A stretch of DNA of 64,000 bases from Adineta ricciae (lineage: Eukaryota; Rotifera; Eurotatoria; Adinetida; Adinetidae): contig CAJNOJ010000039.1 in the NCBI GenBank assembly GCA_905250025.1, positions 1-64,000 on the forward strand, written 5' to 3'. Below the pieces are notes generated by a model. It ran no database searches and was not told the origin of the DNA. It worked only from the letters and a program-made list of their open reading frames with translations. Within the stretch, counting starts at the first letter, position 1; every line of letters begins with the position of its first letter. Below are positions 1 through 64,000 of this stretch, piece by piece. The translations under genes and the position numbers were made by a program.

Positions 1-1348
1 TTCAGGCAAACATGGACTATCGGCAACATGACATATACGAGAATCACCTTTGCCTTTCTTCAAATAGAGTCTACAATGAATGTGTCGAAAGATGAAAAGT
101 GAAATTAAGTCAATAAGAACTGCTTTTACCGTGTTGTTGACGCATGGGCCATAATATTGCCACCAATGGGTTTCTTTTGATCACCATACATTGCTTGACC
201 ATCGACTTGAGCAACAACTTGATTAGTAAGAATAACAGCAACGCCAAACTAATCAGAATTGTTATGAGAAATTCAATGGATGATTACAAAAACAAGATAT
301 TTGAGGAGAAAACAAACCTCATCAGTTATACGTAATAACATACGCATAAACTTGGCTAATTGCATTTGTCGATTCGCTAATTCACCACGGCCGGAATAAT
401 CCGTTCGAAAGAGTGATGTGGCACTATCGACAATTAACACAGCATATCTGCAAAATCAAACGATATCGGTTCGGATATCAATCCGATGAATTATATTTTT
501 CTCTCACCTTGATTCACACATCATAGCTGTAGCCATATACAATAGTTGAATTTGGTGATCTGTGTTATAAGCACGAGCGTACGCAATGTTATCAAGAACA
601 TCTTGACCAGAAAGACCGTATCGTTCAGCAATGGCTAATAACCGTTCAGGTCGAAAAGTTCCTTCGGTATCAATATAGATTGCTTTGCCTTCGCCACCAC
701 CCATATCGATAGGTAACTAAACAGAGAGAGAGAGAGAGAGTTTGATTGATATATGTACCAAAGCCGAAGAAGGAACTATTTACTTGGCAAGTCACAGCAA
801 CCTGATGGCATAGTTGACTTTTGCCACAACGATATTCACCATACAATTCAGTGATTGAACCCGTTTCGAAACCACCTTGTAATTGTTTGTCGAGTTCTTT
901 TGATCCGGTTGTCAACTGAATGATTTCTGATCGTTTCTGATGATATTCAGTAGCTGTTGTAAAGCCCATTGGTATTAATTTTGCTGCTTCAGCCTGAGAA
1001 TATCACAAAGCTGAATATTTTCCTTCATATGAACAGAAAACTTACAGCTAGTTTATCAGCCTTGGCATCACTGATACCCTTAACAGCCAGCAAACTTTTC
1101 CGTGGTGCGAACGCAATTGATTCGACTGTACAAAATCCAGCTTCCTGCAATTTTTTCAAATCAGCGTTACCAATGCCGCATGATTTATCAAGCTTATTGA
1201 TTGGTGTCGGTCCACCAACATCAGCATCAATAGACATAGTATCGTTCATCTGAACAGTAGATCCAGCAGTCGTTGATGGTTGTGCTGACGCCGTTGTTTC
1301 TTTTTCTTTTTCATTTATCGAATCTCGTGTTTTAGTTTTTGGTGGCAT
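1..1348 (-). CDS. RAD51: RAD51 recombinase, 3' end beyond the window
   Basis: Strand-exchange ATPase that coats single-stranded DNA during homologous recombination in the nucleus. Six exons are visible: 1046-1348, 784-993, 508-716, 318-447, 130-248 and 1-70, with consistent phases, giving 347 codons. The last 25 or so residues lie off the left edge; the visible end reads DSPCLPE, which is near the RAD51 C-terminus. An HhH-containing N-terminal domain ([15 protein letters not shown]) is followed by Walker A GEYRCGKS (residues 153-160), the [17 protein letters not shown] block, Walker [21 protein letters not shown], and the L2 region NQVVAQVDG...[17 protein letters not shown]. The start MPPKTK was chosen because the in-frame upstream stretch has no family match. 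The residue corresponding to human Thr131 in Walker A is Cys here. The intron at 717-783 holds a GA repeat. The gene is divergent from the cyclophilin gene. Confidence 0.97.
723..740. repeat. (GA)n microsatellite in a RAD51 intron
   Basis: About nine AG dinucleotides in tandem within the RAD51 intron at 717-783. It is a simple repeat with no evident function. Confidence 0.9.
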
Positions 1349-2194
1349 TATTACAAGGCAAGGCAATTCTGAATGTTCTGATCGTAGGCTGAATGACACT
1401 GAACTTATATATCAGAGGCTCGATGCACTCAAACAATGACCAACGGTCGATCTTCAGACAATGAGTAATGCATTTCATCATCGTTCTTTGTTTTTCGTTC
1501 ATTTTCGACTCAAAAAAAGGCCAATGTATTCATCAACGTATCTCTTCGTGTAATTTTTGTAGATTTCATGCTGTATAACACAAAATAGAAATTCTTTTCT
1601 TGATATCGTTTTTGTAAACGGTAGATGTCATAACTTTCTACACAATACACTTCTGATTCGTTCAATCAATCCAATATTTACCGTTTGTAAAAGACTTCTA
1701 ACATGAATTCAGAAGAATTTTATCGTTTAGCAACAAAATGACAGCTGTTGCCGAGCGTGTTTCGCGTATCATCCCGAATATATTTGAAATTCTTTCTTCA
1801 TTTAGATAGTCGTATAGCATCCTGTGTGTAAGAGCACTCTTCATCAAGTAAGAGATTGTTTTGTTGACTAGTAGCGAAAAGATGAAAACGATTTCCGGCA
1901 ATATCTTTTTTTTCCGGAAACGGATTTCTTTTTCTTCATTGTCCTTTAATCGACACTTCTTCATCTGAATGGAACTGTCTAACCTCTTTAGTGAAGAGCA
2001 AAGAAGGCTCAAACATTGTACCATTGGTTCTCTTCCTCTAGTAAAGATACTTTTCATACGTGTGTTCAGACGAGATTAGAATATTAAAATGAGAGACTGA
2101 TCCCTCATGCAATAGTTTTCGCTATGACACAAAGCAACGATTTGTTATCCAAATCAGCACGAATAAGTAAAATTCTTTTCTTTTTTTTAAAGAT
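1349..2194. other. Divergent intergenic region, RAD51 / cyclophilin
   Basis: No supported gene. The space separates two genes transcribed away from each other, so both promoters should lie here. A minus-strand open frame at 1698-2057 has biased, unfamiliar sequence and no splice context, so I do not call it. No clear TATA box was picked out. Confidence 0.6.
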
Positions 2195-2902
2195 ATGACT
2201 TCTCCCCGAGTATTTTTCGATGTATACGCTGATAGTACATCTCTTGGTCGAATTGTATTCGAATTGTTCGATACTGAATGTCCGAAAACATGCGAGAACT
2301 TTCGAGCCCTATGTACAATGGAGAAAGGCTACGGATTCAAGTCGTCCATATTACATCGTGTGATTCGCGGATACTTTTTGCAAGGTAAACAGATGAATGA
2401 ATCATAAATGATCTACAATTCGTTTATTTAGGAGGTGATTTCACATCGTATGTATTGTTGTATTGATTTTACCTCTAAGTTTATATTTGTTTTCATTTCG
2501 GCTATGTTAGATACAATGGAACAGGTGTAAGTATTCTAAATCGAAACGAAACGAAATTTTCATTCGTTCATTTAGGGTAAATCCATCTTTGGAAAAAAAT
2601 TCGATGATGAAAGTTTTGCTCGAAAATTTACCACGCCTGGTTTATTAGCCATGGCTAATCAAGGTAAACTCATGTTTGTATTTGTCTTATCCAAACGATC
2701 ATCTGGGTTTTCTTCAGGACCAAATACTAACACATCGCAATTCTTCATAACACTCTTACCATGTCCATGGTTAAACGGTAAAAATGTTATATTTGGTCAA
2801 GTCGTCGAAGGCTTCGATGTGATTAAACAAGTCGAAACATATGGAAGTGATACAGGTATACCGAGCCGACGTATACTTATTCAAGAATGTGGTCAATTAT
2901 AA
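2195..2902 (+). CDS. Cyclophilin-type peptidyl-prolyl isomerase
   Basis: Single-domain cyclophilin that catalyses cis-trans isomerisation of peptidyl-prolyl bonds, probably cytosolic or nuclear since there is no signal peptide. Exons 2195-2384, 2432-2447, 2511-2526, 2576-2663 and 2718-2902 join to 495 nt (164 residues), almost the exact length of human CypA (165). Two exons are only 16 nt long. Numbering matches CypA: Arg55 (LHRVIRGY), Gln63 (LQGGDF), Phe113 (SQFF) and Trp121 (PWLNGK) are kept. Three active-site positions differ: Phe60 is Tyr, Met61 is Phe and His126 is Asn. It is probably catalytically active, with altered cyclosporin or substrate preference possible. It is not a large multidomain cyclophilin. 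Confidence 0.95.
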
Positions 2903-3397
2903 ACATGTGAACGAAATTTATGTTTTCTTTCTTCTTCTTTTGTTTTTGTGTTGCAGTGAATCTCTCTTATATGCACCGTCCATTTTTAACGTCTTCATTT
3001 CGTTCTTTTTTTAAATCTAAATATTCATTTCTATTCTGTTTGCATGCGCATGATTTTCTAAGATAATGGGAAAACGAGAAATAACCATTAGAGAATAATC
3101 AATCGACTGATGAAACGTAAAATATAATTCATTTTTTACTTAAGAAAAAGAAAAGGAAATTTTCTACCCATTGAATGTAAGAAAAAAAAGTAGAAGAAGT
3201 AATCTTGCAAAAGAAACATTGCATTCCTATGCTTTTCCTTTTTCAAGACAAGAAAAGAAAAAGAAATATTCGCCACAAAATCCTTCCTCTTTTTTTTCTT
3301 CTTCCCCATTTCTCGTTCCAACTTGCAACTTTGCGAACAAAACGAGTTACTCAGTTTTTACATTCTCCAGATTCCTCGAAGCACACGACAGTCAAAC
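2903..3397. other. Intergenic spacer, cyclophilin 3' flank
   Basis: AT-rich with poly-purine and poly-pyrimidine runs. It holds the 3' UTR of the cyclophilin gene and the 5' flank of the receptor gene. Open frames here are low-complexity Lys/Phe-rich shadows. No other gene is supported. Confidence 0.6.
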
Positions 3398-5191
3398 ATG
3401 ATCTTATTCAACTGGTTTCTACTGATTTTTTTCACAAATGCATATGCTCAAAGTATAGAATTCTTTGGCACTTTGATTTCTTCACTAATTGTCATCTCTT
3501 CATTTTATACAGACTGTTCCGATTACTATTCGTGTCAATTAGAACTATACGAAGAACTTCTGAGAAAATCTCGCCCATCGATACGTCCAGTTCAACGTGA
3601 TTCGCAGAATATGACTGTTCGGCTCGGATTTTCGTTGGTCCGACTTGTTTCTGTTGTTCGTATCCATTCACTGGAGTAGAAATTTAAACTGTTGAATATC
3701 CTGTTTTAGAACGAAGAAGAGTCAAAATTAACTATCCGTGCACATATAAATCAAGTAATTAATCATGCAACGAAACGTTCTATTTTGATTGAAGTTCTTT
3801 CGCTGTAGACTTGGAATGCGTCGGTACTCGGTTGGAAAGCGACAGAATATGCAAATGTTCAACATTTTCGCGTTCCAGCACATTCAATCTGGACGCCAAA
3901 GATAGAGTTACTCAATCCGTGAGAAAACCATTTGAGTCTCTTTATTTATGCACTTGCTGATTGTTCAGAAGTACAACTGTCGATTCTGAAGCCAACCATT
4001 TCGTTAATATTCGATCGGATGGTCTTTGTGAATTATCTTATTCCAGCTTGCTCACCATTCCATGCAATTTCGATCTAACAAATTTCCCATTTGATCAGCA
4101 AACTTGTACATTCAAAGTAAGCTGATCTCATTTGTGATTTGATTAGTTTCATCATCCATCTTCTCACAGATGGGTTCGTCGCTCTACGATATCAATGAAG
4201 TATCGATCGAAAGAGCATTCGATTTTGTTATTGATGAGCCAGGTTTAATGCCCAACGGGTATTATTTCGTTTCGAATACTATTCAACAGCAGACAGCCTA
4301 TTTCGCCGGTTTCGATCGAAGTTACGATCAAATTTCGATCAATTTCGACATTCATCGCCGCTCAACCTATTTTCTTCGACTTGTCAATTGGCCAGGTTCA
4401 ATTCTCATGTTGTTAACATTGACAATCTTTTTTCTTCCACCGTCTGCTCCTGAACGAATCGTCTATAGTACGATGAGAAACAATTTGTTTTCTATTTTCT
4501 TCTCGATTTATCTATTTTCAGGCTCGATCTTACTTGTTTGTCAATTTCTTCTGCTAATTATGTTTGCTTTTTATGTTCCAAAACGACTGGGTACGACGTG
4601 GCCATGGATGGGACGCACGATTTTCTACGATATTTGTTTAACAGGCATGACATTAGTATTTTCGGTCTTAGTTCGCATGCTTTCGGATGAAAAATATTTT
4701 GCATCTGAACGACCATCAATCAAAATACGTAATGTATGTCCAACGAGATCTTTCTCCATTGACGTTTTCTCAAAATCACATATCGTTGGACTTTTTAGTT
4801 TGTTTTTGGCTTCTTATCCAAACTTGTTGGCTTTCGACGATTGTCATTCACAACACTGATTGCTGGTCGCGAGAGGTATTTTTAGTCACTAAAACTGAAC
4901 TCGAATATCGATTTGCATTCTAGTGAATACGATATCAATGATTCTGTTATGGAACCTTTAACCTCTGTTGCGAACAACTCCGCAGGTATTGCTGCTGATT
5001 CTCAAAATGTTCCGTCGAATATTCTAAATCGTGATGTTGGTTTCATCAAACAGAAACTGCTTCTTTTCACAACTGAACACAGTATTCATCAAGAATGGAT
5101 ACTTCTTGCACATATCATTAATCGTCTATGTTTTTTAATCTATTTATTTTTCTTCTCCGTTTCAATTGGACATCACGTGTTTTATAAATAA
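3398..5191 (+). CDS. Cys-loop ligand-gated ion channel subunit (nicotinic-like)
   Basis: Pentameric neurotransmitter-gated channel subunit of the plasma membrane. Nine exons (3398-3452, 3513-3655, 3710-3754, 3809-3918, 3969-4116, 4170-4467, 4522-4733, 4799-4875, 4924-5191) join to 451 residues. The N-terminus is a signal peptide (MILFNWFLLIFFTNAYA). The extracellular domain has the loop-A-like SIWTPKIELLN and a canonical Cys loop (Cys150, 13 residues, Cys164, with FPFDQQTC). TM1 ends in FFLPP, TM2 follows APERIVY, TM3 lies around 295-318, and a final TM4 (ILLAHIINRLCFLIYL) is preceded by a membrane-associated helix. The Glu-Arg pair before TM2 suggests cation selectivity. No vicinal Cys-Cys pair is seen in loop C, so it is not a classical nicotinic alpha subunit. 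The ligand is unknown. Confidence 0.9.
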
Positions 5192-5532
5192 ATAATCGAA
5201 ACTTTTCAACAGATTATGATTATCAATTTTTTGATCGTAACGCTTGATTTGTTTGTCGAGTTATTTCATTTGAGTTTCATTTTTCCTCCTTCTTCTCTTC
5301 GTCCCAGCGCATTTTTTTCTTTCTTCGACCTGTTTTGTACACGTGTAGTACAGTCAATTGATTGTAGTTAATGATATGGAAATAAGCATAAAAAGAGTCT
5401 ATATGTGAACGAGCAGGAAACACAATCAACGCACAAAATCGACGACGATCAAGGTGTGCTTATCAGTCTGTTATTTTTAATAAAACCTTCAAATCTTATT
5501 AAAGTACTCTTTTGCTTTAGACTTCGAGAACA
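5192..5532. other. Spacer with probable 5' UTR exon and intron of the EF-hand gene
   Basis: Between the receptor stop and the EF-hand start. A GT...AG intron candidate (about 5453-5520) ends 12 nt before the downstream ATG, implying a non-coding first exon upstream. No other gene is seen. Confidence 0.5.
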
Positions 5533-6159
5533 ATGGGTTGTTGTGGGTCAGCGCAAAAGAAGCATGACAAACCAACTCGACCATCGAATTTAGTTCGGTT
5601 AAATAACGATGCCAGATCGGATCTTTCAGATGCGATCATTAACGATCTATTAACTAAAACCAAATTTAGTAAACAGGAGATTCTTGACTGGTGGCATGGT
5701 TTCCTAGCGGATTGTCCCACAGGTCTATTAGATAAAAAGAAATTCATTGAAGTTTATCAATATCGCTATCCGAATGGTAAAGCAAAAAACTTTTGCAACC
5801 ACGTGTTTCGTACGTTTAATCCCGATATGAAAACTCATGCCATTGACTTTCAACGTTTCATGTGCGCGATCGATATAACATTAAATGGAAGTACGGATGA
5901 GAAACTCGAATGGGCATTTGCAATGTATGATGTCAATGGCGATCAACGCATCTCGAAACATGAAATGTCAAGTGTTGTTCAATCGATGTTTGATTTATTA
6001 GGTAAAGATAAACGAGGAGGCAACAATCCACGTCGACATGTCGATCAAATCTTTTCACGTATTGATGTCAATCAAGATAATTATGTTAGCAAAGAAGAAT
6101 TTCTTCGCGGATGTAAAGCTGATGAACAAATTCGAACAATTTTAGCGCCACATTATTAA
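5533..6159 (+). CDS. Neuronal calcium sensor-like EF-hand protein (calexcitin/NCS type)
   Basis: Calcium-binding switch protein of 208 residues in one coding exon. It starts MGCCGS, a strong N-myristoylation context with palmitoylatable cysteines, so membrane anchoring is likely. A recoverin/NCS-like layout is visible. EF1 is degenerate around ADCPTG (60-64). EF2 (around 96-108) lacks the usual acidic ligands and appears to carry one extra residue. EF3 loop Asp133-Glu144 (DVNGDQRISKHE) and EF4 loop Asp178-Glu189 (DVNQDNYVSKEE) have good ligands, though Gly6 of EF3 is replaced by Gln. Classical NCS proteins bind calcium at EF2, EF3 and usually EF4. The start is fixed by the MGCC motif just after a UTR acceptor. 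Confidence 0.88.
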   Translation: MGCCGSAQKKHDKPTRPSNLVRLNNDARSDLSDAIINDLLTKTKFSKQEILDWWHGFLADCPTGLLDKKKFIEVYQYRYPNGKAKNFCNHVFRTFNPDMKTHAIDFQRFMCAIDITLNGSTDEKLEWAFAMYDVNGDQRISKHEMSSVVQSMFDLLGKDKRGGNNPRRHVDQIFSRIDVNQDNYVSKEEFLRGCKADEQIRTILAPHY

Positions 6160-7267
6160 AGAAATGTTTGATTATCTGAGAAGAAGAAGAAGAAAACTAG
6201 TTTCGCTTCTTCTTTTTCTTCTTTCGCGAATTTTCACTAAACGAAAAAAAAGACGAGTATTTTGTGTTTTTTTTTCCATTGCATCATTATGAATAAAGGT
6301 TATTAAGTCACGGCTTCATCAATCATTCTTTTCTTTTCATATAATATTAATGATTGTTCGAAAAACGCATGCTTAGCAATGATATGGAATTGCTTACGAA
6401 GTGATTTATCATCGAACAAAGACTAGCAAATTGAAATCGAAAATTTCCCTGAAGAAATGAACATTCAGTCGATGAAGATGAGACAATTATATTTGCTAGT
6501 CTATCAACGATCGATCGAGATAATAAAATTTCGTGAAAAGAAAGACGAATGACAGTTGTCAGAACTTCTAATCCTATAAATTATTTTGAGGATTTTATTC
6601 AATCAAGACAAAAGAAAGCAATAATACTCAATTTACATTCTTATCGTTCGAGGAACTCGTTCAAATTATGAACATTTGTTGACAAAGGCAATCAATTCAA
6701 GACTTAACGACATCCTCAGCTCCTACCCAAGTCTTTTTTTCACTCTTTTTCAATATCATTCATAGACGAATACAATCACATATTCTCTTTGATTTTTCTT
6801 ACAATTTTTACTTAGTTTTAAACCTTTCATCGTTTATGCCCATCATGCCGTTTTGGTACTCTTCGCGCATTCTACAATCGATTTGGAAACTCCGACAAAG
6901 TATAGCGCATCATTTATTAAATAGTCCTTCGAATTCAACTACTCGTCGAGAAATAGAAGTCATTAGTCAGAAGAGGACAAGTCACCATATCACATGTGTA
7001 TCGAGACTACTTCCATAGCGCAGTTTCATTAATTGCATGCGTCTAAGCAACACTTAAACACGTCGAAAGTAAGAAAATAACATGGAATCACGGCTGGATC
7101 CAAAGTACATGTAATGCAAATCTCATAATGATCAAAGTACTACTTGAAAAAAGGCATCAACATGCAATTAAGATTATTTGAAAGACGACATTCGTCAGAC
7201 AAATATCATGATGCCATGATTATTTCAAATCTCAAATAAATACTATTTCAGTACATACTCGTCGAAC
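6160..7267. other. Intergenic region, EF-hand gene / GPCR
   Basis: Begins with the 3' UTR of the EF-hand gene, including an AATAAA polyadenylation signal at 6292-6297. The remainder is AT-rich. A 60-codon plus-strand frame near 6836 has no recognisable features. No gene is supported. Confidence 0.6.
6292..6297 (+). promoter_or_regulatory. Polyadenylation signal AATAAA
   Basis: Perfect hexamer 133 nt after the EF-hand stop codon, at a plausible 3' UTR distance, with T-rich sequence around it. Confidence 0.6.
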
Positions 7268-8200
7268 ATGTTTGATAACAAAATAATCGATGCAGAGATT
7301 ATCGTGGCTTATTATTCGCTCAGTGTGACTATAGTTGGCACATTATTCAACAGTTTAACATTTATTGTTCTTTGTCGATCGACATTTCGAAACAGTCGAG
7401 CAAGACCAACGTTTCACTATATGCGAGCGATAGCTGTATTTGATATCTTGATGCTCTACGGATGGAATCTTGATCATTACCTTGGACCAATACATGGCTT
7501 TACTATTCAAACGCTATCCATACCTTTGTGTCGATTTTTATCATTTTTTAATTACTTCATCTGTCAATCATCCGCTTGGCTCCGTGTTTTCGTTTGTGTT
7601 GATCGATATTTGATATTAACTCGGCTACGTCGAACATGGTTCAGCGATTCGAAACATGTCCTAATTGTTATCACTTGTATCATTACTTTTTCCTTCGGTT
7701 TAAATTCGCTTTTCTTCGTTTTCGGATGCTCAAAGGAGAGAAAACGCATTTCTGCTGAATCTTGGGCATTTCCAATGTATCCTCTATGGGATTATATCAA
7801 TTTAACTGTTTATAATTGTATACCCTTGTTATTGATGACAATATTCAATACACGCGTGATTTCTCATCTAATTCGTCTGCGTCGTCAAAGTACAATTCAA
7901 AATTCTCAAATTCAACATTTATCTATGTCAATGACATTAGTAATCACGACATTTCTATTTTTGATGATGACTATACCTGGAACAGTTGCATTTGCGTTCT
8001 TTTCCTACAGAACGAGCATCATCTTAAGACGATTCTTGGATGGAATTTTATACACGTATCATATCTTATCATTTCCATTGTATATGATCACATTTGATGA
8101 GTTTCGACAAGAATTTATTCTGATGATTACATGCGAAAGGGTAAAAACAAAAGCAATTACATTCAATATCGCACAACCATATTTAATGAGTCACGTTTAG
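7268..8200 (+). CDS. Class A G-protein-coupled receptor, intronless (paralogue 1)
   Basis: Seven-transmembrane receptor of 310 residues in a single exon. Seven hydrophobic segments follow a short N-terminus. A TM3-proximal Cys (SIPLCRFL) and an intact E/DRY-type motif CVDRYLIL end TM3. TM4 carries Ile/Val/Thr-rich repeats, and TM5 has YNCIPLLLMTIFN. TM7 reads TYHILSFPLYMITF, with no NPxxY, which is common in divergent invertebrate lineages. The closest relative in view is the GPCR at 11118-12083, which shares MRAIA(V/I)FDILMLYGWNLDH and the TM7 block, so the two are clear tandem paralogues. The ligand is unknown; peptide or chemosensory receptors are possible. Confidence 0.85.
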   Translation: MFDNKIIDAEIIVAYYSLSVTIVGTLFNSLTFIVLCRSTFRNSRARPTFHYMRAIAVFDILMLYGWNLDHYLGPIHGFTIQTLSIPLCRFLSFFNYFICQSSAWLRVFVCVDRYLILTRLRRTWFSDSKHVLIVITCIITFSFGLNSLFFVFGCSKERKRISAESWAFPMYPLWDYINLTVYNCIPLLLMTIFNTRVISHLIRLRRQSTIQNSQIQHLSMSMTLVITTFLFLMMTIPGTVAFAFFSYRTSIILRRFLDGILYTYHILSFPLYMITFDEFRQEFILMITCERVKTKAITFNIAQPYLMSHV

Positions 8201-8538
8201 TATTTGACAGATATTTCTCAAGTTGTTATGTGTGTGTGTGTGTGTCTACGCTTAACTATGTCCAGTGATGTATTGTTCACAAGCTTAAAATAATAAATAT
8301 CATCTCGATAGTTAATATTAATAACTAAATTCCACATTACTCCTTAGAGCATTGATCTGCATAGAAGCAGACATTAGATATCGATCGAGAAGTACGTTCT
8401 AAATGTATACTCAATGATACTCACCTTACTTTACTTAATGTTGATATTATGCAGTGGTATATCTAGTTCAATCAACCGTAACGGTTATTGTTCGTTTTTA
8501 CTTATCAGTAGAGTATTTTTGAAGATATTTGTTTCATC
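8201..8538. other. Spacer with a (TG)n repeat
   Basis: 337-nt gap holding the 3' UTR of GPCR 1 and the 5' flank of the phosphotransferase. It contains a TG microsatellite at 8229-8245. No gene is seen. Confidence 0.6.
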
Positions 8539-10374
8539 ATGTCTTCGGAAGGAGCTTCGGCAAGATACGAAACTCCACCATTTTCTAGTAGTAGGATGAC
8601 GGAGGTGGTGAAGAAATTCGAATCTAAAATACAAGAAGCGATTCGTCATTTACCTGCCATATTTAACGAAGAACAGATAGAGAATTTGAAAAAACATAAA
8701 TATGATCATGAAGGTACAACTTTGCTCGATCCATACATGCAAAAATATTGGGATTGGTTTGTGGAATTTTTCCCACTATGGATGGCACCCAATCTTCTTA
8801 CCATAATCGGGTTAGCATTTCATGTCAGTGCTAGCATTTTCCTCATGATCCTTACAAATGGCGCTAAAGAACCAGTAATTGAGTATATTTTTCGGGTAAC
8901 GATTGTTAACATTCTAACATTTAGTGTACTCGATGGATGTACTTCTTGACGGCAGTTGGACTTTTTCTTTATCAATCGCTGGATGCTATCGATGGTAAAC
9001 AAGCTCGGCGAACTAAATCGGCATCACCGTTAGGCGAACTTTTCGATCATGGCTGTGACTCAGTGTCAACAGGTATACTTGTTTATTTTTCATAAAAGAG
9101 GAAATAATTAAATTTTTCTCTTTGACCGCAATGTATTAGTATTCATCACAGTCGCATGTTGTTGTTCTTTACAACTTGGTGTTCATCCGTGGTTGATGTT
9201 CTGGAGTTGCATGTGCTCATATCTAGCTTTTTACTGCGCACATTGGCAAACTTATGTTTCCGGAAAACTTCGATTTGGAAAGTGTGTAACGAAGAAAACA
9301 ACAATTATTTCATGATAATTCCTATATTTATATTTAGACTGGATTGCACAGAAGCAGAGATCGCATTCATAATTGTTCACTTGATCACTACAATCTCACC
9401 TAGTTTTTGGTCCCATACCGTTTGTACTTGCCCAATCGAGTTCAGTTGAAAAACATCGATTTGTCTTTCTATTCAAGATACCTCTAATAAATGTTGAATT
9501 ACGTACAATCGTAGGATTGTTAATCCTCGGTTCATCATCCTGGAGTGCTGCTAATAATATTTATATTACTCTTTCGCCAGGTATTTTGGGAAAACGAACG
9601 TCATCGGTATGTATTACTGACATCTTACTTCAACTTAAGTACGCTATCCTCTTTCTCATTAACTGAAGGGTACGAACATTTTGGTACCATTCTGGCCACT
9701 TTGTTTTTTTGTGCTGCTCGCATTGGCAGCTGCTATATGCTCAAAAGCACATACACTTGACTCACACACGACATTGTTTTTGGTCTGCTATGGTTTCATC
9801 TTCTCAAAACTGACCAATCGATTAATAGTTCGTTCATGTTTATGTTTCCGAGTGATCATCGAACAAATCCTTCTCTAATAATTTAGGTTGCACATATGTC
9901 AAAAAGCCCATTTGGTATATGGGACTCGATATTTATCGCTGCTATCGCTTTCTGCATCAATCAATCTTTCAATTGTTGTATCGGCGAGCACATTTTTCTT
10001 TGGGGTTGTCTTGTAAGTTCGATAAATATTCATTTCGAGACGTACATACAAAATCGGCACATCACAGCATGCGACAGGAGGAGAGAAACTGGGTTATATG
10101 AATTAGATTAGCATAGAAAAAATCTGTCAGAATCTATCGTGCGTCATAAATAACTTTATTGATGAAAAGACATACAGGGTTAAAGAGTCTTTTAAAACAA
10201 GCGAGGGTGTTTTTCCTAATGCATTTATTGACTATATTTTTTATTTAGATCTTCAATCTATACGATTTACTTCGCTACGATACAAAAGTATGTCAAGAAT
10301 TATGTGATGCATTCGATGTCTTCTGTTTTCGAGTAAAACGACCACCGGCAGCGAACAACGATCGATCGCATTAG
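8539..10374 (+). CDS. CEPT1: Choline/ethanolamine phosphotransferase (CEPT1-like)
   Basis: Integral ER/Golgi enzyme of the last Kennedy-pathway step, transferring phosphocholine or phosphoethanolamine from CDP to diacylglycerol. Eight exons (8539-8874, 8925-9072, 9140-9281, 9338-9419, 9478-9606, 9669-9827, 9887-10012, 10249-10374) join to 415 residues, against 416 in human CEPT1. The CDP-alcohol phosphotransferase signature DG-x2-AR-x8-G-x3-D-x3-D is intact (IDGKQARR...GELFDHGCD). Other family blocks are [17 protein letters not shown] and [11 protein letters not shown]. It is multi-pass hydrophobic throughout. The last intron (236 nt) is longer than the others. It lies between two paralogous GPCR genes on the same strand with no functional link evident. 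Confidence 0.95.
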
Positions 10375-11117
10375 CTTTCAGCCAATCGTAACTCCGATGT
10401 GTTACTCCAGCTTTCACGACAGAAATGTTTCAGTCCCGAAAAGAAAAGAATAATTATTTCGTAATCGAAGCTAACATTTCTTTTGTGTAAGGCTTACTGA
10501 TGAATACATAAAGAATGAATCTTATGTCGTTAATCATAGAAAACTAATGAATTAGTTGTTTATTAAAAACGCATCTGCTTGTCGAAATCCTCGTCGATAT
10601 GTACGCATATCACACCCGCAAAGTGCAATGGTTCTATGAGAATATGCAGATAGGAAATGCGATTGTGCTGAATGATAGGAGAAAGAAATGACGCATTCAG
10701 AATGTTCCGAGATCGATACTCATTCTATTCCAGTTTGCATTATCAGATGGCGTATTTTTTATGATACATCGTAAATGATTAATATCTGCATATTACATTG
10801 TTAGATTCTCTTTCTCGGAAAGAATAAAAGTTGAACGTCATAGATCAATGGAGTAGAGTTCAAAACATTGTTGCATGTCTAAAAACTATGAAGAGTAGAT
10901 CAGTGGCAGGAAAGTGTATTCACACAGGCTATAATTACAGAACATCGAAAGGAGTTTCCGATGAATGCTAATATCGTATTGCGTAGTGGGTAGTAGAAAC
11001 TAGACGGATAATGTGGGAGCCCTCAGTACATTTTCAGTTTCATTTTTTTTTCTTTTTAAGATCGCAATTATACAAATTTATGGTGACCACACAGCTTGAC
11101 GAGACAGAACAACGAAG
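10375..11117. other. Intergenic region, CEPT1 / GPCR 2
   Basis: AT-rich sequence with no coding signal that I can support. It ends with a T-rich stretch before the second GPCR. Confidence 0.6.
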
Positions 11118-12083
11118 TTGTTACTATCCATGATGGCGTATCATAAGAATAATAATAATAGCAATATGAATGCATCAGTGGACGAGCTTGATCATCGTAA
11201 TTTTTTTGCCACTTATTACCCGTTATTTCTTGTGATTATGGGCACGATTCTCAATGTTCTGACGTATATTATACTTTATCGGCCGATCTTCCGTGATTCT
11301 ATGCGGCAATCGACATTGTATTATATGCGCGCAATAGCCATTTTCGATATTTTGATGCTATATGGCTGGAATCTCGATCACTTTCTCTATCGAGCCTATG
11401 GATTCATGTTACAAACCTGGTCCATTCCAACCTGTAAGCTATGCTCATTTCTTAATTATTTTGCGTCACAAGTTTCCGCTTGGCTACGTGTATCGATTTG
11501 CTTCGAACGGTGTTTAGCGCTGAATTGGCCTCATAAACTTTCATCTTACCAATCGAAAACTGTTCTCATCGTTATTTCATGCCTTGTGATCGTATTCACA
11601 TTAATCAACTTGCATTTCATCTTATTCGCCTGTTATTTCAACGAGAATGGCACAATGAATCTCAATGCGCACTTGTATCAAATCTATCCTCTTTGGGATT
11701 ATATTAACTTAGTTATTTACAATTGTGTGCCATTTATTTTGATGGTTTCATTCAATAGTAACGTCATTTATCATCTCATGCGTTTTCGTTATGTTGGTGC
11801 AATTCAAAATGCGCGTATTCAGCATCGTTCGATATCGATCACCTTGATTATAACCACATTCCTCTTTTTAATCATGACCATTCCTGCAACGATCTGCTAT
11901 GCATTTTTCTATGCTATAGCAAGTCGTTTTGTTCTTCATTTATTCGATTATATTCTTTACACATATCATATTTTGTCATTTCCAATCTATTTAATTACAC
12001 TTCGCGAGTTTCGGCAAGAGATCTATTCGCTAATCGTTCGGACTCGATGGTATCGAACAGAGCTATTGTTTCATTATCGATGA
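11118..12083 (+). CDS. Class A G-protein-coupled receptor, intronless (paralogue 2)
   Basis: Single-exon seven-transmembrane receptor of up to 321 residues; in-frame Met6 is an alternative start before an Asn-rich N-terminus with possible glycosylation sites. It shares the TM2 block YYMRAIAIFDILMLYGWNLDH and the TM7 block YTYHILSFPIYLIT with the receptor at 7268-8200. Unlike that copy, the TM3-end motif is CFERCLAL: Asp-Arg-Tyr is replaced by Glu-Arg-Cys. A Cys in the extracellular loop before TM3 is present (SIPTCKLC). The ligand is unknown. It is convergent with the aPKC gene, 337 nt away. Confidence 0.85.
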   Translation: MLLSMMAYHKNNNNSNMNASVDELDHRNFFATYYPLFLVIMGTILNVLTYIILYRPIFRDSMRQSTLYYMRAIAIFDILMLYGWNLDHFLYRAYGFMLQTWSIPTCKLCSFLNYFASQVSAWLRVSICFERCLALNWPHKLSSYQSKTVLIVISCLVIVFTLINLHFILFACYFNENGTMNLNAHLYQIYPLWDYINLVIYNCVPFILMVSFNSNVIYHLMRFRYVGAIQNARIQHRSISITLIITTFLFLIMTIPATICYAFFYAIASRFVLHLFDYILYTYHILSFPIYLITLREFRQEIYSLIVRTRWYRTELLFHYR

Positions 12084-12420
12084 AATAAGCTTGCAAATGA
12101 TTGAAATTTGTTATTCCAAACTGATTGTCTTTCGTTGTTCTTTTTGTTGGTAGCAGTGACATGCATTAAATACAGTATAAAAAAAGAGAAAGAAACAGAG
12201 AGGAAGAAGAAAAAAACGTCTTCACACATTCCAAATGATCAAAATTTAGTTATGGAAACTTAGAGAAGCCATGAACAGAGATCTCGAATACAAACGGCGG
12301 TAAGCGAATATAAAAAGAAAGAAGGAAACAAAGAGGAAGAGAATATTGCGACTGATAAATTACGCATTTATATATAGGGAAAGATAGATAAATATGTATA
12401 CTAATGTACATACATAAGGA
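12084..12420. other. Convergent 3' spacer, GPCR 2 / aPKC
   Basis: A-rich and purine-rich sequence between two convergent genes. It probably holds both 3' UTRs. No gene is seen. Confidence 0.6.
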
Positions 12421-15039
<2,619 letters not shown>

Positions 15040-15209
15040 CACAGTTTATATGTAGAACATGACGGAATGTATAGATCTAAAAATTCTAATAAAATAAAAT
15101 AGCTAAGTTTCCTGAGAGAAGTTTGCTTTTGCTTTAAATAAAAAAGGTATCTTTAAGATCACAACAGACAATTCATTTTCGTATCTATGTCACACAAATA
15201 CACATATAA

Positions 15210-15228
<19 letters not shown>

Positions 15229-15241
<13 letters not shown>
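15229..15241. repeat. (AC)n microsatellite, with an AT run before it
   Basis: Short AT then AC dinucleotide tract between the aPKC start and the 3' end of the RAD51AP1-like gene. Simple repeat. Confidence 0.85.
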
Positions 15242-15274
15242 TTTACTATAAAACATCTAGACGGGAAAAGGAAA

Positions 15275-16354
15275 TTACTCATGAACAATACGTTGATTGA
15301 GATTTGGATGAAGTGGTTTAATCGTATGTGAGTTTCGTGATAAACCAACGCGAGATGGTTGACTAGTTGGAATAACGATTTTACTTGTTGGAAAGCCTAA
15401 TGGTGTATTGCATTTCTTCTTGACGACATCAATCGACAAGGCTAAATCGAGAAGAAAGAGTAGTGAAAAAGTTGGTTAGTTGTCAGATACTTGTCGGTTT
15501 TTGTTGAGCACGTGTTGTTGATCGAGCTGAATTGAGATCGATTGGTGTAATTGATGATGCTTCTGAAGAAAGAGGAAAATTGACTTATTTGTTCGGTATT
15601 CAATTTACCTGATGTTTTTGTTGTTTCCTTTGATTTACGAAGTGGTTTCTTTTCAGGTGTTGGTTCTTCCTCTTCTTCTTCTTCTTCACTACTAGGTTCA
15701 CTTTCAGCGACATCTTCATCTACATTAGCGTTGATTAATATCACAAGTGAAACAGACCGTATCCTACCTTCAACTTCCTCTTCTTCTCTTTTGATTCGTT
15801 TGCTTTTTGGTGAGAAATCTTCATCCTGTTCATCAGATTTTTTCTCTGTCGTTACTTTGCTATCTAAAATTTAACATTACAGAGATTCTCTTCGTGAAAT
15901 CGATTCCTTACCTAGACTTGATTCTGTTGATTGACTAGTTATACTTTGAGTATCATCGATCATAACTGGAATTTCAATTGAAACTTCGACTTCTTTCGAA
16001 AGTTTGAGAGCCAGATCGATCTCTTCTTGTTCAACTTTTGATAATCTATTCACACATGAAAATTATCATCAGTCTACTGCTTACAACTGTAACAAACTTT
16101 TCTGGTCGTTTTCGTGGTGGTACTCGAGTCGACGATTTAGTTTCATTTTTCTCTTGCTTCTCTTTTGAGCTACGAGTTTTCTTCGAAACAAAGTCTAAAG
16201 CGAGAAAACGTAAAATTTCATTGCCAAACCTTATCTTTACCATCATCGTCATCAATCTCTGTATATGACACTGACTTAGCTGAACTAAACATGACCAAGC
16301 ACACTTGAAAATATCAGACACATCAACAACCGCTTACCGTTTTGCACCAGGCAT
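15275..16354 (-). CDS. RAD51AP1: RAD51AP1-like recombination protein
   Basis: Predicted partner of RAD51 that binds DNA and stimulates D-loop formation (role known for vertebrate RAD51AP1). Eight small exons (16338-16354, 16241-16284, 16098-16194, 15912-16045, 15768-15863, 15609-15719, 15491-15562, 15275-15441) join to 738 nt, 245 residues, with all phases consistent. Three family blocks appear in the right order. The first is an N-terminal SVSYTEIDDDDDFVS, like the YSQFD...DDDFVS start of the human protein. The second is a short helix EEIDLALKLSKEVEV, like DLEVALALSVKEL. The third is the C-terminal RAD51-binding block SRVGLSRNSHTIKPLHPN, like RLGLSRLARVKPLHPN. The middle is low complexity, with a Glu run and Lys/Arg patches. 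Length is shorter than human (about 335-350). NUCKS1, the related protein, lacks the C-terminal block. Assignment is by motif only. Confidence 0.8.
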
Positions 16355-16766
16355 GTTATCTAGAAAAGAAAAAGAAACAACAGTGATTCAAAAATCTGTC
16401 ACATCAACGTCAAAATGTGATTAGTGTGTGAGTTAACTGTTACTAGGCAGATGTCATAAAAAAGAGTTATATCATTGAAAGAAAAATTTTGCAATATAAG
16501 CTTCGTATGCAAAGAACAATATTGACAGTCGACAATCACGTCACATGTGATATTTGGATACTAATAGTATAGCATATCATTAAACATTCGAAGAGGAAGT
16601 TTCGATCTAAAAAAAAACAAATATAAATAACAAACCAAGGCGTAATTCTGTGCACAAACATAAGCAAGTCTCATTCATTTTATTCAACTGTCTTTTATTA
16701 AAATAGAACGAAGAATGTATTGATAAATGTAAATGATGACTGGATGATTTCATTGTTAAATATGTA
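16355..16766. other. Intergenic spacer, VPS37 3' flank / RAD51AP1 5' flank
   Basis: 412-nt AT-rich spacer between two minus-strand genes. It holds the VPS37 3' UTR and the RAD51AP1-like promoter. No gene is seen. Confidence 0.6.
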
Positions 16767-17513
16767 TTAATTTGAGTTGAAGAAAGATGAACCTGAAGAC
16801 GTGTGTAGTAATTCACGAAATTTTTCAGCTTTGATTTTCAATTCATGTGCTCGTTTGCGATTTTCGATAAAACGACGTTCGAAATCAGTGACTTCATCTT
16901 CACTTTTTGCACCATAGAAGAAGTCCTCAGCAGTCTCCTGAAAACGAACAACAATGAATCCATTTCGCACAACTAATAATCATCGACAAAACTTTGCCAA
17001 CCTCGGTAGTACGTTCAAGCTCAGATGCCGCTGTTTGCAAAAGTACCCATGTCATTTCTGGATTGTTCTCACCGACTCGCTCTTCTATTACCATCAAGAT
17101 AAACAAATGTTCTTGATCAATTCGAAAAGAAATTCAAAACGCTTTACCGTATTGTTGCCGAACAAGATTGTATTCTTCTTTGGCTTTGTTGAGTTCGTCA
17201 TATACTTCTCGAAGTTTTTCTCTTTCGTCAGAAAGGACCGGTTCCTTATCTAGATTATCGATTGCGAGACGGTTGATATTGAGTTTCAAACTTTCTTTTA
17301 TCGTTTCTATATGTTGCATCTAAGGTAATTATTTTGCAATGATAACATTTACTTTCGCAAATACACGCCTCTTACTTCGTTTAGATTGGTAACGAACTTG
17401 TTTATCTCGTCGGGATTATGATACAATTTTTGTAAATCATCATCGCTTTTCTGACTGATGGTATTTCGTAGCTCGCTTAGAAGATTGTCATAATTTGCAT
17501 AATGACCGTTCAT
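16767..17513 (-). CDS. VPS37: VPS37, ESCRT-I subunit
   Basis: Component of ESCRT-I, which sorts ubiquitinated cargo into multivesicular bodies on endosomes. Four exons: 17376-17513, 17148-17319, one at about 17004-17091, and 16767-16938. The whole protein fits the Mod(r)/VPS37 domain: a first helix LQKLYHNPDEINKFVTNLNE, a middle long helix (LSDEREKLREVYDELNKAKE) and a final hairpin TAEDFFYGAKSEDEVTDFE followed by an Arg/Lys-rich helix. There is no UEV domain, so it resembles the short VPS37B/C/D forms rather than VPS37A. An in-frame ATG seven codons upstream (17534) is possible, but MNGHYANY is preferred because the extension is hydrophobic and short. It is divergent from the LEG1 gene. Confidence 0.88.
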
Positions 17514-17534
17514 AATGTTATTTAGAAAAAACAA

Positions 17535-18330
17535 TACTTGAGAATGAATATTTCTTTTGCTTGTTGCGTTCTTTCTCTTCGTTTAAACAAATAAAATAGG
17601 TCATGATTCATTTCACTACACCCTTATTGCTATTGCTTTTTCAATCACCAATCAGATTGCAGAGAGAAAATTCTTCGTTTTTAACATTAAATAAAAAATA
17701 GATGAGCACATTTATTTCTGTCGATCAGAAAACACACTGAGTGATAGTTCTAGCGTTTTCGAATCCTTGCAATATGTTGTTCGACTTGCTCAACTCGTGA
17801 ATGAAACTGAAGTTTTTCTATATCACTCAGTAGGGGCGTTTTCTCTCTCAATCAGTAAGACCCAGTGCGGCGATACATATATCTCGTTTGTATTAACAAA
17901 TGAAATATTTGACATATACGACGTTGAGGGCTGATGTATCATACTCACTCAGATGATAACCCACGAAAATAACAGCAGCAAGTTATTTCTAACATATCTT
18001 TTGCAAGTATATACAAAGCTACTGATATTCTAATGACTTTGCACATTAATCACTATATCGTCTGTGTATGTATAATTCTAATTGAATCAAACACTGCATT
18101 CGAGTGCTTTTATTAGTTCTGTACTCAATAGACTCCATCAAATTTTGTCTCGGGATATGATTTTCGAATAACGATGCACTCGTCAAGAATGTAGCTAGGA
18201 ATGCGACATGTAAACCATGATCACGTCTTCATCTTTATCGTTCGCAGATATTCAACAGTACTAAGTTGATGCGACGTAATAAAATTGCTTTTAATATTTC
18301 TCCCTGAATCCTGTTACCTTATTAATACAT
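17535..18330. other. Divergent intergenic region, VPS37 / LEG1
   Basis: 796 nt without supported coding sequence. It should hold both promoters. AT-rich with no clear repeats. Confidence 0.6.
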
Positions 18331-19404
18331 ATGTTAGCAATCTCAACGATATTTCTTCTATTTCTTTGCACCAATACCAATGCTCATACAAATGATGACA
18401 GACCGAACTTTTACCCACCTTTGTGGCATTTAGTTCCATCATCTATAGATGAATTTCCATTGATCAACGAATCAGTAGTGCAATACCGATTAATCGATCC
18501 ATGGTTCTATCCTCATCGACTTGGCCTATTCAAGATTCTGGTCAATGTCACCACACCATATATGCCATTTTGTTCATCATCGAATGCATCGAATATACTT
18601 TTTGCGTTACCATCTCAATTCGGTTGGTTGTTCAGTTCGAATCGTTTGTTTACGAATGGAACAATGTACATGTCAACGGATAGTTGGTGGGCATCGGCAA
18701 ATTACTATCTATCCGTAGTACCATTTCTTGCTGCTGTAGATGTCGGTTTGATTGAAAAGGCAACATTTCGAATTATTCAACAGGAGAACTTCTGTTCGAA
18801 TTCTGCTCAATGTTTCCAACAAATTCCAAATGCAATGAATCAATGGCATTTGTTTTTTCGTCGTCTTCGACATCCGGAATCTTGCACTGCTAAGAAAAAA
18901 CTTACTCCACGCACTATTGATGAATGTTATTTGGAACCAATATGGTCAGCGTATAAAATGTCAATATATGATAGTTTGCCACTAGTCGAATCGAAATTAC
19001 AATATTTACCTTCTGAAGTGGAAAAGATGTTTGGTCTCGGATGGGCAAGACTACTCCATTTGATTTCGATGACAAGGAAAAACACGAATCTCTACGAAAC
19101 ACTGAAAAATCAACGAAAATTCTTACCATTTCGAATGTTAACATCATTGGATCGAGCAGCAGATTCCAATGATTTTCCCGATTCAGTCAATCATTCATTA
19201 AAAATCCTCCTCACACTTCGTTTCGATTGGTTATCCTTCATTGAATACTTTTGGCAAAAGTTGACGTGCACTTATGAAGGAAGAGTCTATGCTCAACAAA
19301 TACTGGAAGTAATGTCTGTGTCCAAATTGCTTGCTTTTCATTATTTAGTTAAAGCAAGTATAAATGCGCTGATAGAAAAATGCGAGTCTGTGCCACATGT
19401 TTGA
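18331..19404 (+). CDS. LEG1-family secreted protein (DUF781)
   Basis: Predicted secreted glycoprotein of 357 residues in one exon. It has an N-terminal signal peptide (MLAISTIFLLFLCTNTNA) and several N-x-S/T sites. Family blocks of LEG1 (liver-enriched gene 1, human C6orf58) are clear: YPPLWHLVPSSIDEF, YRLIDPWFYPHRLGLFKIL, ILFALPSQFGWLFSSNRL and STDSWWASANYYLS followed by VPFLAAVDVGLI. Cysteines pair plausibly (FCSNSAQC). In vertebrates LEG1 is secreted and linked to liver development or mucosal secretions; its biochemical activity is not settled, so none is asserted. No introns interrupt it, unlike most neighbours. An AATAAA follows the stop at 19427. It is convergent with DNAJB13. Confidence 0.88.
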   Translation: MLAISTIFLLFLCTNTNAHTNDDRPNFYPPLWHLVPSSIDEFPLINESVVQYRLIDPWFYPHRLGLFKILVNVTTPYMPFCSSSNASNILFALPSQFGWLFSSNRLFTNGTMYMSTDSWWASANYYLSVVPFLAAVDVGLIEKATFRIIQQENFCSNSAQCFQQIPNAMNQWHLFFRRLRHPESCTAKKKLTPRTIDECYLEPIWSAYKMSIYDSLPLVESKLQYLPSEVEKMFGLGWARLLHLISMTRKNTNLYETLKNQRKFLPFRMLTSLDRAADSNDFPDSVNHSLKILLTLRFDWLSFIEYFWQKLTCTYEGRVYAQQILEVMSVSKLLAFHYLVKASINALIEKCESVPHV

Positions 19405-19426
19405 AAAATTCATATTTCTTTTTAAT

Positions 19427-19432
19427 AATAAA
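19427..19432 (+). promoter_or_regulatory. Polyadenylation signal AATAAA (LEG1)
   Basis: Hexamer 23 nt after the LEG1-like stop, in the 225-nt spacer shared with the convergent DNAJB13 gene. Confidence 0.55.
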
Positions 19433-19629
19433 AGACAAGATCATGTCTGATGTGCAATCACGAATGTGCTCTGACGATTTGGTGAATAATGAACATTGAT
19501 TTATTGCTTATATATATATGCAAAAACGAACTAGATTGAGTCATTGCAGCAATAGAAATGATTAGAAAATAAAGCAAAAACAAAATAGACTGATTTTGAT
19601 CTGGACAAAAGTTAGTTGGTCGATCGAGT

Positions 19630-20969
19630 TTAGTCTGCATAGGTCGCATTTTTTCTTCGATGTTGATTCTGTTTCTTGCTATCCTGTTGATGTATCAATG
19701 CTTCTCGGATGTACAGTTTCTGATCAGAGTTCAGTCCATGTGGATATTCAACATCGAATTCAATGATTAAATCTCCGTATTTATCCGCATCAGACATCAA
19801 TGGCATACCTTGACCTGGAATGCGTTTCTTATAACCAGGCCTAAATATACACCAGAAAATTCCTTTGTTTAAGGTGAGAAGGTTTTGTTGAGTTTTACCG
19901 GACAATTTCATTAATAGGAATGTCTAATAATCTTCCATCAAGATGTTCAATATGTAATGTGATACCGGTTAATGCGTGTCCTAAATTAATCTTAGCTGTG
20001 TGAATAAGATCGGCGTTCTCCCGACGAAAGTTTGGATGTGGTTTGTCTTTAACTATGAAAACCAGATCGGATGGTATATTGTTTGGACCTTGATCACCTT
20101 CACCTTCGAAAGTAACTTGTGTACCTGGCAACCAGCCACGTTTGACAGTAATTGAAAGAATCTTTTCTCGAATACTGGATGATATACCGTCATCATTCAT
20201 AATCTGAAGAGAGTATCGAAAGAAAAATGTCTATGACTGATTTCTCACATGATTTACTCGTCGACTTATTTTGATTTTCTTGATTGCACCATGATAGCAA
20301 TCTTCAAGAGACAGTAGGAGATCACGTACGATTGGAGGATCTTTTCTCCGTCGGCCGCGACCATCGACACAGCCAAAACCTAAACTTCGATCTTGTGCAG
20401 CACTTGTATAAAAATCTAAATAGGAAAATGCAATTGTTCTAATCTGTCATTTGAAAATTCAAACTAACCTGCAAATGGATTATCACCACCGAAAAAATCT
20501 CGAAATACTTTGTCAGCATCGCCATGAAATACATATTCATCCGTCCATTCATTTTCCATTCCTGAAAAAAAGTAATCTTGTCTCGTATTTCAATCTTTGT
20601 CGTTAGTCAAATCAAATCCAACCTGTTGGTACTCCACATCGCAAACCTTCATCACCAAACTGATCGTATATTGCTCGTCTTCTATCTGAATTTCAATTCA
20701 AACAACTCTCTATTCAAATCAAACAACAACAAAGATAACTTACTGTCACTTAATATATCATATGCTTCAGCAAGCTCGTGGAATTTCGTAGTTGAATTCG
20801 GATCATTGGAATTTTTTAGCGGATGAAATTTTAATGCTAATCGACGATAACTAAACAAGACAAGTGCGAATGGATACGACCGATCTATTCTTCATACTTA
20901 CGCGGCTTTGATATCCTTATCCGTTGCACTTCGAGTTAGTTGAAGAATTTGATACGGATCTTTCGACAT
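19630..20969 (-). CDS. DNAJB13: DNAJB13, radial-spoke J-domain protein
   Basis: Class B Hsp40-like protein of ciliary and sperm axonemes (radial spoke component in animals). It is assembled from at least six exons between the ATG at 20969 and the stop at 19630. The J domain starts [20 protein letters not shown] and has His32-Pro33-Leu34 where active J proteins have HPD, exactly as in vertebrate DNAJB13. [18 protein letters not shown] block follows instead of a long Gly/Phe region. The C-terminal substrate-binding domains then give [70 protein letters not shown] and [12 protein letters not shown]. No zinc-finger domain, as expected for class B. The HPL change means it should not stimulate Hsp70 ATPase in the normal way. 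Confidence 0.92.
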
Positions 20970-22551
20970 TTGTTTCTATCTAATTTTCCTCGGAGAAGAA
21001 TTCCTTTGGTTACTATATGCGCTCTATCTAGTTACGAGAAAAGAAAAATGTTACTTTTACCATCGGTATCTCCACTTGCATAGCAACGACTTCTTTGGTA
21101 TACAGCAAACAAGCGACATCCACATGGAACGTAGTGGTTTATTTTGTCTATAGCCATACAAATATAGAAACATGAGAATTTGAGAAATCAGCACGTATAA
21201 TAAGATTTTAATTATGAAAAAGAAATTTGATATGGCACACACAATTCTGTCTGATGATTGTATGTATTTTTAAAATTCGACCTAGAATGGTTCCGTACAG
21301 ATACCATGATCGATTTTACATACAACAGTGTGTAATAGAACAATCAGGAACTCCGAGATCTTTTTCGAACCAATTGAATATGTTACTGTAATCAAGCAAA
21401 TGTCAACTGAAAATCAAAGTTATTCTTATTTTGATTTCGGTTGATTGAGAAAGAGGAAAAATCTAATTAAAAAGATATGATCTCTGACTTTTCAGTCTTT
21501 GGCATTCATTTTTCCTTCCCCCTTCCCTTTCTTCTTCGTCTTCGCCTTTCTACGCTCTTCCTTGTTGTTTGTTTTGCTTCATATGGCCAAAAACAGATCC
21601 TGTCTGTAAATAGAAGAAGAAGAAGTTCTTATCAGAACAAAATAACCCTGTCATCTGATGTCGATTATTATTAAGTAAGTGCGATCAGGAACAAAGGCGA
21701 AGAAATTTGAGTTTTAATCAAACAAAAATTGTGCGAACTTTTTCGTCCAGTTATAAACTCATCCGAAATTCAAGTCAAGGAATGACGTATTGTTCTCAGG
21801 AAAAGAAAAAAAAGAGCGACATTGATTGCTCTATAGAAGTTCACGTTCTTGTATTGTTAAAAAACAAATTCATCATCATTTTACATCATGTATCCGATCA
21901 TTAATCATGCTAGAAGAAAAAAAAACGTCGTCATTAGCATCGCCGGAAATCATTTTCTTTTTGAGAAAGGAGAAAATTTGCTTTTTTTCGTTTTCTACTG
22001 AGCACAATCTACTGCGATGGATGACTAGTGACATCTATCAGCTTTCATTCTTATTGCTTTTCTTCGTATATTTAGTTTTCCTGAAAACAAGTGCACAAAA
22101 AAAAACATTGATTTCTTGAGTAGTGCTACGATAAAAGTAAAAGGAGCTTTTCGACCTGTTTGACATGTTATAACTATTGATCACTACAAAACAGAGACTC
22201 TTTGCATAGTTAATGGCGCTTAACAACGGCCGCTGATTCGTTCATTTTCATCGCTTTCTTTTCTTTCCCTACAACAGAACTGTCTAAATCCATTTAAAAT
22301 AATTTCATTATTTCAAACTAAATGTTTTTCTTTTTTTTTGTTTCGTTTTAGGTAAATATTATTTTTTATCCATATCTCGATTGATCTATTCAATTATCTG
22401 AACTCTTTCGTTTTCTAGTCTTCCTCTGTCTGATCTTTTCTTCTGTCTATGATTTTTCTAATTAATCGATTCTACATCAAATAAAACGTACAAAAAAAAC
22501 AAAGCCAAACATTCGAGAAGAAACGAACAATTTTATTTGAAATAAAAACCA
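20970..22551. other. Divergent intergenic region, DNAJB13 / CDC14
   Basis: 1.58 kb, AT-rich, with long T and A runs. Several short open frames occur on both strands (about 60-100 codons), but they are low-complexity and have no family features. Promoters of both flanking genes are expected here. No gene is supported. Confidence 0.6.
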
Positions 22552-25500
22552 ATGATCGATGGCAATGTTGGAGGCGGTGGTAGCGAAACCGATATTATCG
22601 GTAGCGCATCTGAGATCATCAAAGATCGCCTTTATTTCGCCACATTACGTATACGACCTAAATCCACTGCCAACACACACTTCTTCTCCGTCGATGATGA
22701 ATACGTCTATGAAAAGTAAATTAAAAAGCAAAAGTTTACTGTCAATCGCATCTTTTTCTGTCCATAGTTTTTATGCTGATTTTGGCCCGTTGAATTTAGC
22801 CGTCGTTCATCGATACTGTACAAAGTTGAATAAAAAGCTAAATGTATGGAAAACAAACTTGATTTGTTAGTATTTTGATTGCAAATGTTTCTTATTAGAA
22901 TCCTACACTTGGACACAAAAGAATCATACATTATACAACCTTTGATCCAAAAAAACGAGCAAATGCAGCATTTCTTATCGCTGCTTATTCAGTAAAGAAA
23001 GGTTTTTTCGAAGAAAAACATCTCCTCTTTTGATTTCCAGATTATCTACTTGAGACGAACACCTGAAGACGCATACAAACCATTAGTGAACGGTATCAAT
23101 GCTTTCCATTCATTTCTGCCATTTCGGGATGCGTCACTTGGCTCGTCATCGTATAATCTTACATTACTCGATACTTTGCAAGGACTCTATAAGGTTAATC
23201 TTATTTCCATGTATTATTTCCTGTTAACAAAGGACAGTATTTCTAGGCGATGCTTCACGGCTTTTTTGACTTCGAAAATTTCGACTTAGAAGAATACGAA
23301 CATTACGAAGTAACGTTCTCGAGAAGAAAACTGATTGGTAAAAGAGGAAAGTTTATTTTTGTTTAGAAAGTAGAAAATGGAGATTTGAATTGGATTGTAC
23401 CTCGTAAAATACTCGCGTTTTCCGGTCCACATACGAAAAGTAAAATCGAGAATGTAAGTTGGTGTTTGTGACATGTTTTTTTTTCCCGACAACGTATATT
23501 CATTATGATCTTCTATTCAAGGGTTATCCATTGCACGCACCCGAAGCCTATTTTACTTATTTTCGTAAACGAAATGTGACGACCATTGTACGTCTGAATA
23601 AGAAAATCTATGATGCCAAACGATTTAGCGACGCTGGTTTTGATCATCATGAATTGTTCTTCAATGATGGTAGTACACCGAGTGATGCGATTACGCTGAA
23701 ATTCCTGAGTATTGTGGAACAAGCGAAAGGAGCTGTTGCCGTTCATTGTAAAGGTAATGAAGACAAAAAACGAATTTCAAAGAGCAAAATAATCATGTTC
23801 TTTCTTGCTTTTTGTTATGTACAGCGGGCCTTGGTCGAACGGGTACTTTGATCGGCGCATACCTAATGAAGCACTATAAATTTACAGCAGCTGAGATTAT
23901 TGCTTGGTTGAGAATATGCCGGCCGGGTTCTGTTATTGGACCTCAGCAAAATTACCTCGAAGAGTAAAGATTCTGATTGGCTTATGCATAGCGAAAAAAT
24001 TATGATAATATTTTCCATCGAATCTTTGTAGAAAACAAGCGTGGCTCTGGTCATTAGGCGATATGTATCGAATTAAAGACCGTCCGCGATACATGTCCTC
24101 GTACGGTGTAAATTCCGCTATGGACACGACGGGTCTTGGTCCCCTTCGGTACTCAATAGGAGACTCGAATAATAATAATGAAGTACGTTCTGAATCCACG
24201 AAATATTTATGCTATAGGAACGATATTTTTATATTTAAAGGAAGAGAATGACAATGAAATAACGCAAGGCGATCGATTGAATGAAATCAAAGCACGTCGT
24301 ATGCAACAGCATCATTCCACAAGCCCATCACATTGGGCATCTCCAAACACGAATGTGACTTCGAGTTTAACGTAAGCTACATTGCTTTTTTGCGAGCTCT
24401 CTCGTTTTTTTTCAAAAGCCTTTCAAGTCGAACCTAGTGCCAAACGAAAACGCTTGTGCATGTTTAACGAAAGCATAACTAATCGTTTAGGTGTAAATAT
24501 TGTAATAAAACTTATCAGTCATCCGCAACATTAATCAAACATACGAAAAGCCAACACACAAATCAATTCCCAATCACTTGTAACAAATGTTCCAACAGAT
24601 CGTTTTCAACAAAAAAAGCTTTACAAATGCATCAAAACCGAATGCATAACAACACTAATGCTATCGCCGATGGTGGTGGTACCGATAGGTACTTCAGATT
24701 AGTTTCTAATCGCATGGGTGAACTGTTCGTCTTCAAATGCTGATCGTAGAGAAACGATCTTTGATTAGATAATTAATAGATTGTTTGGGAAGATTGTTCA
24801 TTTCACTGCTCGCTCTGTTCGTTTTCATCTTTTTTTTATTGCTCGAAAGCTGCTCGTTGAGTGATAGGGAATCGGTATGATTTGATGTATGAAAAATATT
24901 TTGTTCTAGTCTGTTCACAAGACCTTTATTGTCAGCAGCAACCATGGATGATGAACACATAGCGCCACTTCGACTATACAAGAATCGTGCTGTTACGGCT
25001 CCTATCAATTTCCATGAAATCCATCGATCGACTCTATTTGCTACGCTAGACTCAGAAAGGTGTTTTCATAAAATAGGATTTCGGATTGTTGTCATTATAT
25101 ATATATCAATTATCCTTTCGCTTCTATATTTCCAGTTGTTTCGTTAGCCATCCTATGTCTTTTTTACCCGTTTGATCGTGTGTATGTGTGTATGAATGCG
25201 TTTCATTTGCATGATTTAGTAGCTCGCTGATGAAAAATGCCGAGCAGGGACAGCGCTGCCATGTTTTCCTATTGACTTTTTATTGATTTTATACTCAAAT
25301 TTTCTTTTTATTTTATTTTCTTATGCAGCTTCGATCCATCGTCAGCATACAAACGCGCTCAAACAGCACTGATCTCTTCGGGCGGCGTACCACTTCAAAA
25401 TGTCTCATCGTCGATGGCTCCATCAGCAAATCTCCGTCGTAGCTATACACCGGTATCAAATACGCCGTCAAATGCTCTGGCAAGTTCCAATTGGCGCAAG

Positions 25501-26049
25501 CCTCGGTCTTACATAACCCCATCGGCATCGACTATGAAAACGTAAGAGTCTATTTATAAATATGACATTTACCAGATCAAACACATTCATCTTGCATGAA
25601 AAATAGCCTGAATGAGATACAAAGACTTATTAGTTCACAACACCTTTGTAAGCGATATATTTACATATACGACTAAAAAAATCTCTAATCTAAAGAAGGA
25701 AAGCACAATAAAACTGTTATTTATTGATGTTAGAATCTGACAAAAGAAAAACACGCACTATTGACATAACTAAATCTGCGTTTTTCCTCCTTTACTTTAT
25801 TCATTAATTTAATTCATTGTATATTCTAGTCCGATGTATTCCAGTGGACGTTACATGACTTCGGCATTGAATGATAATATGGGCACAACCTTAACTATAT
25901 CTGATAGCGCCAATCGTGATCCTGTTTCATCAGCGATATTGAAAACTTCTTCAAACCAACAATATCGTGGTAAATCACCGATCGCGAACACGACTTCATC
26001 ACCCACTCATTCTTATTACACACGATCAAAATCGGTAAATGCACGATGA
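22552..26049 (+). CDS. CDC14: CDC14 dual-specificity phosphatase with a zinc-finger exon
   Basis: Proline-directed phosphoserine phosphatase acting in mitotic exit, cytokinesis and ciliary functions. The conserved core spans exons from 22552 to about 24373: the N-terminal pseudo-phosphatase half ([69 protein letters not shown]), then the catalytic half with the P-loop HCKAGLGRTG (around residue 280, Cys nucleophile and Arg present), [20 protein letters not shown] and [14 protein letters not shown]. The tail continues through an exon at 24491-24688 encoding two C2H2 zinc fingers, then 24910-25059 (approximately), 25329-25541, and 25830-26049, rich in Ser/Thr/Asn. Splice phases agree across the tail. 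The start [10 protein letters not shown] gives a Gly-rich N-terminus. The tail is not conserved with vertebrates. Confidence 0.93.
24491..24688 (+). other. Symmetric 198-nt CDC14 exon encoding two C2H2 zinc fingers
   Basis: The exon is bounded by an acceptor (TTTAG) and a donor (GTACTT). Read in the CDC14 frame it encodes [22 protein letters not shown] (C-x2-C-x12-H-x4-H, with the Tyr/Leu core positions) and then [23 protein letters not shown] (C-x2-C-x13-H-x4-H). Both flanking junctions are phase 2, and 198 is a multiple of three. Skipping it would therefore leave the frame intact (Thr is encoded either way), as expected of a cassette exon. Known CDC14 proteins do not carry zinc fingers, to my knowledge. 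Confidence 0.85.
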
Positions 26050-26437
26050 GCAATTTCCTAACTTTGAACTTTCTCCCTTTAGTCTTATTCCAAATATTGA
26101 AATTCACCAAAGTAGAGAGAAAAACGAAAAACCCGTTTTGCTGTCCTCCAATGCAGTCTCTCTTTCTCTCTCCCCTCGTTCACTTATTTGTGCCAAACTG
26201 CGTGTTTTTTTCTTTTTTTTTCAATGAGAATCGCTTTTTCTATTCGTTTTGTTTTTCTTTTCCTTGTTTTTCTTGTAGTTGCGAGACTTTTTGCTTTAAT
26301 AATTATGGAAGTTTTTTTAAAGAAAGAACAAGTACTCTCTTTGTCTCTTGCGTGTATGCATTTTTTGTTAAGCTTATTTACTGATCCTGCCGCTACTACT
26401 GATGCTTTTTTCTACTACTACTATTACTCTCTCTATC

Positions 26438-26459
26438 TATATATATATATATATATATG
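26438..26459. repeat. (AT)n microsatellite
   Basis: About eleven AT units downstream of CDC14, preceded by CTA-rich sequence. Simple repeat. Confidence 0.9.
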
Positions 26460-27498
26460 AACGGAACCTTTCTTGTCTTGTATATGTATTCTCTTGTAAT
26501 TTAAAACAGAACAAAATATAATGACGAAAAGACAAGAACAAAAACCTGAATTTCAGATTTATTGTAGCAAATAAAGTTCTTTTAATAATTGGATTTCGTT
26601 TGTTTAGCTTATATTACATGATTGACAAAAGCAGATTGTCGTAAATCTCATCTTTCTTTCACAATTATAAGCAGATTTAATAATAAATGGACAATTTATT
26701 CAAAATAATATTCCGATCTGACATTGCATTTAAATCTTTTGAATAATTATTCTCACAATTCTATCGACGTCCGGTAACGGATATTTGATCAATTCTTTGA
26801 CTGAAATTATTCCTTTTCTGGAGTCAAACTTTATAATTGTATTGTTCCGGACTATGATCATTATCTACGTCGAATTATTAACGCAGGCGATTATCGCATT
26901 TTCTTCTCTCGCTCTTCGAATGACTTCTTTTCTCAGTTGATTCATAGACAGATGACTTAAGCATTAAATTAAGTAGTTCATCATCGTCATCATCATTGCT
27001 TCTTATTGTAATTGCTAACATACAGGAAATTCTTATTGAACAACGAAGAAAAAGCAGAGAATGAGCAAGCATACGGATAGATAGAGAGATAAGGAAGAAG
27101 TAGAGGGTGAGTGAATTCTCTGGAGATCTCATTTCTTTTTTGACGAACATTCATCATCATTTCTCTCGTTTTTCTTTCTGTCTTTACATGAAGTTTTTTT
27201 TTCCAAAATGGTAGCATTCAGTGTTGTGTATGAAAACCGAGGCGATGAAGAAAGAGAAAAGAAAATGGGGAAAAATCTATCTGACTATTAGAATCGAGAG
27301 AAATGTGATGCGGTTTGATAGAAGATGGAAAGCTCAACAGAGGAAAACATAGAAGAACAAAGAGAAAACGCGAATCGAGAGACGTACTGGACGGGAAAAG
27401 TGAGGGAAGCACGTCAAGTAACTAAAGCATACAAAGGCACATGCACATGCGCACACGAGTTTGCCAGTTGAACTTGTGAGTATCCGAGAAAAGAAAAA

Positions 27499-27521
27499 GA
27501 GAGAGAGAGAGAGAGAGAGAG
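27499..27521. repeat. (GA)n microsatellite
   Basis: About eleven GA units in the 5' flank of the active-zone scaffold gene, 160 nt before its ATG. Confidence 0.9.
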
Positions 27522-27683
27522 GCAGAAAAAAGACAAGGACAGAACGGAACACTGTAGAATAGTACTACTGTGCAACAGCACCAAAAAGGAATATTTAATT
27601 AATATGATTGTAGCGTGGCATCAGATCATACGTCATTGTGTCTCCGGTCGTTCAGTCGCCCTCCGCCCATTTTGTCTTACTGA

Positions 27684-30600
27684 ATGTTCAATTCATTGAA
27701 AAGGTGGGTGCAAGATGTGGCGGTCGATCTTAATCCATCGCTACCACCGTTAACATCATCAACAGCGGCAACGTCATCACCTTCATCTCCATTGTTACTA
27801 CCGTCACTTTCAAGGCAAGGAACAGGCACACAACAGTATTCACGTTCGCTAACACCGTCGAATGAACACTTTACAATAAATCCATCATCAGCATCGACGA
27901 TGGGTCTCACGAGACCAATATCCATGGATAATATGCGTGGTTCCAAAGTGACGAATGCATTTGTACCACCACCACCAGCATCGCCTGCAGAACTCGATCT
28001 AAGTCATCTGAATCGTGAAGAACAAGAACATATCGCTAATGTTCTCAGACGAGCAAGAGCTGTCGACGAACAACAAGTATCAGTTCCACCGGTCGTTGTC
28101 CATACAATTCAATCGCCATCGGCGTCAATAGTCTCGGCATCATTATCGCCGTCGGCATCATCCTCGTCTTCCAAGTCGACAAGTAGTTTTAGCAGTGACA
28201 GAGCGGAAAAATATATAAAGAACGATAAAAATGATAATATCGATGATCCTGATATGTAAGTAGATTAGTTCTCGCATGTTTCACTTTCATCGCACGAAAA
28301 GTCATATCTCTTAGATTCTTATTTAGAAGATTTTCACACATCATCTCTCTCGATAAATTCTCTAATTAACTTTGTCGCTTCAAAGGTGATGCATGTCAAA
28401 CTAGACAATAAAACAAATTATTCTTTTCCCTTTTCATTTCCATGGCCTTGTACTTCCCAGACATTTTAAATCTTTCTCCGTCTCTCTCTCTCTTTCTCAG
28501 CATAAATATATATATATAAATATTTAGCTAGCACGCAAATAGTGATAAAAAACAAAGAAAAAGGACTCTTCGCACAAGCGAGAAAACGTCAATTAGAAAA
28601 AGATTATTCATAACGAAGTTTGACAAAACTCTCCCTTGTTTTCCCTTCGTTAGTCAATTCAAATTCAACATGATTCTATTTGAGAAATCATATATGAGCA
28701 GTGATCGAGCACATCTATTAAATTTGATGATGGATGATTTCTCACAAGAGTTTTCTTTTATTAGCAGATATAACGATGAAGAGCATTCTTCGTCGCCGTC
28801 GTTAGAATCAACAATCATAAATATTCACCGATGTCAAGTGTGCAATAAAGAGCAACAACAGAAACTGGAAGAAAATGTGCCGATTTGTCTTCAGTGTCAA
28901 ATCGATGAAGAAATTGCTCAAACAATGCAGAACAATACCATTCCTGTAAGTAACAACAGAAATGTCTGTTTGCGATGCCATTCAATACTTCAAATATCGT
29001 TTTTCTTTTCGGATTTGATTAGCACACGTCGATAAGAAAATCATCATCTCCTGTCCAAATAGAGCTGAATGAGAATGACGAAGATAAACTCTACGATAAC
29101 GTCATGAGAATTGATCAGGAATCAATAAAACCAGATTCGCCGACAGAAGAATATGCATCTCATCTAGAAGTTTCTCATTATATTGACAAAATGAATGATA
29201 ATCAAGGCGAAAATGAAGAGGAAGAAGAAAGGAACGATGACGAGGAACAACAACAATGTCAATTAGTAAGTCTTGAATCGTCATTTCCCGTGAAAACGCG
29301 ATCAAATAATCTGACAGAAATCGATGAGAACGATTTCTTTTATCAAGGACCAAGTCCTTACATTGCTGCAATTGATAATAATCAAATGCTCGACAAAATC
29401 GAACAGCCATCTCCGCCAACATATAAAATCGATGAATATGTCGACGAAGAGGATAATGATGAACGCGATCATGTTAAAGAACTTGAAGAAACAATCGCAA
29501 ATCTCTCTCGACATCTGCCCGTATCACCAACACAAGTAAACGAGATGAAAAATCAAGCAATGATCACAAATTTACGTCAACCAACAAACTTATCTGGCAG
29601 TAATATCGATATTGATTCGATTCTTGAGATGGAAATTGAATCACCATCTGCCGATGATCAGTTTATTCAATCTTCTTCAGTCTCTCGATCTTGTGCAGAA
29701 GCTTCTCAACATCCTCTCAATGTTCCCATTACTGTACCGATATCATTTAATAATAGTCGTCGAATAAGTCTTAGTCGTTCATCCGGTGTACGAGAAAATC
29801 TAACTGATTTATTATTGACAACCGCAACAACGACAGCATCGTCGTCGTTCTCATCTTCGTCCTCGTCAACATCGTCAACAACAACGGTACTACCAACACA
29901 AGAATCCTCTTGTGACGATCACCGACCATTGCAGCGAACAGCATCCACGTATGGAAAGGTATATAGCTAATAATGTGATTTACTTTTATTTTCTTATATT
30001 AATATAATCCGGATAAGATGAGGCAATCTAGTTTACGTAGACTCATTAAATTTGATGAATATTTTTCTATTTTGACGTAGTTTCAAAGCAAAGATATGCT
30101 AATATATTCATACGATTAACAACGCAGCTCTAGGCGATCTCTTATTTCATTAAAAAAAAACTACATCCGCCTTCTCTTTTCTCATCCTCTCTTCCTCCTG
30201 TCCTATACAGACAATTTTCCTTCCAAACAATTTATAAATATTAAGCTTATCTTCGAACTACCTAGAGAAACACCCTACTTGCTTTTTTTTTCTCATTCAG
30301 CGTATGATGCTGCCAACACATCGACAAAAACGCAATCTACCATCTGTTCCCACAATTACAAATAGCTTACAATTACGTCGCGTCAACTCCGAATCTCGTT
30401 TCAGTCTTCCAGCTGCCCCACCTTCAATTCTTATTACTAATGGTAATCTCGATGATGAAAGTGATCTGTTAGAAATTGATCTCAATGATCCCATTGGTTC
30501 AATGAATAGAACAGAACATTTGAAAACAGGAACGAATTCAACTATGAATAGTAATCCGTCGGATTATAATCTAGTGACATTAACTACAAATGATCAATCT

Positions 30601-33233
30601 TCATCCATGGAGGAAATTATTATCAGAAAAAAGCCAGCGAAACAGCTACGAGACCAAACAACAAACACACCACCAATGTCAACTCTATCGTCTTCATTTA
30701 AAACGAAAAAGAAACTGAAAAAGAAAGGTTCATCGTCACCTAGTAATACCAACGGTCATCATATCAACACTACGCATGCCAGTGATCAAATATCGTCCAC
30801 ACGAGCAAATCCACCTGCAAGTTTAATAACTCCAACTACGACAAATATCACTCGTCCAAAATTACAGAAGGTTTTTATCGTAACAAATCGCTAATGACTT
30901 TAATATTCTTTTCATAGAGCACAAGTACTGATATGCTATATTCATTTCCTGTTTCAAAATTACTTCTAAGCCATGATAATCTCAATCCGTCTCGACGTGG
31001 TATGTTGATTATCCTTGTTGAGACGACCACACTGTGTGTGTTTTTGTTCGGTTAGATGATACTGATCTTGGCCTTCGCATAACAGGTGGGCATTCTATAC
31101 CGAATTGTGTAGAAGTAACGGCACGTATTGAACATATTGATACTCATCATCGAAATTACGATATATTAAAGAATGCCGTTCAAGAAGGTAGATTTCAGAG
31201 AATGAAATCTTTCTGAACCTCCCATTGCGACTGCTATGATTTAGGTGATGAAGTTCTGGAAGTTGGTGGAGTATCTTTACGTGGTAAAAGTGCGTTATTC
31301 GTTCAAAAACTGATGAATTCCATTCAAAGTGAATTTGAAATCGTTGTTCGGAGGTGAGAAGTTCTCATTTATCTGCAACTATCTCATTCGCACATATTTC
31401 TATTTCAGCAAACACATCGTGCCACCGATTTCATCTCCGATTGAACTTCATAAGACAGAGCATAGAAAATCATCAAAACATTCCACAACTAAACTACCCA
31501 TGTCACACAACTCGCTTATGGTTGATAATAGTATGCAGCGAAGACATTCCATGGATGCATCCCAACTTTCTCCCAACAGCTTGAATACTAATAACACAGT
31601 CGTCAAATCTCAATCAACAATGATGTCCTTAGGAATAGACGATACAAATCCCATCGATGATCGACTACTTTCCATGGACAACCCTCGAAAGAAGAATGTT
31701 TCGTCAAAAGAACGTCTCTTCTCCGTTGAATCGCTTCATCGTATCGCAGCAGCAAAGTCCGCTGAACAATCAATAAAAATTCCTGCACAAACCTCCACTC
31801 CAAAGCGTACTGACGGCGATATATATAATTCATTTGAACAGGAACGAAAGCAACCAGCAAGAAGATCACATGAAAAAGAAGTAACACCTCTGGTAAAACA
31901 AACATCATTAAACGCAGCAACATCTGAAAATGTAAATTATTCAACGTGAAGACGTCACTTGTTCAAATATTGTCTTTTTTTCTCAATTTAGAAATATATG
32001 AATGATGATGCAATAAGTTTCAATCAATCATCGCAACGACCTCGACAGTATGAACATCGAAATAGTCTTCTACCAAATGATCCCGGCTTGAACGGAGCTG
32101 GTAGTAATCAGAATATTTTCCGACAGAATTCAAATGAATCTGACGAGAGTGATAATCTTTCCCAGTATTTTCTATCGCCATCAAGTCGAAAAAATAGTCT
32201 TCTACCAAACAATGGCACGACAACGACAGATTTCCCTCACGAGCACAAATCAAGTGTTACATCGACTGATAGTGCAGTTGCAACAGATGCGTCACGTCGT
32301 TTACAACAATTCATCCGAACGTCGGAAGACATTCGACAACCCAGAAGCTCAATCGGTGATGCGTCAATGGCTTTCAAGAAACCCGAAGGAAGAAAATCAT
32401 CGTCGACGGCATTTGGCTCGTTCAAGTTCTCGAAGAAAAAGAAAGATTCCCCGGATACACCGAATCTAGTATGTTCGAAAGCAAATGACATGACAAGGAA
32501 ATACTAATTTTCTTCTCTTGTGAATTTTAGTCGACTGAATTACGTGAAACTGATTATGTAGGTGATATTGAACTACAGATTGGACATAGCAGCGAACGTG
32601 AACAGTTGGTTGTGCAAGTTATTCAAGCCAAGAATTTGCCTGCCAAAGATACAAATGGCTATTCGGATCCATTTGTCAAAGTCTATTTACTCCCCGGAAG
32701 AGAGTAAGTATCGACATATATTATAGTTGACAGCAGGAAGGAAATTTATCTTCCTTGTTAATGAAAATATATAAAACCGATAATCATATATGCATCCTTT
32801 TTCTTAGTCAAGAGAACAAACGTCGAACGAAACATGTTCCGAAAAATCTAAATCCTGTTTGGGATCATACAGTCGTTTATGGAAACATGCATCGAGAAGA
32901 ATTGCAGTATAAAATGTTGGAATTCACCGTTTGGGATTACGATCGTTTCAAAGCGAATGATTTCATCGGACAAGTCACTATTGATCTCAAAGGTAATACC
33001 AAATAAGACTCGGTCGTTTCTTCTGAACTTCTCTTTTTTCAGACGCAAGAGTCATTGATGATAAACCACACTGGTATCGTTTGCAAGCATTGCGTTCACG
33101 AGAAGAAATCTCCAATCGTGGCTCGTCGCCACGTTTATTCAAGATGACATCGACTGATTCAGCTGCATCGTCATCATCCGTATTTACAAAAAACAATGTT
33201 AACGCACAAGCTCAGAGCGGTCAACGGAAATAG
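27684..33233 (+). CDS. RIM/Piccolo/Fife-like active-zone scaffold (Rab-binding, Zn, PDZ, C2)
   Basis: Presynaptic scaffold that tethers vesicles and organises release sites (role of the RIM, Piccolo and insect Fife family). The exons run in one frame chain. The first, 27684-28257, has a Pro/Ser-rich region and a RIM-type Rab-binding helix [18 protein letters not shown]. An exon from about 28655 to 28946 has two CxxC pairs (CQVC...CLQC), a reduced zinc site. Long acidic and Ser/Asn-rich exons follow (29022-29958, 30301-30870). PDZ exons (about 31056-31355) include LGLRITGG and [19 protein letters not shown]. More Ser-rich exons precede a single C2 domain (32531-33100): [20 protein letters not shown] and [17 protein letters not shown], ending with DKPHWYRLQ. 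The C2 calcium-binding aspartates are present, as in Piccolo C2A and unlike RIM C2A. No second C2 domain precedes the stop. Confidence 0.8.
28481..28500. repeat. (CT)n tract in an intron
   Basis: Short CT microsatellite in the first intron of the active-zone scaffold gene, followed by an AT-rich stretch. Confidence 0.8.
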
Positions 33234-34416
33234 TCATGAAGAGTCTATTTTGTTCGTGGTTTCTCTTTTCTTATTTTTCTAACGGGCTTTATTTATGTGT
33301 ATATTACTCTACTCAGATATGAACATTGAAACACATGTCAAAGTTTATTTCGAAAACACATCCAGATTTCTCGTTTTTTATGTTATAAAAAAAATGATAA
33401 CTGATGAGATAAACCAGTCGATTTGACATGTCAATAGATTTTCGAGATACAAACACATTGTTACACATCTTGTTGTCCAAAAACTTTTTAAATAAATAAC
33501 ATTCAATGTTAAAGCCAAAAAAAACCTCTTCATTCTACAGCTTCATTAAAGCGAGTTCTCGACCATTTCTGACTTTTCTGAGTGGATTTTACGATGCTCC
33601 TTGAGTTAAAAGGCAAGTGAACTGAATAGGTGAGTATTTATTCTGAAGACAAATGGGAAAGGGAACTTGTCAGGTTTTGTCTTTTGTATTAGTTTCTAAA
33701 TATAAGTTTCGAGTGGATTATTAGTCATGAAACAAAGATGGAGATTTCTATACGGATTTGTTAGAGCATGAATGAGTCTAATCAGTTGCGAAGTGGTTAC
33801 CAATTTTCTTTCATCCAGCGAGTTTTCTGAATCAACAGATTTCCGCTTGAAGATGAATGGTTTTGATAGAAATAAAACAGCGTAACTAATCATTTCATAT
33901 GAAAACAGTTTGAATAATCTGATTCAGTTAGAATGAAAAGATAAAGAAATGAAGTTACAATTGCCTTATAAGTGTATTGTGCAAATCTTTCACCACGGTC
34001 TTCTGATTTTCCGATAGGTGTCGCTGGTTAACAAGCGTTAATGAATGAAAAATCCTGTATTTCGAATTTTTATTCTTAATTAACTCATTTACTGAATTTT
34101 CTGAAGAAGGATTTTTAGGAAACTGTCGTCTTGAGAAAATCGATCGATCCTAGACAGAGAAAAATCACATCGATCGATCATGGTAGGTAAATGAATCATT
34201 GGTGTCGTTATTATTGACAAAAGCGAATACCTATCAATATTTGATGTTTTTTTTCTAGGACACGTGATATTTATTACTTCTCTAATCAAAATTGTTCAAT
34301 AATCTGTTCTGTTATCTGAGAAATGCTCTTGATTTTCTTTCCTATCTCGTTTACATGAACGAAAATTTTCGCTCCGTTTCCTTTTTTCATTTCTAACTGA
34401 ATATATTTCACATCGA
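33234..34416. other. Intergenic region, scaffold gene / RalGEF
   Basis: 1.18 kb of AT-rich sequence. Includes the scaffold 3' UTR (AATAAA-like sequence near 33490). Short open frames on the minus strand have no recognisable content. No gene is supported. Confidence 0.55.
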
Positions 34417-37400
34417 ATGTCCCTTTGCCGTCGGCCTATTCGTCGAATAGCCTTAGCAGCAAAAACTGGTTCATTTATTAATAAAACCATTCGAGCAAGT
34501 TTCAGTCAACAAAATATTTATACACAATTAGAACCAACATATTTCGTAAGTCATTAGAAACGTTCATTTCTTACTTTCACGTGTGTAATCTACAATGACC
34601 TTGATTAAACAATCGTTGAGAAGAACATAACTTGTTACGTTCGTATGTGCACGCATGGTCAATATAGTGAAATTCCGCATACATAATTGTGGTTCTAATT
34701 CGATTGCTTCTCGTTTCAATTTGTCATTGAAGGTTTCAATCGTTATTGTTTTTAGAGTAGTGAAAAATTTATGACGAACAATTCGTCACCAGCTTCTCAG
34801 AAGAAACTTTGCGTTCTCGAGAATTCGATGAGATATTCAGAGGAACAAGTAAGATAAGCTCTACGAAGAACGATTCTCACGAATCATATCTAATGCTTTC
34901 CATGCGCTACGCTTCTTTTTTTTTTCATTATCATTTTCTTTTGACGAGTTAAATACACCTATGACGAACCCTCGGATAATTCGACAGCAGCCTTCGAACT
35001 GACAGGTTGGGTGTTTAATATACTTACTCGAAGTCAACTATCTCGAAGATATGTTCTGTGATGATGATGAAAGAGAGGGGACCGAGCTCTACACTGATAA
35101 GAGAAAAATGTCTTTTTCTTTCTAACACTAGAGTGATAAAATAAACGAATATTATTGACGTCAGAATAAGTCCCATTAGTCTTCATGTCAACAATCTCGT
35201 TCGCTACTTATCTATCACACGTTCTTCGTATGTAATCTCCGTCATTGATGCATATCAATTCCTTCGATTCAAGTGTTCATTCCTACGGTTTGCAAGACAG
35301 TGCACTAGCGAGGAGATTACATCCACCGATTTCCTTGCCAATGTATCGTTCGTGGTCACCACATAGTCGTCGTCGATCATCATCCGTTGGACGAACCATG
35401 CAGATTTCCTTAGATAGCAAAGCAGTTGTACATAAACTCGTATTAGATGTTCGTAGAACATTACATAAACATCATTCACCTGCTAAGCAATCTCATACTA
35501 ACGAGGTAGATGGTCATGCATGTTCGCTATGTTTTAACGATGATTTTCTTTTGTCTGCTAAAGAATTTATACATTCAATTTTTGTGTAGACTAACCAAGA
35601 ACCTCAACTGATTGGCGAAGAACAACAAGATGATGCTATTTTCAAAATCTTTCTGAAACGTGTTCGACATAAATCAAATCACGCACTTGATGATGCCAGT
35701 CACAATGAGGTTTGCTGATAGATCATTGAACAGCAAACCTAACTCGATCGTTTCTTTGATTTCTCTAGAGCAAAACATCCGGTGATACTCACACAACCGA
35801 CCAGGGAACGTTACTTTACTCAACAATAAAAATCTATCAATTAAAAGCTGGTACACTTGAAAAACTTATCGAATATTTAACCCACGATGATGGTGAATTG
35901 GATACGACACATATGCACATCTTATTTTCAACCTATCGAACATTTACGAATACGCGGGAGTTAATCGATACGATCATTACTCGATATCAAACTGTTCTTC
36001 CAGCTTCATTGGACATGACTGAAGATGTTCGACGGAAGACTCTTAAGTAAATATATTCATTAATGTTTCGTGAAACATACTTCTGTTTTCTTTTATCTCA
36101 GGAGTCTTCGGGCAGCAATCATATGTCTGCTGAATACGTACAAAGAAGACTTTGTTGAACCGCCGTACTATTCTACGTTGAATCACTTGATGTCACAATT
36201 ACCAGACGAAGACGTACGAATTCACAGTCATACTTTACTGGAGCAATTGAAAAATGAAGAAGATCATCAGACATCCGATATCGATAATAATAATAATAAT
36301 AATAATTCAAAGAAGAATTATTTAAGTTATCAAAAAGGTTTTGACTATTTAATCCCATGGAATCTACTTGAAATTTCAAGTACAATCATTGCTGAACAAT
36401 TGACACTAGTCGATGCTGTATGTTTCGTTGTTGATTTACGTAAATGATTTCGAAAGCTTTCGCTTTTTTAGGATTTATTGAAACGAGTTTTACCGTACGA
36501 ATGCTTATCAATTTCGACAAATAGTTGTTCACGTCGATCACCGAACAATTCCAATCGATCGTTATCAACTGTTGACAAAACGATAGAATTCTTCAATTCT
36601 ATTGTCAATCGAGTCGTTGCCACTATACTCAAAGAAAAAGACGAGCAAACTCGAGCAAATGTCATTGAAAAATGGATCGATGTCGCACACGAATGTCGAA
36701 GGCTGAGAAGCTTTTCTTCATTAACAGCGATTTTGAATGGATTATTGTCTGGTTGTATCTATCGGCTAAACACTGCATGGTCTCATGTTACCGAAGATCA
36801 TTGGTCAATCCTAGAAGAATTGAAAAATGTTTTTGGAAGTTGTGCAGATAAAAAACAAGCGCGAGCTATACTCGATAAGGTAAGTTCATTGGCAATGCAA
36901 TCCAGACTCTCAGTTTCACATATTCTTATAAAATTAGATCAGATATACATATTAGAAAACTAATCATTTCTTCTTTCAGCAATTAGACGAACTACGTCTC
37001 GCTCTACCTGAATACACTGTAGGTTTGAAATTTTCTTTTCTGAAAACGTTGTTTTCTATTTTGCACGCTATTTTATTTGTTTGCTTGTACATACATACCT
37101 TATCTTAGTATTTTGTTACCCGTTTACTGTAGAGAAAAAAAACTCCCACAACTTAGAATCTGGTGAAATGTGTAGCATGCATAATATCTAGATTATTCTG
37201 CTCTTTTATCATAACACAACATTCATCGAATTTCATTTGCTTAGTGGAAGTTCTTGTTTTGTAGGAAGGTACGGCGAAGCATGTGGACATAAATACGGCT
37301 ATCAATGCAACGCTTGGAAAAAAATTTCGTCATAAAGCGTCGCGTGATCAATCGAAACCGGTAGTGTTTTCATTTGCTTTGAGAAAAGATCAATTGAACT

Positions 37401-39014
37401 GCTTTTTCACATAGGCTGTGGTTGGTACTGTGCCGTATTTAGGCATTTATCTCAGTGATTTGACATACATCGACTCGGCGTATCCAAATACTATAAACAA
37501 CGAAAAAACTGATGGGTCGCCGGCCAAGAAACTAATTCATTTTGAAAAACATCGAAAACAATTTGAAGTCCTTGCTCAGATCAAGTTATTTCAGTCCGCT
37601 GCTAACGCATATACAGATCTTCGGTCATTACCACGGTTCAAAGCATGGTTTGACAATGTTCGAACGTATACAGATACTGAAAGGTAGAGGATAACGTTCT
37701 TTTTTGTGAATCATAGAATATCATTTGATGAATTTTTGTCTAGTTGGGATATATCGTATCGAATCGAACCTAAAGAAGCACCCGATAGTTGTCCACCTCA
37801 AGAACAATTTTGCAAAACCTACGGAGGTCAACCACTTCGAGCGTATGCCATTCTGTACTTTGACAATTAAATATTAATTTCGAATATTTTTCGACTTGTT
37901 AGTCTTGTTCCACGATTTCCATCTGAAGTATCACTGGACTCCTTGGGCACATCGAATAATGCAAGTGGTGGAAATACAGAATCGACAATCATCTCGAATG
38001 GTTCATTACGCTCATCGCCATCATCAACATCGTTAGACAAAATGAGCATCACATCAAATAACTCCCTTCGTCAACATCAGCTAATCAAAAATATGCCGGT
38101 AAATAAAACTCTGATTGTGTTTTTCCTTTCATTCTATGCGATCATTTCAGACTCCCCGTGTAAATCATTCACGATCTTCGTCGGTTTCGAGCTTATTAAC
38201 ATCGTCAAATGGTAGTACAAGTCAGGGATATGGATCAGCTACAGCTTCACCAACTATAAGTACCAATACAGGTCTTTCCAATTCTACCGAAAGTGAATCA
38301 GTCATCGCTAAGATTCAATTCGCTGGCAAAGATGATTTGCTATACAAAAAAGTTCGCGTAAGTGAAATTTACTCAGACACGAAGTTGCAGGTTTTACCTC
38401 GTTAGAGATTCTCATTAGTCACAATCTCTCAACTATGAAACACTTGGAGAGAAGCGGTGTGGTTCGCACTGAGGCGAAGGAAAACAGCTTGAGCAGTGTA
38501 TAAACTTGATTGTTAACTCCTTAGTTATAATGAATACTAGTGCGAAGAGAAATCTCCACGGAAATGATTTTTTTTGTTACTCGGAAATGTCGATTTACTT
38601 GAGCACCAAGTGCTTTTCAACTGAAAATCTAATCAACGTTTTATATTTAGATAAAAAATGACGAACGAACAACCAGTGTATTGAAAACTATTTTGGAAAA
38701 ATTCGGTTTGGATCCATCGAGTTATGATCGATACTGTATTGAACAAAGATTACCTGGTCGAAGTAACTTATTCTCCTCAGTTGTAGTCTTATCGAAAATC
38801 TAATCATTTGCTTTCTTGTTTAGAAATTCTCATTCTCGATCATTGCAATGTTTTCTATGCATTAGCTCGTCCGTCCAATAATGAACAAGTCGAGCTCGTC
38901 GTTCGAGAGAAAACTCGACAAGAACGTGAACAGAAAAGTAATGGTCTTCCAGATGGTGCTGGTCACAATCGCACACCGAGTGGACTAAGTATATCGTCTA
39001 CTCATAGTCGCTAA
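34417..39014 (+). CDS. RalGDS/RGL-type Ral guanine nucleotide exchange factor
   Basis: Ras effector that activates Ral GTPases. The domain order is unmistakable. A REM/RasGEF-N domain (35615-36440: FLKRVRHKS, YQLKAGTLEKLIEYL, ILFSTYRTFTNTRELI) precedes the CDC25-type RasGEF domain (about 36450-37870: SSTIIAEQLTLVDADLLKRV across an intron, ILNGLLSGCIYRLNTAW, PYLGIYLSDLTYID, HRKQFEVLAQIKLFQSAANA). A Ser-rich linker follows, then a C-terminal Ras-association domain (about 38290-38920: DDLLYKKVRIKNDERTTSVL, ILEKFGLDP). An Asn run from a TAA-type repeat sits in the REM-GEF segment (36285-36305). The 5' end is uncertain. Exons at 34417-34543 and 34756-34849 are well spliced to each other, but their junction to the 35248 exon could not be closed. 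An alternative start is the ATG at 35248. Confidence 0.88.
36285..36305. repeat. Trinucleotide AAT repeat coding for Asn
   Basis: Seven or so tandem trinucleotides inside the RalGEF coding sequence, giving an Asn run between the REM and catalytic domains. Likely length-polymorphic. Confidence 0.85.
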
Positions 39015-40025
39015 ACAAACATAATCAAAAAATGAAAGAAATCTACTTATTTTGTATATAAGATTAACCTTCTGAAATCCTTTTTTTCTACTGCGCTACA
39101 GTGAGCCATGAAACATGATACATGTCGATATGTGGTCGTGTTTGGAAATATTTTTTGTTCGCTCGGTCGAATCTCTTTTTACTATGCTAACTTCTTTTTT
39201 TTTCTTCTTCTGCTGGTCTTTTTTTATACCGATAATACTTTCATTCCATATTTTGTGAACAAATACAGAGCTACTTTTTATTTCTATATATATTTATGTG
39301 TGTATGATTTTAGCTATCGAATACTTCTTTTTTTTTGTATGAGGGTTAATAGACTTTGTTACATATATATTTTTGTTCCTCTTTTTAATCTCTGGAATGC
39401 GTTTGTTGAAAAGAAAAGAAGAGGATTTAGAATCATCCATTCATTGGTAAGACAAAATAAAGAAAGAGAAAGAAAAAGAAGGGCAACTATTTTTTGTTCT
39501 GCTATCATGCGAAATAAACAACGAAGGAAAAAAGAAGAAAAAGAGTATAGAGCGGGTGGCCTAGCCTTGTCGATCTGTCAGCATACAGAAAGAGATAAGA
39601 AGACATTTAACACTCGAAATTGTGCTTCTGGTATTTGCGACGAAGTATTTTTTCTTGCAAAAAGACAAAAGAAGGGGAAGAATAAGACGTGGAAGGGACA
39701 CATTCATCTATCGGGTATGTTTAATAATCGTCTTGAATTTGATGAAACGCAGTGATATTACTCGACAACAATCACGAGATGTCAATGAGTACGAAATGAG
39801 TTTCATTGTTGAGAAAAAAAAACAAATTTTGTATAAGATCTGTGAAAAAGTATTTTTATTATCTTGTATAGTATATCGTGCATTATTGTGATTAGGTAAC
39901 TGACAATTCACCTCTGCATTTTATTCACGTGTTTTGTTTACGCATGGTGTTGTACATAAGCTTTCCTCTGGCTAAAAATCTATTCTTCACTTTGCTTTTC
40001 GTTTAGTTCGAAAGGACGAAAAAAC
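39015..40025. other. Intergenic region, RalGEF 3' flank / DHCR7
   Basis: A 215-codon open frame starts at 39108, but it is Phe/Tyr/Lys-rich, begins in poly-T tracts and resembles no family. I treat it as 3' UTR and spacer. No gene is supported. Confidence 0.55.
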
Positions 40026-41494
40026 ATGTCTACTAGTAGTCAGGCACAGAAATCTACATCAAGAAAAGCTACCAGTGCATCAGTGGACACTGATTCTGCA
40101 CATCAATTATCAGTTCACTCTCGACAAGGTCGAAATAAATTGCTCTCGGAATCGATTTTACCATTACTTTTATGTCTTGCATGTCCGTTTCTCGTTCGAT
40201 CGATTGTATTCATCTGTACACATTGCCATGGATCTATTTCTGAATTCTTCCAACGTCTCTTATTCAGTCAAACGGTGACCTTAAAAGACATCTTAGAAGA
40301 TTTTTTCTATTTCGAATGGCATTGGCCATCGGGAATCATCATAATCAGTTTCTTAATCTATGCTGTTGTTATGACCATTATCTTACCTGGAAAAGAATAT
40401 AAAGGTCCGGTAACAGATACAGGACATGTGCCTGTCTATCGAGACAATGGTTTTTGTTATTACATTGTTTCGTTAATTCTATTTGCAAGCTTAACATTTC
40501 TGTTGAAATTGAATCATCTCTCTCCAACGTATATTTATGATCATTGGGAGGAGTTCTTATCGACTGTCAGCACATTTGCTTTTCTATTATGTTTTCTTGT
40601 TATGTTGAAAGGCAAATATATACCATCGACAAACGATCATCGATCGTCATCAAATTGGCTGACAGATTTTTATCGTGGTGTCGAATTGTATCCACGAATA
40701 TTTAATGTCGACATTAAACTTATTACTAATTGCCGTTATGGCATGTTGGCTTGGGCATTATTAACAGTGATTTTCTGTATGAAAACGTTTGAGTTATATG
40801 GCTTTACAGATAGTGCTTTTATAACATGTGTTTTAACACTTGTGTATCTAACGAAATTTTTCTGGTGGGAGTCGGGTAAGTTCGAGATTTTTGTATCATT
40901 GCTCACAAGAAGTGCATTTTTGTTTTCTGGATAGGTTATATGAAAACCATGGACATTATTGTTGATCGTGCTGGATTTTACCTTTGCTGGGGTTGTCTCG
41001 TATGGGTATCTGGTATTTATACACTTCCATCTTACTTTCTCGTCACACATCCCAATCAGCTCGGTTGGACATCAACGGCAATCGTATTGACATTAGGTCT
41101 TGTCTCAATCTATATTAACTATGATTGCGATCGACAAAAAATACAAGTTCGATCAACGCAAGGTAAATGTTCAGTGTGGGGCAAACCAGCGAGAACAATC
41201 CAAGCCAAATATCGTCTATTGAACGGTAAAGAACATGAAAGTACATTATTAGCTTCGGGTTATTGGGCGATTTCAAGACATTTTCATTACATACCGGAAT
41301 TAACCTTAGCCTTTCTTTGGACATATCCATGCGGTCTACAACATATCTTACCATATTTTTATGCTATTATTCTATTTATATTGCTAATGCACCGTGCACA
41401 TCGAGATGATCAAAAGTGTCGACTAAAATACGGCCTTGCCTGGGATAAATACTGTCGTCTAGTGCCATATAAAGTATGGCCGGGAATATATTAA
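40026..41494 (+). CDS. DHCR7: 7-dehydrocholesterol reductase (DHCR7)
   Basis: ER membrane NADPH-dependent sterol reductase that reduces the C7-8 double bond of 7-dehydrocholesterol. Two exons (40026-40875, 40935-41494) join to 469 residues, against 475 in human. It is multi-pass. Family signatures of the ERG4/ERG24 group are visible: LLASGYWAISRHFHYIPEL, then FLWTYPCG, and the C-terminal block HRDDQKCRLKYGLAWDKYC followed by VPYKVWPGIY. The N-terminus has a Ser/Thr-rich hydrophilic region. Presence of DHCR7 in an animal implies late sterol modification, even where de novo sterol synthesis is lost, as in many invertebrates; whether that applies here is not shown. A plant-type or bacterial origin is not suggested by the motifs. 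Confidence 0.95.
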
Positions 41495-42210
41495 TTTGTG
41501 CTTGTGAAAACGAACACATCTTTTTTTTCGTCAAGATTTCTTTTTCTTTGTAAAACTAGCAACACAGAATATCATCAGCTATATAATAGACACTTTACGA
41601 TTATATTGACTAAAAATAAACAAATTGAGATTATTTTGTATATCGGTATAAGTTCAGTTAACGTAAGACACATATGTTATCGAAATTGGTTGCGTGCGAC
41701 TTAGTGGTCTCTATTGATCAGTTGTTATATTCTCTGTATAACATTTGAATTATTTGACCAATACCAATGTGCTCTGTTTATTTCTCTTTTCTTTTCGTAT
41801 CTGTCTATTTGTTTGTATTTTCTCGTTTAGCATTCAAAAGGAAGTTTGATTTAATCTGAAAGATTTCTCAGAAAAAGAGTGCAAAAAATACCAGTTAAAT
41901 TTGAACGTAAACATGCTTTTCCATTAACATTAGCACCGATAGTATTAACTCATGATCTTTTTAAGTTCATCTATATACAGTAAGCAAAGTAGAAAATTCT
42001 AAAACTATTCGGGTTGCACCTAATCGTGAATACGAGTAACAACTAGGCTTAACAGATTATGCTCAAGTACACGGCCGAGTGAACCTGTGAAAAAGTGTTC
42101 AAAATGGATCTTCCCATCAGAAGAGAAGCACTGGAGATCGGTGTGAAGCTAACACATCGATTAACCAACGTTCGTTTTTCTCTTTTATCTATTTATTTAT
42201 TTGTATTTCC
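41495..42210. other. Convergent spacer, DHCR7 / MCU
   Basis: Both 3' UTRs are expected here. AT-rich with no supported gene. Confidence 0.6.
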
Positions 42211-43401
42211 TCATCGAAAAGAAAAAGAAATTTTATTTACGGTAAGTTCTTCTCCACTAATTTTACATTTGAGAGGATTGGGTGGGACTGATAATGATAA
42301 TAATAACGGCGCTCGTAGACGAGCCAGATCGGTATGGACGATAAATAGGCGATTTTTCAAGCGATTGTAAAGAGAAATATCAAATGCGTGACGCTGTGCT
42401 TCCTTGTAAAATTTCCGCAGAAATATCCGATCGGTCATAGTCGTATATTCGAAATCAGCACGGGTCATCAAATGAAATGAATATAAGGCAATCGCCGTAC
42501 CAAATGCAAGAAAATACGACATTGGTTCCACAATATCCCAAGAATATACATCCCATGTGAGTTCAGCAAGAATACCGACTTGAACCGACATACCCGCCAA
42601 GCCGTACCACACACAACGAGATATATGACGTTGACATATTTGAGCAAGTTTGTCTTTGACCTAAGATAGGAAAGGAAACAAGCTTCATTTGAATAATAAC
42701 ACTTTTTCTCTTCGACAAGATTAAATTCTCATCAGCGAGATAACGTATGGCATATATAATTTCTTAATTACGAGAAAAATCGAGTTGCTGATCAACTTAC
42801 TTTTTCCAATGGTTCTAACTGAGTAGTCAATTCATTTGCTTCGGCTTTCAATTCATGATATTTGCGATGGTATACTTTCATGACATTCAAGGCATTATAA
42901 ACCGCCCCGATTGTATCTTCCGTTGATGGGCCATCAGTTCGATTTGATCTTATTAGATTCTCCTTGATTTGTAATTTATTGATTGGATCAAAAAGAAATG
43001 CACGTTGTTTATTCAATTGTATCGTAAATGGAGAACTCATTAACGACTGAATGGCGTAAGATTTCGCCAGTAATTGACCATTATTATCAAATATATGTAC
43101 ATGTTCAATGCCAGCATCTTCGGATTTAATCTCATCAACCAATTGACCCACAGTCGTTGTTTGCAAATTTAAATGAAAGCGACATGTTTCCTGTCGTGAT
43201 GGAAGTACTAATGACAAAATTAATATACTGTCAGCGAAGGCTAATGAAGATTCTAGAATGATTAAGACTAATTTTAATTTTGTTTTCGTTTTCCGAGATT
43301 TGACTACCTGAGATATTCACTTGCGAGAGGCAGCGAACTAACGTATTCGGTACTAGCAACTTCGCGCTAGTCAGTGTATGTAAAAACGAAGAAAAGGCCA
43401 T
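42211..43401 (-). CDS. MCU: Mitochondrial calcium uniporter pore subunit (MCU)
   Basis: Inner mitochondrial membrane calcium channel. Three exons (43308-43401, 42801-43207, 42211-42660) join to 316 residues. The first exon encodes a presequence-like N-terminus (MAFSSFLHTLTSAKLLVPN). The N-terminal matrix domain begins LPSRQETCRFHL, matching human LPSRRERCQFTL. Coiled coil 1 ends in QLEPLEKVKDKL. TM1 contains WYGLAGMSVQVGILAELTW. The selectivity-filter region is W208-D-I-V-E-P213, followed by TM2 (YFLAFGTAIALYSFHLMTR). The family signature is WDIMEP; Val replaces Met here. A soluble C-terminal helix is present (RHAFDISLYNRLK). MCUb-type loss of filter charges is not seen, since Asp and Glu are intact. 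Confidence 0.95.
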
Positions 43402-44839
43402 GTTGTTGTGTTTGAAAATCGAATAATTAACGAATATAATGAGAATATGACATACTTATTTGTATATTCATATCATACTGAGTAGTAAACATTGCTAGCA
43501 TGCGAGGTTATTTACGTTTTTACTATAAAACCGAATACTTTGCTTTGATTGAATATCGTTCTTTTTCTCCTACACTTACTTTTTCAATCGAGCAATATTA
43601 TAGTAATAACAGTCGTTGAGAAAGAATGCAAGCACATGCACAAAGTCATAGAACGACAAATAAAAATAAAAGAGAAAACAGAATCCCTTGTCCCATTTGC
43701 TTTCTCTCTCTCTCTGTCTCTGCCTCTCTCTTTTACTCGTCTTCGTGAAGTTTGCGTCAACACGACTGTTATGAATTTGTTTTTCGCTTCAAATGATGAC
43801 TGTAACTGACACACAGAAATACCATCCGTGCGTCGATGTCGCATACATCATTGATGTCGGTCCTATATCGTTCCGAAATAAATCAACTTTCTTCTCATCG
43901 GCACAGTTGTCTATCTAAATGAGGATGTTATCTGCAAGAGAAACGAATGCTTCTATTTTTAACCTCCACCAAAAAAAAAGAGATTAACGAAGATAATTAT
44001 CACGTAGAAACGGATGTAAGGTTTTTTTTATCGTTGATTTATTTCTGAACAATAGGAAAGAAACTGACGTGAAATTGAGATTATTGATATTTATAGTATT
44101 TATCTCTTTCTATGAATAGCTCATAAGACATGAATACTCACAAATATAATTCGATTTAAGCAACTGTGCGGAATAATATGACGCAAGAGATAAGAAAATA
44201 GATTGATCAAGCGACTTTCTACTTCTTCGTGCATTCTACTGAATTAATCAACATAATTTCAATTAGGATTACAATATCTGTCAAGGACAATGGAATACTT
44301 TTTTTTATTAATGCAGATTATTTAGAATAATTCTGTCGTATTCTCGAATCCTCATATAACAATCGATCTCGGTTAGTACGTGTAATTTGCATGTATTCTT
44401 CCGGCTGACAGATGATTAGTTTGATTCAAAGGCAAGTGTGCTTGTCCTCTATGAAATACGATTAATGTCGACGGAAAGAAGCAATAACGCTCGACAGAAA
44501 GTTTTTCTTCACACATTCGAATCATTGGATTTTATTCCATTAACTTTATTTTGTGCGAACAACGATGATTTCCAGATGGTATACACATTTATTTGTTAGA
44601 TGTAATTTCACTGATTAATTTAGCAATCACTTGAGACATACTCGCGAGAATTTGAAAAAAGTAAGGAGAAGTTCTTGATTTTGGTCAATAAACACACATT
44701 CTATTATGTAAATGTATTCGTATTAATGAATAAACGATTTATTTTATCACTCTAGATATATATATGTACACATACAGAGACATAGATAGATTTAAGACAA
44801 ATGTCAAAATGAATACAAAATAAAAGAAAACTTCATAGA
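43402..44839. other. Intergenic region, MCU 5' flank / MED1 3' flank
   Basis: 1.4 kb, AT-rich, with a CT-rich tract near 43703-43735. Two mutually antisense 86-codon frames around 43549-43844 reflect that tract. No gene is supported. MCU promoter elements and the MED1 3' UTR are expected here. Confidence 0.6.
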
Positions 44840-47800
44840 TCAGTCTAGATTAGATAAGGGTTCATCACTTTGTTGTTGTTGATTGGTATTATTATTTTCA
44901 TATGTGGAATCAAAGTTATCCATGCCTGATGAGCTTGAACCAAGTACGTTGGCGTACGGTAGAAGGACATTCGCTGGTTGGTGACTACTTGTGTCAATAA
45001 CTAATTGCGCCTAGAAGACCGACGACAGTCAAAACGATATTTAATTGATTTCGTATAATGAAAAACACGGTACCTGTGGAGACGAATCATCATCGCCGTC
45101 ATCGTACATGCCGGGTGGTGTTGTTGTACGAGATGTTGATGATGACGGCATGGAGAAGTTCATTCCAGAACGTTGTTCGTTAAGACCTGGTAAATCTGCT
45201 GAAGGAATATAGAGCATATCTGTTGAAGAGTTTTCATTTGATGGCGGTTTTTTAAGAATTGATCTAGGTTGTTGAGAGAAATTTGGTAGTGATGCATTGT
45301 GGCCACCCGTATAGGCTGCTACATTCGGAGGTGTGATAGGTGTTCGACCACGTGACGGTTGTTGCTGTGACCACGAAGAACGCGGCCGTGCTTGGTGAAA
45401 ACGGGATGGTTGCTGAGTCGGCGGTGATTGCCAACTACCGATCTGAGATGGTGGAGGCGGTGGGGGACGAACTGCTGAATATAGTTTATATTGATTTTAT
45501 TGATTGTTTTATGAATATATTACCTGGTGTTGGTAACAACGGAGTTTTTGATAGGCCAGGACTTGAATCTGAAGAGCGGATGAGAGTATGTAGTAGTCTC
45601 TTATTTCAAATGAAAAGAATCACATACTGTTACTGATAGTACCAGGTTCGGTCTTAGACTTTGCAGTCACTTCTTGTGATGATGACTTTCTTGGAATACG
45701 AAATTGTGGCGGTGGTGGTGCTGCTGTTGTGGCAGCCGCTATTGGGTTGCTGATCGTTGCTGCGGATGGACTTGTAAGTTTAGAGGCAAGAAGCGGTGGC
45801 GACGCCACATGTGGTTTATTTATATTCGCACCGGAAGGCATAGAACGAGCGCGGTGCTTCAATACTTCTTTTACCGAAGGCGATATAGTATTTGATGCTC
45901 CTGCTGTCGGTGTTGGCGCAGTAGCAGATGATGAAGAGGATTGATCTTGTCCGGAGTAAACTTTACTTCGTTGAATTTTCAAAACAATAGGTGGTTGGGG
46001 CGGAACTGATCGTGGCTGTGAGGATGCTGACGATGAGAGAGAGGATGTTGAGGATGGATTTGACAGAGACGATGATGGACGTGGTCGTTCACTACAGATA
46101 CACAACAAATGAATTAGTTCGGATCAGTTTGCATGCGTTAAACTATGCAAAAGAAATGTATTACCGTGGTGACTGTTGTATACCATCTGTCAATGCCATC
46201 ATTGCACTGGAATCTGAATTCATTTGTGACATGTCAAGACTTTCGCTTTTGATTAACACAGATGGTGATGCACCGCTAGTTGCATTATTCGACGGCAGTT
46301 TTCTTATTGTCGATGACATCGATCCGCCAGGATTGCTGAGAGATTGCTGTTGTAATTGTTTCTTTCGTTGTTTTATTGATTGTTGTTGCTGAGATTCATC
46401 ATTGGATGAATTACCGCCGTCGCCGACACGTTTTATGACAACTTTCAATGGTTTCAATTCGTTGGATGTATCGTCTGGTGATGTGATCGATTGTTGTGTG
46501 AGTAACGTTCCTGATGGAACGTCCGTTACTTTGAATGCTGACTTTTGTCGAGCAAGTTGATGTTGTTGTTGAATATTTTTGTCTCCTGGCTTTTTCCCAC
46601 GCTTAGCACTGTTAGGATCACCACCCGACGATGTCAATTTCGTTGCATGCTGCATCGGTAATCGATTATCTAGATGACGCGAAATATTATTTGTTGTATC
46701 ATCAATTGATCATCGTTCTTATACGATATGTGCAAATGCTTACCATTAGGATTATTGCTCAATGTTTGAATGAAATCGTCATTGGATTGTTCCGATCTTC
46801 TTCGTTTCTTCTTTTGTTGTCCTTTATTGTTCTGATCAGCCGATGACATGACATTGGATGAGGTATTTCCACTGGCAGGTAGGAACGCTGATGGATCAAA
46901 TGTTCCCATCGTAATAGGCGAACTAACTGGACTATATTCTGGTACAGAGACTTGCTTTCCCAACGGGAAGAAGACATTTCCATTTGGATTAGTTGATCCG
47001 CCTGGATAGGGAGTTGATGGTGACAATCCAAATATTGGCGGCGTAGAAACCGATTGAGTTGATGAAACTGATCCACAGCGACTTAATACCGATGGATGGA
47101 AACTCAATGATGGTTTAGGTAGTAACTGTTGAGGATAATGATGTGGAAATGTTTGGTGTTGCTGAGAGTTAGGTGATTTGACAAAGGGATCATCATCATC
47201 ATCGGGAAGATCTTCGGATAGTATATTATTTTCTTGATAATCTTCAGCAGGTAAGTTGTCACCGACTTTCTCCGGAATACTATCGATTGATGCTAACGTT
47301 AAACAAGCAGGTTGGTTTCGACGTAGTGTCGTTGCTCGTCGCCATATAGGTTTTGCAGGTGGACCACATGACAAACGTCGGTTCAATTTCGGTATTGCAG
47401 CTGATTGAGTCACTTGTTCCGGAAATATATTTGTTTGTTTTACATCAACATCTGTTGTCGTTGAATATGGATTCGCATTATCTTCTTTGAGAAGTTGCGG
47501 AATCATTTTCACCAAAGACTGTCGATCTTCAGTTAAATAAATTTCTTTGTCTTGTGCACGATTGACTAACAATGGTAACGCGTTCCTATTTGACATATGA
47601 AGCAAAAATGTAGCTAAATGGTAAGATTGCGCACAGGTTATCGAGAGAACAGTTGAAGATAGAAATGATAATTCGAGTGAAATATCTTCACTATCGTCAT
47701 CCATATGATCCTGATCGTATTCATGATTGAAATAGTAATCTAAATATTTCGTCAGATACATTTGCTGATGAATCAAGTTTAGGATATGTAGGAATTGTTT

Positions 47801-48909
47801 AACACTGGTGAATGGAATTTGTTTAATGGACATTGCTGATTGGTCATGAGAAATGTACCATTGATACGGTGACATCGACTTCGATTTTCGTAACAAAGTG
47901 GAAAGATAGTTGAACGTTTCGGAAGTAGATGGAAAGGTTGTGATATTCGTTAGACGATTGATTTCTTGAATGTATGGTAAAAGAAATTTGAGTGAGGGCT
48001 GGCTGGAATCAAATTCCAAAGCAAAGTGGCCTGTTGCAGAAAGGCTAGATTTGAGAGATGCATCAAAATGAACAGTATTCGTTTTTTCATCAATATGAAT
48101 ATTGGATTTAATTGGTAAATAATGTTGCGTTGCACTGGGAACTAATATGATCCGAACAGATTTCGGTAATGAAGAATTACCAATGACTAATTGAACAAAA
48201 TGAAACTATTCGCTGTTTGAATGCTAATCAAATTAGTTAACTTACATTGGTCATCGAATTGGATTCTCATTGGAAGACCTTCACACATCGGTTGAAAACC
48301 TTCTAATAATTTCGCATACGTTTCGATTTTACTTAGACGTTCTAAATCTTGTTGGAATACGGTATAAGCCGTATGACCGATCCTCTTGTCATTGTTCATC
48401 ATTGGTGCAGTTAGTGTAAATAGACTTGCGTAACCATTTAGATGTTCACGAAATAATTTATATTGCTTTTCATTTAAGGCTTTTAACATACGAGAACAGA
48501 GGAAACGTTCTTCATTCGATTGCTGATCATTGGTAAATGCGATGGAAATTTTCACTGGTAATCGGGTCGATGGATCGAAAGTCACTTCTAGATAGAACTG
48601 TTCCGAATGAAGATAAACATTTCCATTGTCATGTTGATAAGTTTTCAATTGGCAATATTCAGCTGCTAATTCTAATTGTTCAGTGATTTGCTTCATTGTT
48701 AGCGTTGGCGACGACGAATTGATATCGTACATATGGTGAAGAAGTTTATCATAGCATGCGCGAATCAATTGAGAGCCTGATTGACCATCTTGTTGTTGGC
48801 TAGGTGGTGCGAATGGTAGCCGCTGTAAATCATTCCATCCGGGTGGTTGCGACAGATACAAACGTTCCATAGATGCATTACTCAACATAATTATAGACGT
48901 TGTTGCCAT
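44840..48909 (-). CDS. MED1: Mediator complex subunit 1 (MED1)
   Basis: Nuclear co-activator subunit linking transcription factors to RNA polymerase II. Exons run from 48909 (ATG) to the stop at 44840-44842. The first (about 48244-48909) carries the MED1 N-terminal domain: EQFYLEVTFDPSTRLPVKI matches the DMFYVEVQLDP region of human, followed by FQQDLERLSKIETYAKLL. The second (about 46743-48190) has GHFALEFDSSQPSL and IPFTSVKQFLHILNLIHQQ, again in MED1 order. It continues with a very long disordered tail rich in Ser, Pro and Gln, with a KKKRRR basic patch and a KPLKVVIKR segment. Four or more further exons encode Ser/Pro/Gln-rich sequence to the stop. I saw no LxxLL nuclear-receptor box. Boundaries of tail exons are approximate. 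Confidence 0.85.
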
Positions 48910-49830
48910 TGTAATTTACTTCTTTATCTACAAAGATAAAATCATAATTCGTTTCGGCAGAAGATTGTAGCGAGAACTGAAAACGAATGATCTTATCTAT
49001 TTAGTACTTTCAACTTTCCAAGTGTAGTGAGAGTTAGCCTTTTAAAGGTCTCTGCATCCGATTTCTTCAATACATGTGACTGATGTGCTAATGAATTCAT
49101 ACAAGTATCTTCTCGATCAGAAAAGAATAGGGAAGATCGATTATTCAAAGGTGAACTAATTTGAATTAGTAAGATACAGATACACCATCATTGTCTTCAA
49201 GGTGTGCTGGGAATAACGAAAGGAAAAAAACACAAAACTTGACCGTATTCTTGTGTTCTTCCTTATTTTTTTTCTTCTTCTTCTGTCATAACATAAATCA
49301 TATCGAGCAAATAAGAAACGTCTACTTAGATGGCGTTAGTTACCGCGAATAAAATAATGTAAACAATGCAATTCGTTACACTCACAGATCATATACGTAT
49401 TTTCAACTTTTCACTCATCAATATTCAAATAGCAAACGAAAGACAATTCATTAAAGCAGTGTTTCTGTTCATGTCTCAACTGTAGACTTGTTTTTATAGA
49501 TATCGAGTGAGTGCTGCATTCATGAACTATCAAAATAATATCCGATACTTCAATATTTGTCGTTATCCAAGACATTCAAAGACTTAGGAGAGATACAGAC
49601 AGTCCATCGATGTATACTTTAGCATAGTTACAGACAGTGACATCGTTGTAGATAAATTTTTATGCTCAAAATAAAATTAAAATGAAAGAATGGAAACTAT
49701 CTTGAATCAAATTTTTAATAAAAATGAAATAGAATGCGAAAATGTGTCTGTACATTTAATCGATGAAAATAAATAACATGAAAAGGAAAAATCTATGACA
49801 GTTAAAGTTTTTATTGATGAATGACGCGTT
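48910..49830. other. MED1 5' flank and syntaxin 3' flank
   Basis: 921 nt with no supported gene. It contains the first copy of a diverged repeat (49231-49345) that recurs upstream of the syntaxin gene. Otherwise AT-rich. Confidence 0.6.
49231..49345. repeat. Diverged direct repeat, copy A
   Basis: Shares ACAAAACTTGACC, then TCTTCTTCTGTCATAACAT, then a degenerate ATCATAnCnAnCAAATnAGA, and a GTCTAnnTAGATG-like end, with copy B at 51173-51262. Same orientation. It lies about 320 bp upstream of the MED1 ATG. Confidence 0.75.
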
Positions 49831-51120
49831 TTATGTTTTCAGCTTAATCAGAACGATCACCACGACGAGAATTGCGATGACGAGAAAAACTGCCAGAAGA
49901 CAACAGAGTTTCTTTCGATATTTTTTCTAAGAAAAAAAAGCAAAAAGATCGAAATGAATGTATAGATAATCATCAAGAAGAAAGTTTCAATCTACTTGAT
50001 ACTTTGCAGCACTGGTCAATCGATCATTGCCAGCAATGATATGATCGTTGGCTGCAATGATTGTCTGTTCAACGTTAGCAATAATAGGTGATTGTTCAGA
50101 AACAATCGCACCAATGTCACGCATAATATGATTGATCTCAATGATATCAGTCTAAAATAGAAAAGATGCCATTAATTGACCAATAGTCTTTGAAAGGTCT
50201 TAGTATTTACTTGGACAGTTTGTACTTGTTCTTCAATAGCGAACTGTTCTTCATTTTGTCGAATTAATAAATCGTTATTCATTTGCATTTGTCGTCTAGA
50301 ACATTCAAATGTAAGTTAAAAAAACTCAGGCCTTTCCTTATGTACTGTAATTGTAATCGTTGACGAACGTCCTCTTCCGTCAAAGCCTAAATTACATACA
50401 ATATTAACTTCAACGCGTATCTTTTGTTATACATTACATTATTTCCAAAATCAATTAAGGTATCTTGATTAGGATTGGGTACCTGTTGGCGTCTTTTGCT
50501 AACATCCTATATTCAATTGGCGATATTGCACACAAAATCCTGCGGAAACCAGTATTAGCTTACAGTTACAACGTCTCCATAATGTTTCAATGCACTGTTC
50601 ATTGCAGATTTAACCTTGTTTATCATTTCCAAATCATTCTATGAAGAAGGTGAAGCAATCGTAGAGGAAATCTCGTAATCAATCAAGAAAAGACGTACTC
50701 TTTGTAAATCTTTCTTTCTCTTGGTCATTTCATCTGCTAATTCTTTCAAGATAGATTTTGTTTTCGTAGCAAGAGCGTGTAAGCGTTGTTCGTCTTCATC
50801 TCTAACAGAACAAAAACCGGTCATAGACATCTGTCGTCCTATGCCACAAATGAATTTACAAGCGTTGACGAACTTCAACTGTGTCCGATGCCGTTCCGAG
50901 TACTCGTGCTTTCTCAGATAGATTTTTGACTAAAAACAGGCGAAAAATAAAATGATGTCAACTGTACAAATGTGATGTTCACCTTGGGTTTCAATGGATT
51001 GAGCATGTCTGGTCCATGTATCGATGAGTTCATGGAAATGTGTATAAGCTATACAAAAGATAGAGAAAACACAAAATTTAGGCAAGAAATGTGCTTCTAA
51101 CTCGTTTGATATGCCGCCAT
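49831..51120 (-). CDS. Qa-SNARE, syntaxin 7/12-like
   Basis: Tail-anchored SNARE of endosomal or other membranes. It is split into many small exons between the ATG at 51120 (MAAYQT) and the stop at 49831. The N-terminal part has Habc-like helices (FHELIDTWTRHAQSIE, KNLSEKARVLGTASDTVEV, HALATKTKSILKELADEM). The SNARE motif runs through EEQVQTVQTDIIEINHIMRD, then IGAIVSEQSPIIANVEQTI, with Gln at the zero layer (Qa type). It then reads RLTSAAKYQKKYRKKL and a C-terminal membrane anchor (LLAVFLVIAILVVVIVLI) ending KLKT. The closest remembered match is syntaxin 7 (RAAYYQKKSRKK). Whether it is syntaxin 7, 12 or a lineage paralogue is not settled. Some middle exon borders are approximate. Confidence 0.85.
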
Positions 51121-52493
51121 TGTTTTTGAGGTGAGTTAAAGATATAAAAGAATGAAATATAATACAAAACTTGACCCTAGGTTTTACTCTTACTCTTCTT
51201 CTGTCATAACATGAGTCATACCAAACAAATGAGACTACTGTCTATAGATGACGCTTATTATCACATTCGGTATCAAGAGTTATGCTAGTTTCAGAACAAC
51301 AGAAGTATGAAATTTAGATGAGTGAGAATCTTGAACTTTTTTAATGGTCCGTTCCTTATCAAAGACATGACTCAATGCCATTGTATCGTATCTGTCGTTG
51401 AGAATGTGTGAATGATCTGATCATTTTGTTTCGGTGAGCGTCTCCAAGAGCTACACCATTCAATGGAGAGTTAACTTTTGAATTTAACACAGTCAGTGTA
51501 GTCTCAGGAGAAGTTCTCAAGCGAATCCGAACAATAAATACTCAAATACGGTGCTAGCTTTACTTGTATTATGTTTTATGTTACTTTGATTTGGATGAAG
51601 TAGGATACCTACCTCCTCTTATTAAATAACCAAGCAAAGTGAGAAAAGAATGAATATCATCCGTTTTCGTTATATTGCCATGCGTGTCAGTATATGAGAT
51701 TATTGTTGAATGATTCATATTGAATCACAAGACAGTATCTTATGATTTTAGAAAGCTCACTAAATATAGTACACACTTCACGCGCTTGTGACAATAGAAA
51801 TTTCTCTCTTCGTACATCAATCCACGTACATATCCATTTTATCATTTTAGTAAATTTCATACAAGTATTTGTATACGGATAATAATATATAGAACAGGTA
51901 CCCAAGCAAGATTTATCTCTCTAACGGTTTGAATTCCAGAACTGAATAAAGTTCACTTGAGATAAGATAACACTATAAATTCGTTGCGATTAGTCATAGA
52001 CACTTTGTGTATATGATATGACATGCAGTATTGTTGCTCATCGTTGATAAATCCGATAAAAAATAAACATATATTTGACTAATATCGAAAATAAACTTTC
52101 GTGTCACACTCGTAGTAAACATCATTAATCAATCAATTAGCTTTTTTTCTGTTTTGTCAGTTAGAATAACTACACAACTAAAACAAAATGTCACTCGTAT
52201 CTTCTGTAACAACAACAATAACAGTCTGGTTTGATTAATTAAATCAATTATTGCTTTCGAGCATGTTTTTTGTGCAAAGAAAGATTGATATAACCCTGAA
52301 ATAGTTTCAAGTCTAATCTAACAGTTTCAAGCTTTTCAGAATATGATTAATCAAGCCATCTACCGACCGTAGTGTCGATTTGGATTGGTTCTGACTAGCA
52401 ACGAATGCTATATAAGTAACTCATTCGTTTGTCTGATGAAGATTAGGTGAGTGATTCTCAGTCGTGTTTTAATTGTTTCAAAAAAAAAACTAC
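51121..52493. other. Divergent intergenic region, syntaxin / WD-FYVE
   Basis: 1.37 kb, AT-rich. It holds copy B of the diverged repeat and the promoters of the two flanking divergent genes. A 72-codon minus-strand frame at 51687-51905 is not supported. Confidence 0.6.
51173..51262. repeat. Diverged direct repeat, copy B
   Basis: Second copy of the element at 49231-49345, with the same order of shared blocks and a shorter central T-rich part. It begins about 50 bp upstream of the syntaxin ATG. Confidence 0.75.
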
Positions 52494-54536
52494 ATGGCAG
52501 CAGCAATTGACGAAGGCGTAGGTAAAGTCCGTCGACCGGAACTTTCGCATAAAATCGATGTTGAAGTTACTATCAACGATGCGATATTACTTTCATCTGA
52601 AGAAGGTGTTATAACAGCACTTGATGATCGGTATGTTCATCATTGATTGAAACATGATTATACTTTGAAATGGGTGTCTTTTAGAACTGTGCGTATTTGG
52701 TTGCGAAGACAAACAGGAAAATATTGGCCGTCTGTCTGCTATACATTAGAGAGTAATCGATGAAATATGATCAGGAGAGAGAGAGAGAGTTTGTTCTTTA
52801 ATGACTTTAGGTACGCCATCAGCAATATTTTATCATGAGGCAACCCGTCGTCTTTTCTGTGGCTGTGATTCTGGTCTACTACATGTAAAATATTTCCATT
52901 CGATGATCTCATTGATGGATTTTGATATTCTAGGAATTTATCGTCGCCGAAGATTTTAATAAAGTCACTCTGAAATCGACTTATCTCGGTCATCAGACTC
53001 GTGTTCATGCTATTGTGTTTTCACCACAGAATGATTTACTATTAAGCGTTTGCCGTGAGAAGAAGCTCAATTGGTATTCCACAAACGCATCCAGTGAAAA
53101 CCATGAACATGTACTTGGAACTTATACATTGCCCTCATGGGGTATGTCAATAGCAATTGATGAATCATCTCGACAATGTTTTGTGGGGGATTCGAATGGA
53201 ACAATACATTTCTTGAAGATTGACACTGATAGCAAATGCCAAGTGATTACTACGTTAAAAGGACATACAGGTAAGGTCACGCGCTGATGTATTTCTTGTT
53301 TTAAGTTGAATTTGTTTCGTTTTTCAAGGAAGTATTCAAAATCTTCTATGGGATTCAACTACAGAGTGGCTATTTTCGAGTAGTTTCGATACATCTGTAG
53401 TTGTGTGGGATGTGGGCGCTCATCAAGGTCTGGCTGTTGAATTGAATGGTCATTCAGATCGTTTAGTTGGAATATCGTACGATAATTTACGCAAACTTTT
53501 AATCACTTGTTCAGCTGATGGTCATATTGGTGTATGGCCAATGAATGTTAAGCGAAGTGAAACACCCAAATGGCTTGAAAGTGATTGTTGTCAGATATGT
53601 CGTTTACCATTTTTTTGGAATTTACGCGCAATGTGGACACAAAAACAGATTGGAATGAGACAGGTCTCTTGCTTAGATGAGTTGATAATAATCACCGTCA
53701 TTCTCCATGATTTTCCTAGCATCATTGTCGAAAATGTGGCCGAGCTGTATGTGATAAATGTTCACAAACACGTACTGCTCTACCATTGTTAGGTTACGAA
53801 ACGGTTCAACGTGTTTGTAATGATTGCGTACGTACATTAAGGAACGATGAGTAAGTCGACGATGTTTTTGTTCTTATTAGCTTATGGTGATTGTTTATTT
53901 TGTTTTGCTTATAGAACGGTACCACTTGCTTCGTTTTATGATGCACGTCAAGGAACAATTAGAATGGATTATAGTCAAGGGAAAAAGGTCATGATGACGG
54001 TTGGAACAGATCGAACAATTAAAGTACGTTCTGCTTATTATAACATCGAGAGCATTCTAAACAGAAAATGCACTTCAAACATGACATTTACTTATCGTTT
54101 TGTTTATATTGATTGCTCAACTTGCCTATTCTTGTTTCGAATACAAAATTTTCCTTTCACATCATTAATAGCAAGGTTATCTGCAGAACATGATTCTATC
54201 CCTGCTATATACAATGAATAGAATGAGAACGTGTTAGAAAGATGAAAGATCGAGTATGTGCGAAGTTATACAAAAATTAGGTGCTGAATATCCTTATGGA
54301 CTGATGACATAATTACTGATAGTAATCGAAGAAGCACTGATCACCAGAGAAAAGGAAGTCAATGAGATCATAATAGAAAAGATTGGATTACGATGTATTG
54401 AAGGGTGATAGATTCATGGTTGAAATTAGCATCAATGTCATTGATATGTCACAATTGATATAATTGAAACAAGGAGAATTTTCGAGATGTGATTGTTTTG
54501 TTTGTTTAGATTTGGGATATGTCATCGGTCGTGTAA
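52494..54536 (+). CDS. WDFY2: WD-repeat and FYVE domain protein (WDFY1/2 type)
   Basis: Endosomal adaptor binding phosphatidylinositol 3-phosphate. It starts MAAAIDEGVGKVRRPELSHK. About six WD-type blades are visible (for example TVRIWLRRQTG, then GHQTRVHAIVFSP, LKGHTGSIQNLLWD, FDTSVVVWDV, LNGHSDRLVGISYD, SADGHIGVWPM). The FYVE finger is inserted between late blades, as in WDFY1/2: WLESDCCQICRLPFFW, then RQHHCRKCGRAVCDKCSQ across an intron, and RVCNDCVRTLR. The RHHCRxCG-type lipid-binding core is present as RQHHCRKCG. The last blade is completed by a short exon at 54510-54536 encoding IWDMSSVV and stop, after an intron of about 490 nt. Human WDFY1 and WDFY2 cannot be told apart here, so the symbol is nominal. 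Confidence 0.9.
52774..52789. repeat. (GA)n microsatellite in a WD-FYVE intron
   Basis: Short GA dinucleotide tract in the intron after the exon ending CYTLES. Simple repeat. Confidence 0.85.
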
Positions 54537-54994
54537 AGAATGAAGTGAATTTTGTTTTGTACTCTCTCTTTCCATTATCAATCTTCACATTCCAATGAAT
54601 GAACAACACTGGCCACGTTTTCGTCTTTTACACATATATATATATATATCTTTTATTTTTTGTCACTTTTTTGCATTGATTTATTGTTGTGTCTTTTACG
54701 GGCTTTCCCTTCAAATTGTCGTCTGGTAATCATAATCAAGTCTCTATTTGGTGTACATGCATTTCACAAAAACAAATGTGTCGATGAAATCTTTTATTCT
54801 TTTCTTTTCTAGATGAAAGTATTCCATGTCATCAGATAAGATAATGTTATCTCACTCACTTCATTTTATCGTGTTCAAAGACGAGAAATAGAATTTACGT
54901 GAAATATTGTTGAATACTCCAATCGAGGATCATCAAATACTGACACATATTGAGACGAATGCTAGTTTGAAAACTTGCTTTCTCTTTCAGATAG
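54537..54994. other. Spacer, WD-FYVE 3' flank / PIX 5' flank
   Basis: 458 nt between two same-strand genes, with an AT microsatellite at 54632-54649. A TTTCAG acceptor-like site directly precedes the PIX ATG, so a non-coding upstream exon or a trans-splice site is possible. No gene is seen. Confidence 0.55.
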
Positions 54995-57900
54995 ATGGTC
55001 ATTGCCATGGAGCAGAGCAATCATTCAGGAAAAGTCTTAGTTACTACATTATATCCATTCAAAGCACAAAATACAGATGAAGTAAATACACTAATCAGAT
55101 GATTATTCTCTTGTCTAGCGATAAATCTTGACCTTTAATTGAGAAGCTCGAGAGAAGAAATCTCTAACGAATATATATATATTTTCTTTACGTCATATCA
55201 GATAAAGCAAACAGCGAACGACATTGTTTCCGATGGGATTAATTCTATTATTCTATTGATCTGATATCGACGTTTCTGATCATTTTTCCATTTAGTTATC
55301 ATTTGCAAAGGGTGATGTTATTATTATAACACAAGCACCCACCGATGGAGGTTGGTGGGAAGGAACGTTGGATGGTAAAACCGGCTGGTTTCCGTCGAAT
55401 TATGTTGAACAATTGTCACAAAAAATAGGTAGGAGAAAAGAAAAATGATTTGTTTCTAATTATGCACATGTTTCGAAGGTTATCGTAGTTTTGTTCTTTT
55501 GCTATTTTATCTCTCGATTTTGTCACTTTGATTACTGGTACAAATAAATACAACTAATATCGTTGATGTCTGTCATCAGACAAACAGCAGGAGGATATAG
55601 TAGATGAGAAAGAAAGAAAAGAGGGAGAAGGACGGCTGCAACTTCTGTTTCTCTTTCTCGTTCGTTGATATAATCGACAGAACTCTTTCTCATCATTCTC
55701 TTTCTTCGTCTCCGACTTTACCGGCAGTGGTGGTAGTAGTGGTTGTAATACTAGTACTAATGGTGGTTAAGATCTAGTTGTTATTATCAATAGTCGATTC
55801 CTCTTTCATTTCTTTCTACTTCAATGCGATCAACAAGTTGTGTATCATGTCGAATATTCGCTTGTAGAACACGTACGTAGAAAAACTTACTTGCAGTATA
55901 ATCGTTGATTAATCTTTCGAGATAACGACATAAGCATATTTGCTAGTCATAAAATGGAATTTTGATTTGATTAGTTGTGTATTCTAATGAAGAGAAAATG
56001 ATTTCTGTTTAGATTCAACACCATCGACCCAAAGTGCATCGTCACAACAATGTGCGGAAATGCGTACTCATCGAGAAACGGTTAGTTACGATGACGAATC
56101 TTTTCTTGCTAACGACGAAAACACTTTTCATTACATAATATCGAAAAAAAGAGCACAAGAAAGTTTATCGAGTAAAGGTTGATGTAGACATCAAAGTAAT
56201 TATCGAGAAATGGATACATCAACATAGACCAGTTGATCTTTACGATGATAACTAAACAATAGATCAGCGAGGAGAATGTTTTATCAACAAAGTGCGGGCA
56301 ATTCGAAGGAGATTTTGATTATCAAAATGAAATTATCGAGTTGATCGAATATTCTCTTATTTAAGTGTTAATTGTTATGATCATCAGTTAACATTACACT
56401 TCGGTACACTTCCACTGACCTTTACATTGACATTTTAACAATCGATATGATCGTTTGCTTCGATTGACAATCGATATCTCTTTGAAAATGATATTCTTTC
56501 GATATATATATGCGTGTGTTCTTAGATTCTCGAAGCATTACTCGAAGGTGAACAACGTTATATCAATGAATTGGAAGATTTCGTTCAGAAAACTATCCAG
56601 CCATTGGCACATGCACTTTCAACGTAAACTCTTCATCTTACACAATGATTTGCAATATCAATCGAATTTTTCTTTCAGATCGGGACAAATCCCACATCTC
56701 CATCTCGATGTTCACATGCTGGATGAATTAACAAAATTTCATCGCCATCTGCTGCATGTTCTACGCGACAACTCAAAGTAAACTTGAAGATCAGTTTCGT
56801 TTCTGAACTAACGAGTCGTGATATTTTAGATCACAACATCGTGTTGGTGGAATATTTCTTCAATTAGCACCGAGTCTGAAATCAATTTTTGAAATATATT
56901 GCTACCAACATGCTAAAGTTCTCTTTCTACTCAATCATAATAAGTACATGATTACATTACAAATATCTCTCGTTAATTGTATGTATTTGCATTTACATTT
57001 AGAGAACGAATCTACAATGTGCTAGCTAAAATTGATTCATCAATGGATGCTAATCATTCATATATACAATTAATTAAAAACCTTTCATTACCATTGAGTC
57101 GCTTGGAGAAATACGCCAATCTACTTAAAGAGTATTTGCATAATCTTGAAGTAAAATCAGTGCTTTATTCGCAATCAAGGATATATTTTATCTTCTCCGT
57201 GTAGGAATTTCATATTGATCGAGGCGATGCACAACGAGCAGCAGAATATTATGCTGAATTAGCTGTAAGAAGAGAGTTTCTTTTCGTATCAACTCATTCT
57301 TTCTTCATTCGTTTAGTGTCTCGGTGCTGAATGGCGTAAACGTAAAGAATGGGAACTTGATATCATTCATAGTACGATACATGGACTCGGTTTGGAAGTA
57401 AGATGGCGAGAGTTTTTTTTTCTTTACGCACCAACCGGTCGTCTGGAGATTTTCATTCCGAGAGAAATATTCTGGTCATAGTATGACTAATGAGAAGAAG
57501 AAATGGCTCGTTAAGCGTATAATGTTTGCGATTAAAATGCTATTGGTCATGGAAGGAATCCTGAGATAATGAGAGGAAAAGAAAGTTGATTGATTGATTG
57601 ATCGAAAAAGTGTTTGTTGTAGTCTTTAAGTTCATATGGTGATGCAATTTGTCTTTGTCCTGTTAATATCCTCTCGGAAAATCTTGGGCAAATAGCATTG
57701 GAGCGTATAGCGATATTGTATCCATCAACACTCTTCCTGCTCTCGACTACGACGTCGTCGAATGCACAACAAGAATATCAAGTCGAGGTTGGTCAAATCG
57801 AATGCGAACTCGTCCTTCATTTCTTGGAAAATGTTGCATTTAGAATCGATTTTTATTGAATCAAATCACTGTCAGTAAAATCGTAGACGATAATATTCTA

Positions 57901-59125
57901 GGCAAACGAGCGTTGAAAATTAATGGTAGGAAAAGTTTTGGAAAAAGATATTTAGAATCATCTTTTATTCCTAGCCCCATCAAATCAATCAATGATCATC
58001 ACGTTCCCTAGTCCAGTGGAATATCAGGAATGGTGTGAGAAATTCTGCTCAGTATTAACTCCAAGGTCACCGCAAACTCATCATCATCATCACAATGCAC
58101 CGTATACTCCACAACAAGTGTCTAAAGTACGAATAAAATAGTGATATTGTCCACATATTGGCATCTTCGCTTTTTAGTCGGTATCATCATTACCTAACAC
58201 AATGATGAAGTCATCACCAATGAGTTCGGGAAATATTTCATCGAGAACGCCAGTTCAGTCACCAGCGCCGGCGAAACACAATATACCACCTGTTGCATGG
58301 TCGAAGGGATGTCTTCGACCACATTCACCCTTGCGGCCTCGTCAACAAGGCGCATTGACAAATCACTCTTCAACAACGACATCTGGTACAAATTTAATCG
58401 GATCACCAGTCCTTTCCGGAGGCGGTGGGATGGGTATCAATGATCCGTCTGGAGGTTCGAATGAAACAGGATCAAATCGAACACTTCGACGTTTCATGAC
58501 CATGAAAAAGTCCAAAGCGAATGAGTTTCTCAAACGTGGTACGCATCATTATATCTTTTTACTAAATCAGAATGAACACCGCTTTCTATTTAGTGGAAAC
58601 AAGTGAAGGCGATTCACTTCTATTGTCTGTCATCGAAGCCTATTGTGTCACGAATACTAACAACGGGACTGCTATTGCTGGTTTGAATACTCTGATCGCT
58701 AAAGCACGACATTCAATGTCAACAGCTGGTAAAACTACTAACATGATTTTCGATAGATAAACACTTTCTATTTTTCTCTCACAGGAATCACGAGTGCAGT
58801 TAGTAGTAATGCTGACCATCCATTATCGTTAGTCAGTGGTCAATCAAATGCCCATTTAGATCATTCAAACATTCCACTATTACCTGCACAATCGTCTAGC
58901 GTGACAATACCAACTGATATGTAATTTATACCGTTTGTTATTTGATGTTGAAAACTTACTTCATGTTCTGTTTTGTTTAGAGAACGTCGTGCGTTGATAG
59001 ATATGATGAACGAACTTCGCTTAGGATTTAAAAGTCTCCAATACGAACTAGAAGAAGAACGTCGAGCACGTCGACAGTTAGAAAGTCAGATACAACGATT
59101 ATTTCTTACTTCAACTGGAAAATAA
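54995..59125 (+). CDS. ARHGEF7: PIX-type Rho/Rac guanine nucleotide exchange factor (beta-PIX)
   Basis: Rac/Cdc42 exchange factor of focal adhesions that partners GIT and PAK. It begins with an SH3 domain ([21 protein letters not shown], then [21 protein letters not shown]), which would bind PAK. The DH domain follows ([37 protein letters not shown]). The PH domain lies across exons to about 58060 ([30 protein letters not shown]). A Pro/Ser/Gly-rich stretch, a VIEAYCVTN block resembling the PIX region after PH, and a C-terminal coiled coil ([20 protein letters not shown]) end at 59125. The coiled coil mediates trimerisation in known PIX. Introns are larger here; that after the SH3 exon spans about 55430-56014. 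A Leu-rich CH domain, as in alpha-PIX, is absent. Confidence 0.92.
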
Positions 59126-59341
59126 TTCAATCTTATGTCGATTTTCTCTTGTCTTGTAACTCAGGTTATATTACATTGATACTTTTTTTGTCAATCAATC
59201 TCAGTGTGCTTCCGAAACTACCAATCCAAATCTCGAGCGCCAATTGTCATTGTGTACATAAGTCTATTTTTTGCTATCTCGCTTCTCATTTCACATTCTG
59301 AGTTGAATAAAAGTTTTTTTTTTAAATTTGGAATATTAACT

Positions 59342-61732
59342 ATGCTTTCGCAAAAATCGGAAAGTGTCAGGGTTCTTATACGTTGTCGCCCATTTAATCA
59401 AAAAGAGATACTTAGTCGTGCGATAAAATGTATTGAAATTCAAGATTTTCCTACGAAAAAGACGCCGTGTGTGGTTAAATTAATCAGTCCGAGAAGATAT
59501 CGAAGACGAATATCTCGATTATTCCGTTTCGATTCCATCTACGATGAAAATCAACGCACAGAACATATCTTTCAAGATTTTGTTCAGTCGTTAGTATGTG
59601 ATGCGACATTACATGGATATTCTGGAACAGTTTTTGCCTATGGACAGACAGGATCTGGTAGTACATTGTTCGCCGATGAGTATCCTACTTATTTGCTGAT
59701 GTTCATAGGAAAATCGTGGACGATGACAGGCTGTCCATGCCATTCGGAAGTTGGATTGATATCGAATGCAATCGAACACGTTTTCAATCTCGTTCATGAG
59801 CATCAATCAACTTTGGAACAAGAATTTACGATAAAATGTGCTTACTTAGAAAGTGAAGTGTTGATTTTTTTCTAGAAAATCCAGCTTAGAAGAAGATTTC
59901 GTTTAGTTTATAACGAAGAACTCCATGATTTACTTCGACCGCGCGCTTCATCGAAATCCCACTCGCGTCTGGAACTACGAGAAAATCCCCGGTCATCTGG
60001 CGTTCAGATAACAAATTTAACATGGAAGACTGTTTATTCCATTGATGAATGCTTGAAGTTCAAACGGCTAGGTGATCTAGCTCGAACCATGGGCTCAACA
60101 CAAATGAATCGAGATTCGTCACGATCGCACACGATGTTCTCACTTTCCATTCAACATCAGAACAACAATCAAACAAAAACGTTTCGGCAAGGCAAACTAA
60201 ACTTCGTTGATCTCGGTAACCATCTACGACTTACTTCGTCTAGTGCATTTCATTTTGATCACTATTAAGCTGGAAGCGAACGACAAGTCAGAACTGGTGC
60301 GAGCGGACAGCAATTACTCGAATCAGCTAAAATCAATCTCTCGTTATCAGCACTAAATAAAGTTATTTCCTCATTAGTACATACGCATACAACGCATATA
60401 CCATATCGAGATTCCAAATTAACACGTCTTTTGCAAGACAGCATTGGCGGAACAACCAAAACAATCATGATTGCTTGCATATCGCCGTCGGAAGATAATT
60501 ACGAAGAAATATTATGCACGTTACGGTAAATCGCAAGAGAAATACTACAGATTCGAAGAATTCCATCGTTTCATGTTTTAGTTACGCATCCCGAACGAAG
60601 AACATTTGTAATACTCCGATCATCAATGAAAATTCCTCTTACATACTTCTCCAACAATATGCCGAAGAAATTCAAAGACTAAGAGCGATTATTAATTCTT
60701 CTAATCTTCACATGAATTCAACATCTCGTTCGATGGTTTTGACTTCGGACATCAAATTCGATGATCAACATTCGATCAAAACCATATGTGATCATCAACT
60801 CTCATCGGAAACGTCGCCTTTGATCAAGTAAATCATTAACTGTAGTCGGATGAAAAGTTAACCTTTCTCAATTCGATTTCTTACATCATTTAGATGTCAA
60901 CGTACAGTTAGTTGTCAGACGATGTCAATTATTACTAATGAGCAAACCTTGTCTGAGCAAGAGAATTATAAACAACTATTCGTCATTTCTGACGAAAATC
61001 AGCAGAGTTATCAGATATTAGCTTGGCATTACTGTCCGTTCACTTCACAATGTGAAGGACATCTGATTCTTCTCGTGAAAGAAAATCGAAATGCTTGGAT
61101 AGGTACTCTGACAACAAGCGCAGTGAAAGGAGACCGAACACTATTGTGGAACAACTATCTCATCCAACGCCAACATCAATTGTATCTGTCAGCGGAAAGC
61201 AATGATTTGATCACTCATTTTGAGATACGAGACACTTCAGTAATATTACCCGTTCGTGGCCTTCATTTTTACAATTTCTTATCTTTAGTCTGTAGATGCA
61301 GTGCAATCGCTAGTTTTCTATACCTCGTCAAGTTATGTTGCTTCGAATAACATTCGAGTTGATCAGAACCCATTGATTAATGATCATTTTATCACATTGA
61401 AAGAAACAGATGGTGTGATCTACTACCTTTGTGATATTCTACAGACATCGTCATCGAACGAATTTATCGTTTTTAATCTGAATCAACAGAATTTGTATCA
61501 AGTGCATCATATCCGATTCAATTCCGAAGTTTCCTTTGAGAACAATGATGATATCGAGGTCAAGCATTGTTGTTGTTGTTACAATGGAAATAACGAGTCA
61601 AAAATAAGCAAATTGATATCATCGTCGCATTTCTTATCGTTGATTAATATGTCGTGCGAAATCGAAGAAGAAAATAGAATTACCAGAACAAACTTACATT
61701 TCGTTGATTTAAGTAATCATTTCATACACTGA
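59342..61732 (+). CDS. Kinesin-2-like motor protein with an unusual C-terminal region
   Basis: Microtubule motor of roughly 680 residues in seven exons. The motor domain is complete: [10 protein letters not shown] near the start, P-loop [13 protein letters not shown] (split by a short intron), [11 protein letters not shown], switch [12 protein letters not shown], switch II FVDLAGSER (again split), then [34 protein letters not shown] and [16 protein letters not shown], followed by [15 protein letters not shown]. The [11 protein letters not shown] and [13 protein letters not shown] stretches point to kinesin-2 (KIF17/OSM-3). After the motor there is no long coiled coil. Instead about 290 residues of mixed, mostly beta-like sequence with a CCCCYNG patch follow. 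The motor starts at [12 protein letters not shown]; an upstream in-frame hydrophobic extension (59204) is judged to be 5' UTR. It lies 217 nt after PIX on the same strand. Confidence 0.85.
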
Positions 61733-61894
61733 CTGCACTTAATCTTTAAAAAAACACTGCTAAATAATCCTGACAATCTTCAATTTCAACACTTATCTCC
61801 GAACATCTGGCGTCGATTCTCAAATATTGCTGATCAAATAAATACCTCTCGATATTCTTCTTGTTTTTGCTAAATTTCAAGTATCCACTCGAAA

Positions 61895-62643
61895 ATGAAG
61901 CTCTGTATCGTTGCTGTTCTCGTTGTTCTTCTCTCTGGTAAAAAGAAACATTTGAGTTTTGTCCACATCTTCTACTCATATTGTTTTAGTCTCGGCTTTT
62001 GCCGCCAAACCAATTTCACTCGGTTCACTTTGTTTGAATCCCGTCAATTGTTTTGTCAATCCATGTCAAGTATGTTCATAAAAATCGTTGACATTTATTT
62101 GTTTTGTTATCTTCGAATTAAAAATCCTAGTTCTCCCAATGCTCTGCACATCCTGACGCTGTCTGCACGTAAGTTATTCAATAAACTGTATTCAACTTTT
62201 CATTACTTCTTCGTTTCTAGTGCTAACTACTGTGGTGGTTGTAACGCTGTCTGGTCTGTTCGTGGTCGACGTGTTGATTGTACGTGTCAAAAATAAATCA
62301 GATAAAGATAGTTAATTCATTAAATCTCGTTTTCATTCAGGCACAGAAGTTGACGCAGTCGAAGCAGTCGAAGCAAGTATGTAGGAGAACATTGTTCCAA
62401 CGGAAATCTACACAGATGGAATTCTCTTAGGAAAATGTGTCATGGTTAACTGTTTTATGGACCCATGTGGTTTGGCTAAATGCCCAAATCATCCAGAAGC
62501 AACATGCCGGTATGTTAACAGGAAATTTCTTTCTTTGTTGTGCTTATAACTATATTATGAAATGTTGCTTTAGTGCTGATTATTGCGGTGGATGTAATGC
62601 ACGATTTTACAACGCTGCTGGACGACGTGTTCTATGCAATTAA
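61895..62643 (+). CDS. Secreted protein with two 8-cysteine CGGC modules
   Basis: Small secreted protein of 134 residues in six exons. It has a signal peptide (MKLCIVAVLVVLLSVSAFA). Two modules follow, separated by an acidic Glu/Val/Ala linker. Module 1 (Cys29 to Cys74) has C-x5-C-x4-C-x4-C-x7-C-x4-C-x2-C-x12-C; module 2 (Cys88 to Cys133) differs only at the first and last spacings (x4 and x13). Both contain NPC or DPC, HP(D/E)A, (N/D)YCGGCNA and GRRV-x-C. Each module is cut by an intron in the same phase just before the A(N/D)YCGGC part, so the modules arose by duplication. The biochemical role is unknown; similar Cys-rich modules occur in extracellular invertebrate proteins. Four disulphides per module are expected. 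Confidence 0.8.
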
Positions 62644-62728
62644 ACTTTCTTTTTTTTTTCTTCAATTATTTACAAAACTGACGACAATAAAAGAAAGAAA
62701 GAAAAGGAAAGGACTAAAATAAAAACTT

Positions 62729-63502
62729 TTAACACAGAGTACCATGAATACAAGACAAGGAGGTCGAACAAGAATCCGATGGATTGTCCAAGTTCATATA
62801 AACATGATCGGATGTCGACGGAGGAATCGGATAAAAATAACTTTCAACTTCACGATCACATAAGAGATCATCTAACGAGTCCATTGTTTGCTGAGGGATA
62901 GATGTTCGTTGGTGCGGATGAACGCTTTTCTGAGAGGAGACTTGATTAGGAACTTGAGAGATCATAAGAACTGCACCAACAGAGTGTCTTGGCCGTGGTT
63001 GCTGAGGTTGTTGTTGTTGGTTGAGAAGTGTCAATCCATAGGAATTATTCAATAAATCTTCATCGACGGATTTTGTTGGATTTGAATGAAAATAATATTT
63101 CTTGGCGACGACCTGTTTCGCTGATTGGAACGACATTTCGCTTTTGTTCGTTGATGAGAAAGGAGGAAATTGATAAACACCTTGTAAAGATTTATCTGCG
63201 TGTTTGAGTGATTGATTTTCTTTATTGGATTTATGTCTATCGACATCGATAGTTGATTGTCGCTGAGAAAAATCCATTGTACGTCGGCGGTTTGATTTTA
63301 AAGAACGTTTGTCAAATATTTGTTGTGCAGTTGGTGACGGTGTCATTCTCTCGGTCATTCCTTTCGCAAGAATCGATGAAGAAAAAGACGATGATGGCGA
63401 AAGTGATTTTTCAGCTTGATGTTCAACAATAGGTCGAGTAATACGTGCTACTAACGATGAACTTCGTCGTGGCGGTTTAATATTCGTTGGCGTTTGTCGC
63501 AT
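62729..63502 (-). CDS. Unrecognised disordered protein, possibly with an upstream exon
   Basis: A 258-codon open frame read from MRQTPTNIK to a stop at 62729. It is rich in Ser, Gln, Pro and Lys with no transmembrane segment or signal peptide. Distinctive stretches are RRRTMDFSQRQST, SFQSAKQVVAKKYYFH and DDLLCDREVESYFYP. The acidic/aromatic ending looks conserved, not random, but I do not recognise a family. A TTTTTTTTCAG acceptor lies 23 nt before the ATG, so an upstream coding or UTR exon is likely. It is convergent with the Cys-rich secreted gene, 85 nt away. The frame is long for AT-rich DNA and has good codon sense, supporting a real gene. Confidence 0.6.
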   Translation of the reverse strand: MRQTPTNIKPPRRSSSLVARITRPIVEHQAEKSLSPSSSFSSSILAKGMTERMTPSPTAQQIFDKRSLKSNRRRTMDFSQRQSTIDVDRHKSNKENQSLKHADKSLQGVYQFPPFSSTNKSEMSFQSAKQVVAKKYYFHSNPTKSVDEDLLNNSYGLTLLNQQQQPQQPRPRHSVGAVLMISQVPNQVSSQKSVHPHQRTSIPQQTMDSLDDLLCDREVESYFYPIPPSTSDHVYMNLDNPSDSCSTSLSCIHGTLC

Positions 63503-64000
63503 GACAGTAGAAATCACTGAAAAAAAAACATGAAAAGACACGTAATTCAAATGTACTTATTACTTTGAAAGAACTGTCACTTCGTTTTACTTTCGGGTCG
63601 TTTTCTTCGTTCTGAGTCCTATAGTTTATCGATATTTGCAGTATTTAAATAGGGTAAAATGGTAGGTACAGCAGTTGAGTACAAGTAAAGAATTTTGTAC
63701 ACAAATCTGTCACACACGTCGTATTGTATGACAACATGAGAGCATGAAGAGAGAGAGGGAGAAAGAGGAGAAGAAGAAGAAGAAAGATTGAAGTTATTAT
63801 GAAGTATTTGACTGTATCTAAGCAAACATTTTCTATTCTGTTGCTACAACACGTCTGAGTATTAAAAAAAAATATTAAATTAATATAGGAAAAGATGTAA
63901 ATATAAATATAGATATATATTTAATCGAGAAAAAATGCTTGTAGGACAGTCGTCCGATTAAAATGAAAGTATAATGTTTTGTCAAAAGAAAAAAAGAAAT
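63503..64000. other. Right-edge region, 5' flank of the unrecognised gene
   Basis: AT-rich with a GA-rich tract near 63744-63785. It may contain an upstream exon of the minus-strand gene at 62729-63502. A 68-codon frame at 63619-63825 is compositional. Nothing else is supported. Confidence 0.5.

Follow-up and report, generated by a model that had tools for sequence, protein, structure and literature searches.

Introduction

The tails of CDC14 phosphatases vary, and little is understood about them. Among 22 surveyed genomes, Cdc14 was present in 17; the survey reported a highly variable C-terminus as well as a QGD motif in the animal and oomycete proteins, and the word zinc is absent from the accessible part of its main text (PMC3038932). 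It has been reported that CDC14 tails influence the catalytic rate and, in some orthologs, the location of the enzyme (PMC9977832, PMC11407943); the main texts of these two papers, in their accessible parts, are likewise without that word, and the zinc-finger terms in the accessible part of another paper are FYVE and FYVE/PHD entries in a list (PMC2175518). In human CDC14A, the SLiCE motif TQGDKLRALKSQR is a predicted active-site docking element for which mutation and peptide assays show faster catalysis, and Q395 and the set L399, R400 and K403 are reported to be important in it (PMC11407943). In the accessible texts of the literature searched, which took in few subscription journals and set aside cases present in databases only, we found no CDC14 with a zinc finger.

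Here we analyse a CDC14 gene of the bdelloid rotifer Adineta ricciae in which an exon of the tail encodes two C2H2 fingers a short distance past the SLiCE motif. The gene lies in a 64,000-nucleotide stretch of forward-strand DNA (positions 1 to 64,000 of contig CAJNOJ010000039.1, our C39), hereafter the window, to which all coordinates refer unless another contig is named. Searches covered the genome of 130 Mb in 1033 contigs, where two further copies of the gene are found on contigs C234 and C27.

The CDC14 gene of Adineta ricciae

The sequence-only reading of the window had taken this gene for CDC14, and profile and structure searches bear out the assignment. The full-length model contains the Pfam domains DSPn (PF14671, E 4.8e-56) and DSPc (PF00782, E 7.1e-14), the CX5R P-loop HCKAGLGRTG lies at residue 287 of the model protein, and the solved structures closest to the model are human CDC14A (9rib, E 2.2e-169), then CDC14B and yeast Cdc14. 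The gene starts at 22552 on the plus strand, with 14 exons modelled to 26034 and a probable fifteenth at 27026, and all introns of the model are GT-AG. Read-through of exon 14 would end at a stop at 26049 in the window, and the model protein that includes this extension has 689 residues. The parts are as follows.

22552..22715, plus strand: CDC14 exon 1, with the start codon and the N-terminus (gene model; conserved in the C234 and C27 copies)
22768..22843, plus strand: CDC14 exon 2 (gene model)
22899..22991, plus strand: CDC14 exon 3 (gene model)
23041..23193, plus strand: CDC14 exon 4 (gene model)
23247..23309, plus strand: CDC14 exon 5 (gene model)
23367..23453, plus strand: CDC14 exon 6 (gene model)
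23522..23753, plus strand: CDC14 exon 7, with the DSPc catalytic domain and the first part of the HCKAGLGRTG P-loop (gene model, Pfam)
23825..23963, plus strand: CDC14 exon 8, with the remaining P-loop and the end of the catalytic domain (gene model, Pfam)
24032..24182, plus strand: CDC14 exon 9, where the tail begins (gene model)
24241..24371, plus strand: CDC14 exon 10, tail, carrying the SLiCE/QGD motif (gene model)
24262..24300, plus strand: counterpart of the human CDC14A SLiCE motif TQGDKLRALKSQR (motif match; identical in C27)
24491..24688, plus strand: CDC14 exon 11, the finger exon, 198 nt, phase 2-2 (gene model, conserved copies)
24492..24557, plus strand: C2H2 finger 1 (spacing pattern, Pfam)
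24579..24647, plus strand: C2H2 finger 2 (spacing pattern, Pfam, predicted structure)
24910..25059, plus strand: CDC14 exon 12, phase 2-2, with no counterpart recognised in the C27 copy (gene model)
25329..25541, plus strand: CDC14 exon 13, phase 2-2 (gene model)
25830..26034, plus strand: CDC14 exon 14 (ended at a donor-like GTAAAT that is also in the other two copies)
27026..27064, plus strand: probable last CDC14 exon, exon 15, EILIEQRRKSRE followed by a stop (acceptor and open frame shared with C234 and C27)

The region of exon 15 (26954-27050) has 77% DNA identity to C27. The SLiCE enhancer motif, which has been described for vertebrates (PMC11407943, in its accessible part), is nearly intact in the rotifer CDC14: in human CDC14A numbering, Q395, L399 and K403 are kept and R400 is replaced by N. 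This counterpart occupies residues 394-406 of the model protein, and 24 residues (407-430) separate it from finger 1, which starts at 431.

Some features of the surrounding DNA may be recorded here. The intron between exons 3 and 4 has 443 nt in the C27 copy (C27:83990-83546) and 49 nt in the window copy. In the gene downstream of CDC14, positions 28829-28900 encode a stretch of the form C-x2-C ... C-x2-C, which resembles a small zinc-binding motif. Other genes of the window encode a Leg1-family protein (18295-19401; PF05612, E 2.8e-46) and either a sterol reductase of the ERG4/ERG24 type or a protein resembling the lamin B receptor (39960-40931; PF01222, E 6.9e-21). Across the genome, a bdelloid spliced-leader query had no exact match and 46 matches with up to 3 mismatches, against none in the reversed control; these sequences are clustered on contigs C6, C8, C43, C77 and C99 and, among the matches listed, 14 are paired in inverted orientation with a neighbour at a distance of 151-154 bases. 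The telomere pattern TGTGGG showed no excess in the genome (38 matches, against 44 in the reversed control).

The finger exon

The earlier reading had described 24491-24688 as a 198-nt exon with good splice sites and phase 2 on either side, encoding two standard C2H2 fingers and lying between conserved CDC14 exons, and every part of this description has held. The exon runs from an acceptor tttag followed by GTG to a closing TAG followed by gtactt, it is entered and left in phase 2, and it encodes residues 431-495 of the model protein. Finger 1 has the form C-x2-C-x12-H-x4-H and finger 2 the form C-x2-C-x13-H-x4-H, and the spacing pattern and Pfam agree on both. The structure of the gene is kept across its copies, with the exon between conserved CDC14 exons, and from this conserved structure we infer that exon 11 is joined to them.

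With the Pfam profile zf-C2H2 (cut-off 25.2 bits), the exon peptide scores 32.2 bits in two stretches, the exon of the C234 copy 36.6 bits, and the full-length protein 25.8 bits, barely above the cut-off, in one stretch. The exon of the C27 copy reaches 22.7 bits with zf-C2H2, under the cut-off, and is found by zf-C2H2_4 (29.6 against 27) and by zf-C2H2_6, above its cut-off. The profile PF23107, the C-terminal finger pair of ZNF451, spans both fingers in the three copies and is below its cut-off in all of them. A strict finger pattern, C-x2-C-x3,4-[FY]-x5-L-x2-H-x3,5-H, has two matches across all six reading frames of the 64-kb window, and both lie in exon 11; the C27 copy also has two, and a looser pattern occurs twice in the C234 copy. 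When the exon peptide was shuffled 200,000 times, no shuffled version had two fingers under either pattern, 422 had one loose finger and 2 had one strict finger. We reject a chance reading frame on the strength of these shuffles and of the retention of the exon in the other copies. A donor gene for the fingers was not found among the 42 genome matches, the best match outside CDC14 having 37% over 53 residues (E 3.8e-4).

The first 52 residues of exon 11 contain no Asp or Glu (P = 0.016, given the composition of the remaining tail) and 9 Lys or Arg, which is no significant excess (P = 0.10); exon 11 of the C27 copy also has no Asp or Glu, with 11 Lys or Arg in 62 residues. AlphaFold, with the three copies as input, predicts helices at exon residues 11-21 and 41-52 and two-residue strands at 28-29 and 37-38, with a mean pLDDT of 66 and a pTM of 0.40. 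By block, pLDDT is 81 and 86 over exon residues 31-50 (finger 2) and 52-56 over the first 20 residues; both recognition helices are predicted, with fair confidence for finger 2 and low confidence for the model overall. When the exon model was given to Foldseek, DNA-bound C2H2 structures headed the list, weakly (best E 0.33), and none of the 141 matches listed reached E 0.001. A sequence search of the PDB with the exon peptide had ZNF568, PRDM9 and CTCF on top among the best 60 of 102 matches.

Copies of the gene and selection on exon 11

A genome search with the exon peptide scored 43 candidates and yielded matches at 42 places. Three are clearly stronger than the rest: the window itself, C234 (91% identity, E 1.8e-35) and C27 (E 3.3e-8, with 58% identity in the part that matched; amino-acid identity between the C27 and window copies of exon 11 is 52%). 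A query with the CDC14 core matched 50 places, the six strongest of which, two exons each, are the window, C234 and C27 loci at 90-97% identity, and the next match, on C210, covers 45 residues at 53% with an internal stop. Exon 11 is present in all three of the recognisable CDC14 copies, at the same site and with the same junctions and phase. The C234 copy is 94.7% identical to the window over a 9.95-kb alignment; C27 matches the window in 13 DNA blocks (68-81% identity) that lie within the gene and beside it, their order kept (synteny), and the phases of the 13 exons found in its copy are identical. Silent divergence in the core (NG86) is 0.096 between the window and C234 and 1.79 between the window and C27. 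Set against the mean KS reported for Adineta ricciae in the accessible part of PMC5916493, which is 0.14 in homologous and 1.27 in ohnologous blocks, these values indicate that C234 behaves like an allele and C27 like an ohnolog.

The tail has changed between these copies. A search for exon 12 in the C27 copy gave nothing better than a match of 6 residues (E 1.3); the set of CDC14 tail exons may therefore have changed by gain or loss after the duplication. In C27, exon 11 is longer by 21 nt (219 nt), a multiple of three, and the linker between the fingers is longer by ten residues. The TKKALQ of the finger 2 helix is invariant in the three copies, and the finger 1 helix differs in C27.

Between the window and C27, all 8 zinc ligands and four core hydrophobic residues of the fingers persist. 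Identity in place is seen at 11 of these 12 positions, with 32 of the 62 aligned residues identical (hypergeometric P = 0.0019), and at 7 of the 8 ligands taken alone (P = 0.033); the second His of finger 1 is replaced in C27 by a His one residue earlier, and the spacing is still standard. For exon 11, dN/dS in this comparison is 0.41 over 62 codons, below 1 at P = 0.015 (Fisher test on rounded NG86 counts), and 0.33 over the first 52 aligned codons (P = 0.005). On these substitution counts, selection against amino-acid change in the exon is evident across the older divergence. Between the window and C234, exon 11 has 6 replacement differences and 1 silent difference, and the remainder of the gene has 14 and 37 (P = 0.005, for a comparison picked post hoc); such a ratio between allele-like copies implies that the exon evolves quickly. 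The replacements are T18M, T23P, F26Y, P27S, M46I and M51V in exon numbering, and none of them falls at the 12 ligand or core positions. Judged from both comparisons, exon 11 is a kept scaffold with a changing surface.

Alternative readings

We have considered three other accounts of exon 11. It is extremely improbable that the exon is never joined to CDC14 and instead belongs to a separate gene or to an open frame left unspliced within a CDC14 intron. The frame does stay open past the donor, for 18 residues in the window and 15 in C27, so that an intron-retained or early-ending form is possible, and in C27 no stop interrupts it over at least the 20 codons that lead up to finger 1. However, these 20 codons contain no ATG, the stretch past the donor is out of register between the copies through a 1-nt indel, and acceptor, donor and phase are the same in the three copies, in frame to the same CDC14 exons. 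In the window, where the open frame begins at 24483, a stop stands 4 codons before finger 1 with no ATG between them; we reject a separate gene on this ground, and the lack of an ATG makes the upstream CDC14 exons the natural start. It is also possible to regard the fingers as translated and functionless, a relic or a neutral insert in a tail that tolerates inserts. The 6 replacements against 1 silent change between the allele-like copies would fit this account, as would the overall conservation of the exon, whose identity to C27 is no higher than that of the neighbouring tail exons. Nevertheless, it is unlikely, given that all 8 ligands and the 4 core residues are retained in C27, where the shift of one His is compensated, and that dN/dS is below 1 across the divergence between the window and C27.

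The sequence-only reading had raised the possibility that exon 11 is a cassette, its regulated inclusion giving CDC14 isoforms with and without fingers, and this we regard as a tentative alternative that is open to some doubt. The length of 198 nt and the 2-2 phase would allow the exon to be skipped with the frame intact, and the introns on its two sides (119 and 221 nt) exceed those between exons 1 and 10 in length (49-71 nt). Moreover, its silent divergence from C27 is below that of the core (17/34.8 against about 153/224 sites, P = 0.034) and its replacement rate is high, and a low silent rate together with a high replacement rate is typical of alternative exons. Exons 12 and 13, however, are likewise of phase 2-2 and lie between even longer introns; phase symmetry therefore does not single out exon 11, and we reject it as evidence for a cassette. 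The difference in silent rate is borderline and depends on the stretch chosen (P = 0.094 for the finger part alone). In 25 tests of intron flanks, not all of them independent, P was 0.196 and 0.028 for exon 11 and smaller at exons 1, 7, 8 and 14, and the conservation of the flanks gave no clear sign of regulated splicing at exon 11. These tests leave aside six bases at the start of the intron; when these are aligned as well, a match of 29 columns extends from the donor of exon 11.

Discussion

We suggest, with a probability of about 0.6, that exon 11 is a genuine coding exon of CDC14 and that it adds to the tail a docking module of two C2H2 fingers, for which zinc binding is predicted. Because a real finger exon is kept in three copies of the gene, the Adineta CDC14 probably has a docking part of a kind not known from the CDC14 enzymes studied. 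We posit that the two fingers were added to the regulatory tail 24 residues past the SLiCE helix, which, by homology to human CDC14A, should dock in the active site. The fingers would bind zinc and fold, and they would dock the phosphatase onto a partner, either nucleic acid or protein, so selecting CDK-type substrates at that place. Nucleic-acid or protein binding, which had been put forward from the sequence alone, is a plausible though putative property of these fingers. The variable linker between them, and the fact that there are only two, argue against a sequence-specific tandem reading of DNA; each finger more likely acts alone, and finger 2 may be the main contact, since its helix is the best conserved. 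Constitutive inclusion of exon 11 would be the default, with skipping possible.

A further proposal, which we consider very unlikely, is that of a switch, in which fingers bound to a target (e.g. damaged DNA, RNA or a chromatin protein) would pull on the SLiCE helix and so set its seating in the active site. If this were true, CDC14 catalysis would be tuned by the bound partner, perhaps for the massive repair of breaks in bdelloids that have been dried. As for the docking module itself, a finger module that sits beside an enhancer motif and is older than the split of the gene copies would constitute a natural experiment, in which a conserved cell-cycle phosphatase may be seen gaining targets.

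The protein can be compared with three known systems. It is like human CDC14A and CDC14B in its DSPn and DSPc core, in the P-loop HCKAGLGRTG and in the QGD/SLiCE motif just past the core, and differs from them in the two C2H2 fingers of its tail. The fingers resemble those of ZNF568, PRDM9 and CTCF in their canonical spacing and hydrophobic core. Those proteins are long DNA-reading finger arrays, whereas the CDC14 exon has two fingers, without a TGEKP linker and with a linker whose length varies between copies. The closest analogue in the way it would work may be DUSP12/Yvh1, a dual-specificity phosphatase with a C-terminal cysteine-rich, zinc-binding part. This part is not known to be a C2H2 finger pair, and DUSP12/Yvh1 belongs to another phosphatase subfamily; the match of the YVH1 structure 6n8m to residues 279-397 of the CDC14 model is weak (E 3.5e-5). 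In yeast Yvh1, according to the accessible part of PMC9404827, it is the cysteine-rich part, and not the phosphatase domain, that carries the role in ribosome assembly.
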